41,579 bases of DNA, taken from a bacterium (GTDB taxonomy: Bacteria; Patescibacteriota; Doudnabacteria; UBA920; VMFF01). The translations under genes were made by a program, and so were the position numbers. Shown here in pieces: positions 1 through 41,579 of the stretch; position 1 is the first letter of the stretch, and every line of letters starts with the position of its first letter. The notes beneath the pieces were generated by a model. That model saw only the letters and a list, made by a program, of their open reading frames with translations, made no database searches and was not told where the DNA came from. The DNA is taken from NCBI GenBank assembly GCA_021811585.1, contig JAJZOG010000007.1:121459-163037 (forward strand), read 5' to 3'.

Positions 1-21
1 GCAATAAGTATTTTTATGCGT

Positions 22-52
22 AATAAAAAACAGGCGCAATAACGCCTGTTTT
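22..52 (-). terminator. Rho-independent terminator of rpmE
   Basis: Read on the minus strand, an AACAGGCG / CGCCTGTT stem closes a 6-nt loop and is followed by a run of six T. It lies just past the rpmE stop codon at 63. The A-run on the other side would also let it work for the plus strand. Bases 1-21 hold nothing I can identify. Confidence 0.85.
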
Positions 53-62
53 CGAAAATTAG

Positions 63-335
63 CTATTTTAAGCCGGTTTTCGGCACGCGCACTTTGCGCG
101 GCTTTTTTTCGGTTCTGGAGGCCGTTTTTTCCGATGATTTGGCGGCGCGCTCCTGGAACCGTTGCACGCGGCCTGTCGTGTCCACCAGCTTTTGCTTGCC
201 GGTATAAAACGGATGGCAGTTGGAACATATTTCAACGTGGATCTCTTCTTTTGTCGAGCCAACTGTTAAAACATTTCCGCAGGCACAGACGATTTTCGCG
301 TTCGTAAAATATTGCGGATGAATTGAATCTTTCAT
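63..335 (-). CDS. rpmE: 50S ribosomal protein L31
   Basis: Large-subunit ribosomal protein L31, 90 residues from the start at [10 protein letters not shown]. The conserved core is visible: the N-terminal KDSIHP, a CxC pair (VCACGN), the [11 protein letters not shown] zinc/knuckle segment and [10 protein letters not shown]. This is the four-cysteine (C+) type of L31, which normally binds zinc. After about residue 65 there is a basic, Lys/Arg-rich tail. An upstream in-frame ATG at 411-413 would add 26 residues, but the family begins at MKDSIHP and a promoter places transcription start next to codon 335. Monocistronic: terminators lie on both sides. The coding assignment is firm. Confidence 0.96.
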
Positions 336-342
336 GAGCTGA

Positions 343-371
343 AGTTTAACACAAATATTCGGCTTTGGCAA
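343..371 (-). promoter_or_regulatory. rpmE promoter, apparently leaderless
   Basis: On the minus strand: -35 TTGCCA (366-371), 17-nt spacer, -10 TAAACT (343-348) preceded by TGT (extended -10). Only 7 nt separate the -10 from the rpmE ATG, so the transcript would begin at or within a base of the start codon. No Shine-Dalgarno sequence is present, which agrees. Inference from sequence only. Confidence 0.5.
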
Positions 372-386
372 ACCGCGGTTGGGCAA

Positions 387-430
387 CAAAAAACCCGGAG
401 AGTCCTGGCGCAAATGCGCATCCGGGTTTT
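387..430 (-). terminator. Terminator of the pyrF-like gene
   Basis: A 10-bp stem AAAACCCGGA (390-399) / TCCGGGTTTT (421-430) encloses a second small stem (GCGCA/TGCGC, about 408-419). On the minus strand it ends in TTTTTT. It sits between pyrF (stop at 462) and the rpmE promoter. Confidence 0.8.
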
Positions 431-461
431 GGTTTTGATAGGGTTGGGTATTTATCAGGAT

Positions 462-1169
462 TCAGGATGTCGCGGCTGTCTTTTCTTTTTGGGCCGCATG
501 GATTTCCTGCTCCAGGGCTTCAAAAGCGGCAAGCGGATCCGGAGCCAATGCAATTCGGCTTGCGACAATAATGTTTGCCGCGCCGATTTCTACCGCCTCG
601 GCAATAGAGGTGATCCTGTTTTGGTCCCTGGCCGGCTCGTTTGCCGCGCGAATGCCCGGAATTGAAATTTTTATGCTGTTCAGCGACGGATCTTTTACCA
701 CATCCGCGGCATCTTGTGCCGAAGAAACAATTCCGTCGAGGCCGGCAATTTTGGCAAGGCACGCAAAATTGTAAACAACCTCGCGTGCCGGGCGGCGGTG
801 ATTAAACTCCACTTCATTGTCTGTTTGCGAAGTGAGCACCGTTGATGCCCAAATTTGGATATCCTCAGAAGCTTTGCGTGCCGCTGCCATCATCTCCAGG
901 CCGCCCGCGGCGAAAACGGTGATAATATCCGCACCGAAATCGGCCCACAATTTAATTTCTTCAGCAGCTATTTTTGGTATATCAACCACGTTTCTGTCCA
1001 CCATCACTCGCTTGGCGCCCGCGGTTTTTAAAATCCGGATAAGCTGCGCTCCGTCGCGTACCAGGCTAGCATGGATTTTGAACGCGTAAACGCGATCCTT
1101 GAATTGTTCGATAACTTGAAAAGCCCACTGAGACGGCAAATCGTCAATCCCAACGATTATTCCTATCAT
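462..1169 (-). CDS. pyrF: OMP decarboxylase-family protein (pyrF-like) with altered catalytic motif
   Basis: Orotidine 5'-phosphate decarboxylase family TIM barrel, 235 residues. Start chosen at MIGIIVGIDD because an AAAGGAGG Shine-Dalgarno lies about 10 nt upstream; an earlier in-frame ATG (1280) lacks family similarity. Family landmarks: VGIDD (8-10 region), FKIH with Lys31, DIP after the active-site loop, PGIRAA and the phosphate-site helix IIVASRIALAPDP. The family's catalytic array is Lys plus D-x-K-x-x-D; here it reads D58-R-N60-V-V-D63, so the key lysine is asparagine. The GRPI phosphate-site motif is also changed to SRIA, although Arg is kept. Known role: UMP synthesis from OMP. Whether this protein still decarboxylates OMP is doubtful; no other pyrimidine gene is nearby. 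The SD is much stronger than that of most neighbours. Confidence 0.8.
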   Translation of the reverse strand: MIGIIVGIDDLPSQWAFQVIEQFKDRVYAFKIHASLVRDGAQLIRILKTAGAKRVMVDRNVVDIPKIAAEEIKLWADFGADIITVFAAGGLEMMAAARKASEDIQIWASTVLTSQTDNEVEFNHRRPAREVVYNFACLAKIAGLDGIVSSAQDAADVVKDPSLNSIKISIPGIRAANEPARDQNRITSIAEAVEIGAANIIVASRIALAPDPLAAFEALEQEIHAAQKEKTAATS

Positions 1170-1283
1170 ATCATGCTTTCCTCCTTTGGTTTGCATGGCT
1201 TTCGCAAAAATTTTTGCTTGCGACAATGTTAACAAAGAAAAAAGATTTAGGAAAGGGATGAAATTTGCTTTTTTATCCAAGAA

Positions 1284-1312
1284 TTGATAATATATTTGTA
1301 CTAATTAATAAG
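1284..1312 (+). promoter_or_regulatory. Candidate promoter of rpsB-tsf
   Basis: TTGATA (1284-1289), 17-nt spacer, AATAAG (1307-1312): 5/6 and 4/6 matches to sigma-70 boxes, in the divergent gap between pyrF and rpsB. Confidence 0.35.
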
Positions 1313-1319
1313 CATATCC

Positions 1320-1405
1320 CAAGCAAATCCTGCCGAACCGCGGAAGCGGCAAGGCCAATTGGGATAGAAGTTCGCCGGAGCTCTTTGCCCGGCGATGCAA
1401 AAGGA
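1320..1405 (+). promoter_or_regulatory. Structured rpsB leader
   Basis: The roughly 100-nt leader holds two stem-loops, TGCCG/CGGCA (about 1329-1350) and CGCCGG/CCGGCG (about 1370-1392), followed by the AAAAGGA ribosome-binding region. rpsB leaders are often bound by S2 for autogenous control; that function here is inference from position and structure. Confidence 0.35.
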
Positions 1406-1410
1406 AAATA

Positions 1411-2232
1411 ATGAAAGACGTAAATTTAGCCGATTTATTGAAATCTGGCGCGCACTTCGGCCACCAAAAATCAAGATGGAACCCAAAGATGGCTCCTTAT
1501 ATTTTTAGCGTGCGCAATAATATCCATATTTTGGATTTGGAAAAGACCCGCGCAAAATTGCTTGCTGCCATGGCGTTTGCAAAAGAAGTGGCGAGCAAGG
1601 GCGGCACATTGCTTTTTGTGGGCACAAAAAGGCAAATCAAAGAGACGGTCCGCACCACGGCTTTATCCTGCGGAGTTCCTTATGTTGTAACCAGGTGGCT
1701 TGGCGGAACTTTTACGAATTACCGCACAATACAAAAAACCATAAAAAAGATGGAGCGCTACGAAGGCCTTAAGGCAACCGGGGAATTGGAGCGCAATTAT
1801 ACAAAAAAAGAGCGCCTCTTGATTGAGCGGGAGCTTACAAAAATGAAAACGCTTTTTGAGGGAATTAAAGATATGAAAAAATTGCCCGAAGCCGTGATAG
1901 TTTTTGACGTTAATTATGATTCCATCGCGGTTGCGGAAGCTAAAAAATCCAGAATAAAAATTATCGGCATTGTTGATACGAATTCGGATTTTTCCGGCAT
2001 TGATTATATGATTCCCGCGAATGACGATGCCATCAAGAGCGTCCAGTACATTGCAGAATGCCTTGCGGATGCGATAGATGAAGGAAAAAAGAGCGCACAG
2101 GTTCTTGCGGCTCCGCCGATTGCGGGTGCGGCTCCTGCGGCAGCGCTGTCTCCCGAAGCATCGGCAACTGCAGAACCACCGTCGCCGGCGGCAGCGTCCT
2201 TGGAAGGCGAAGATCCTTCCCGCAAAGAATAA
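1411..2232 (+). CDS. rpsB: 30S ribosomal protein S2
   Basis: S2 of the small ribosomal subunit, 273 residues. Hallmarks: LLKSGAHFGHQKSRWNPKM near the N-terminus, IHILDLEKT, LFVGTKRQ, the RWLGGTFTNY motif and the coiled-coil insert (KTIKKMERYEG...). The C-terminus beyond about residue 228 is a low-complexity Ala/Pro/Ser/Glu tail not typical of S2. It is followed 19 nt later by tsf, the usual rpsB-tsf pair. A gene start with moderate AAAAGGA upstream. Confidence 0.97.
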   Translation: MKDVNLADLLKSGAHFGHQKSRWNPKMAPYIFSVRNNIHILDLEKTRAKLLAAMAFAKEVASKGGTLLFVGTKRQIKETVRTTALSCGVPYVVTRWLGGTFTNYRTIQKTIKKMERYEGLKATGELERNYTKKERLLIERELTKMKTLFEGIKDMKKLPEAVIVFDVNYDSIAVAEAKKSRIKIIGIVDTNSDFSGIDYMIPANDDAIKSVQYIAECLADAIDEGKKSAQVLAAPPIAGAAPAAALSPEASATAEPPSPAAASLEGEDPSRKE

Positions 2233-2251
2233 AATTAATTAGCAAACATAT

Positions 2252-2836
2252 ATGCCAGCAAGCGATTTAATAAAAGAATTGAGGGAATTAACGGGCGCGG
2301 GGATTGTTGATATCAAATCGGCCTTGGATGAAGCGCGTGGCGAGAAAGCCAAAGCCATAGAAATTTTGCGCAAAAAAGGCCAATCAAAAATTCTCAAAAA
2401 AGCCGACAGGGTTGCCAAAGAGGGGCTTATCCAGAGCTATATACATGCCGGCGCGCGCGTTGGCGTGCTCGTGGAAGTAAACTGCGAGACCGATTTCGTC
2501 GCCAGGACAGATGCATTTAAGGAACTGGCGAAGGAGATCTCCATGCACATTGCCGCGGCAAACCCTCTATATGTGAACGCGGCTGACGTGTCTGAAGAAG
2601 TAATTGCCAAAGAAAAAGAAATTTACAAAGAGCAGGTTAAAGATAAAGCCGCGGAAGTTGCCGAGAAAATTGTGGCCGGCAAGCTGGAGAAATACTACGA
2701 AGAGGTTTGCCTTATGGAACAGCCGTTTTTCCGCGACCAGGAAAAAAAAGTAAAGGACGTGGTTGCCAATTCTGTGGCGAAAATGGGGGAGAATGTGGTT
2801 GTTAGAAGGTTTGCTCGCTATCAGTTGGGATCGTAA
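2252..2836 (+). CDS. tsf: Translation elongation factor Ts
   Basis: EF-Ts, the guanine nucleotide exchange factor for EF-Tu, 194 residues. The N-terminal UBA-like part (LIKELRELTGAGIVDIKSALDEA) and the core motif EVNCETDFVARTDAF are clear. It is at the short end for the family (E. coli EF-Ts is about 283), with a single compact core subdomain, like EF-Ts of chloroplasts and many small bacteria. Cotranscribed with rpsB (19-nt gap). Confidence 0.96.
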   Translation: MPASDLIKELRELTGAGIVDIKSALDEARGEKAKAIEILRKKGQSKILKKADRVAKEGLIQSYIHAGARVGVLVEVNCETDFVARTDAFKELAKEISMHIAAANPLYVNAADVSEEVIAKEKEIYKEQVKDKAAEVAEKIVAGKLEKYYEEVCLMEQPFFRDQEKKVKDVVANSVAKMGENVVVRRFARYQLGS

Positions 2837-2862
2837 TTCCCGCCGGTAAATAAAATTATCCA

Positions 2863-3813
2863 ATGACTTTGCAATTTTTTTTAAATTTGGTTTTAATTGC
2901 CTGCGTAATAGGGATTTTGATTTTATTCCTGAGGCGTTTTGCGGAAACTGAAGGCGAACAAGGCCAGGGCCAGCAAAGTTTGGAATTCGCGGAAATTGAA
3001 AAGCGCGCCCAGAAACCTGCGGCAGCAAGCGAAAGCAGCGGACAAATGCCGGCTCAGGAGCGCGCGGAAAAGAATTTTTGGGCGCGCTTCCCATCGGCGG
3101 CTCTTGGCCTGGTGAAATCGGCAGTATCTTTTCTGAAAAAAAGCTTGCAGGCGCTGTTGCGGCCTGTTTGGCATTTCATGCTGGAGGCCAAGGATTTGAA
3201 GCAGGGGCAAATTTTGGCTTCAAAATTTGCGCGCATGCTTCCGAGCAAAGCAAAAATAAAAAATATCGGCGCGCACAGCAAAATCCGCAAGGCCGAACGT
3301 TTGTCGTCCGAAGGTAAAATCGGCGATGCGGAGCAGGTTTTTTTGGAAGTGATAATGCAGCATCCGCACGAATACGCGGCTTACGAGGGCCTGGTAAAAA
3401 TTTATCTTCAGCAGAAGAAATACTCCGAAGTTATCGAGACGCTTGAATACTTAATAAAACACAATCCGGAGAACGATCATTATTACGCCCAACTCGGAAA
3501 TGTTTTCATGATAGGCAGGCGTTATGATGAAGCGATTGCGGCTTATGAAAGGGCGCTGGAATTGAATGTTTTGATTCCAGCCAGGTTTGTAAACGCGGGC
3601 CTGTGCAGGCATGCGCTTGGGGATTATCAAGGCGCGGCGCGTTTTTTTAAAAAGGCCTTGGAACTGGAACCTGCAAACGTCCAATATGTTTTGATGCTTG
3701 TGGACGTGCTTGTGAAGATGAAAAACAGCGAAGAGGCGCGCAAGCATCTTGAACGCGCCGCGGAAATCGATCCGAACAGCGCGCTTATAAGAGAACGGCT
3801 GATGGGATTGTAA
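2863..3813 (+). CDS. Membrane-anchored TPR protein
   Basis: 316 residues. One N-terminal transmembrane helix (about residues 3-24: FFLNLVLIACVIGILILFL), then a charged Gln/Glu/Ala-rich linker, and from about residue 140 to the end a series of tetratricopeptide repeats (motifs such as YAAYEGLVKIYLQQKKYSEV, YYAQLGNVFMIGRRYDEAIAAYERALELN, ARFFKKALELEPANVQY). TPRs are protein-interaction scaffolds; the partner is unknown. The TPR part should face the cytoplasm if the N-terminus is outside, but topology cannot be settled. It follows tsf after 26 nt and may be in the same transcript. Confidence 0.85.
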   Translation: MTLQFFLNLVLIACVIGILILFLRRFAETEGEQGQGQQSLEFAEIEKRAQKPAAASESSGQMPAQERAEKNFWARFPSAALGLVKSAVSFLKKSLQALLRPVWHFMLEAKDLKQGQILASKFARMLPSKAKIKNIGAHSKIRKAERLSSEGKIGDAEQVFLEVIMQHPHEYAAYEGLVKIYLQQKKYSEVIETLEYLIKHNPENDHYYAQLGNVFMIGRRYDEAIAAYERALELNVLIPARFVNAGLCRHALGDYQGAARFFKKALELEPANVQYVLMLVDVLVKMKNSEEARKHLERAAEIDPNSALIRERLMGL

Positions 3814-3847
3814 AGAAAAAAGGAAATAGGATAAGGGTTTATCTATA

Positions 3848-3876
3848 TTGTTTTGAAATCCAAAATAGTGTAAAAT
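3848..3876 (+). promoter_or_regulatory. Candidate promoter of the tRNA cluster
   Basis: TTGTTT (3848-3853), 17-nt spacer, TAAAAT (3871-3876), about 75 nt before tRNA-Tyr. The rest of 3814-3927 is AT-rich with nothing else recognised. Confidence 0.4.
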
Positions 3877-3927
3877 TAATAAAGTTTTGGGTTAAAAAAT
3901 TAAAAATTAAATAGGCCAACGGATTTA

Positions 3928-3959
3928 AATTCATGGGCAGGTGAATTCATGGGCAGGTG
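3928..3959. repeat. 16-bp tandem duplication at the tRNA-Tyr 5' end
   Basis: Two exact, adjacent 16-bp copies (3928-3943 and 3944-3959, AATTCATGGGCAGGTG). The second contains the first nine bases of tRNA-Tyr, so the first is a duplicate of the mature 5' end placed immediately upstream. Confidence 0.95.
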
Positions 3960-4035
3960 GTAGAGTGGAAATTACAGCTGACTGTAAATCAGCCGCCTTA
4001 TGGCTACGGGGGTTCGAATCCCTCCCTGCCCACCA
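3951..4035 (+). tRNA. tRNA-Tyr (anticodon GTA)
   Basis: 85 nt, class II with a long variable arm. Acceptor GGGCAGG/CCTGCCC, D-stem GTAG/TTAC, anticodon stem GCTGA/TCAGC around loop CTGTAAA (anticodon GTA), variable arm GCC-TTAT-GGC, T-loop TTCGAAT, discriminator A and encoded CCA. Reads UAC/UAU. Confidence 0.95.
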
Positions 4036-4056
4036 GATTTTGTCCCTTCGGGGTTT

Positions 4057-4077
4057 GGCAAGCCGAGATGGCTTGCC
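4057..4077 (+). other. Spacer hairpin between tRNA-Tyr and tRNA-Thr
   Basis: Perfect 8-bp stem GGCAAGCC/GGCTTGCC with loop GAGAT. No T-run follows, so it is more likely a processing or spacer structure than a terminator. A smaller CCC-TTCG-GGG hairpin precedes it. Confidence 0.5.
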
Positions 4078-4089
4078 GCAAATTAATAT

Positions 4090-4391
4090 GCCGTTGTAGC
4101 TCAGCTGGTAGAGCAACTCCATGGTAGGCCATAAGGCCCTGCCCGTCGCTTCAGAAATGATGCGATGCATCCCGAATAACGGTTAAAGGCCTGCAAGGGC
4201 TCAGACCGTGGCGCCAAGCGCCCGAACGACTGACAAGGGGAGCTAAACCGAAAGGCAAGTTCAAGATACAGTCTAATCCTCATATAAATTGATGGCGAAA
4301 GTTGCCGTGCAAATTGATGGCGCAAGCCGCCGTGAAGTTGAGGTGTAAATGAAGGAGTAGGTCCGCGGTTCAATTCCGCGCAACGGCTCCA
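4090..4391 (+). tRNA. tRNA-Thr (anticodon GGT) split by a group I intron
   Basis: Exons 4090-4125 and 4352-4391 join to a 76-nt tRNA with encoded CCA. Acceptor GCCGTTG/CAACGGC, D-arm GCTC...GAGC, anticodon stem ACTCC/GGAGT, loop ATGGTAA with anticodon GGT, T-arm CGCGG-TTCAATT-CCGCG, discriminator T. Both exon halves fit canonical tRNA-Thr. The intron interrupts between positions 36 and 37, right after the anticodon. Exon 1 ends in T and the intron ends in G, as the group I rule requires. This may be the cell's tRNA for ACC/ACU, so splicing would be essential. Confidence 0.93.
4126..4351 (+). ncRNA. Self-splicing group I intron (IC3-like) in tRNA-Thr
   Basis: 226 nt, no ORF. P1: exon GGT plus intron A pair with TGCC so that exon U4125 faces G4141, extended by GGCC (4127-4130)/GGCC (4135-4138) with loop ATAA. 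The P-type segment is GCATCCCGAATAACGG (about 4166-4182). P7 strands GACT (4228-4231) and AGTC (4270-4273) lie in segments that closely resemble R and S of the Anabaena tRNA-Leu intron (shared GGGAGCTA and AAGATACAGTC-like blocks). Two near-duplicate P9-type hairpins (TTGATGGCG...GCCGTG, about 4289-4336) precede the terminal omega-G at 4351. Family known from cyanobacterial tRNA-Leu and proteobacterial tRNA-Arg; the subgroup is my inference. Confidence 0.9.
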
Positions 4392-4392
4392 T

Positions 4393-4412
4393 GGCAGGCC
4401 CTTGCGCCTGCC
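4393..4412 (+). other. Hairpin after tRNA-Thr(GGT)
   Basis: Perfect 7-bp stem GGCAGGC/GCCTGCC with loop CCTTGC directly after the tRNA 3' end. No T-tract. Confidence 0.45.
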
Positions 4413-4434
4413 CAAGATTATTAACAAGCGACAA

Positions 4435-4566
4435 ATGGAAACTTGCACAAAATGCAATATGGCACTGAATGAAGACGGCACATGTTCCGGCTGCAATTTG
4501 GCGCCAGAAGCGTGCACTTGCGAAGCGCCGCCCGAAAGCGACTTGGATTCGCAGGAGCAGGCGTAG
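4435..4566 (+). CDS. 43-residue CxxC zinc-ribbon-like miniprotein
   Basis: Small ORF starting METCTKCNMAL and ending in an acidic tail. It has CxxC pairs at residues 4-7 and 17-20 plus a CxC (27-29), typical of a small zinc ribbon (METC-TKC...CSGC...CTC). It lies between two tRNA genes on the same strand. No Shine-Dalgarno is visible. No family is recognised; tiny CxxC proteins are common in CPR genomes. Coding is inferred from the cysteine spacing, the clean ATG-TAG frame and the lack of other content; it could still be chance. Confidence 0.5.
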   Translation: METCTKCNMALNEDGTCSGCNLAPEACTCEAPPESDLDSQEQA

Positions 4567-4574
4567 GAAATCGG

Positions 4575-4591
4575 CTTGCGCCATGCGCAAG
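4575..4591 (+). other. Hairpin before tRNA-Thr(TGT)
   Basis: Perfect 7-bp stem CTTGCGC/GCGCAAG with a 3-nt loop, 5 nt before the tRNA 5' end; possibly a processing signal. Confidence 0.4.
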
Positions 4592-4596
4592 TCCCG

Positions 4597-4672
4597 GCCG
4601 ACTTAGCTCAGCTGGTAGAGCAACTGTTTTGTAAACAGTAGGTCGTCGGTTCAAATCCGACAGTCGGCTCCA
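4597..4672 (+). tRNA. tRNA-Thr (anticodon TGT)
   Basis: 76 nt. Acceptor GCCGACT/AGTCGGC, D-arm GCTC...GAGC, anticodon stem ACTGT/ACAGT with loop TTTGTAA (anticodon TGT), T-loop TTCAAAT, discriminator T and encoded CCA. Uninterrupted, unlike the neighbouring tRNA-Thr(GGT). Confidence 0.96.
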
Positions 4673-4754
4673 TTAAAATTAATTTAATTTACCTCTCCGC
4701 AGCGGCGCGAATATTTGCCGCGCAAATGCGGTATGAGCTGAAAAAAGGAAAAAA

Positions 4755-4910
4755 ATGTCCCAGGAAAATTTGATAAAAATGGAATGCACGGTTTGCAAAA
4801 ACCTCAATTACTATTCCCAAAAAAATAAGAAGACCAACCAGAAGCGCCTGGAATTGAAAAAATTTTGCAAGCATTGCAAAAAACCGACTTTGCATAAGGA
4901 AACAAAATAA
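4755..4910 (+). CDS. rpmG: 50S ribosomal protein L33
   Basis: L33, 51 residues: two zinc-binding CxxC pairs (CTVC and CKHC) around [20 protein letters not shown] and the family-typical end TLHKETK. Start chosen because AAGGAA precedes it at good spacing; an internal Met before ECTVC would be too short. Located among tRNA genes, followed 4 nt later by a membrane protein gene. Too small to be missed only by motif: the match is very clear. Confidence 0.93.
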
Positions 4911-4914
4911 TTTT

Positions 4915-5292
4915 ATGGCTTCTGCTAAAAAAATTTATTTATATGCCGTTTCGCTTATTTCTTTGGTGATTATCATGTATGCAGGAATCACCCTGTTGAA
5001 CATGGGCTTGACCGCGGCGGTTTTTAAAGAAGCAAATGTTCAGCCGCAGTTTTCGCAATGTCCAAGCGCGCCAATTTCCAAACCGGGGCAGCAGGCGCCG
5101 GAGCAGGTTTCGGGGCAGGCGCCGGCGCAGATTTCGACATGCGATCCCGCATTGCAAGCCGCCCAGCAGAAATACGCGCAGGAAACCGCGGCCGCCTCCC
5201 GCGAACGCGATGCTTCCCGTTCGCTCGCCATGCTTATAATAGCCGCACCGGTCTTTTGGTATCATTGGCGCCTGGCGAGAAGAGAGGCATAG
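4915..5292 (+). CDS. Small two-helix membrane protein
   Basis: 125 residues. N-terminal hydrophobic segment (about 8-35: YAVSLISLVIIMYAGITLLNMGL), a Pro/Gln/Ala-rich and cysteine-containing exterior loop with QAP-type repeats (about 44-75), a charged stretch, and a second membrane helix (about 103-117) ending in a WYHWRLARREA-like basic tail. The pattern recalls the DUF5671-type small membrane proteins of Parcubacteria, but I cannot confirm this. It starts 4 nt after rpmG and ends 12 nt before tRNA-Trp. Function unknown. Confidence 0.7.
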   Translation: MASAKKIYLYAVSLISLVIIMYAGITLLNMGLTAAVFKEANVQPQFSQCPSAPISKPGQQAPEQVSGQAPAQISTCDPALQAAQQKYAQETAAASRERDASRSLAMLIIAAPVFWYHWRLARREA

Positions 5293-5304
5293 AATCTTAA
5301 AGAT

Positions 5305-5378
5305 GGGGGCGTCGTATAATGGTAGTACAACGGTCTCCAAAACCGTTTGCGTAGGTCCGATTCCTACCGCCCCCGCCA
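5305..5378 (+). tRNA. tRNA-Trp (anticodon CCA)
   Basis: 74 nt. Acceptor GGGGGCG/CGCCCCC, anticodon stem ACGGT/ACCGT with loop CTCCAAA (anticodon CCA), T-arm GTAGG-TCCGATT-CCTAC, discriminator G and encoded CCA. Reads UGG only; consistent with TGA being a stop in this genome. Confidence 0.95.
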
Positions 5379-5399
5379 AAAATAAGGTGCCGAAATTAA

Positions 5400-5816
5400 A
5401 TGTTAAAACCTTCCGCAAAAATTTATCTGGCTGATTCCAAAATTTCGAAGGCAGGGAGGGGAGTATTTGCGGCCGTGAAAATTAAAGCAGGCGAGGCAAT
5501 TGAGGTATGCCCTGTTATTGCGATGTCAAAAGAGGATACCGCAAAAGCAAAAGAAACAGAACTAAAAAATTATTATTTTATGTGGGGTGAAGGCAGGGAA
5601 ACGGAAAAGGCCGCCGTGTGCCTTGGATTTGGTTCCTTGTTTAATCATTCCTACGAGCCGAATGCGACATATAAAAAAAGGATCGCCGAGCGACTGATTG
5701 ATTTTGTTGCCATAAAGGATATTCAAAAAGGCGAGGAGATCACGGTTAATTACAATTACGGGGATCCGGATGACAAAAAAACGCTTTGGATTAAAAGCAT
5801 AGAGCCGTATGGATGA
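5400..5816 (+). CDS. SET-domain protein (putative lysine methyltransferase)
   Basis: 138 residues, a minimal SET domain. Visible SET motifs: GRGVFA (19-24), the SAM/active-site segment GFGSLFNHSYEPNA with NHS at 82-84, and the C-terminal EEITVNYNYGD (112-122) containing the catalytic-region tyrosine. There is no post-SET cysteine cluster. SET proteins transfer methyl groups from S-adenosylmethionine to protein lysines; bacterial substrates are mostly unknown. It overlaps the next gene by 8 nt, so the two are translationally coupled. Confidence 0.85.
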   Translation: MLKPSAKIYLADSKISKAGRGVFAAVKIKAGEAIEVCPVIAMSKEDTAKAKETELKNYYFMWGEGRETEKAAVCLGFGSLFNHSYEPNATYKKRIAERLIDFVAIKDIQKGEEITVNYNYGDPDDKKTLWIKSIEPYG

Positions 5817-6348
5817 AATTGAAACCAAAATTTTGGAAGTCGATCCGAAAAGCATCTCGGAAAAGCTGGATTCGCTCGGCGCTGAATTGATATTGGATAC
5901 AAAGTTTGCGGTGGATTGGTTCAGGACAAAAGATTCGCAAGAAGGCGATGACCAATGGTTTTTGAGAATACGTACAACCGCGCAAGGAAAATCCGAGGTT
6001 ACTTGGAAGGGCTTTTCAACAGTGCTCGGCGATTCGCGCAGGCACAAAGAAATTAGTTTTGAAATCGCCGAACCCAAAAAAATGGGTGACTTGTTTCTAA
6101 ATATCGGTTTGGAAAAATATGCGCACCAGGACAAATTAAGAAAATCCTGGCAATTGAAGGATTGGCGTTTTGATTTGGACACATACCCAAATATGCCTTC
6201 ATACCTTGAGATTGAAGGCAAAAGCGAGGCCCATATACAGGAAGCCATTCAAAGCTTGGCACTTGTAAATCATAAGAAAAGCTCCGGAGGCGAAAGGATT
6301 TTGATCCAGGAAAAATACGGGCTGGATTGGTATAACATGCATTTCTAA
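5809..6348 (+). CDS. CYTH-domain phosphohydrolase/cyclase-like protein
   Basis: 179 residues. The N-terminal signature ExExK appears as E3-I-E5-T-K7, and the tunnel-lining charged strands follow (WFLRIRTT, EVTWKGF, HKEISFEI, LRKSWQL, RFDLDTYPNMPSYLEIEGKSE). The YLEIEG segment is a conserved late CYTH strand. Members include class IV adenylate cyclase, thiamine triphosphatase and inorganic triphosphatase; sequence alone does not tell which. It overlaps the SET gene by 8 nt and ends convergently with the G1 peptidase gene, 29 nt apart. Confidence 0.85.
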   Translation: MDEIETKILEVDPKSISEKLDSLGAELILDTKFAVDWFRTKDSQEGDDQWFLRIRTTAQGKSEVTWKGFSTVLGDSRRHKEISFEIAEPKKMGDLFLNIGLEKYAHQDKLRKSWQLKDWRFDLDTYPNMPSYLEIEGKSEAHIQEAIQSLALVNHKKSSGGERILIQEKYGLDWYNMHF

Positions 6349-6377
6349 ACTTTATAATCCGCCGCGAATTTAAAAGT

Positions 6378-7196
6378 TTATTTGAACACAGAGCCCATCC
6401 TTTTAACGGCCCTAAATAAGAAATTGGGTTGTGAGATCGGGGATATTTTTGTCCTTTTCACCGCGAAGCCGGATCCTCTTTTTGAAATTTTTGATGTTTG
6501 GGCAAGGATGCGCCCAAGAGAATCAATCAAATTAATCGGCATTGCCCCTGTTTGGGCAAGGGTCTCGCGTCTGCGTAAATGCAAGGCATATGCATTTCTG
6601 AAATGCACGCTCCCGAATTTATCTATGGGAATTACGCCACCAAACGCACTACTTGGCGCTTCTTCAATCCATTCGGCAGATGAAAGCGAAGAGCGATAAA
6701 TTTCATTCGCAGAGTAACTTTGGCCGGTGCTCAAATTTTTGAAATTAATATTCCAGAAATCCCTTCCGATTTTTTGTATTTTGACATTCACGGAATTTCC
6801 CGAAGAGACAGCAACCGGAATTTGAAACGGCGGATTTGGCAGCATTTCAATCCAGGCCTGGTATGAGACGCCGCCGTCCGGGCTTGTATCTGTTTCAGTT
6901 CCGCTCTGAATGAGATCATTGCCCAGAATTCCTCCAATGCCAATCCAGGTGGCATTTGCGGCCGCTTGCGCCGAATGTTTTACGTTAGTAATTTGCCATG
7001 CGCCTTCAACGGATTCGAAAGGGCCGTTTATGGAAGCATAGCCCGACCAATTTATGGAATCGCGCACCTGCAAAATATGTTTGCGTAATTGCTTGGGTAA
7101 TTTTTTTGTTCGCGCGGATGCGGCGGCCGGCGCAGAGGTAATTCCCAAAAGCCCTGCGCCGGCGCAAATTGCAGCCGCAATTTTTAATTTATTCAT
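6378..7196 (-). CDS. Secreted glutamic peptidase, family G1 (eqolisin)
   Basis: 272 residues. Signal peptide (1-27, hydrophobic core AAAICAGAGLLGIT, then AxA sites). The G1 fold motifs occur in order: NWSGYA (49-54), GAWQITNV, WIGIGG (84-89), LIQSGT with candidate catalytic Gln97, YQAWIEMLP, and AEWIEEAP with candidate catalytic Glu175. Known family members are acid-active Gln/Glu peptidases, first described in fungi and also found in bacteria. A basic C-terminal extension of about 65 residues (RRRETLAQ... to the end) is not part of the family core. The gene is flanked by a 9-bp inverted repeat 3 nt before its ATG. Substrate unknown; it may act on host or competitor protein. Confidence 0.82.
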   Translation of the reverse strand: MNKLKIAAAICAGAGLLGITSAPAAASARTKKLPKQLRKHILQVRDSINWSGYASINGPFESVEGAWQITNVKHSAQAAANATWIGIGGILGNDLIQSGTETDTSPDGGVSYQAWIEMLPNPPFQIPVAVSSGNSVNVKIQKIGRDFWNINFKNLSTGQSYSANEIYRSSLSSAEWIEEAPSSAFGGVIPIDKFGSVHFRNAYALHLRRRETLAQTGAMPINLIDSLGRILAQTSKISKRGSGFAVKRTKISPISQPNFLFRAVKRMGSVFK

Positions 7197-7198
7197 AA

Positions 7199-7230
7199 AG
7201 CTGGTGGTTAATTTTCTTGTTCCACCAGCT
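7199..7230 (-). promoter_or_regulatory. Inverted repeat before the G1 peptidase start
   Basis: AGCTGGTGG (7199-7207) and CCACCAGCT (7222-7230) form a perfect 9-bp stem with a 14-nt loop, ending 2 nt from the ATG on the minus strand. It could be a protein operator or an RNA hairpin limiting translation. No T-run fits a terminator for either strand at this spot. Confidence 0.5.
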
Positions 7231-7266
7231 TATACGTTCAGGGCGTTAAATTTATATTAAATCCGC

Positions 7267-7312
7267 TTAGTGCCACCAATTCACAAGCATTAGTGCCACC
7301 AATTCACAAGCA
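7267..7312. repeat. 23-bp perfect tandem duplication over a stop codon
   Basis: Two exact adjacent copies (7267-7289, 7290-7312), beginning TTAGTGCCACC. The second copy encodes the last residues (VNWWH) and stop of the CAP-domain protein on the minus strand; the first repeats these just past the stop. Confidence 0.95.
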
Positions 7313-8516
7313 GAAGAGTGCTGATTATCAGAAAAATAATCACCAAATGCGATCCGCTTCCGAAAAAGAAATTGCGCGCTTTTCGCTTTATTTCTTTAAA
7401 AGTGTCCACAATGAAGAAAACTATGAACAGCAGGCCAAAGACAATCACAACGTATTTATAAACATTGTACAAATCCGGATTTTGGATTTTGGATCCCAAG
7501 TTGCCAAGTGCTTTCGGGTTTTGCGTGCCTGCAGCAAGTTTTAAATTTGCCAGCGGAACGGTCACGGAGTCCTGTTTTGAATTCGCGCCTTGCGCCGTTA
7601 AAATTAAGTTTTGCTTTTGCCAGTTAAAATATTGGCTGAAGAATAAATCGCCGCTGTAATTTTGTTCGCCGTTGCTCAAAGCATTGCCGGCAGGGACAAG
7701 GGCAATGGAATAATTTGCCACAGCCGCATTTACATTCTGCGCCCCGCCCGCGATGTTTGCCGAAACGTGCAAATCCAGTTCGCCGTTTTTTATATTTGCC
7801 TGTGTTGTTATGGAATTCAAATCAATCCTCGCCAAGGCCGAAGCGCCGGCTGTGTTCAAAGTAAGTTGTCCGATGGGAGGGGCCTGTGTTTTGGCTTGTG
7901 CTGGCGAAGCCGGAGCAGGGGATTTGGTTTGCGCGGGAGGTGTGGAATTTTTTGGGGTTGCCGAAGGGCTTGGTTTCGCGCTTGGCGTTGTTTGCGTTTG
8001 CGCTCGCGCCGGCTTTGCGCCGAAAGTATTGGCAATAGCATCTTCAAATTGTCCGGCATTTGTGTTTCCGAAAGCAACGCCTGCGCCTTGGTCTTGAAAT
8101 TGCTGATTTAAAATATTGCTCCTGTGTTCAGGGCTGTCCATCCATGCGGACATCAGCCCTTCTGTGTTTGGAAAATTAATCGCAAGATTTTCGCCGAGTA
8201 TCGTATAAGGATAATATCCTTCGGCAACGATTTTATCCCAAATGTAATGGCCTTCAGGATCAACGTGGCTGAAATAATTTCTGGCAATCATGTCGGAAGA
8301 TTTATATTGCGCAGCAGCGGCAAGCTCGTTATTGTAATTAAGCGCAGGAATATTTCTGCTGGTTCGTTCCAAATTAACTGCGTCCATAATGTTTTGCGGC
8401 GTTATATCAGATGCGCTTGTGTTATTAAAGCCAAAACCAAGCCGCATTGTAAAAAGCACTAATGCAATTAGCCCCGCGACGCTGTACTTTAAAGAAAGTT
8501 CCTGGATATTACGCAT
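7290..8516 (-). CDS. CAP-domain (SCP/PR-1-like) membrane protein
   Basis: 408 residues from MRNIQELSLKY; an in-frame ATG 33 nt upstream (8549) overlaps a TAAAAT -10-like box, so the internal start is preferred. N-terminal membrane/signal segment (about 9-30), then a CAP domain: LNYNNELAAAAQYKSSDM, NYFSHVDPEG, ILGENLA and WMDSPEHRSNIL are the family motifs, with the histidine/glutamate cavity residues present. After it comes a Pro/Ala/Thr/Lys linker (about 180-225), a region of about 120 residues without recognised domain (AGASALARIDLNS...), a second membrane helix (YVVIVFGLLFIVFFIV), a basic stretch and a last hydrophobic helix (LVIIFLIISTLLLVNWW) at the very C-terminus. CAP proteins act outside the cell; function here unknown. 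Confidence 0.85.
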   Translation of the reverse strand: MRNIQELSLKYSVAGLIALVLFTMRLGFGFNNTSASDITPQNIMDAVNLERTSRNIPALNYNNELAAAAQYKSSDMIARNYFSHVDPEGHYIWDKIVAEGYYPYTILGENLAINFPNTEGLMSAWMDSPEHRSNILNQQFQDQGAGVAFGNTNAGQFEDAIANTFGAKPARAQTQTTPSAKPSPSATPKNSTPPAQTKSPAPASPAQAKTQAPPIGQLTLNTAGASALARIDLNSITTQANIKNGELDLHVSANIAGGAQNVNAAVANYSIALVPAGNALSNGEQNYSGDLFFSQYFNWQKQNLILTAQGANSKQDSVTVPLANLKLAAGTQNPKALGNLGSKIQNPDLYNVYKYVVIVFGLLFIVFFIVDTFKEIKRKARNFFFGSGSHLVIIFLIISTLLLVNWWH

Positions 8517-8599
8517 AAAATATTTCTTTTGGCATTTAAAAAATAGCATATTTTAGGACTTTTTTAAAGGTTTGCCTTAGATTCTTTGCATAATTGTTC

Positions 8600-8627
8600 T
8601 TGACAAAAATTATAGATATGGTATAAT
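8600..8627 (+). promoter_or_regulatory. Strong sortase promoter
   Basis: Consensus -35 TTGACA (8600-8605), 16-nt spacer, TATAAT (8622-8627) with an upstream TGG (extended -10). The ATG is 19 nt past the -10, so the leader would be about 12 nt with no Shine-Dalgarno. Confidence 0.75.
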
Positions 8628-8646
8628 CTCAAGTTAATTTAAAAAC

Positions 8647-9852
8647 ATGGAAAAAATTTATCCACAAGGCGCAGTTGATTTTTTTGGGCATTTGGGAGTA
8701 TATCCCAGCCAAAATAATGAGGATTTAAATCCCATTGCAGGCACAAATCCAGCTAATTTAAACTTGCCCGTTGAAACGGAGAAAACCGGTTTGAATGGTG
8801 TATTGGATGATGCTGCTGATACCGATAAGATTGTCGGCAAAACGCCCAAAACGCCATTGAAAAAAACCCTTAAGGCAGTTTTGCCATATACGGCAGTATT
8901 TGTCCTGGCTGTTTTATTTTATTTCATCTTTTTCGGCGGGCTTTCACTTTCTGATATGAAAACATGGGTGCCGAAATCCAATCCACAAAACCAGGCGCAA
9001 GCAAGCCAAACACCCGTTGCTTCGGGGCAGCTCTCCGCGTACAATGCTTGGATTAATTCATATTTTTTTGATGTCAGTGATAAAAAAATTCTTGATCCGA
9101 ATTATGATATCTCGGGGAACGGGCTTACGAATTACCAAAAGTTTTTGCTTGGCCTGAATCCCAAAGAAAAAGATACCATGGGCTTGGGCATGACAGATAC
9201 GCAGGCGCTCATAGCCGGCATTGATCCTTTAACAGGCGGGCCTTTAACCAGCGAGCAAAAAAGCATAATCGCGCAAAACATTGATTTGGAAGCAATTGCG
9301 AATAAATTAACTTTGCAATCTTTGGATAAAACTTCCGCGGTTGCCGGAATTTCAACAACAGCAAATCAAAGCGATGATAGGACAGACCCGGTAATAAATT
9401 TAAATCAAACCATACCTGGCGAGCTGGACATACCAAGCTTGAATATCAGCGTTCCGCTTATTTGGGCGCCTGACCCTAATTCAGTGGAAAAAGCCCTGCT
9501 TAACGGCGTCGTGCATTATCCGGGAACTCCGATGCCCGGGCAATTGGGAACTTCTTACATTTCCGGGCACTCTTCAAATTATGCCTGGGTGAAAAGTCCT
9601 TATAACAGAATTTTCGCAAGCATAGACAAGATGAAAATGTATGATGCTTTTTCAATTACTGCGACAGATGCCAACGGCAAGAAAGTGATTTTTCATTATG
9701 CGGTGCGTGGAACTGGGATTTTCGCGGCAAACGACCAAAAGCAGTTTGCAAACATTGGCAAATCCACGGTGGCGCTTTCCACATGCTGGCCAATAGGAAC
9801 TGCTTCTAAACGATATGTTGTTTTTGGACAGCTGACGCAAATAGAAAAATAA
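8647..9852 (+). CDS. Sortase with calcium-repeat-like insert
   Basis: 401 residues. One transmembrane helix (about 80-100, YTAVFVLAVLFYFIFFGG), Gln-rich stalk, then a DPNYDISGNGLTNYQKFLLGLNP segment (about 151-173) resembling dockerin/thrombospondin-type-3 calcium loops, followed by a helical part. The C-terminal sortase barrel (from about 255) has the catalytic His308 in ISGHSSNYAW, Cys380 in LSTCWP and Arg389 in SKRYVVFG. Sortases cut LPxTG-like tails and attach surface proteins. A likely substrate, ending in APKTG, is encoded at 11607-15227. The class cannot be fixed by eye. Confidence 0.9.
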   Translation: MEKIYPQGAVDFFGHLGVYPSQNNEDLNPIAGTNPANLNLPVETEKTGLNGVLDDAADTDKIVGKTPKTPLKKTLKAVLPYTAVFVLAVLFYFIFFGGLSLSDMKTWVPKSNPQNQAQASQTPVASGQLSAYNAWINSYFFDVSDKKILDPNYDISGNGLTNYQKFLLGLNPKEKDTMGLGMTDTQALIAGIDPLTGGPLTSEQKSIIAQNIDLEAIANKLTLQSLDKTSAVAGISTTANQSDDRTDPVINLNQTIPGELDIPSLNISVPLIWAPDPNSVEKALLNGVVHYPGTPMPGQLGTSYISGHSSNYAWVKSPYNRIFASIDKMKMYDAFSITATDANGKKVIFHYAVRGTGIFAANDQKQFANIGKSTVALSTCWPIGTASKRYVVFGQLTQIEK

Positions 9853-10057
9853 AAAATCGCGCGCCTTTGGCAGGCGTGTGCCGGCGTTTGAAGGTTGGCT
9901 TGAGCGAGCTTTCAAATATCAGCGCATGCCTGGCAAGCGGATAATTTCCGAAGCCAGGTTGTTGTTTCAAAAATTAAGGGGGGAAGAAGCTTTTGGCAAC
10001 ACGCCATTGCTTTAATTCCTTCAAGGCAATTTCCACAACCGCGCCGACCAACGGCGC

Positions 10058-10076
10058 TGATCCTTAGGAGGGATCA
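10058..10076 (+). promoter_or_regulatory. Shine-Dalgarno displayed in a hairpin loop
   Basis: TGATCC (10058-10063) pairs with GGATCA (10071-10076); the loop TTAGGAG carries the Shine-Dalgarno, and the start codon's A closes the stem. A second hairpin, GCGCCG/CGGCGC (10041-10057), abuts it. This is one of few strong SDs in the window. Confidence 0.6.
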
Positions 10077-11392
10077 TGATGAAACGATATTTTTTCTTGG
10101 TGGTGGCAACCCTCCTGCTTCTGGCGCCAATGGCCATGGGGCAGAAGCAGGATGTGTTAATAAACCTGCCGGATTACCGGCAGTATAATGACGCAGCAGT
10201 GCAAATGCTGCGTCAGCTGTTAGGTAATTTGGCCGCGCCTTCGGTTTCGGCTGAAGTGCGCAGGCAGGGCGTTCACATCGCTGAGGCGGCCGCGGATGTT
10301 CAATCCGCTGTCGCGGCTCTCGATTCGTTCGAGGCCGCAAATAATATTGCAGAAACAGGTGAGATTGCAATATTTCTCGGACCCATTTATTTAATACAGG
10401 GTCCGAGTGGCGCTACGCTTGAATCCCTCCGCGCGGTGGAAGGTCGCGCGCCCATTTATAAGGGCGGCTTTCATACCGCGCGGCAACTCCATAACCAGGT
10501 GTCTGTACTATATTTTATGCAGACGCTTGAGGGTTGGGGGCTTCCATGCGCGGCACAAACCCAGGCCGCTCTGGAAAATTTTGCCGGGCTATTTGTACGG
10601 CCCTGGAAAATTATCTCCAGGAATTGGGGGCGTTACCGTGTCGGCGTGGCTCCGGGCGGATTTGAATATTATGATCCGTCCCAGGGGTCCATGGCCGTGG
10701 CGCAGGTCAACGTGACCTGCCCGGAAGACCCTGGCATGGTTTTCCGCTACGGGGTGGTAAGTCCGAGCACAAATATACTGCAGCCGTATCAAAAGCTGCA
10801 GTTCTTGTTGCCTCGACGATTACCGCCGCCGGTGCGTGTTGCTGTGGAGCCGCCACCGGTTCCTGCACCAGCACCTGCACCGGTGACAACACCGGTGCCA
10901 CTACTACAACACGCACCGGCGGCTTTCCAGCCAACGTGCGAGGATGCGGTTTACGCCTTGCCGGCTGGAAAAATACAGTCCGGCAAGAAATTAGTAATCC
11001 GACCGCGTGCGGGTTGGCGCGTCCAGGACGTGTTTTTAGTGCCTGGGCGCGATAATGAGGACACCTCCACGCCTTCAACGGTGGAGGGGAATCCTCATGG
11101 GGCGCGGCGGTGGTACATCCGCGCGAGCGGCGTTGGGCAACGGACACTCCTGGTTGATGTGTCCGGGCCCAATGGGCGCACCCTCAGCTGCAATTCCAAC
11201 CTGCAACTAAAAAAACGATCGCTCCTTGTGCCTATACTGGTCGGGACGGTTGTTGCCGGGGGTGCAGTGTTGTTGTGGCTTGCGACCCGTAATGATTACG
11301 GGTCCAAAACCTCGGGACAACCCAATGGGGGGGGTGGGCGGGGGGCCATCCCCGCGCCGGTTAGCGGCCCCGGGTTCTGGCCGCACCATTAG
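10076..11392 (+). CDS. Unrecognised secreted protein with C-terminal membrane helix
   Basis: 438 residues. Clear signal peptide (MMKRYFFLVVATLLLLAPMAMG, cleavage near residue 22). Residues about 23-230 form a domain I do not recognise, with paired cysteines (LPCAAQ, VTCPED). A Pro/Val/Ala-rich linker follows (about 246-280), then a second cysteine-bearing beta-like domain (about 285-375), a membrane helix (about 380-402, LLVPILVGTVVAGGAVLLWLA) and a Gly/Pro-rich tail. Base use is richer in GC and its SD (AGGAGG) stronger than neighbours, and the coding DNA is full of perfect stem-loops. The start may be either of two adjacent ATG codons. No homolog recognised; origin by transfer is possible. 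Confidence 0.75.
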   Translation: MMKRYFFLVVATLLLLAPMAMGQKQDVLINLPDYRQYNDAAVQMLRQLLGNLAAPSVSAEVRRQGVHIAEAAADVQSAVAALDSFEAANNIAETGEIAIFLGPIYLIQGPSGATLESLRAVEGRAPIYKGGFHTARQLHNQVSVLYFMQTLEGWGLPCAAQTQAALENFAGLFVRPWKIISRNWGRYRVGVAPGGFEYYDPSQGSMAVAQVNVTCPEDPGMVFRYGVVSPSTNILQPYQKLQFLLPRRLPPPVRVAVEPPPVPAPAPAPVTTPVPLLQHAPAAFQPTCEDAVYALPAGKIQSGKKLVIRPRAGWRVQDVFLVPGRDNEDTSTPSTVEGNPHGARRWYIRASGVGQRTLLVDVSGPNGRTLSCNSNLQLKKRSLLVPILVGTVVAGGAVLLWLATRNDYGSKTSGQPNGGGGRGAIPAPVSGPGFWPHH

Positions 11393-11407
11393 CTCTTCAA
11401 AAATTTT

Positions 11408-11439
11408 GTTGGGAGCAGGCCTAAAAACTTGCTCCCAAC
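11408..11439 (+). terminator. Terminator-like hairpin
   Basis: Perfect 10-bp stem GTTGGGAGCA/TGCTCCCAAC with a 12-nt loop, 15 nt past the stop codon, followed by CCATTTTC. The weak T-run makes termination efficiency uncertain. Confidence 0.6.
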
Positions 11440-11537
11440 CCATTTTCATAAAAACCAACAATAAAACCAACAATTAGTTTTCAAAAAGCAGTTAATAATT
11501 TTACGCAGTGTAAAAAAATTATAAATTATTTATTGCT

Positions 11538-11561
11538 TTTTGCCGGCTAAATGCGGCAAAA
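11538..11561 (+). other. Hairpin upstream of the DUF11 protein gene
   Basis: TTTTGCCG/CGGCAAAA, 8 bp, loop of 8. It lies within the AT-rich gap 11440-11606, which has no clear promoter consensus. May be an operator or part of the leader. Confidence 0.4.
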
Positions 11562-11606
11562 TTAAACTTAACAATTATTTAATCCAAGGGGAGTAAAAAA
11601 TAATAT

Positions 11607-14600
11607 ATGCAGAAAATATTGCATACCATAAAGAATAGACGTTCATTGCCTTTGCTTTTTGCAGCGGTAATGGCTTTGGCTGTGTTTGCAAACGTGCCAG
11701 CCGCGAAATCGGATAATTGCCCGGGTTTTGTGCCGCAAACGCCGGCCTTTGATTGGTGGCCGCTCACATATAATCCGAATGCCACTTGCGCGGATTTTGC
11801 ATTAATTGACGCGCGCAACCTGTCCAGTAATGATACTCGCGACAGCAGATACGCGCTTTCGCAATCCGAGCACGACGCCGGAATCCATGCAGGGATAGGC
11901 GATACTGTCCGCGTCTCCATTTATTTTCATAATGGAGCATCAGACCAAATTTCCAGAAGCCAGACCACAGCGCACAATGTCCAAATCTCCTCAAGTTATT
12001 CCACAGATCCCACGGATTACCATGTTATTTCAGGCGGAATTTCCGCATCCAATGCTCCGGGCGTAACAGATGTGGGGCATGGCGGCCCTATTAGCGTGCA
12101 CACGGATGTCCCCACGGTTTTGCAGTATGTTCCAGGCACTTCAGAGCTTTGCATTTCATACCAGGCAGCAAAAGAGCGCGGAGCTGATCTTACAAAAACA
12201 TGCGGCATGTCCGGCGACGGCTTGCCGAAAATAGCTGTTCCCATTGGAGACGGAGTTGCCAATGGCAGTGTTGGAATTGGCGATATTAAAGCATGTTGGA
12301 CATATTCCGGCACTTTAATTTATTCCGTGCAGGTTTTGGCAGCCACTTCAACCGGCAGCCAATCCTCTTTGGTAATTTCAAAAACAGTGCGCGACCTTTC
12401 TAATAACGAGCCAAACTACGGTCCCTCGGTGAATGCGCACCCTGGAGACAAGCTTGATTTTCAAATAACAGTCGCGGATTCAAGCTCAACGGCAATTGCG
12501 CAGAATGTAAATGTTGAGGATGCATTACCCTTTGGTTTGCAATATGCCGGCGGAGATCAAACTATTTTGAGTTCTACCGGAGAAAGCATTGGTTCCCTAA
12601 ACCCGGGCCAATCGCAAACTTTCAATTTTACAGCCACTGTTATTCAGGCCGCATCCGGCACCATTACCAATACCGCAAGCGCAAGCGCAACCAATGCTGC
12701 CAGCGTGAGCGGCAGCGCGAATATAAATGTTCAACCCCAACCGGTTCTGCCTGTAACAATCTCAGGCACAAATTTAGTGCGGGATATTGCAAATAACGAG
12801 CCGAATTATGGCCCGTCAGTTACTGCGCGCCCCGGCGACCAAGTTGATTTTCAGCTTAATATTACCAATACAAGTTCAAGCGCGGCCGCAAATAATGTCG
12901 TTGTCACAGATACCTTGCCTTCTAATTTCTCGCTCGTTAACGGTTCTGCGGATCCGTCGCTATTTGCTTCGGGCTTAAATATCGGCAACATCGCACCGAG
13001 CCAAACCTATACCATAAATTTTTCGGCAATTACTCCGCAGGTTGCAAACGAGGTTACCGAATCCAATAGCGCGACAGCAGTGGGATCAAACACCAATTCT
13101 ATTTTAATGTCCGCTGTTGTTATTGTTGCTCCTGTTCCAGCCATTACAACCACGTCTTTAAGTTTGGCAAAACAGGTGCGTGATATTGCGAATAACGAAC
13201 CAAACTTTGGTTCTTCCGTAAATGCTCGCCCCGGCGACCAGGTTGATTTCCAGATTGTGGTGACGAACACAGGGCAGGCAACTGCAAACAATGTGGTTAT
13301 AATGGATACTTTGCCGCAGGGTTTGGGAATGATTTTCCCCAGCTCAGTGAATTCTTCTCTGTTCACCACAGGGCTTAACATAGGGAATTTGGCGCAGGGC
13401 CAGAGTGAGACATTTAATTTTTCAAATACCGTGAACTCATCGGATACGGCGCAATCCCTTGTTAACAATGCTTCTGCAAGCGCATCCAATGCGCAGACAG
13501 CTACTGCAAATGCGATAGTGAATGTTGTTCCTCTTCAGCAAAATTTGCCGATTACGATTACAAGCACGAATTTGGTGCGGGATGTTGCCAATAACGAGCC
13601 GTCATTCGGACCTTCAGTGATAGCGTTGCCGGGCGACCAGGTTGATTTCCAGCTCGCAGTTACAAATACAAGTTACACAGGCACTGCCAATAACGTTGTT
13701 GCCACAGATACTTTGCCTTCGGGATTCAGTTTGGTGAATGGCTCGGTTGATCCGTCCTTGTTCTCCACCGGCGTGCAATTGGGCAATATTGCCCCGGGAC
13801 AAACCGAAACAATCAACTTTTCCGCGATTGCCCCTCAGGCGCAATCAACGCAATCATTTACGGATAATTTTGCTGCAGTTGGTGCCAATACAAATACCAC
13901 AACAGCTTCTTCTTCGGTTATGGTTTTAGCCACTCCTCCGCCTTCATCCGGTTCCTTAAGCTTAACCAAACAGGTCCGGGACATATCAAATAATCAGCCG
14001 AATTTTGGTTCTTCCGTAAATGCTCGCCCCGGCGACCAGGTTGATTTCCAGATTGTGGTGACGAACACAGGGCAGGCAACTGCAAACAATGTGAATTTAA
14101 CGGACAACATGCCATTCGGGCTTTCGTCCCTGAATTACAACACCGCTTCGGCGTCAGATAATATCGGCAATCTTTATCCCGGACAGTCGGCAACATGGAA
14201 TCTTTCGGCAATTGTCGGGCAAGCGGTTTCACAGTCCTCAACATTAACCAATGCGGCTTTTGCAACTTCATCAAATGCTCCTACGGTAACCGCAACCGCG
14301 ACAGTTTATGTTGCCCAGCCGTTTGCGCCCGGAAATATTTCCATCACAAAATATGTGCGGGATGTAACCCAGGGGCAGAGCGCTTTCCAATCAAGCATCA
14401 ATGCTAATAATGGCGATACGCTGCAGTATCAGATAACAGCGACAAACACAGGGAGCGGCACTGTTTCGAATTTGAACATTTCCGATTCTCTGCCGGGCGG
14501 CGTGAATTTCACGCCAAATTCCTTTAACATAAATACCGGAACTTTCAATTCGGCATTCAATTCTTCTGTAACAGTGCCGACCTTGTATCAAAACCAAAGT

Positions 14601-15227
14601 GTTGTAATTACTTATTCGGTGCAGGTGAACCAGGCCAATGGTGCAATAATCAATACGGCAAGCGTTACAGGCAACCCTAATTTGTATGCCAGCGCGCAGG
14701 CGGTTGTAAACGTTTTCTCCGCCGCGCAGGCAGTGAATTTGGTTCTTTCCAAATCCGCTTTCAACGATACCCAAAACGTTGATGCCACAACCGTGAATGC
14801 CAACAGGGAGGACTACATAACTTATACCTTGAATGTTACCAATAACAGTTCTTCCACCGCGCAGAATTATGTGATTTCGGATGATCTGAGCAATGTCTTG
14901 AATAACGCCGGCATGGTTGATAACGGCGGCGGTACAATGGTAGGCAACACCATAACCTGGCCGGCTCAAAATATTGCCGCAGGTTCATCTGTCCAGGAAA
15001 AATTTAAAGTCAGGGTGAATTATTATTTGCCGACAAATACCCAGGTTTTCTTGGTGAATACTTTTGGGAATACGGTGAGCATCAGGGTTAATGTGCCGCA
15101 GGTTTTAGGCGCAATTACAGCTCCGAAAACAGGGGCGTCTGCTGATGTTGGTTTTGCTTTCGCGGGATTGTTTACGGCAGCTTTTGCGGTGGCAAAGAGA
15201 AAATTGAAATTTAAAAGCCGCAGATAA
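11607..15227 (+). CDS. Giant DUF11-repeat surface protein with sortase signal
   Basis: 1206 residues. Signal peptide (1-34, ends near PAAKS), a unique N-terminal region to about 250 with paired cysteines, then seven tandem DUF11-type beta domains of about 125 residues, each opening with a VRDxxNNEPNxGxSVxAxPGDQVDFQ-like strand and containing NNVxxTDTLPxG and an xNTASA-type end. The C-terminus is a sorting signal: A1172-P-K-T-G1176, hydrophobic stretch, then KRKLKFKSRR. It should be exported and linked to the envelope by the sortase encoded upstream; repeats give a long stalk. Repeats 3 and 5 share a 90-bp identical DNA block. An isolated AAGGGGAG lies about 16 nt before ATG. Confidence 0.9.
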   Translation: MQKILHTIKNRRSLPLLFAAVMALAVFANVPAAKSDNCPGFVPQTPAFDWWPLTYNPNATCADFALIDARNLSSNDTRDSRYALSQSEHDAGIHAGIGDTVRVSIYFHNGASDQISRSQTTAHNVQISSSYSTDPTDYHVISGGISASNAPGVTDVGHGGPISVHTDVPTVLQYVPGTSELCISYQAAKERGADLTKTCGMSGDGLPKIAVPIGDGVANGSVGIGDIKACWTYSGTLIYSVQVLAATSTGSQSSLVISKTVRDLSNNEPNYGPSVNAHPGDKLDFQITVADSSSTAIAQNVNVEDALPFGLQYAGGDQTILSSTGESIGSLNPGQSQTFNFTATVIQAASGTITNTASASATNAASVSGSANINVQPQPVLPVTISGTNLVRDIANNEPNYGPSVTARPGDQVDFQLNITNTSSSAAANNVVVTDTLPSNFSLVNGSADPSLFASGLNIGNIAPSQTYTINFSAITPQVANEVTESNSATAVGSNTNSILMSAVVIVAPVPAITTTSLSLAKQVRDIANNEPNFGSSVNARPGDQVDFQIVVTNTGQATANNVVIMDTLPQGLGMIFPSSVNSSLFTTGLNIGNLAQGQSETFNFSNTVNSSDTAQSLVNNASASASNAQTATANAIVNVVPLQQNLPITITSTNLVRDVANNEPSFGPSVIALPGDQVDFQLAVTNTSYTGTANNVVATDTLPSGFSLVNGSVDPSLFSTGVQLGNIAPGQTETINFSAIAPQAQSTQSFTDNFAAVGANTNTTTASSSVMVLATPPPSSGSLSLTKQVRDISNNQPNFGSSVNARPGDQVDFQIVVTNTGQATANNVNLTDNMPFGLSSLNYNTASASDNIGNLYPGQSATWNLSAIVGQAVSQSSTLTNAAFATSSNAPTVTATATVYVAQPFAPGNISITKYVRDVTQGQSAFQSSINANNGDTLQYQITATNTGSGTVSNLNISDSLPGGVNFTPNSFNINTGTFNSAFNSSVTVPTLYQNQSVVITYSVQVNQANGAIINTASVTGNPNLYASAQAVVNVFSAAQAVNLVLSKSAFNDTQNVDATTVNANREDYITYTLNVTNNSSSTAQNYVISDDLSNVLNNAGMVDNGGGTMVGNTITWPAQNIAAGSSVQEKFKVRVNYYLPTNTQVFLVNTFGNTVSIRVNVPQVLGAITAPKTGASADVGFAFAGLFTAAFAVAKRKLKFKSRR
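13206..13295. repeat. 90-bp exact repeat, copy 1
   Basis: Identical over 90 bp to 14004-14093, inside DUF11 repeat 3. Flanking sequence diverges abruptly, so the match is local rather than a whole-domain duplicate. Confidence 0.95.
14004..14093. repeat. 90-bp exact repeat, copy 2
   Basis: Second copy, in DUF11 repeat 5, 798 bp downstream in the same reading frame as copy 1. Confidence 0.95.
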
Positions 15228-15268
15228 GGCAGAAAAAGTAATAATCGGCATTTAGTCGAAAAGCGCGG

Positions 15269-15298
15269 AAAACCGGTCTTTTAAAGGGCCGGTTTTTT
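15269..15298 (+). terminator. Rho-independent terminator of the DUF11 gene
   Basis: AAAACCGG (15269-15276) pairs with CCGGTTTT, with further pairing inside the loop, and ends in TTTTTT. Confidence 0.85.
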
Positions 15299-15356
15299 GC
15301 ATGGTTGAATTAGATAATTTCAACAATTTGGCGCGGGGCGCGACATGCTATCTTTG

Positions 15357-15365
15357 TGTTATACT
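15357..15365 (+). promoter_or_regulatory. Extended -10 promoter of the glycosyltransferase gene
   Basis: TGT followed by TATACT (15360-15365), 13 nt before the ATG. No convincing -35. The predicted leader is very short. Confidence 0.45.
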
Positions 15366-15378
15366 TAAATAAATTCAA

Positions 15379-16143
15379 ATGAATATGAAATTATCCGTAA
15401 TTATTCCGGCATATAACGAAGAAAAGCGCATTGCCGCAACTCTCGAGGAAATAAATTCATACCTTGGCAGGCAAACGTATGATTACGAAATTATTGTGGC
15501 TGTAAACGGCAGCACCGATAATACCTATGGCATAGTCAAAGGCCTGGAAGCCGCTGAAATAAAAAAGGCGGCGGCAATGTATATAAAAGAAGGAGGCAAG
15601 GGCAATGCGGTAAAGCGGGCAATTTTGGAAAAGGCAAGCGGGGATATAATTATGTTCATGGATGCGGATGACGCCACGCCGATTTCCGAAATAGAGAAAT
15701 TTTTGCCGTACTTTGAAAAAGGGTATGATGTTGTTATCGGCTCCCGTTATTTGGACCCCTCGACCGTTAAAGTCAGGCAGCCGTTTTACAGGATTGTCTT
15801 AAGCCGGCTCTCGAATGTTTTGATTCAGATGCTGGCTGTTCCTGGAATAAAAGATACTCAGCTTGGTTTTAAGGCCTTTACCAACGCGTGTGCAAAAGAT
15901 ATTTTTCGGTTTGTGCGTGTGAAAGGATGGGGTTTTGACATGGAAATTCTTACGGCCGCGCGAGCGCGCGGATATAAAATTAAGGAAGTTGCAGTGTCCT
16001 GGACAGAGCACGGGGGAGGACACGTGCCGCTAAAGGCATATTTGCAATCTTTGAGCGATTTGTTCAAAATAAAATTTCGGCTTATGGCAGGCGCGTATAA
16101 TAAAAATGTTGAAAAACTTGAAAAATATGAAGCAAAAATTTGA
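15379..16143 (+). CDS. Family 2 glycosyltransferase (DPM1/DPG-synthase type)
   Basis: 254 residues. GT-A fold with LSVIIPAYNEEKRI at the N-terminus, IIVAVNGSTDNT, the GKGNAVKRAI nucleotide-sugar site and the metal-binding DADDATP (about 94-100), then GSRYLDPS and the dolichyl-phosphate-mannose-synthase-like DTQLGFKAF and GWGFDMEIL. No C-terminal membrane helices, so it is probably a soluble or membrane-associated enzyme transferring a sugar from a nucleotide donor to a polyprenyl phosphate. Its 3' end overlaps the protease gene by 17 nt. Confidence 0.88.
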   Translation: MNMKLSVIIPAYNEEKRIAATLEEINSYLGRQTYDYEIIVAVNGSTDNTYGIVKGLEAAEIKKAAAMYIKEGGKGNAVKRAILEKASGDIIMFMDADDATPISEIEKFLPYFEKGYDVVIGSRYLDPSTVKVRQPFYRIVLSRLSNVLIQMLAVPGIKDTQLGFKAFTNACAKDIFRFVRVKGWGFDMEILTAARARGYKIKEVAVSWTEHGGGHVPLKAYLQSLSDLFKIKFRLMAGAYNKNVEKLEKYEAKI

Positions 16144-18016
16144 CGGCCGTTTTAAAATAATTTTGGCGGTTTTGGCGGTTGCTCTTGTGCCTGCGCTGCC
16201 CTCGGAAATTTTCCAGTCCGCGCGGGCTTTTTCGCCGGCAACAAAGATTTCGGCGCCGGCGGCCACGATCTCCACCCTGGACGTGAAGTTAAAAAGCACT
16301 GGAGCGGATTTGTTTTCCGGAGACAAAAACGTGCTCTCTGCCAAAAAAATTCCGTTTGATTCCAGCGCGCCGCAATTCCAAAATATTTACAGAATTAAAA
16401 TTGCAGAGAGCCCAAGCGCTTTTGAAAATAAATATGCCTGGGATATTGTTTATTCCCAGCCGGAACAAAAATTAAAAGCGGGGTTCACGAGCGTCAATGA
16501 CCCGGGGTTTAGCACTGATCCCACGAATACGGACAGGCAATGGGGGCTTTTGAAAGCTGATTTTCCCGATGCCTGGGATAAAACCAAGGGTTCAAGTTCG
16601 GTGGTTGTGGCTGTAATTGATACCGGCATTGACGGCACGCACGAAGACCTCTCGGCCGGACAGGTTGGCCCGGGGTTTGATTTCCTGAACCATACTTTCA
16701 TTCCTCTTAATTCCAATTCTGATGATAACGGTCACGGCACCTTGGTTGCCGGGGTAATTGCGGCTACTGCAAATAATTTTCGCGGAATCGTTGGCACGGA
16801 TTGGTATGTTACTTTGATGCCGCTCAAGGCCTTGGATTCTTCGGGTTCGGGAAACTCCGCGGATGTTGCCGCGGCAATCGTCTGGGCTGCCGATCACGGC
16901 GCCAATATCATAAATATGAGCTTGGGAGGAGTTGGTTTTGGCAATGATACGACATTGTCCGATGCCATTACTTACGCTTATAACAAAAATGTGGTTATGG
17001 TTGCGGCAGCAGGCAACGACGTAGCAGTAACAGGAGGCGATTTGGATGTGAACCCCGTTTTCCCGGTTTGCGATGATAATGGCCAGAATATGATAATTGG
17101 AGTTGCGGCAACCGATGTCAACGACCAGAAAGCGAGCTTCTCAAATTACGGAAAAGCATGCGTGGATGTCAGCGCCCCTGGGCAGCGCATACTTTCGACC
17201 ATTAATTACGATCCGATTACGCACGCAAAAGATCCGAATGCTTATGCTTACGCTTCCGGCACATCCCTTGCAGCGCCGTTTGTGAGCGGCGAAGCGGCGC
17301 TTATAAAAGCGCTTTACCCGGCTGAAAATAATAAACAGATTGAGGATAGGATAATCAAATCAGCGGATCCGATTGATAATTTGAATGCCACCCAATGCGA
17401 AGGAGAATCCTGCGCCGGCATGCTTGGCAGCGGCAGGATAAATGCGTACAAGGCGCTTGATCCAAACCTTTTCCCAAATAATTTAAAAGACGGCGAGCTG
17501 GTTCAGCCGGATAATTCCTCACAAATATATTTGATTTCAGGCGGACAAAAAGATCCGGTTTCTCCGTTTGTCCTGCAGGAGAGGTTTCCGGGCGTGACGC
17601 CCATTATTGTTCCGGCTTATACTTTGGACGGCTATCCTACCGGTTCGTATGCTCTTCCGGCAGACGGCACGATAGTGAAAAGCGCCGATAATAATACTGT
17701 TTATGAAATTCTCGGCGGCTTTAAGCGCCCGATTACTTACCAGATATTCCTCCAGCGCGCGATAATGCCTGCGCAAATAAATATTGTCAGCGATATCGAG
17801 CTTTCATCTTGGGTGACAGGCACATTTTTGCCGCCGGTGGAAGGCACGCTTGTGCGTACTTCTGATAACCAAACGGTTTACTGGGTGGTTGACGGGCTCC
17901 TGCACCCAATTGATTACGGTTTTTATATCCAGCGCGGCTTGAATATTTTTCCGATTATGATAATGTCTGATAATGATTTGGGGGGTTATTCCAAAGGCAA
18001 TGCGTATATAAGATAG
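16127..18016 (+). CDS. S8 subtilisin-like serine protease with C-terminal surface repeats
   Basis: 629 residues from MKQKFDGRFK; an in-frame ATG at 16106 is an alternative. Signal peptide (to about 34), a short prodomain, then the peptidase S8 domain with the catalytic triad Asp165 (VIDTGIDGTHED), His203 (DDNGHGTLVAG) and Ser380 (ASGTSLAAPFVSGEA). After about residue 440 come three repeats of about 57 residues: D-G-T-x-V ... VYxIxxGxxxPI ... FxxQR ... LxxxxxxxYPxG. The same repeat type makes up most of the next protein. Secreted protease; the repeats probably bind the cell surface. It overlaps the preceding glycosyltransferase gene. Confidence 0.9.
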   Translation: MKQKFDGRFKIILAVLAVALVPALPSEIFQSARAFSPATKISAPAATISTLDVKLKSTGADLFSGDKNVLSAKKIPFDSSAPQFQNIYRIKIAESPSAFENKYAWDIVYSQPEQKLKAGFTSVNDPGFSTDPTNTDRQWGLLKADFPDAWDKTKGSSSVVVAVIDTGIDGTHEDLSAGQVGPGFDFLNHTFIPLNSNSDDNGHGTLVAGVIAATANNFRGIVGTDWYVTLMPLKALDSSGSGNSADVAAAIVWAADHGANIINMSLGGVGFGNDTTLSDAITYAYNKNVVMVAAAGNDVAVTGGDLDVNPVFPVCDDNGQNMIIGVAATDVNDQKASFSNYGKACVDVSAPGQRILSTINYDPITHAKDPNAYAYASGTSLAAPFVSGEAALIKALYPAENNKQIEDRIIKSADPIDNLNATQCEGESCAGMLGSGRINAYKALDPNLFPNNLKDGELVQPDNSSQIYLISGGQKDPVSPFVLQERFPGVTPIIVPAYTLDGYPTGSYALPADGTIVKSADNNTVYEILGGFKRPITYQIFLQRAIMPAQINIVSDIELSSWVTGTFLPPVEGTLVRTSDNQTVYWVVDGLLHPIDYGFYIQRGLNIFPIMIMSDNDLGGYSKGNAYIR

Positions 18017-18208
18017 TAGGTGGTAGTTGGTAGTTGGTAGTTGGTAGGTGGTAGTTAGTAGGTGATAGTTAGTAGGTGGTAGTTAGTAGGTAGGAGTTGA
18101 GAGGTTATTTACTACCTACCAACCGTTAACTACTACCTTCCAACTATTAACTATCATCTACTAACTGCTAACTATTAACTGCCATCTATTATCTACCAAC
18201 TGCCATCT
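18014..18208. repeat. Long inverted array of degenerate heptanucleotides
   Basis: The left arm (18014-18104) is 13 consecutive 7-mers such as TGGTAGT, TAGTAGG, TGATAGT and has no C at all. After the 6-nt spacer TTATTT the right arm (18111-18208) has 14 heptamers such as ACCAACT, ACTAACT, GCCATCT. The arms are imperfectly complementary and could form a roughly 90-bp stem. It fills the gap between two surface-protein genes; left arm overlaps the end of the protease stop codon. Confidence 0.9.
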
Positions 18209-18225
18209 TGTTAAACACAAATAAA

Positions 18226-20142
18226 ATGAACAAGAAATTATTTAGTATTTTATCTTTTGCGGTTTTGCTTTTCACGCTTTCATCTTCTTTTGCGCTGGCC
18301 GGCTTTGACCCGAATTTTAATCCGAATCAGCTTATATCGGACAGTGCTTTTACCGATCTTGCGAGTTTCAGCGGACCCGCGGGCATTCAGCAATTTTTGG
18401 CTTTGAAAGGCAGTGTTCTTGCAAATACATCGCCTGATTTTTTGCAAAACTTGAAAGAGCCGCAAGATTCGTCGGTTAAAAGCGGGCTTAAAGATCCTGA
18501 ACCGAACTTGGGGCGCTTGCGTACCGCGGCGGAACTTATTTGGGATGCATCGCGGCAAAGCGGGTTGAACCCGCAAGTGATTTTGGTGACCATGCAAAAA
18601 GAGCAGAGTTTAATTTCGGGCACATTCAATTCCGACAGCTCTTTGCAGTGGGCGCTTGATCATGCCATGGGCTTTAATTGTCCGGATACAAGCGGATGCA
18701 GCCAGCTGTTTTCAGGGTTTTATTTTCAACTTTTCGGCAATTTTGACGCACAAGGAAACCGGTATATTGGCGCACCCGAATCATTGATGCGCAGTTTTAA
18801 TACTGTTGGCGGGCGCGGGCCAATGGTGGATGCAAATAATACCACATACGCCTCCTCGCCGGTAAGAATTTCGCAAGTAGGGGATACGATTTATTTGGAT
18901 AATACCCAAGGGCCGCCTTATAACGCGCCGGCAACCCAGGCGGTAACGCTTTCGGATCTTGCCACTGCCGCGCTTTATCGCTACACGCCGCATGTCTTTA
19001 ACGGCAATTACAATTTTTGGAAATTTTTTACCGCCTGGTTTAAATACGCAAGCGGCGCTTTACTGCGCAGCGAGCCGGACGGCAATTTGTATATTATTCA
19101 AAACGGTTCCAAGGCGCTGCTTTTGGATTTCGTCATGTATTCGCGCGGCTTAAGTCCGAATAACCCGGGCATCACAAATGTTTCCTCTTCCGAACTTTCG
19201 GATTATCCAACTTCGCAGAATCCTTATCCTCCAACGGACAATACTATTGTGAAGGTAACAGACCCTTTAACCGGAATCGGAGTTTTGTATGTTTTTGAAA
19301 ATGGAATCAGGTATTCTCTGTCCACTTTCGGAATTCAGCAACGAAATTTAAATCCTGTAAACGCTTTTATTGCCAGTGCTGCGGAAGCAGGGCAATTTCC
19401 TTCGGGCGGATTACTCCCTCCTTTGGACGGCACTTTGGTTCAGCCGGGCGGATCGCAAACCGTCTATATCATCCAAAGCGGCAAAAAATTGGCGCTAACT
19501 CCGTTTACGGCAGAGCAGTACGGATATTCGTTCAAAAATCTTGCTGTTTTGACGCCGAATGAAGTGAATCAGATTCCTGACGGCGGATTTTTATTGCCCC
19601 AGGACGGCACGCTTTTAAAATTTGCAGGCCAGCCTACTGTCTATATTTTGCAAGATCAAATTTTGCATCCCATTTCAGGCACTATTTTTAATTTGTATCA
19701 TTACAGTTTTAAAAATGTCGATACTTTGAACCAGGGCGAGCTTTCCGGCGCGGCTTTCGGCGGCTTTTTGGCGCCGCCCGAGGGCACTTATTTTGAAGAT
19801 TCCCAAACCGCCGCATATTATTATTACAACAAGGGAACCAAGCATTCGATATCAGATTTCGTTGCGGCACAAAGAAACGTCAAAAATTATGCCGTACTGT
19901 TAAGCGACGGGGAGACAAGCGCCATCCTTGACGGCGAACCGCTTCCCCCCAAAGACGGCACGCTTATAAAGAGTCAATCTTCGCCGGCCATTTATGCAAT
20001 TGTAAACGGGCAAAAAGTAATTTTGGATTACAATGCCTGGACGCGCACTTATCACGGCTCCGCGCCCGCGATTTTAAGCGATGTTGAAGTTCAAAGCTAT
20101 CCGGGACAAGGTGCAAACGGCGCTTCGCAAATTCAGCAATAA
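18226..20142 (+). CDS. Lysozyme-like secreted protein with six surface repeats
   Basis: 638 residues from MNKKLFSILSF; an upstream TTG would start inside the heptamer repeat. Signal peptide (1-25, ends FALAG). The N-terminal domain (about 30-260) contains AAELIWDASRQSGLNPQVILVTMQKEQSLI, the pattern of lysozyme/transglycosylase-type glycosidases with a candidate catalytic Glu in QKEQ. From about residue 275 there are six repeats (LYIIQNGSKALL; VYIIQSGKKLAL; VYILQDQILHPI; IYAIVNGQKVIL) with DGTLV/IK and LxxxEVxxYPxG motifs, like those of the S8 protease upstream. It may cut peptidoglycan of self or host; substrate not known. Confidence 0.78.
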   Translation: MNKKLFSILSFAVLLFTLSSSFALAGFDPNFNPNQLISDSAFTDLASFSGPAGIQQFLALKGSVLANTSPDFLQNLKEPQDSSVKSGLKDPEPNLGRLRTAAELIWDASRQSGLNPQVILVTMQKEQSLISGTFNSDSSLQWALDHAMGFNCPDTSGCSQLFSGFYFQLFGNFDAQGNRYIGAPESLMRSFNTVGGRGPMVDANNTTYASSPVRISQVGDTIYLDNTQGPPYNAPATQAVTLSDLATAALYRYTPHVFNGNYNFWKFFTAWFKYASGALLRSEPDGNLYIIQNGSKALLLDFVMYSRGLSPNNPGITNVSSSELSDYPTSQNPYPPTDNTIVKVTDPLTGIGVLYVFENGIRYSLSTFGIQQRNLNPVNAFIASAAEAGQFPSGGLLPPLDGTLVQPGGSQTVYIIQSGKKLALTPFTAEQYGYSFKNLAVLTPNEVNQIPDGGFLLPQDGTLLKFAGQPTVYILQDQILHPISGTIFNLYHYSFKNVDTLNQGELSGAAFGGFLAPPEGTYFEDSQTAAYYYYNKGTKHSISDFVAAQRNVKNYAVLLSDGETSAILDGEPLPPKDGTLIKSQSSPAIYAIVNGQKVILDYNAWTRTYHGSAPAILSDVEVQSYPGQGANGASQIQQ

Positions 20143-20154
20143 AGGCGATCCGTG

Positions 20155-20160
20155 CTAAAA
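20155..20160 (+). promoter_or_regulatory. Possible -10 box of the flippase gene (leaderless)
   Basis: TAAAAT ends 7 nt before the flippase ATG, the spacing expected if transcription starts at the start codon. The -35 match is weak, so this could be chance. Confidence 0.3.
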
Positions 20161-20167
20161 TACCGTT

Positions 20168-21634
20168 ATGCCCGAGAAAGTTAGCCGAAACATATTCAGC
20201 TTGGTTCTCTCGAAGATATTTGCCGGCATATTGGTTTTCATCGGCTATGCCAGCTTGTTTCGATACCTGGGAACTTACGCGTCCGGCCAGTACCAATTTG
20301 TGCTGGCTTATGTCATGCTCTTCAGCGTGATTGTTGATTTCGGGATTCAGCAGCTGGTCATTAAAAGGGTCAGCGAGCACAAAGAGCAGGCGAAGAATTA
20401 TCTCGGCCATTTTTTTGCGGTGGAATTTTTTTTGGCGCTTTTTGTATATGCCCTGCTTGCCGTGATTGCGAAAGCCGCCGGTTATCCGCCGGTTGTTTTT
20501 GATGCCATTATGGTTGCGGGCTTCGGCATGTTTTTAAATGCCTTAACAATCCCGTTCACAGCCGTAATTTCCGCTTTTGAAGACATGCATATTCTTGCGG
20601 CCGTTAATTTTTTGGACTCGGTAATTAACGTTGGCGTGATGTTTGCGGCCATCCTTGACCATCGTTATATTGTTTTCCTGGCAATTGTTCAAGGTCTCAT
20701 GGGCATAATGCATATTTTGGTGTACAACCGCGTCATACGCAAATACGTGCCGCGGCTGGATCTTTGGAATTATTTGAAAAATATTGATTTTAAGCTTGCC
20801 AGGGAAATGCTCGGCTCTGCTTTGCCGTTCGGGATGCTTATTGGCTTCAGCATTTTGTATAACAGGATTGACGTGATTATCCTTTCGGCGCTCAAAGGAT
20901 ATGCCGAAACCGGCCTCTACACTGCGGCATATAAATTTGTGGATTTGCTTGCGTTTTTTCCGGCAGTTGTTTCCTCGGCGCTTTATCCGTATTTTTCTTA
21001 TGCCATGCAACAGGGCAAAATGGGGGATGTGAAAATTGCCCTGCAAAATTACACCAAATACATGATTGCTTTTGCAGCCCCAATCGCGTTTGGGGGCGCC
21101 ATATTGGCGCCCAAGCTTATTACGCTTGTTGCCGGCCAGGCATTTTACAGCGGTTATGCTGCTTTGGAAATTTTGGTTTTTGCCTCTGCCATCACAATTA
21201 CTTATGCCGCGGTCAACAGCATTATCATTAATCAGCTCACAAGAAAAGCGGTTATAATTACATTTGCGAATATTTTTATAAATTCGGTGGGCAACTTATT
21301 GCTGATTCCGCGCTTTGGCTTCCGAGCCGCCGCGGTCATGACGGTTGTTTCGGAACTTGCGCAGGCGCTTGGATATTTTTATTTCGTGCGCAAAAAAATC
21401 GCCTCCTTCGCTGTTGCGAAATTTTTTACCAAGCCGGTTTTGGCAGCTGCGATTATGGCCGCGCTGCTGTATAAGATCCGCCTGCACTCAATTTTTATAA
21501 CTTTGCCGCTTGGGTTTGTAATTTACGCGGCGTTGATTTTGGCAAGCGGATTCTTTAAGAGAGAGGATATTGCCGCAATAAAAAATTTGCTGGGCAGGCG
21601 GAAAATCGGCTTCAGCGAGGAAATTATTCAGTAA
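20168..21634 (+). CDS. Polysaccharide flippase (Wzx/MOP family)
   Basis: 488 residues, mostly hydrophobic, about 12-14 transmembrane helices. Typical MATE/MOP oligosaccharidyl-lipid flippase features: N-terminal NIFSLVLSKIFAGILVFIGYASLFRYLG, the YGYYQFVLAY-like second helix (GQYQFVLAYVMLF), DxGIQQLVIKRVSEH, and YNRIDVIILSALKGYAETGLYTAAYKFVD in the second half. It moves lipid-linked glycan across the membrane. First gene of a cluster with glycosyltransferases and an O-antigen-ligase-type protein, supporting a role in envelope glycan export. Confidence 0.88.
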   Translation: MPEKVSRNIFSLVLSKIFAGILVFIGYASLFRYLGTYASGQYQFVLAYVMLFSVIVDFGIQQLVIKRVSEHKEQAKNYLGHFFAVEFFLALFVYALLAVIAKAAGYPPVVFDAIMVAGFGMFLNALTIPFTAVISAFEDMHILAAVNFLDSVINVGVMFAAILDHRYIVFLAIVQGLMGIMHILVYNRVIRKYVPRLDLWNYLKNIDFKLAREMLGSALPFGMLIGFSILYNRIDVIILSALKGYAETGLYTAAYKFVDLLAFFPAVVSSALYPYFSYAMQQGKMGDVKIALQNYTKYMIAFAAPIAFGGAILAPKLITLVAGQAFYSGYAALEILVFASAITITYAAVNSIIINQLTRKAVIITFANIFINSVGNLLLIPRFGFRAAAVMTVVSELAQALGYFYFVRKKIASFAVAKFFTKPVLAAAIMAALLYKIRLHSIFITLPLGFVIYAALILASGFFKREDIAAIKNLLGRRKIGFSEEIIQ

Positions 21635-21678
21635 GCGCGGGTGTTTTGCCAGCTTCAGCCCCAGCCCCAGCCACATCA

Positions 21679-21741
21679 CCAACCGCCAACCGCCAACTAC
21701 CAACTACCAACTACCAACTATTAACTACTAACTCCCAACTA
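21679..21741. repeat. Direct array of nine heptanucleotides
   Basis: Nine consecutive 7-mers: CCAACCG twice, CCAACTA four times, TTAACTA, CTAACTC, CCAACTA. A GC-rich Pro/Ala-coding-like run of CAGCCC lies just before (21655-21672). Same repeat family as 18014-18208 and, in the opposite orientation, 33818-33887. Lies between the flippase and a glycosyltransferase gene. Confidence 0.9.
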
Positions 21742-21754
21742 TTTATTTTCAATC

Positions 21755-22831
21755 ATGCTAATTGGAATTGAAGCCGAAAGGGCGAATATAGACCAAACCA
21801 CGGGAGTGGAGCATTATGCGCGCCAGATGATTTTGGCTTTGGCGCAAATTGACCGCCAAAACAGCTATGTTTTGTATTTGCGAACCAAACCGCGAAAGTG
21901 GATTTTGGATTTGCCGGAAAATTTTAAATATAAAGTAATCCCTTTTCCCATATTTTGGACGCAATTGCGAATTTCCTGGGAGATGCTTTGGCATATGCCT
22001 GATGCGCTTTTTGTGATGGCTTCTGCCTTGCCCCTAATTCATCCGAAGCAATCCGTTGTTACGATTCACGATCTTGGCTGGGAATTTTATCCTGAAACAT
22101 TCGGCAAATTCATGCGCAAGTATTTGCGATTTTCAACCTGGTTTGCCTGCAAATTCGCCGCACGGATCATTGCCGTTTCCGAGCAGACCAAAAAGGATTT
22201 ATCGGCAAAATATCGCTTGCCGGAAAACAAGGTGGCCGTGGTGCATCACGGCTTTGATATGCATAATGAACTTGCACCGGAAAACAACGATCCCGAGCCG
22301 GTCCTTCCGGAAAAATTTATTTTGTATTTGGGAACCCTCCAGCCGCGCAAAAACATTTTGGGGCTGGTTGACGCGTTTTTGGAACTTAAAAAAGAAAAAA
22401 ATATTCCGCATTTTCTGGTCTTGGCTGGCGGCAAGGGCTGGCTTTATGATAAGATTATGGAAAAGATTTCGGCGCACCCCGAAATTATTTATTTGGGATA
22501 TGTTAAAGACAGGTTTGCGGTTTTGAAAAAAGCCGATCTTCTGGTGCAGCCGGCTTTCTACGAAGGGTTTGGCCTGCAAATTTTGGATGCCTTTTATTGC
22601 GGCGTGCCCGTGGCCTGTTCAAATGTTTCTTCTTTGCCTGAAGTGGGCGGAGATGCCGCTGTGTATTTTGACCCGCACAGCAGAGAAGATATGAAGCGCG
22701 CAATTTTTGAAGCGCTGACTAATGCCGCCCTGCGCGCCGCACTCGTCGAAAAAGGCAAAGAGCGCCTCGAGAAATTCACCTGGAAAACCGCTGCGGAAAA
22801 AACCTTGAAATTAATAGCCGCAAAAAATTAA
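21755..22831 (+). CDS. Family 4 glycosyltransferase (GT-B)
   Basis: 358 residues. N-terminal Rossmann domain with GVEHYARQMILALAQ; the C-terminal domain has the donor-site motifs FILYLGTLQPRKNI, VLAGGKGWLYDKI, IYLGYV and LLVQPAFYEGFGLQILDAFYCGVPVACSNVSSLPEVGGDAAVYFDP. The ExxxxxGLxxLEA-like motif and the GG(K/R)xxxY segment identify the GT4 clade. Retaining transfer of a sugar from a nucleotide donor to a growing glycan or lipid. Part of the flippase/ligase cluster. Confidence 0.88.
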   Translation: MLIGIEAERANIDQTTGVEHYARQMILALAQIDRQNSYVLYLRTKPRKWILDLPENFKYKVIPFPIFWTQLRISWEMLWHMPDALFVMASALPLIHPKQSVVTIHDLGWEFYPETFGKFMRKYLRFSTWFACKFAARIIAVSEQTKKDLSAKYRLPENKVAVVHHGFDMHNELAPENNDPEPVLPEKFILYLGTLQPRKNILGLVDAFLELKKEKNIPHFLVLAGGKGWLYDKIMEKISAHPEIIYLGYVKDRFAVLKKADLLVQPAFYEGFGLQILDAFYCGVPVACSNVSSLPEVGGDAAVYFDPHSREDMKRAIFEALTNAALRAALVEKGKERLEKFTWKTAAEKTLKLIAAKN

Positions 22832-22850
22832 CAGCCGCCAACCGGAAATC

Positions 22851-24464
22851 ATGTTTAAACAAAAATTTTATTTGGTAATATTCGGAGTTTATCTGCTTTT
22901 TTCAACGGCGCTTATGGCAACAGGCGTTTGGCCGAGCTTTGTCGTTTACCTTAACCTTGGGCTCATGCTTGCCGCTGTAATCCTTTTTGACAGCGAATAT
23001 GCCCTCTATTCCGTTATTTTGTCCCTTCCTTTTTATGTGGATATTCCCGCGCCAAAATATGATACTGTTTCCGCTTGGCGCATTGTATTTTTGTTTATTT
23101 TTATAGTTTTTGCAATCAGGAACCGCGGCAAAGTTTTGAATTTTTTTTCAGGCATGTTTCGCAGAAAATCCGATGCAGTGGGCGAAGCGCGCGGGGAAAA
23201 AATTAAATTTTTTCCCTGGGACAAATATTTGCTGGGTTTTGCCCTTGCGGCCCTTCTCTCATTATCAGTGGCGAAATTTAAATTCGCGGGTTTGAAAGAA
23301 TTGCTTTTCGCCGTGAATATTTACCTCATATATATAGTTGCTGTAAATGTAATTCGTTCCAGAGAACAAATTTTGCGCGGAATTGCCGTTGTTTTTTCAT
23401 CGCTCGCGGCAATTGTGCTTTTGGGATTCGTCCAGTTCGCGTTCAGCATTTTTACAAACTTTTTTTATTTTTGGCAATATTGGGCAATCATGATTGCCCG
23501 TTTGTATTACGGCTCATTTTTTGCCGACACCTCTTTATACTCAAATTCGTGGATTGCTTTTTCTCCAACCGGCCAGCAATCTTTGCGAATGTTTTCGGTT
23601 TTGCCTGATTCGCATTCCTTTGCCGTCTTGGCGATGTTTTCAATTCCGTATGCGATTGCTCTCCTGTATTTTGCGAAACAAAAATGGCAGAAAATTTTGC
23701 TTTGGATTTTTATCATCTTGGCTGTTTGGGCAATAATTTTGTCGGGGACAAGGGGAGTGTGGGTTGGCCTTGCAGCCCCTGCGATTTTGGCGGTAATTTT
23801 TTATTTCAGCCGTTTTGTACGGCGCTCCGGAACCGGGACAAAAAAACTGCTCGGCAAAATCGCCTTGCCCATTTTGTTTTTTCTGATTATCCTGGCGGCC
23901 TCGCCTTTAATTCAAAAAGCGATTTTTTCAGGGCGCAATTACGGCAATTACATACAGCGCGCCAGGAGCGTTTACAATTTAGATGACGAATCCAACGCTC
24001 TGCGCATAAGCATTTGGAAAAAAACCGCGGTATTTATCGCGAGGCATCCGCTTTTGGGCGCCGGCTACGGGAATTTTATTACTACATTGGGGAATTCCGG
24101 AAAGAGCTATTCGGGCGCGGCGCAGAAACGTTCGCAGGCATTTAACCTGCCCCAAAAATACATCTCCGCGCATAATTTGTATTTGCAGGTTTTGGCTGAG
24201 ACGGGAATTTTAGGATTCGTATTTTTTACCTGGTTTTTGATAAAAATGTTTTGGTGGTTTTGGAAGCATTTCAGAAATTTTGCGAGCCGGGAAGCGGAAA
24301 ATTTTGACGGCTATGCGCCTTTCGCAATCGGCGTAGGCCTCTATTTTACAGCCCTGTTTGCCTACATGCTGGTAGATACCACTTTGATGAATGATCGCGT
24401 TTTAATTTATTTCTTTTTAAGCTTGGCCTTGGCGGCCGCAAGCCAGGAGTTTGCGGCCAGTTAG
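22851..24464 (+). CDS. O-antigen ligase/polymerase-type membrane protein
   Basis: 537 residues with about 10-12 transmembrane helices. Wzy/WaaL-family features: a large periplasmic loop, LSGTRGVWVGLAAP (about 299-312), HPLLGAGYGNF and the conserved His-containing SAHNLYLQVLAETGILGF near residue 440. These proteins polymerise or ligate glycan units delivered by a flippase such as the one encoded 1.2 kb upstream. In a CPR cell without LPS the acceptor would differ; unknown. Confidence 0.85.
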   Translation: MFKQKFYLVIFGVYLLFSTALMATGVWPSFVVYLNLGLMLAAVILFDSEYALYSVILSLPFYVDIPAPKYDTVSAWRIVFLFIFIVFAIRNRGKVLNFFSGMFRRKSDAVGEARGEKIKFFPWDKYLLGFALAALLSLSVAKFKFAGLKELLFAVNIYLIYIVAVNVIRSREQILRGIAVVFSSLAAIVLLGFVQFAFSIFTNFFYFWQYWAIMIARLYYGSFFADTSLYSNSWIAFSPTGQQSLRMFSVLPDSHSFAVLAMFSIPYAIALLYFAKQKWQKILLWIFIILAVWAIILSGTRGVWVGLAAPAILAVIFYFSRFVRRSGTGTKKLLGKIALPILFFLIILAASPLIQKAIFSGRNYGNYIQRARSVYNLDDESNALRISIWKKTAVFIARHPLLGAGYGNFITTLGNSGKSYSGAAQKRSQAFNLPQKYISAHNLYLQVLAETGILGFVFFTWFLIKMFWWFWKHFRNFASREAENFDGYAPFAIGVGLYFTALFAYMLVDTTLMNDRVLIYFFLSLALAAASQEFAAS

Positions 24465-24479
24465 CCGGCCGCCAATTTT

Positions 24480-25511
24480 ATGCCAAAGATTTCCATAAAC
24501 CTGCTTGGCTGGAATCACGATCATGAAACCATAAAAAAATCCATTGATTCGTTTTTGGCCCAGGATTTTGACGATTTTGAATTTGTGTTTTCAGATAACG
24601 GTTCGCACAACGGGCTCTATGAATTTGTGCGCGAGACATATAAAGGCAAGTCGAAAATCCGGGTTGTTGATAACGGCAAGAATTTGGGCTTTGCCGGCGG
24701 CCATAATAAATTTTTTCGCGAGGCGCAGAGCGAATTTTTAATGACTTCAAATCCGGACGTGATCGCGGATAAAAGTTTTTTGCAAAATATTTTGAGGGCT
24801 TTTGAAGATCCCAAAGTCGCGGCGGCAACGGGAAAAATGTTAAAGCCGGAAAAAACGGCTGACGGCAGGAATATATTGGATGGTACCGGCATTATGATAG
24901 AAAAATCCGGGCGCGCGCGGGAACGGGGGCAATGGCAGGCGGACAGCGGGCAATATGATCATAAAACCGATGTCTTTGGAATTTCCGGCACAATTGCCGT
25001 TTATCGCCGCGCAGCGCTTGAGAGCGTAAGGATGCAATATAATTTCCGCGGAACAGAATTTGATGAATATTTGGACGAAGATTTTATCGCCTATTGGGAG
25101 GATCTGGATTTTTCGTGGCGTTTGCGCCTTGCCGGTTGGAATATTAAATTCGTCCCCGAGGCAGTTGTCTGGCATGAGCGCAACGCCGGAAGCAGCAAAG
25201 GGGGATATAAGAAATTGTTCGCATATGTGCGGCACCACAAAGCCATTTCGAGAAACGTGCGCAAATGGAATTGGCGCAATCATTTGTTTGCAATTATAAA
25301 AAACGATTTCGGGGCGGCTTTCTGGAAAAACTCCCCGCGAATTTTCATTCGCGAAACAGCCATGCTCGCCTACATTATTTGTTTTGAGCCGGGCACTTTA
25401 AAAGCAGTGCCGGAATTTTTCGGCCTCCTGCCAAAAATGCTGGCAAAACGAAGAATCATCCAGCAAAACAAGAAGATTTCGGGCAAAGAAATGGAGAAGT
25501 GGTTCATATGA
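24480..25511 (+). CDS. Family 2 glycosyltransferase (rhamnosyl-like)
   Basis: 343 residues. GT-A with ISINLLGWNHDHETIKKSIDSFL, FSDNGSHNGLYEF and VVDNGKNLGFAGGHNKFF, MTSNPDVIAD as the metal-binding element, and the acceptor-side EDFIAYWEDLDFSWRLRLAGWNIKFVPEAVVWHERN typical of rhamnosyltransferase-like GT2 enzymes. Starts 15 nt after the previous gene and ends with a 4-bp ATGA overlap with the next, so the two are translationally coupled. Confidence 0.87.
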   Translation: MPKISINLLGWNHDHETIKKSIDSFLAQDFDDFEFVFSDNGSHNGLYEFVRETYKGKSKIRVVDNGKNLGFAGGHNKFFREAQSEFLMTSNPDVIADKSFLQNILRAFEDPKVAAATGKMLKPEKTADGRNILDGTGIMIEKSGRARERGQWQADSGQYDHKTDVFGISGTIAVYRRAALESVRMQYNFRGTEFDEYLDEDFIAYWEDLDFSWRLRLAGWNIKFVPEAVVWHERNAGSSKGGYKKLFAYVRHHKAISRNVRKWNWRNHLFAIIKNDFGAAFWKNSPRIFIRETAMLAYIICFEPGTLKAVPEFFGLLPKMLAKRRIIQQNKKISGKEMEKWFI

Positions 25512-26440
25512 GAATTTCAATTATAATCGTAAGTTTCAATACCAAAGACATCACCATTGCTTGCATAAAATCACTGCTGGCAGTGTCCGAAGAAGCGGAG
25601 ATGCAGATTTTTGTTGTTGATAATAATTCTACAGACGGTTCTGTAGCGGCACTGAAAGAGCAATTTGCAGCGGAAATTTCAGCGCACGGATTGCGGATTA
25701 TTGCCAATGGGGAAAATCTCGGGTTTTCAAAGGCCAATAATATGCCGCGCCGGGATTGCGCCGGCGAATATATTTTATTTTTGAATTCGGATACAATAGT
25801 GCGCAAAGGCGCAATTGCGAAAACCTCGGAATACATGCGCCGCCATCCTGATGTCGGCGCGCTTTCCTGCCGGCTTGTTCTGGCTGACGGCAAAAATCTG
25901 GATCGCGACGCCCGCCGCGCCATGCCCACGCCGTGGGTCGCGCTTTCCCATTTTTCGCACCTGGACCGAATTTTTAAAGGCACCAAAATTTTTGACCGCT
26001 ATTGGTACGGCTATGTGCCTGAGGATAAAATTCAGGAAGTGGAAGTTATCCAGGGTGCATTTTTCCTTGCGCCGAAAAAAGTCCTGGATGAAGTCGGCTG
26101 GTTTGACGAGGATTATTTTCTGGACGGCGAAGATATTGACCTCTGCTGGAAAATTAAAAACGCGGGCTATAAAATAATTTATTATCCCGAGGCCTACATA
26201 ACGCATCTCAAAGGATCGTCAAAGGGCAAAAGCGGCCGGGGCATCCCGTATAAAGAGCGTTTAAAATATGTCAGCCGCGGCGCGGTTTCCATGAAAACAT
26301 TTTACCGCAAGCGCCTGTGGAAGCGCGCCAATCCGTTTTTGAATTATTGCGTCATAGCGGCCATAAATCTTTTGGTATTTCTGCGCATAGCAAAAATAAC
26401 GGCGCAGCGCTTGTTTGCTTCCCGCGGACTTAAGCCCTAA
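25508..26440 (+). CDS. Family 2 glycosyltransferase (rhamnosyl-like), second copy
   Basis: 310 residues from MRISIIIVSFNTKDI, chosen because its ATG overlaps the upstream TGA; a GTG 9 nt earlier would add three residues. Motifs: FVVDNNSTDGS, GENLGFSKANN, LFLNSDTIVR (donor/metal site) and FDEDYFLDGEDIDLCWKIKNAGYKIIYYPEAYITHLKGSSKG. Similar architecture to the upstream GT2 but with a different sequence, so probably a distinct linkage. Last gene of the glycan cluster. Confidence 0.87.
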   Translation: MRISIIIVSFNTKDITIACIKSLLAVSEEAEMQIFVVDNNSTDGSVAALKEQFAAEISAHGLRIIANGENLGFSKANNMPRRDCAGEYILFLNSDTIVRKGAIAKTSEYMRRHPDVGALSCRLVLADGKNLDRDARRAMPTPWVALSHFSHLDRIFKGTKIFDRYWYGYVPEDKIQEVEVIQGAFFLAPKKVLDEVGWFDEDYFLDGEDIDLCWKIKNAGYKIIYYPEAYITHLKGSSKGKSGRGIPYKERLKYVSRGAVSMKTFYRKRLWKRANPFLNYCVIAAINLLVFLRIAKITAQRLFASRGLKP

Positions 26441-26492
26441 TCCAAAACGCGGCATTCTTTAATATTGTTTGCGCGCCCCCGCACTTTTGATT

Positions 26493-26498
26493 TATAAT
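26493..26498 (+). promoter_or_regulatory. -10 box placing a leaderless start for the S41 protease
   Basis: Perfect TATAAT, 6 nt before the ATG at 26505. Transcription 6-7 nt downstream of a -10 would start at that ATG. No Shine-Dalgarno is present. The -35 is poor. Confidence 0.45.
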
Positions 26499-26504
26499 GG
26501 CTTT

Positions 26505-27710
26505 ATGATTACAACAAAAAAATACGTCATTACCATAGTGGTTTTAGTGCTCCTTTGCGGAGCAACTTTTGGCTTGGGTTTGAATATGGGCGCCAAGGGA
26601 TATGTTTATCAGGGGCATAATTTTCAGATTATTAATCAGAATAACGCCCCCAAAAACGTCGATTATAATTTGCTTTGGCAAGCGCTCGATATTTTGAATC
26701 AGAATTACATAGATAAGCCGGTTGACCAGCAAAAAATTCTTTACGGCGCGGTGCAGGGAGCAATTGCCGCGGTGGGAGACCCGTATACCGAGTTTTTCGA
26801 CCCCACCGCTTATAAGGATTTCGAAACCAGCTTATCCGGCAGTTTTGAAGGAATTGGCGCAGAGGTTACTTTGAATAACGGCGCAGTACAAATTGTTTCA
26901 ACGCTGGACGGAAGCCCCGCCAAGCAGGCAGGCCTTTTGGCAGGAGATTATATTTTAAAGATTGACGGCCAAGATGCAACCAAAATGACTTTGGACGAGG
27001 CGGTCAACAAGATTCGCGGTCCAAAGGGCACCCAGGTTCATTTGACCATTTTGCGCGGCAGCCAGCAAAAAGACATAACCATTACGCGCAATACCATAAA
27101 CGTTGCCAGCGTAAAATATTCAACAATCAACAAGAACGGCAAAACGTTTGAGGATATCAATATCCTTGAATTCGGAGATGATACTGTGAACCTGTTCGCA
27201 CAGGCCGCAACAGACGCGCAAAGCAAACATGTCTCAGGAATAATTTTGGATTTGCGCGATGATCCGGGTGGCTACCTTGACGATGCCGTTAAAATCGCGT
27301 CTTACTGGGTAAATAAGGGAGACGTGGTTGTGAGCGAAGCGCATTCGGACGGTACGACGCAAACTTACACGGCCCTGGGCAATAACGTCTTGCATGATAT
27401 TCCGACTGTTGTGCTCATAAACGGGGGCACGGCCTCGGCTGCCGAAATCTTGTCCGGCGCCTTGCGCGACCATGGTTTTGCAAAACTCATCGGCGAGAAG
27501 AGCTTTGGGAAAGGTTCTGTACAGCAGCTCTTTAATTTGCCGGATAATACGGCCATGAAAGTTACTATCGCGAAATGGCTTACTCCTAACGGGCAAAATC
27601 TTAACCATAACGGCCTTGATCCAGATATTAAAGTTGCCTTAACCGCCGAAAATATAAAAAATAATCAGGATCCGCAGATGGATGCGGCTGTGGCGCAATT
27701 ATTAAAATAA
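26505..27710 (+). CDS. C-terminal processing protease, family S41
   Basis: 401 residues from MITTKKYVITI; an upstream TTG is less likely because the -10 box lies between. N-terminal signal anchor (about 6-28), a helical cap, a PDZ domain (about 105-185: GIGAEVTLNNGAVQIVSTLDGSPAKQAGLLAGDYILKIDG) and the peptidase domain with DDPGGYLDDAV, Ser311 in GGTASAAEILSGAL and Lys336 in GEKSFGKGSVQ, 25 residues apart as in the CtpA Ser/Lys dyad. A periplasmic or extracellular protease that trims C-termini. Upstream of alaS by 41 nt. Confidence 0.93.
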   Translation: MITTKKYVITIVVLVLLCGATFGLGLNMGAKGYVYQGHNFQIINQNNAPKNVDYNLLWQALDILNQNYIDKPVDQQKILYGAVQGAIAAVGDPYTEFFDPTAYKDFETSLSGSFEGIGAEVTLNNGAVQIVSTLDGSPAKQAGLLAGDYILKIDGQDATKMTLDEAVNKIRGPKGTQVHLTILRGSQQKDITITRNTINVASVKYSTINKNGKTFEDINILEFGDDTVNLFAQAATDAQSKHVSGIILDLRDDPGGYLDDAVKIASYWVNKGDVVVSEAHSDGTTQTYTALGNNVLHDIPTVVLINGGTASAAEILSGALRDHGFAKLIGEKSFGKGSVQQLFNLPDNTAMKVTIAKWLTPNGQNLNHNGLDPDIKVALTAENIKNNQDPQMDAAVAQLLK

Positions 27711-27751
27711 AAGGCAGGAGCCGAAGCCGGGGAATCGGTGCAGCCAATTTT

Positions 27752-29743
27752 ATGAAAGCGCAAGAGCTTCGCGAAAAATTTTTGGATTTTTTCAAATCAA
27801 AAGGGCATACCATAATCCCTTCGGCTTCGCTTGTGCCGCAAAACGATCCCACCGTGCTTTTTACCACAGCAGGAATGCACCCGCTCGTGCCGTATCTTCT
27901 CGGAGAAAAACATCCCGGGGGTTCGCGCGTTGCCAACGTGCAAAAATGCATGCGCACCACGGATATTGATGACGTCGGCGATAACCGCCATCTTACGTTT
28001 TTCGAAATGCTCGGTAATTGGAGTTTTGGCGATTATTTCAAAAAAGATGCCATTGCCTGGTCTTTCGAATTTTTAACCGGTGCGGATTGGCTAAAAATCA
28101 ATCCCGAAAATCTTTATGTCTCGATTTTTTCCGGAGACGCCGATGTCCCGCGGGATGATGAAGCCATAGCCGCGTGGAAAAAAGCATTTGCCTCTCACGC
28201 GCAATATCCTATCAAAGCGGAATTTTCGGAAAATATTTATGCGCTTGCCGAATATGGCCAAGCAGGCGGCAGTAGCGGGAATGGCGGCGGGAATAAGGGC
28301 GACGATAGTGATAGCGGCGGCAAACCCGGCTCGCGCTCCGCGAATAAAATTTTTCCCTATGGGCGCGATAAAAATTGGTGGCAGGCAGGCGATAAAGGCC
28401 CGTCAGGCTCTGATACCGAAATGTTCGTGGATATTGAAGGCGATTTGCCGGCTGATATGCGCGTTAAGCACAGGGTCTGGCAGGAGCAAACAAAAAGCTC
28501 CGCAAAATGCCATATTAATTGCGATTGCGGGCGGTTCATTGAAATTTGGAATAATGTTTTTATGGAATATAACGGCTTGGGCGAAGGAAAGTATAAGCCG
28601 CTTATTCAAAAAAATGTCGATACCGGCATGGGTTTGGAGCGCGTGCTCGCATTCTTAAACGGCCAGAGTTCGGTTTTTGATGCCGATCTTTTTAAAGACG
28701 CTTTGGGCATAATTTTAGGCCGCGTTGAGGGTGGAATAATTTCGGGCGAGCAGGAAATCAAGGCGAAAATTATTGTTGATCATTTGAGGGCAGCGGTTTT
28801 TTTGGTCTCGGACGGCGTGGCGCCTTCGAACAAAGACCGAGGATATGTGCTGCGAAAAATTTTGCGCCGCGCGATTGTGCTGGGCAAAGGGATGGGCTTG
28901 GGTTTTGATTGGTTGGAGAAAATTGTTTCCGGATATATTGAATCGTATGCCCGGGCGTATCCGGAATTGGTTCAGAATCGCCGCGCAATCTTGAACGCGA
29001 TTTTAGAAGAAGAGAAAAAATTCAGTGCAACTTTGGAGCAGGGCCTTAGAGAATTTGAGCGGCGCGCCAAAACGGGTTTGATTTCAGCCAAGGACGCTTT
29101 TGATCTTTTTCAATCATTCGGGATTCCTTGGGAGATAACCAGCGAGCTTGCCCGCGGGCGCGGGCTTTCCATAAACGAAAAAGAATTTGAAGAAGAATTT
29201 GTGAAGCACCGCGAGCTTTCGCGTTCGCATGGCGCTGAAAAGGGAGTATTTAAAGGTGGGCTTGCCGACCATAGCGAAAATACGGTGAGCTTGCACACGG
29301 CAACACATCTTTTGCAGGCGGCTTTGCGCAGGGTTTTGGGTGAACATGTGGTTCAAAAAGGGAGCAATGTTAATGCCGAGCGCGCGCGTTTTGATTTCCC
29401 TCATCCGCAAAAAGTGAATGCGCGGCAAATTCAGGAGGTTGAGGATTTGATAAACCAATGGGTTGATATGGATTTAAAAGTTATCCGCGAAGTGATGGGC
29501 CGCGACGAGGCCTTTGCAAAGGGCGCGCTCGGGCAATTCGGCGAAAAATACGGCGATACCGTTTCGGTTTATACTATTTTGGATCCTGCTGGACAGGTAA
29601 TATCCAGAGAATTTTGCGGCGGTCCGCATGTTGAGCATACAAAACAGATAGGCCATGTTAAAATAGTTAAAGAAGAAGCTGTTTCCGCAGGGTTGCGTAG
29701 AATTCGTCTGCAGTTACGGGTCCAACCCAATACCCCAACCTAA
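27752..29743 (+). CDS. alaS: Alanyl-tRNA synthetase, short CPR-type
   Basis: 663 residues versus about 870 in most bacteria. The class II catalytic core is intact (FTTAGMHPLVPYLLG, KCMRTTDIDDVG, FFEMLGNWSFGDYF), and the editing domain carries HTATH (about 515-519) and CGGPH, where CGGTH is usual. After SAGLRRIR the protein ends; the C-Ala dimerisation domain is missing. A Gly/Ser/Asp-rich run (about 170-192, SSGNGGGNKGDDSDSGG) is inserted in the catalytic part. The last seven codons lie inside the left arm of an inverted repeat, so the C-terminus may be truncated or changed by that repeat. It charges tRNA-Ala. Confidence 0.93.
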   Translation: MKAQELREKFLDFFKSKGHTIIPSASLVPQNDPTVLFTTAGMHPLVPYLLGEKHPGGSRVANVQKCMRTTDIDDVGDNRHLTFFEMLGNWSFGDYFKKDAIAWSFEFLTGADWLKINPENLYVSIFSGDADVPRDDEAIAAWKKAFASHAQYPIKAEFSENIYALAEYGQAGGSSGNGGGNKGDDSDSGGKPGSRSANKIFPYGRDKNWWQAGDKGPSGSDTEMFVDIEGDLPADMRVKHRVWQEQTKSSAKCHINCDCGRFIEIWNNVFMEYNGLGEGKYKPLIQKNVDTGMGLERVLAFLNGQSSVFDADLFKDALGIILGRVEGGIISGEQEIKAKIIVDHLRAAVFLVSDGVAPSNKDRGYVLRKILRRAIVLGKGMGLGFDWLEKIVSGYIESYARAYPELVQNRRAILNAILEEEKKFSATLEQGLREFERRAKTGLISAKDAFDLFQSFGIPWEITSELARGRGLSINEKEFEEEFVKHRELSRSHGAEKGVFKGGLADHSENTVSLHTATHLLQAALRRVLGEHVVQKGSNVNAERARFDFPHPQKVNARQIQEVEDLINQWVDMDLKVIREVMGRDEAFAKGALGQFGEKYGDTVSVYTILDPAGQVISREFCGGPHVEHTKQIGHVKIVKEEAVSAGLRRIRLQLRVQPNTPT

Positions 29744-29898
29744 ACCCCTAACCTAAACCCCTAATCCAACTCCCCAATCTAAGGACATTTATGCAATATA
29801 TAAGGGAAACTCAATTAAAATATTATTAAAACACTTGCCTAAACACCGCAATCGTGTCCTTAGATTGGGGAGTTAGGTTGGGGGTTTGGGTTGGACCC
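29718..29898. repeat. Inverted repeat joining alaS and pgi
   Basis: Left arm 29718-29787 and right arm 29855-29898 pair over three blocks: 12 bp (29718-29729/29887-29898), 11 bp with TTAGGTTGGGG, and 19 bp (29769-29787/29855-29873), separated in the left arm by a 25-nt insert. The insert contains a 13-bp unit, CCTAAACCCCTAA, repeated exactly (29739-29751, 29752-29764). The loop is 67 nt and AT-rich. Right arm reads as heptamers (TTAGATT GGGGAGT TAGGTTG...). Stop of alaS and start of pgi touch the arms. Confidence 0.9.
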
Positions 29899-31068
29899 AT
29901 GCAATTAATTTTTGCCAACATTCCTGAGTTTGAAGAGAAAAAGGCCGAATTGCCGGACGCGGCCTTTTTGTCATACAAGCCGGATATAGAGGGTTTTAAA
30001 AAATATTGGCAGGAGTTCGGTTCTTTTAAAAACATCCTGCTTATTGGCAATGGCGGAAGCGTCACGGGTTTGATGGGCATTTACGGTTGTTTTGGTGCAC
30101 AGTCCGGGAAACACGTGGAATTCCTTTCGACCGTTGACCCGGAGTACATTGCGAATATAAAAATGCGCTTGCCAAAGCACAATACATTAGTGATCGCGAT
30201 CTCCAAATCAGGCCAAACTGTTTCGCAAATAGAGGCATTAATGCATTTTTTGGATTACACCTTGCTCTTTATAACTGCAAAAGACAGCACCTTGGCACAG
30301 ATAGGCGGAAAAGCCGGCGCTACCATTGCGGAACATCCGAATATTGGGGGCAGGTATACCGCATTCACAGAGGTCTCTCTTATTCCTGCGGCAATTTGTG
30401 GCATCGACATTTCGGCCTTGTATTTCGGCGCCAAGGATTTTTATGCCAAATATCGGCAAAATAATATTGCCATGAAGGCCGCCCAAATTCTTTTCGCTTT
30501 GGAAAATCGCGGCATTGTTGATGTTTTTCTCCCCGTGTATTCGCATAATTTATTTTATTTTTCGAATTTAATCGTCCAGCTTTGCCATGAAAGTTTTGGC
30601 AAGAATGGCAGCGGCCAAACATATTTCGCGCACGAAGCTCCGGAAAGCCAGCACCATACTAACCAGCGTTTTTTTGGCGGCAGAAAAAATATTGCGGGAT
30701 TTTTTTTGCGAGCCGAAAATTTCAGGCAAGATGCGCCGACCTTGATGCCTGCCGGCATGCACGGCATTCCTCTTCGGGACGGCTCGCTTTTTGATTTGAA
30801 TAAAATTCCTCTTTCCTTTGCAATGGATGCCGAGTTTTCGGGAACCTGGGAAGATGCTAAAATACATGGAATCCCTGTTTTGGCGCTTTCCCTTACTATT
30901 CTTGAGCCAAAAGAAATCGGGCAATTCATCGCATTTTGGCAGACCTTCGCGGTTTATTCTTCAATTCTGCGCAGTGTCGATCCTTTTGACCAGCCGCAGG
31001 TTGAGAGTTCAAAACTAATTTCCTGGAAAACCCTGCGCGACGGTAAAAATGGCCATAAAAATTTATAA
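29899..31068 (+). CDS. pgi: Glucose-6-phosphate isomerase
   Basis: 389 residues from MQLIFANIPEF; the longer reading frame runs through the repeat arm and encodes no family sequence, so it is rejected. SIS-type sugar isomerase domains: NILLIGNGGSVTG, ISKSGQTVSQ (phosphate-binding serines), NIGGRYTAFTE, the HEAPESQHHTNQRFFGG active-site segment and DPFDQPQVESSK near the C-terminus. Short for PGI (450-550 in many bacteria). It interconverts glucose-6-phosphate and fructose-6-phosphate; the only glycolysis gene here. Confidence 0.93.
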   Translation: MQLIFANIPEFEEKKAELPDAAFLSYKPDIEGFKKYWQEFGSFKNILLIGNGGSVTGLMGIYGCFGAQSGKHVEFLSTVDPEYIANIKMRLPKHNTLVIAISKSGQTVSQIEALMHFLDYTLLFITAKDSTLAQIGGKAGATIAEHPNIGGRYTAFTEVSLIPAAICGIDISALYFGAKDFYAKYRQNNIAMKAAQILFALENRGIVDVFLPVYSHNLFYFSNLIVQLCHESFGKNGSGQTYFAHEAPESQHHTNQRFFGGRKNIAGFFLRAENFRQDAPTLMPAGMHGIPLRDGSLFDLNKIPLSFAMDAEFSGTWEDAKIHGIPVLALSLTILEPKEIGQFIAFWQTFAVYSSILRSVDPFDQPQVESSKLISWKTLRDGKNGHKNL

Positions 31069-31094
31069 AAATCCGGCGATTAGGCAGTAGCTTT

Positions 31095-32996
31095 ATGAAA
31101 AATTTAGCCATCAATATTGACGACGATATAAATCGAGTTTTGCGGAAAGTAAAAAATTTTCCTTCCGCAGACATTATTTTGGTGATCCCGAAAGGGGCGC
31201 TGATTTTTTCCGATCCGATTAATTTTCGCTTATTGAAAAAGCAAGCCGATTTGCTGGGAAAGAATATCGCAATCTTGACCATGGATCAAAACGGGCAAAA
31301 ATATGCCTTGGAACACGGTTTTGAATTGCGCAGTTTTGATGCGTTACGAAAATCCGGCCCTTCGGTTGACCTTCGGACGAAATTGCGCGGCAAAGTGCCT
31401 GATCATGGCAAAGTGCCTGATCATGGCAAGGTGCCTGATCATGGTTTTGGGTTTAAGCCCGAACCAGTGGAAGAAGATCGCCTGCCCGACCAGCATCTGT
31501 CCAATCAAGATCGCCTGCCCGACCAGCATCTGTCCAATCAAGATCGCCTGCCCGACCAGCATCTGTCCAATCAAGATCGCCTGCCCGACCAGCGCCTGCC
31601 CGACCAGCGAGTGCCCGACCAGGATCATCGAGTGCCGAACCACCATCTACCCGATCGGCAAGCAAATTTGAACCACCCCGCAAACCACCTTAAAAATGTG
31701 CAGCCAATTGAAGAATCGCTGTCGGAATTTCCTCGCGAGCATGCAAAATTGCATATTCCCGAGCATCCGCAAAAGCAGAAACGTAAAAAAAGCGCTTTTG
31801 AAAAAGTTCTGAAAACCGCAATTGCGCTTGCGCTTGTCATAATCATTTTGCTCGCAACTGTAATTTTGCCGCAGGCGAACATCACAGTATATGCGCGCAC
31901 GCAGCCGGTAAGCCGAGATTTGGAAATTTCGGTAGACAACAAAGCGTTGTCAGCGGATCCGCAAAATTTGGTGATTCCCGGCCAAGTGTTTGATAATGAC
32001 GAGCAGATCAGCAACAGTTTTTCAGCAACAGGCCAATTGAATGTCGGGCAAAAAGCGCGCGGCACCGTCCAAATTTATAATTTTACAGGCAGGATTTTGC
32101 GCCTCAATGCTTCAACAACATTTTTGACCATAGGTAATAATGTTTTTCATTTTGACAGCGACGTTACCGATATAAAGCCCACGAGAATGTTGAACCGGAC
32201 AGATGTAAACCCTGCAAGTTTAACGCCTTTGGTTCCGATAACCGCAGACCAGCCAGGGGACGGATATAATACCGCGGCCGGCACGCGGCTTGAGATTCAT
32301 AATAAGGTTTTGGGGACCATTCCACAGCAGTTATATGCGAAAGCTCCGAATGCAATTTCCGGTGGCGTCTCGCGTTTTGTCACAATCGTCTCGCAGGATG
32401 ACATCAACAATGCCCAGAAATCTTTGCAATCCGAAATTATCGATTCCACAAAAGCCCAGCTGCTTAATTCCAAGGGTTTGCAGTTGGTGGATTCGGGAAT
32501 GAACGTCCAGGTTAAAAATATGAGCTTTGATAAAAATCCCGGCGACCAGACCTTGTCTTTTACAGGAACCATCAGCGTCCATATAACGGGGCTTGCTTTT
32601 AATGCGGATGATTTAAAAAAAATGGTTGAAGACCGCATTTCTTCCACATTGCCGCTGGGACAATATTTGGCAGAGGCAGGGAATGAAAAAATTACCGAGA
32701 ACTTCAAGAGCATTGATTATGGCAGCGGCAAGGGTTTGCTTGACGTGCATTTTGAAGGGCTTTCGGCGGCAAATATCGATACCAAAGGGATTGCTTCTCA
32801 GATAAACGGAAAAAATGCCTTGGAGCTTAAAGAATATTTGCTCTCCAACACCAATATTGAAGGCATTGATATAAGTTTTAGCCCGTTTTGGGTCAAGCGC
32901 GTGCCAAGCTTATCCGGCCGCGTCTATGTTACCGAAAAACTAGGCCAAAACAGCGATTCCGGCGCAACAACCACCAGCGGAAACCCGCAAAATTGA
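31095..32996 (+). CDS. CPR-type membrane protein (baseplate J/gp47-like annotation)
   Basis: 633 residues. N-terminal globular domain (about 1-90) with ILVIPKGALIFSDPINFRLLKKQADLLGKNIAILTMDQNGQKYA, a conserved piece in CPR membrane proteins. Then a hydrophilic, Asp/Gln/His/Pro linker (about 99-200) made of tandem repeats, a transmembrane helix (about 237-260, ALALVIIILLATVIL), and a large extracytoplasmic part of about 370 residues with beta-rich repeats (SATGQLNVGQKARGTVQIYNFTGRILRLNASTTF). Proteins of this layout are often annotated baseplate J/gp47; real role unknown. Its TGA stop lies inside the -35 box of the infA promoter. Confidence 0.75.
   Translation: MKNLAINIDDDINRVLRKVKNFPSADIILVIPKGALIFSDPINFRLLKKQADLLGKNIAILTMDQNGQKYALEHGFELRSFDALRKSGPSVDLRTKLRGKVPDHGKVPDHGKVPDHGFGFKPEPVEEDRLPDQHLSNQDRLPDQHLSNQDRLPDQHLSNQDRLPDQRLPDQRVPDQDHRVPNHHLPDRQANLNHPANHLKNVQPIEESLSEFPREHAKLHIPEHPQKQKRKKSAFEKVLKTAIALALVIIILLATVILPQANITVYARTQPVSRDLEISVDNKALSADPQNLVIPGQVFDNDEQISNSFSATGQLNVGQKARGTVQIYNFTGRILRLNASTTFLTIGNNVFHFDSDVTDIKPTRMLNRTDVNPASLTPLVPITADQPGDGYNTAAGTRLEIHNKVLGTIPQQLYAKAPNAISGGVSRFVTIVSQDDINNAQKSLQSEIIDSTKAQLLNSKGLQLVDSGMNVQVKNMSFDKNPGDQTLSFTGTISVHITGLAFNADDLKKMVEDRISSTLPLGQYLAEAGNEKITENFKSIDYGSGKGLLDVHFEGLSAANIDTKGIASQINGKNALELKEYLLSNTNIEGIDISFSPFWVKRVPSLSGRVYVTEKLGQNSDSGATTTSGNPQN
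31389..31442. repeat. 18-bp tandem repeat, three copies
   Basis: Three copies of an 18-bp unit (GGCAAAGTGCCTGATCAT; the third differs at one base) encode GKVPDH repeats in the linker. Confidence 0.95.
31476..31574. repeat. 33-bp tandem repeat, three exact copies
   Basis: Copies at 31476-31508, 31509-31541 and 31542-31574 are identical; a shortened 18-bp copy and 15-bp variants follow to 31622. Encodes DRLPDQHLSNQ repeats. Confidence 0.95.
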
Positions 32997-33021
32997 CACA
33001 TTTTAGCAGTTTTGTTAAAAT
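32993..33021 (+). promoter_or_regulatory. Promoter of the infA-rpsI operon
   Basis: Consensus TTGACA (32993-32998), 17-nt spacer, TAAAAT (33016-33021). Transcription would begin near 33028, downstream of the ATG triplets at 33020 and 33026, so those could not serve as starts. Confidence 0.75.
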
Positions 33022-33053
33022 GTTCATGCTAATATTTAACTTAGTTCAAAAAT

Positions 33054-33305
33054 ATTTCTACCAGTTTTCAGGAATTAGGAAAGTCCGATAAAACTAAGGA
33101 GACAATAGAACTTAACGGCAAAGTCATAGAAACTTTACCTAATGCTCTTTTTCGCGTGCAATTGGATTCAAACCAAATTGTTTTGGCGCATATTGCGGGA
33201 AAAATGAGAGTTAATAAAATTAGGGTTTTGCCTGGTGATTCCGTTATTGTGGAAGTTACGCCCTATGATTTAACCAGGGGCAGAATAATCAGGAGAATGC
33301 GATGA
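33054..33305 (+). CDS. infA: Translation initiation factor IF-1, non-canonical start
   Basis: The IF-1 S1-like OB fold is clear: [66 protein letters not shown] ends at TGA 33303-33305, overlapping rpmJ by ATGA. But the frame, open only from 33045 (TAG at 33042), has no ATG, GTG or TTG. The best candidates are ATT at 33054 (83 residues, used here) or ATA at 33105 (66 residues, too short versus the family's 71-73). An AAGGAG at 33096-33101 is near the second. Start therefore uncertain; body is certain. Confidence 0.82.
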
Positions 33306-33418
33306 AAGTAAGATCAAGCGTTAAAAAAATGTGCAAGGATTGCAAAATTGTCCGCAGATACGGAAAAATTTACGTAATTTGTCCGAAAAATCCCAAGCAT
33401 AAGCAAAGACAAGGATAA
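33302..33418 (+). CDS. rpmJ: 50S ribosomal protein L36
   Basis: 38 residues, [38 protein letters not shown] pattern: Cys11, Cys14, Cys27 and His32 are the zinc ligands of the C+ form. ATG overlaps the infA stop by 4 nt, so the two are coupled. Smallest r-protein of the operon; match is complete. Confidence 0.96.
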
Positions 33419-33420
33419 CA

Positions 33421-33810
33421 ATGGCGCGTATAGCAGGAGTTAATCTCCCAAATGAAAAAAGAATTGAAGCAAGTTTGCCGCACATTTACGGCATAGGTTT
33501 TCGTTTGAGCAAAAAAATATTGCAGGACACCGGAATAGATCCGAATAAAAGAGCCAAGGATTTAACAGAATCGGAAGTGAACACTTTGCGCGAGTATATT
33601 GAAAAGAAATACAAAGTGGAAGGCCAATTGCGCCAGCAAATAATGCTCAATATCAAACGTTTGAAGGAAATCGGCGCATATCGCGGCATCCGCCACATAA
33701 AAGGTTTGCCTGTGCGCGGGCAAAGGACGAAAACCAACTCCAGAACGCGGCGCGGCAATGTCAGAAAGACAGCGGGATCAGGCAGAAAGAAATCAGCTGA
33801 GAAGACATAA
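33421..33810 (+). CDS. rpsM: 30S ribosomal protein S13
   Basis: 129 residues. [25 protein letters not shown], the helix-hairpin-helix-like [43 protein letters not shown] and a basic C-terminal tail that enters the ribosomal A/P-site region. Two nt after rpmJ; the usual order of the alpha operon. Confidence 0.97.
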
Positions 33811-33817
33811 AGGCAGA

Positions 33818-33887
33818 TGGTAGTTGATAGATGGTAGACGATAGTTGGTAGTTGATAGTTAGTAGTTAGTAGTTGGTAGTTAATAAG
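33818..33887. repeat. Direct array of ten heptanucleotides
   Basis: Ten consecutive 7-mers (TGGTAGT, TGATAGA, TAGTAGT and variants, ending TAATAAG) interrupt the r-protein operon between rpsM and rpsK. It contains one C in 70 bases on this strand. Same family as the arrays at 18014-18208 and 21679-21741. Confidence 0.9.
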
Positions 33888-33906
33888 GTAATAATTTTTT
33901 AATAAA

Positions 33907-34395
33907 ATGGCTGACGAGAACGAGAAAAAAAATAACGGCGCAACCAAAACACAGCCGGAAACCGAAAAAGCCGGGCAATCTGCCGATGCGCCAAAAGCCG
34001 ATGCGCCAAAAGCCAGTGCTCCAAAACGCAAGCGAGGCGCAAAGGTAAAGGTTCCGCGCGGAAAAATTTACGTGCAATCAACTTACAACAATACCATGAT
34101 TTCAGTAACAGATCCTTCCGGCAATGTTATCAGCTGGGGAAGCGCCGGGCTTGCAGGTTTTAAGGGTTCGAAAAAATCAACTCCATATGCCGCTCAGAAA
34201 ACAATGGAAGACGTGCTCGCGCGCGTTAAAGACCGCGGCCTTACGGAAGTGGATGTTTTCGTCAAAGGCATTGGCTCTGGCAGGGAATCGGCAATAAGGG
34301 CGCTTCAGGGGTCTGGCTTGGCAGTGCTTTCCATTAAAGATGAAACGCCAATCCCTCACGGCGGCGTGCGTCCCAAGAAAGTGAGAAGGGTATAA
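33907..34395 (+). CDS. rpsK: 30S ribosomal protein S11
   Basis: 162 residues. An unusual N-terminal extension (about 1-48) rich in Lys/Asn/Glu and with repeated ADAPKA units, then the S11 core: GKIYVQSTYNNTMISVTDPSGNVISWGSAGLAGFKGSKKSTPYAAQ and GIGSGRESAIRALQGSGLAVLSIKDETPIPHGGVRPKKVRRV. Binds 16S rRNA at the platform. Its gene is separated from rpsM by the heptamer array and runs 2 nt into rpsD. Confidence 0.97.
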   Translation: MADENEKKNNGATKTQPETEKAGQSADAPKADAPKASAPKRKRGAKVKVPRGKIYVQSTYNNTMISVTDPSGNVISWGSAGLAGFKGSKKSTPYAAQKTMEDVLARVKDRGLTEVDVFVKGIGSGRESAIRALQGSGLAVLSIKDETPIPHGGVRPKKVRRV

Positions 34396-34397
34396 CC

Positions 34398-35006
34398 ATG
34401 GCAAAATATACAGGACCAAAAGTTAAAAAAGCCAGAAGATTCGGCGAGCCCTTTACGGCAAAAGATGCCAAGTTTTTAATGAAGCGCAATTATGCTCCTG
34501 GGCAGCACGGCCAGAGGAAAAGCCGCCTCTCGGAATACGGCTTGCAGCTGCGCGAAAAACAGAAAGCAAAGTGGACATACGGAATTTTAGAAAGGCAATT
34601 CAGGAAATATTTCACCGAGGCCTTGAAGAAAAAAGGCGTCACCGGAGATGCGCTTTTGAGAATGTTGGAATTGCGCCTGGATAACTTGGTTTACCGTCTT
34701 GGTTTTGCAGAAACACGTGCACAGGCGCGCCAGCTGGTTTCCCACGGTTTTTTTGATGTTAACGGGAAAAAAGTCAATATCCCTTCGTATCGCGCAAGAG
34801 TGGGAGATGTTATCTCGATAAGAGACAGCAAAAAATCCAAGAAATTCGTGGACACACAAAAGCAAAAGCTGAAAAATTATAAGACCCAGGAATGGTTGGA
34901 ATTGAACGAGCAGCAGCTTTCCGGAAAGGTCTTAAGCATCCCAACACCGGATCAGATTGAAAATAAGATAGATACGCAGAGAATCGTTGAGTTTTATTCA
35001 AGATAA
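34398..35006 (+). CDS. rpsD: 30S ribosomal protein S4
   Basis: 202 residues. YTGPKVKKARRFGEPF, then RQHGQRKSRLSEYGLQLREKQKAKWTYGILERQFRKYF and the S4 RNA-binding domain (LELRLDNLVYRLGFAETRAQARQLVSHGFFDVNGKKVNIPSYRARVGDVI). The four-cysteine zinc site of some S4 is absent (C- type). S4 is the autoregulator of this operon in E. coli; the structured gap upstream of rpoA could be relevant. Confidence 0.97.
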   Translation: MAKYTGPKVKKARRFGEPFTAKDAKFLMKRNYAPGQHGQRKSRLSEYGLQLREKQKAKWTYGILERQFRKYFTEALKKKGVTGDALLRMLELRLDNLVYRLGFAETRAQARQLVSHGFFDVNGKKVNIPSYRARVGDVISIRDSKKSKKFVDTQKQKLKNYKTQEWLELNEQQLSGKVLSIPTPDQIENKIDTQRIVEFYSR

Positions 35007-35025
35007 TTAATTAATAGTTAAAGGG

Positions 35026-35086
35026 GATTGCTATAAGCGATAGGCGTTTCAAGAATTAGGGTTCGCTTGTCGGCGAAAAAGCAATC
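35026..35086 (+). promoter_or_regulatory. Structured gap before rpoA
   Basis: GATTGC (35026-35031) pairs with GCAATC (35081-35086), and AAGCG (35035-35039) with CGCTT (35064-35068), forming an extended hairpin 6 nt before the rpoA start codon. Possible r-protein control site; unproven. The start is otherwise not preceded by a clear SD. Confidence 0.35.
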
Positions 35087-35092
35087 TAAAAA

Positions 35093-36010
35093 ATGGAAGC
35101 CATTCCATTACCAAACCAGGCAAGTTTAATAGAAAGCGAAGGAAATCGCTATGTTTTTGCCATGGAACCGCTCTATCCCGGCTACGGCGTAACTATTGGG
35201 AACGCCTTGCGCAGGGTTTTGCTTTCATCCATGCCCGGCGCCGCTGTTACAGCGGTAAAAATAAAGTGGGTTGACCATGAATTTTCAACCGTGCCCCATA
35301 TTAAAGAGGATGTTGTTGAAATTATTCTGGCGCTAAAACAGCTTCGCTTGAAAGTCCATACCGATGAGCCGGTCCGGCTTTCGGTTAAAGTAAAGGGCGA
35401 AAAAGCAGTTACAGCCGCGGATATAAAGAAAAACGATTTGGTTGATATTGTGAACCCTGATTTGCACTTGGCGACCTTGGACAACAAAAATGCCGAATTA
35501 GACATGGAATTAATTGTCCAGCAAGGCAGGGGATATGTGCCGGTCGAAATGCGTGAAAACGAAAAATTAGAAATCGGCATGATCGCGGTTGATGCCATTT
35601 ATACTCCCATTAAAAATGTGAATTTCAATATTGAAAATGTGCGCGTCGGCCAGCTTACCAATTTTGACAAGCTCACCATTTCCATGGAAACCGACGGCAC
35701 CATCACAGGGGAAGAGGCGTTGAATATCGCGGCGCATATTTTGGTTGACCATTTTTCGATGCTTATTAATGATTCCAAAATGGCGGCAAATGCCATTGGC
35801 ACTACCGAGGTTCAAGCCCTGCCTGCATCCGAAGGCACCCCTGTTTCGAGCTTGAACCTTTCGGTTCGCGCGCAGAATGCTTTGGAAAAGAACGGCATCA
35901 GGACTGTCGAAGAACTTAATTCTTTGAGCATGGAAGAGATCCGGCAATTGGACGGCCTCGGCGAAAAAACCGCGAATGAGGTTTTGGCGGCAATAGGCAA
36001 AGTAGAGTAG
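35093..36010 (+). CDS. rpoA: RNA polymerase alpha subunit
   Basis: 305 residues. N-terminal dimer domain: FAMEPLYPGYGVTIGNALRRVLLSSMPGAAVTAVKI, VLHEFSTVPHIKEDV-like segment, RGYVPVEMREN, then a linker (about 240-255) and the alpha-CTD with NLSVRAQNALEKNGIRTVEELNSLSMEEIRQLDGLGEKTANEVLAAIG, including two helix-hairpin-helix elements that contact DNA UP elements. Standard position after rpsD and before rplQ. Confidence 0.97.
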   Translation: MEAIPLPNQASLIESEGNRYVFAMEPLYPGYGVTIGNALRRVLLSSMPGAAVTAVKIKWVDHEFSTVPHIKEDVVEIILALKQLRLKVHTDEPVRLSVKVKGEKAVTAADIKKNDLVDIVNPDLHLATLDNKNAELDMELIVQQGRGYVPVEMRENEKLEIGMIAVDAIYTPIKNVNFNIENVRVGQLTNFDKLTISMETDGTITGEEALNIAAHILVDHFSMLINDSKMAANAIGTTEVQALPASEGTPVSSLNLSVRAQNALEKNGIRTVEELNSLSMEEIRQLDGLGEKTANEVLAAIGKVE

Positions 36011-36050
36011 TCGGCAATTACGGTTAGGATATAAGAAAGGCAGAAATTTT

Positions 36051-36398
36051 ATGAGACACAAGAAGAATAAAATGAAAAAACTCGGCAGGGGCACTGATCA
36101 CAGGAGAAAACTTTTGCGCACCCTGGCATCATCGGTAATAGTACACGAGCAAATTATTACTACCCAGGCGAATGCGAAAGCCGTGCGAAGCTATGTCGAT
36201 AAGATGATCACCAAAGGGAAAAAAGACACCTTGCATGCCAAACGCCAGCTTTTCTCCGCGCTCAGCGAAAAAGCCGCGCGGAAAGTCATCGAGATTTTAA
36301 GCGGAAAATACAAAGAACGTACCGGCGGATATACGAGAATTTTAATAGCAGGCAAAGCCAAGGACGGCATGAGGAAATATTTGGTGGAGTTGGTTTAA
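36051..36398 (+). CDS. rplQ: 50S ribosomal protein L17
   Basis: 115 residues. LGRGTDHRRKLLRTLASSVIVHEQIITTQANAKAVRSYVDKMITKGK is diagnostic; the C-terminal half (ARKVIEILSGKYKERTGGYTRILIAGKAKDGMRKYLVELV) matches. Slightly shorter than the family mean. Confidence 0.96.
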   Translation: MRHKKNKMKKLGRGTDHRRKLLRTLASSVIVHEQIITTQANAKAVRSYVDKMITKGKKDTLHAKRQLFSALSEKAARKVIEILSGKYKERTGGYTRILIAGKAKDGMRKYLVELV

Positions 36399-36425
36399 AA
36401 TCCAACAGCCAGAGCATATAAATTT

Positions 36426-36845
36426 ATGAAAACCCAGAAATCATACATTCCCAAAAAATTAGAACGCGCGTGGATAGAAGTGGATGCATCCGCGGCGCCT
36501 TTGGGCCGCGTGGCGACGAAAATAGCGAATTTTTTGCGCGGCAAGCATAAAAGGGATTTTACCCCGCATCTGGATTGCGGAGATTTTGTCGTGGCAGTAA
36601 ATGCAGGGAAAATGCAGATTACAGGAAGAAAAGTCCAGCAAAAAGTTTATCATCACTATTCAGGATATCCTGGCGGCTTGCGCACAAAGAATTTGAGGAA
36701 TATTTTGGCGGAAAGGCCGGAAGAGGTTTTGCGCCGCGCGGTTTTCAATATGGTTGACGATAATAAATTGCGCAAAACCGCAATGCGCCGGCTGAAGATT
36801 GTCGCGGACGGCAAGCATGAATTTAAAATTGATAAGAAAGCTTAA
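36426..36845 (+). CDS. rplM: 50S ribosomal protein L13
   Basis: 139 residues. W-I-E-V-D-A-S-A-A-P-L-G-R-V-A-T-K-I-A near the N-terminus, GDFVVAVNAGKMQITGRKVQQKVYHHYSGYPGGLRTKN and the C-terminal EEVLRRAVFNMVDDNKLRKTAMRRLKIVADGKHE. The rplM-rpsI pair usually forms its own operon; here it is appended to the alpha operon. Confidence 0.96.
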   Translation: MKTQKSYIPKKLERAWIEVDASAAPLGRVATKIANFLRGKHKRDFTPHLDCGDFVVAVNAGKMQITGRKVQQKVYHHYSGYPGGLRTKNLRNILAERPEEVLRRAVFNMVDDNKLRKTAMRRLKIVADGKHEFKIDKKA

Positions 36846-36850
36846 TTATT

Positions 36851-37525
36851 ATGCCAGCAAAAAAGAGCACAAAAGATAAGGATAAAGAGCACAAGGCAGA
36901 GCACAAATCCGAACACAAGCCCGAGCAGAAATCAGAGCACAAGATCGAACACAAGCCCGAGCAGAAAGCCGAGCACAAGCCCGAGCACAAGCCGGCTGCG
37001 AAAAAAGCGGCTGTTCAGAAAAAGAAAACTGCCGCGCATGCGGCAGCAGAGGCGCATCCTGCCGAGCCGGCAGCGGAGCTTGAAAAAGGAAAAGAAAACG
37101 ATGCCGCGGTGCACGAGCCCAAGGCGCAAGGCAAGCCGGGAAAATATTTCTATGCAGTCGGGCGCAGGAAAACATCTGTTGCCAACATTAGGATGTTTTC
37201 CGGAAAAGCGGAACACAAGATCAACAAAAAGAATATTGACGCGTATTTCGGAATGAAGGGCTATGTGGACGAGGCCTTAAAGCCGCTTCAGCTTACGGGC
37301 CTTGAAAATCAGGTTTATATTTATGCCAATGTCAAAGGCGGCGGCACGCATTCGCAGGCGCAGGCAGTTGCCCATGGCCTTGCCCAGGCAATTACCGCGA
37401 GCAACGAGGATTTTCGCAAAGTTTTGAAAAAAAACGGGATGCTAACCCGCGACAGCCGCATGAAAGAACGCAAGAAGCCCGGACTGAAGCGCGCACGCAG
37501 AGGGCCACAGTGGGCAAAACGCTAG
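36851..37525 (+). CDS. rpsI: 30S ribosomal protein S9 with long N-terminal extension
   Basis: 224 residues; typical S9 is about 130. Residues about 1-95 are a low-complexity Lys/Glu/His region of recurring EHKxE and EHKPEQK units, then an Ala/Lys stretch. The S9 core starts near FYAVGRRKTSVANIRMFSGK and includes LQLTGLENQVYIYANVKGGGTHSQAQAVAHGLAQAI and the C-terminal RDSRMKERKKPGLKRARRGPQWAKR that reaches the P-site tRNA. The extension is an oddity among S9 proteins; it does not look like a targeting peptide. Two more r-proteins here (S11, S2) have low-complexity tails. Confidence 0.95.
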   Translation: MPAKKSTKDKDKEHKAEHKSEHKPEQKSEHKIEHKPEQKAEHKPEHKPAAKKAAVQKKKTAAHAAAEAHPAEPAAELEKGKENDAAVHEPKAQGKPGKYFYAVGRRKTSVANIRMFSGKAEHKINKKNIDAYFGMKGYVDEALKPLQLTGLENQVYIYANVKGGGTHSQAQAVAHGLAQAITASNEDFRKVLKKNGMLTRDSRMKERKKPGLKRARRGPQWAKR

Positions 37526-37580
37526 GTTAGCACCCCTCAAACCTGAAAGTGAGACAAAATCTTATTAGGTTAAACCAATG

Positions 37581-37610
37581 AAACACTTAAGCAATTAGGT
37601 GTTTTTATTT
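37581..37610 (+). terminator. Rho-independent terminator of the infA-rpsI operon
   Basis: AAACACTTA (37581-37589) pairs with TAGGTGTTT (37596-37604, one T-G pair), loop AGCAAT, then TTTTTATTT. Confidence 0.85.
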
Positions 37611-37642
37611 GATTTTGTATTTGGGCTCAGAACAGCAAATTT

Positions 37643-37670
37643 TTGCATTTTCACGGCTTTGTAGTATAAT
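37643..37670 (+). promoter_or_regulatory. Promoter of the paralogous membrane-protein genes
   Basis: TTGCAT (37643-37648), 16-nt spacer, TATAAT (37665-37670), 38 nt before the ATG. Confidence 0.65.
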
Positions 37671-37708
37671 GGAATTGAAAAATAACTAATCGAAACAAAA
37701 TCAAAAAT

Positions 37709-38188
37709 ATGGGAAAAAGAAGCAAAATAATACTTTGGGTGATTATCATTTTGGCTGTTGCTGCGGTGATAGCGGCTTTGGCCAATAAACATAAAGGTCC
37801 GCAGCAAACCTCCCAAACCCAGCAACAAGCCACTGGCATAAAAGTGGTTAATGCGCCTAAAAATCAGCTTATAAGCGGCTTTCCAAGCGGACTGATTTTG
37901 GGCTCTGCCACGAAAACCATTTCAAGCTACAGCATTCCATCTACAAGGCCGGGCGGAGCAACTCAATATACGGCTGATTTCCACACTCAGACCAGCATCA
38001 AAGACGAATACAGCGCTTATTTGAAATACCTTGGCGACAACCAATATAACATCATACAGCAGCAATATAATAAGAGCGAAGCAAACGCCATGCTTTATGC
38101 AAAGGTTGGAAATAAAACAATCAATGCGCTAATTACAAAAGCCACTGACGGTTCGACAAATGTCCTCATAACTTATCTTGTGCAATAA
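37709..38188 (+). CDS. Membrane-anchored protein of unknown function, paralog A
   Basis: 159 residues. One transmembrane helix near the N-terminus (about 6-25: KIILWVIIILAVAAVIAAL), a Gln/Thr-rich linker, then a small extracytoplasmic alpha/beta domain with the elements FPSGLIL, QYTADF, KDEYSAYLKYLGDNQYNI and a basic AxLITK end. No known family. It shares layout and motifs with the next gene (FPxxLxL, QYTA, Y-x(2)-YL-x(4)-Y-x-I), indicating tandem duplication. Followed 64 nt later by paralog B. Confidence 0.75.
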   Translation: MGKRSKIILWVIIILAVAAVIAALANKHKGPQQTSQTQQQATGIKVVNAPKNQLISGFPSGLILGSATKTISSYSIPSTRPGGATQYTADFHTQTSIKDEYSAYLKYLGDNQYNIIQQQYNKSEANAMLYAKVGNKTINALITKATDGSTNVLITYLVQ

Positions 38189-38252
38189 ATTGGTTTTGAC
38201 CTAATGACTAATAACGAGCCCAATCTAAAAATTAGGCCGCCAACCTAAAAAT

Positions 38253-38708
38253 ATGAAAACCAAAAAAATCTTAATTACAATTTTAATCTTGATTGTTTTG
38301 ATTATTGCCGCCGGCTTGATCTTAAATTCCGCGCGCCAGCAAAGGCGCGCTAAGCAGGCCTCTGCCGGAGTATACGATAAAACCATTGCCATGTCGCCCC
38401 GCGCGCTTGTGCCGAATTTCCCCGATTCTTTGGTGCTGGACAAAAACGCGGCGATCACGGACAGCAGAGCAACAGTGTACGGCGCACAAACGCAATACAC
38501 TGCATCGTATTTTTCAACGCAAAAAAGCCCTGCTTTGGCTGCTGCATATGTAAAATATTTTAATTCCAACGGGTACACAATATTGAATAACAGCACCGCG
38601 AACAATACTACCGCGATTTTCGCCGTCAAAAACGGCAACCAGGCAAGCATAACGCTGCTTTCCGCGGCCGACAAAACCCGAGTTTCCATAAGCTACATGA
38701 CAAAATAA
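38253..38708 (+). CDS. Membrane-anchored protein of unknown function, paralog B
   Basis: 151 residues. N-terminal transmembrane helix (about 5-25: KILITILILIVLIIAAGLIL), then a domain with FPDSLVL, TQYTASYF, AAYVKYFNSNGYTI and ISYMTK at the end, matching paralog A position by position. Diverged strongly outside these motifs. 19 nt before the giant surface-protein gene, probably cotranscribed. Confidence 0.75.
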   Translation: MKTKKILITILILIVLIIAAGLILNSARQQRRAKQASAGVYDKTIAMSPRALVPNFPDSLVLDKNAAITDSRATVYGAQTQYTASYFSTQKSPALAAAYVKYFNSNGYTILNNSTANNTTAIFAVKNGNQASITLLSAADKTRVSISYMTK

Positions 38709-38727
38709 AAAATTAAATAAGAAAACT

Positions 38728-41280
38728 ATGCGCTCCAAATTAATTATTCTTTCAATAGCCGTTTTCGCAGGCATGGGGTTGGTTGCCGTTGCGCACAAAA
38801 CCTTTGCTTGTTCTTCGGGCAGTGTTGCGGGCAGCTCTTGTAGTTCTTCGCCCGGAAATGCAAACACGTTTCACTATGATGAAGTAGCTGATTACAGGTT
38901 TAATAATACGAACGGTTGCGCGAATGGCACTGCCTGCGGGCCCAGCATGGCAAACATTGAAATTCCGCCAAACGCGGCAATAGTGGGCGTGAATTTTGTG
39001 AGCAGCGGCTTGGAAATGAGCAATTATGGCGGTGATGCGGAAGTATACAGTTCGCAAATTTCAAAAGGCCCAAACCAATCGTTTCAAGTAAGTTCTTCCT
39101 CAAACCCCGCGGATTCATGCATTAGCGTTCCCGTAAATTCGGCAGGAACCTGTGGTACCGATTACAGCGATACCACATTTACAAGCGCCGATTCAGTTGC
39201 CTCGTCCGTGGGCTACTACACAACAGGCGCATATGGTTCACCATATTATACGGGCTGCGTGGCAGTGGGATATCAATATTTGGATATGCCCGACGCTTCG
39301 GGTACCGGTGCAACAAACCCTTCTACGGACAATTCAAACGGCGCAACTTATTATCCAGTTGGCCCTGTTTATTGGCGAACGGATTGGTCAAATAATAGCA
39401 CCTGCCAGGCATATCCTTTCGGATATAAAGGCACGAGTACTTCCGCATATGGAAGCACCAGCGGGTTGGACATTGAAAATGGAACTGTGTGGGGGATATC
39501 AAATCCCAATTGGGGCGTAACCAATGGTTTGGGGAACGGATATTGGACGCAGTGGTCTTCAAACGGCAATGGAGCGCCGAATGGGCGCGTCCCGTTCGTG
39601 GCTAACGGCATGTCTACTAACAATTGCACAACCAGCGCAAGCAGCACGGCCTGTAATCCAGACCATAGCATTATCACAGGCATTTATTTGAGTTTTAGGG
39701 ATGGCGGTTCAAGCGGAAGCACTCATGGCAGCACTGTGGCGGGTTTAAATAATAGGGTCTATTCAGTGGGCCAATATAATGATTCTTATGTAACCGATAC
39801 AATTATAAATTCCAGCGGCGGCAATACTTTTACAGCCGGACAAACTGTGAACGCATCAATAACTTTCACCAATCAGGGCCAATATATGGATGCCAGCGTG
39901 CCGTATGAGCAGCCAGTTGACACGCAAACCTGCCCTAATCCGCCGCAAAATTCAACTACAACTTCAGGCAATACCACAATAACAATTACAATTATATCAG
40001 GCACTTGCGATGCGTTTGATTATTACCAGACCTCGCACGATTACATGCTTACTTATAATTTAGGAGGAACATCATTCCAGGTTTATTGCAATCCGGAAAC
40101 ATGCGCTTCTTCTCCGGCCGCATTGCATTATCATAATCTTTATCCTCGGCCGGATTATGTTTTGGAGACATGGCAGGAAAATATAGAGGTTCAAACCACG
40201 TCTACATCCTGCTCCGGATATCCGCCAAAATGTACGCAACAAACCACAACCAATAGTTACACCGCGCCGGGCAGTGAGGTGCTCCAGGGATATGAAGGCG
40301 TCCCCGGCGGCGCGAATTTTACAGTACCCCTGACTTTGGTCATGCCCCCAAGCTCTGGCACGTATAATGTTACGTTCACAATGGGCTATTATGATAATAA
40401 TGGCAATTTGATAAAAGCGTTTGGCGATACGTTGACAAAAACGTTTGTGGTGCAATCAATCGCAAGCATTAGTGTGGCGCCGTCTCCTGATATCACTTCA
40501 AATGCAACGGTTTCCGGGGCGTTTCAAAACCAATTGCCGAATTGGCACATTGTTAATTCCGCGGGTACAAATATTTGCGGGAATTCAAATTGCCAAGGAT
40601 GGAATCCGCCAGTATTAACAAATTTTGCAACTCCGGATACTTATACGATATTAACATGGACTTTTTATCCAAGCAGTTGGGGAGTGACCACGTCTTTAGC
40701 TGATCCGTTGAACCTGATGAGTTATTTCATACGCACTGCAGATGCAAGTACGTCTTCGCCATGCGGTAATGCGGCATACACAAGCAGTGGAAGCAGCCAG
40801 GGTTATTATACATTGACTTGTCTCAATATAGGCGTGGGTACAAACACGCAGGTTTCCGCGCCAATAAGTTATACCCCTTTGTGCACAGTAAACGTTTCCG
40901 CAGCAGTAAATGTAAGCGGCATCAATCAATCAGTGAGCAATGAATCGTATACAATAAGCGCCCCTAATCGCAGCAATTCCGCAACATATTCCTATCCTGC
41001 AAGCGGAACGAATTCGTATGCAAATTTTGCCCTTTGCGGCAGCACTAATTATGCAACCGTAAGCTTATCCGCATCCATACCGTCTTCAATTAATTATAAC
41101 GGTCAAACTTTCAACGTTGACCAGCAATCTTTGCAAACGCAATTAGTGGATACTACTAAAAATTTTGTTATAGGTACTTGGAACTCATCCAATGTTTCGA
41201 TTACGCGATTGCCTACTTCAGGTGATACTTATACCTGGAAAATAATGTTTCAGACAGCGCCATCGCTAAATGTACAATAA
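38728..41280 (+). CDS. 850-residue secreted Ser/Thr/Asn-rich surface protein
   Basis: Signal peptide (1-27, IILSIAVFAGMGLVAVAHKTFA). The mature protein is Ser/Thr/Asn/Gly/Tyr-rich with many cysteines spaced for disulfides (CSSGSVAGSSC, NGCANGTACGP, NCTTSASSTAC, TCPNPP, SCSGYPPKCTQ). Beta-sandwich-like stretches (TFTAGQTVNASITFTNQGQY; GGANFTVPLTLVMPPSSGTYNVTFTMGYYDNNGNLIKAFGD) recall CARDB/Ig-like domains but no family is assigned. The N-terminal 350 residues are without recognised domain. No sortase motif at the C-terminus, so attachment, if any, differs from the DUF11 protein. Confidence 0.8.
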   Translation: MRSKLIILSIAVFAGMGLVAVAHKTFACSSGSVAGSSCSSSPGNANTFHYDEVADYRFNNTNGCANGTACGPSMANIEIPPNAAIVGVNFVSSGLEMSNYGGDAEVYSSQISKGPNQSFQVSSSSNPADSCISVPVNSAGTCGTDYSDTTFTSADSVASSVGYYTTGAYGSPYYTGCVAVGYQYLDMPDASGTGATNPSTDNSNGATYYPVGPVYWRTDWSNNSTCQAYPFGYKGTSTSAYGSTSGLDIENGTVWGISNPNWGVTNGLGNGYWTQWSSNGNGAPNGRVPFVANGMSTNNCTTSASSTACNPDHSIITGIYLSFRDGGSSGSTHGSTVAGLNNRVYSVGQYNDSYVTDTIINSSGGNTFTAGQTVNASITFTNQGQYMDASVPYEQPVDTQTCPNPPQNSTTTSGNTTITITIISGTCDAFDYYQTSHDYMLTYNLGGTSFQVYCNPETCASSPAALHYHNLYPRPDYVLETWQENIEVQTTSTSCSGYPPKCTQQTTTNSYTAPGSEVLQGYEGVPGGANFTVPLTLVMPPSSGTYNVTFTMGYYDNNGNLIKAFGDTLTKTFVVQSIASISVAPSPDITSNATVSGAFQNQLPNWHIVNSAGTNICGNSNCQGWNPPVLTNFATPDTYTILTWTFYPSSWGVTTSLADPLNLMSYFIRTADASTSSPCGNAAYTSSGSSQGYYTLTCLNIGVGTNTQVSAPISYTPLCTVNVSAAVNVSGINQSVSNESYTISAPNRSNSATYSYPASGTNSYANFALCGSTNYATVSLSASIPSSINYNGQTFNVDQQSLQTQLVDTTKNFVIGTWNSSNVSITRLPTSGDTYTWKIMFQTAPSLNVQ

Positions 41281-41284
41281 ATTC

Positions 41285-41312
41285 TTGACAAATATTACAT
41301 TTTCAGTATAAT
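41285..41312 (+). promoter_or_regulatory. Strong promoter of the final lipoprotein gene
   Basis: TTGACA (41285-41290), 16-nt spacer, TATAAT (41307-41312); both boxes are perfect consensus. Confidence 0.8.
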
Positions 41313-41317
41313 GTAAT
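41294..41317. promoter_or_regulatory. Candidate operator overlapping the -10 box
   Basis: ATTACATT (41294-41301) and AATGTAAT (41310-41317), perfect inverted half-sites 8 nt apart, covering the spacer and -10 of the promoter: the arrangement of a repressor site. No T-run for termination. Confidence 0.5.
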
Positions 41318-41384
41318 CTCTCTTTGAATTGGAAAAGGAGGAATTTTCAAAAGGATTATGGGCGTTTTAGGAGGCGCCTTTGCC

Positions 41385-41579
41385 ATGAAAAAGTTATGGT
41401 TGAGATGGTTGAGTTTGATCTTTGGCTTTGGTTTTTTATTGTTCACCGCCGGTTGCGGAGGGGGATCCAATACCCAGCCGCCACCACCGCCCCCACCACC
41501 TGCTCCGGCAATCGCTGGTGTCGCCAATGCCAGCGGCACGACGATCACCGGGGCTATTTTGGACACTGCAATTGTGATT
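41385..41579 (+). CDS. Lipoprotein, truncated by the window end
   Basis: 65 residues visible. Signal peptide MKKLWLRWLSLIFGFGFLLFTAG with lipobox LFTAGC (Cys24), then Gly/Ser and a run of eight prolines and Ala. Start at 41385 is preferred over 41358 (in frame) because AGGAGG at 41369-41374 has 10-nt spacing and the signal peptide fits; as in the gene at 10076, an SD lies in the loop of a hairpin (GGCG 41361-41364 / CGCC 41375-41378). Polyproline linkers usually precede an extracellular domain, which is outside the window. Function unknown. Confidence 0.75.
   Translation, partial: MKKLWLRWLSLIFGFGFLLFTAGCGGGSNTQPPPPPPPPAPAIAGVANASGTTITGAILDTAIVI

Follow-up and report, generated by a model that had tools for sequence, protein, structure and literature searches.

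The gene at 10076-11392 (forward strand) of the window, by which we mean the whole 41,579-nt stretch of DNA analysed, is packed with local hairpins and lies in a conserved slot between a sortase gene and a surface protein gene. The folding excess is independent of protein, GC and dinucleotide content, recurs in the mostly unrelated genes that occupy this slot in other genomes, and is sense-biased in these genes as a class; two homologous occupants partially share their base pairs. The best explanation, which we consider on balance probable, is a real protein-coding gene for a secreted, fast-evolving, adhesin-type protein in a slot whose mRNAs are folded through selection on the mRNA, with the long stems of this particular gene introduced via template switching.

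The window is the end of a 163-kb contig from a genome of 0.75 Mb in 19 contigs. The left border of the slot is a sortase gene (8647-9852, forward strand; PF04203 Sortase, E 2e-17; the best NCBIfam model, class D sortase, scores below its cut-off), and the right border is the gene of a 1206-aa, isopeptide-forming DUF11-type surface protein (11607-15227, forward strand), which has DUF11 repeats and isopeptide domains and is not unusually folded (d -1.4, where d is the folding excess in kcal per 120 nt). Adjoining the sortase locus, the minus strand encodes a YkwD/CAP-type domain protein (7290-8549; NCBIfam spore_YkwD, E 6e-23, below cut-off). The hyper-folded ORF between the two borders encodes a protein of 438 aa with a predicted signal peptide, a Pro-rich linker, a C-terminal hydrophobic helix and a Gly/Pro tail. 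Its GC content is 0.58 in a genome of about 0.46, and it is present once in that genome. The protein (P0001) had no homologue in its own genome, genus, family, order or class or in GTDB contigs, and no match in viral contigs, phages, PDB, Pfam or NCBIfam. A blastn search of plasmids gave a single match of 24 bases, attributable to chance, and Rfam covariance models did not match positions 9000-12000 up to E = 1. An AlphaFold2 model computed without an alignment was unusable (pLDDT 41).

Folding was predicted at 37 °C with a single energy model; genes were called as longest ORFs, and several start codons are uncertain. The mean minimum free energy of 120-nt windows across ORF 10076-11392 was -49.9 kcal/mol, compared to -38.7 kcal/mol in synonymous-codon permutations, none of which (0 of 200) was as low. 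The folding that had been noted from the sequence alone is thereby confirmed, with d about -11.1 under this null and -11.9 against dinucleotide shuffles of each window. Synonymous and codon-order shuffles had the same mean, without a visible imprint of amino-acid order. Perfect stems of at least 7 bp (loop 3-30) numbered 17, against 3-4 in synonymous-codon permutations, those of at least 8 bp 10, against 1.2 expected, and arms of 9-11 bp 7, against some 0.25-0.3. In a near-whole-genome scan of 773 ORFs, this one came first both in stem excess and in folding residual weighted by length, and nothing in the 0.75 Mb rivalled it over its length. Within the window, 33 genes were tested, and the second most folded reached a z of -3.6. 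The original prediction had let the folding begin at the base after the sortase gene; the 5' leader (9858-10075) shows no significant folding (z -1.5), and the excess sits in the ORF.

Three simple causes were considered and dropped. Tandem protein repeats are confined to a Pro/Ala stretch, plasmid genes with a GC content of 0.60 show a d of only -0.66/-0.50 (sense/antisense), and the excess survives the dinucleotide null.

The leader carries the hairpin GCGCCG-ACCAA-CGGCGC (10041-10057, forward strand, like all hairpins listed here), recognised in the sequence and in the fold of -35 to +15. In predicted folds it is followed by a hairpin at 10058-10076 that partly buries the AGGAGG Shine-Dalgarno (SD) sequence (10066-10071) and the A of the start codon. 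The SD has a paired probability of 0.42 and the slot class a mean of 0.46, so that SD occlusion is nothing special here. Within the ORF, perfect stems occur at 10113-10152 (11 bp, loop 18), 10166-10183 (7 bp, loop 4), 10189-10215 (10 bp, loop 7), 10343-10374 and 10376-10407 (each 9 bp, loop 14), 10702-10720 (8 bp, loop 3) and 10777-10802 (8 bp, loop 10). Further downstream lie a stem at 10924-10971 (9 bp, loop 30) and one overlapping it at 10957-10987 (8 bp, loop 15), two nested 7-bp stems (11055-11098 and 11064-11087), and stems at 11141-11165 (7 bp, loop 11) and 11284-11304 (9 bp, loop 3). Positions 10854-10919 form one CACCGGTG-rich stretch that lies in the Pro/Ala-rich linker and holds mutually exclusive stems, the best of them at 10877-10898 (9 bp, loop 4). 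This stretch is the source of 4 of the 17 stems, partly forced by its repetitive codons; for these four, the earlier statement that no repeats in the protein would force the stems is not quite right. The six stems first given as examples were all present, to within 1 nt. The accompanying chance expectation of 0.24 was too low, the value with codons kept being 0.83. Behind the ORF, a terminator-like hairpin of 12 pairs with a weak T tail occupies 11408-11439; counts of such sites in the region are not above those in shuffled sequence.

Relatives of the 1206-aa surface protein were present in 42 of 49 genomes of the order, the target genome counted. Many of these genomes have a GC-rich (0.52-0.62), usually SD-led signal-peptide gene between sortase and surface gene; in three, a GC-rich signal-peptide gene lies beside the surface gene on the opposite strand. 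The synteny of the slot is kept across families of the order. Its occupants are mostly unrelated in sequence, and the target has 18-20% identity to family members, a figure from global alignment that is not evidence of homology. With its conserved position and mostly unrelated occupants, the slot is hypervariable, and the target is the gene that fills it here rather than an isolated orphan. Since some occupants match collagen-like, PKD, weak DUF11 or weak OMP-barrel models, an adhesin-type surface role of the occupants is likely, as judged from sequence. Among the occupants L164 9348-10580, L165 9038-10315 (minus), L168 8532-9869 (minus) and L177 9584-10945, collagen-like repeats occur, as do weak matches to an OMP beta-barrel and to PKD. 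In several relatives the occupant has a Gram-negative barrel-like C terminus, unexpected in a lineage with small genomes that presumably has no outer membrane.

As a class, the slot genes were represented by 21 genes from 16 genomes, chosen by position, GC, SD and signal peptide and never by folding. Slots lacking an evident candidate (e.g. G015, G037 and G044) and genomes with no recognised sortase (G024, G029 and G032) were omitted, and the G005 gene was entered by hand. Their d was -4.58 on the sense and -2.93 on the antisense strand, and 85 flanking genes had -0.97/-1.03 (p 1.5e-9); with the target left out the values were -4.24/-2.61 (p 4e-9). The difference sense minus antisense was -1.66 +/- 0.30 in slot genes and +0.07 +/- 0.11 in flanking genes, and the dinucleotide null gave the same picture of the class. 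Because choosing genes by their sense folding biases a sense/antisense comparison, such a test was discarded and redone on sets chosen by SD or position. Folding excess was 0.08 at the start codon (position 0) of slot genes and often -1 to -2 further in. Unfolded occupants exist as well (G016, -0.2; one G010 gene, -1.2). Controls were low throughout: besides the plasmid genes, E. coli genes gave -1.25/-0.86, the neighbouring surface proteins -1.05/-0.86, and housekeeping genes -1.3/-1.15. The housekeeping controls EF-Tu, GroEL and RNA polymerase are presumably among the most highly expressed genes. As the controls lack the excess, base composition, surface location and presumed high expression are insufficient on their own. 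One surface-type gene stood apart from the other surface proteins tested, that of a 1206-aa protein in G001 (C2:42190-45810, minus), with a significant d of -5.6 (z -9.9).

The sense-strand excess bears on the level at which folding arises. Selection on RNA should produce it, and a DNA-level process should be symmetric unless strand-biased mutation follows; part of the sense bias could also be imitated by a C-to-T bias linked to transcription. The antisense strand of the target is folded too (-9.2 against -11.1 on the sense strand; sense minus antisense, z about -2.3), so its folding alone does not point to RNA. Interrupted helices of the 12 most folded genes contained 9 G.U and 8 A.C mismatches, small counts without a preference.

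The occupants of G002 and G003, members of the same genus, are clearly homologous, with 73% identity in protein and DNA. Their identity at codon positions 1/2/3 is 0.78/0.85/0.57, and that of the sortase 0.86/0.89/0.55. Positions 1 and 2 are thus kept over position 3, which argues that the protein is under selection, looser than that on the sortase. Together with the secreted and partly adhesin-like nature of the occupants, this speaks against the idea that the protein is a by-product of a self-organised RNA. Against a null in which codon columns were permuted within amino-acid classes, the G002/G003 consensus folded better than permuted (z -3.6; sortase control -0.8), and 119 predicted pairs were common to both, where 62 were expected (z 3.1). 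Compensated pairs, such as those in TGGCAT/ATGCCA versus TAGCGT/ACGCTA, numbered 5 where chance would give 2 (z 1.8). The proposed search for homologues and compensatory changes thus yielded none for the target itself, and for this one sequence pair it gave shared pairs and a weaker compensatory signal, which favours a structure conserved between the two occupants.

The alternative that survives best is purely mutational. Short-range template switching (quasipalindrome correction) in DNA replication would create perfect stems that pile up under weak protein constraint, and the RNA structure would be functionless; we regard this as rather unlikely. In its favour, the excess lies mainly in the long perfect arms of 9-11 bp (7 against about 0.25), helices with one interruption number only 5, and the near symmetry of the strands in the target is what DNA-level mutation would also give. 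Perfect inverted repeats are mildly over-represented in the target genome, the more so the longer the arm; in conserved genes the excess goes from x1.35 at 6 bp to x2.3 at 10 bp. Conserved genes of G000 show the excess of 7-8 bp arms most strongly in the register that sets third codon positions opposite one another (x1.7-2.2 against x1.0-1.4). This register is the one to be expected from one-way copying of a constrained coding sequence and is possibly a footprint of template switching. A single template-switch event is known to yield a perfect hairpin (PMC8794818). The template-switch hairpins of Monttinen and Loytynoja (2022, PMC8794818) are likewise perfect short-loop stems that single events can create, although they were described in RNA genes with ancestral reconstruction, and the present case is a protein-coding gene without relatives close enough for that. 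Many perfect inverted repeats within functional coding genes are likewise known from the mitochondrial coding palindromes of nematomorphs (PMC6649704), which reach up to 284 bp in genes of conserved proteins, whereas the target has stems of 7-11 bp in the gene of a hypervariable secreted protein.

Several results stand against a mutational origin without function. The slot class is sense-biased by 5 standard errors, and flanking genes are not. The occupants of G004 and G001 are folded with little or no perfect-stem excess, that of G004 (-6.9/-2.3 sense/antisense) with zero perfect stems of at least 7 bp. The target retains a z of -3 when its perfect hairpins are set aside, and most noncoding DNA elsewhere in the genome folds much more weakly (median d -2.5). 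The long stems of the target likely stem from template switching, and the folding of the slot class likely from selection at the RNA level; this last step is drawn from the slot class and not from the target alone.

High expression could select for folded mRNA in general, with the target as an extreme example; this explanation appears improbable. The target has a strong SD, and the 34 genes of its genome with an AGGAGG SD, a set chosen blind to folding, were more folded than conserved genes (-4.55 vs -1.33; p 2e-8), with a slight sense bias (-0.66 +/- 0.26); for 29 of the 34, the search of relatives gave no match. The SD-led genes without a match in the sister genome G001 were GC-rich, folded (-2.6) and sense-biased (-1.12 +/- 0.28). 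However, SD-led genes overall were no more folded than other genes in G023, which belongs to another family, and folding as a trait of all SD-led genes was dropped on this result. EF-Tu, GroEL, RNA polymerase and the neighbouring surface protein, all presumed to be highly expressed, are not hyper-folded either. A mild folding excess was present genome-wide in all genomes examined here, in line with the excess that Peeri and Tuller (2020, PMC7063772) reported for coding sequences throughout the tree of life. Common to that study and ours are coding sequences that beat their synonymous randomisations and have no excess at the very start codon. Theirs is a profile of most genes and phyla, whereas ours amounts to about five times the background in one kind of gene and one slot, with one gene strongest.

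Other hairpin-rich loci were noticed in passing. Hyper-folded genes without a match in relatives and with an excess of -8.7 to -10 kcal per 120 nt are L035 13714-14142 (minus), G000:C7:109053-109652 and G000:C5:15674-16294 (minus), the latter two AGGAGG-led. About 500 nt of seemingly noncoding DNA at L022 1020-1530 (G000:C2:21020-21530) contain dense nested perfect hairpins; this region lies -19.9 kcal per 120 nt from dinucleotide shuffles, far beyond 23S rRNA, and has no Rfam match. It is followed by a promoter-like TTGACA/TATAGT and a 91-aa gene (ORF 1810-2085) that is likewise built of hairpins.

Very unlikely, in our estimate, is an RNA-first device, in which the folded message and not a protein family is conserved and secreted genes entering the slot are driven to hyper-folding by a special handling of their mRNA, such as its retention, localisation or even export by the cell. 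The features of some occupants that recall Gram-negative bacteria, among them OMP-barrel-like ends and lipoprotein signals as well as high GC and a canonical SD, would fit host-cell expression.

The likeness to RNA phages in the original prediction stood in the size of the excess and failed in its form. In the same test, genes of MS2 (Leviviricetes) gave -7.6, -8.8 and -9.3 kcal per 120 nt, so that the comparison with the target's -11.1 is numerically fair; MS2 has no perfect stems of at least 9 bp, unlike the target with its 7 of 9-11 bp, and is a replicating RNA genome, the target a chromosomal gene. Capture by the chromosome of a mobile element made of RNA or single-stranded DNA, whether levivirus-like or of another kind, would match this folding strength, the atypical GC and the missing homologues, but is scarcely credible for a single-copy gene without matches in phage or viral collections, with long perfect stems foreign to MS2, in a slot that is syntenic across families and filled with secreted, adhesin-like proteins under protein-level selection. 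No replicase or reverse transcriptase was noticed either, the neighbours being sortase and surface protein genes.

Of the meanings first proposed, the structured mRNA is the one that gained support, through folding on the scale of single-stranded RNA phages and the sense bias of the class. Under the explanation that we favour, the mRNA of whichever gene fills the slot in this lineage would tend to form dense local hairpins on the sense strand, with the target as the extreme. The folding would be kept by selection on the mRNA, most likely for a long-lived message and/or for ribosome pacing during synthesis of the secreted protein, and the strong SD may secure initiation on the folded message. 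The exceptionally long perfect stems of the target probably arose by short-range template switching that a tolerant protein allowed.

The slot, with its sortase, variable secreted gene and surface protein, resembles a hypervariable surface-adhesin locus of a small-genome lineage and deserves a study of its own. In coding regions, folding normally shows up as no more than a faint statistical trend across the genome. In this slot it reaches the strength seen in an RNA virus, is confined to one kind of gene position, and outlasts the protein sequence. The slot gene thus offers a concrete, recodable system for asking whether structure in coding regions is selected and what it does.
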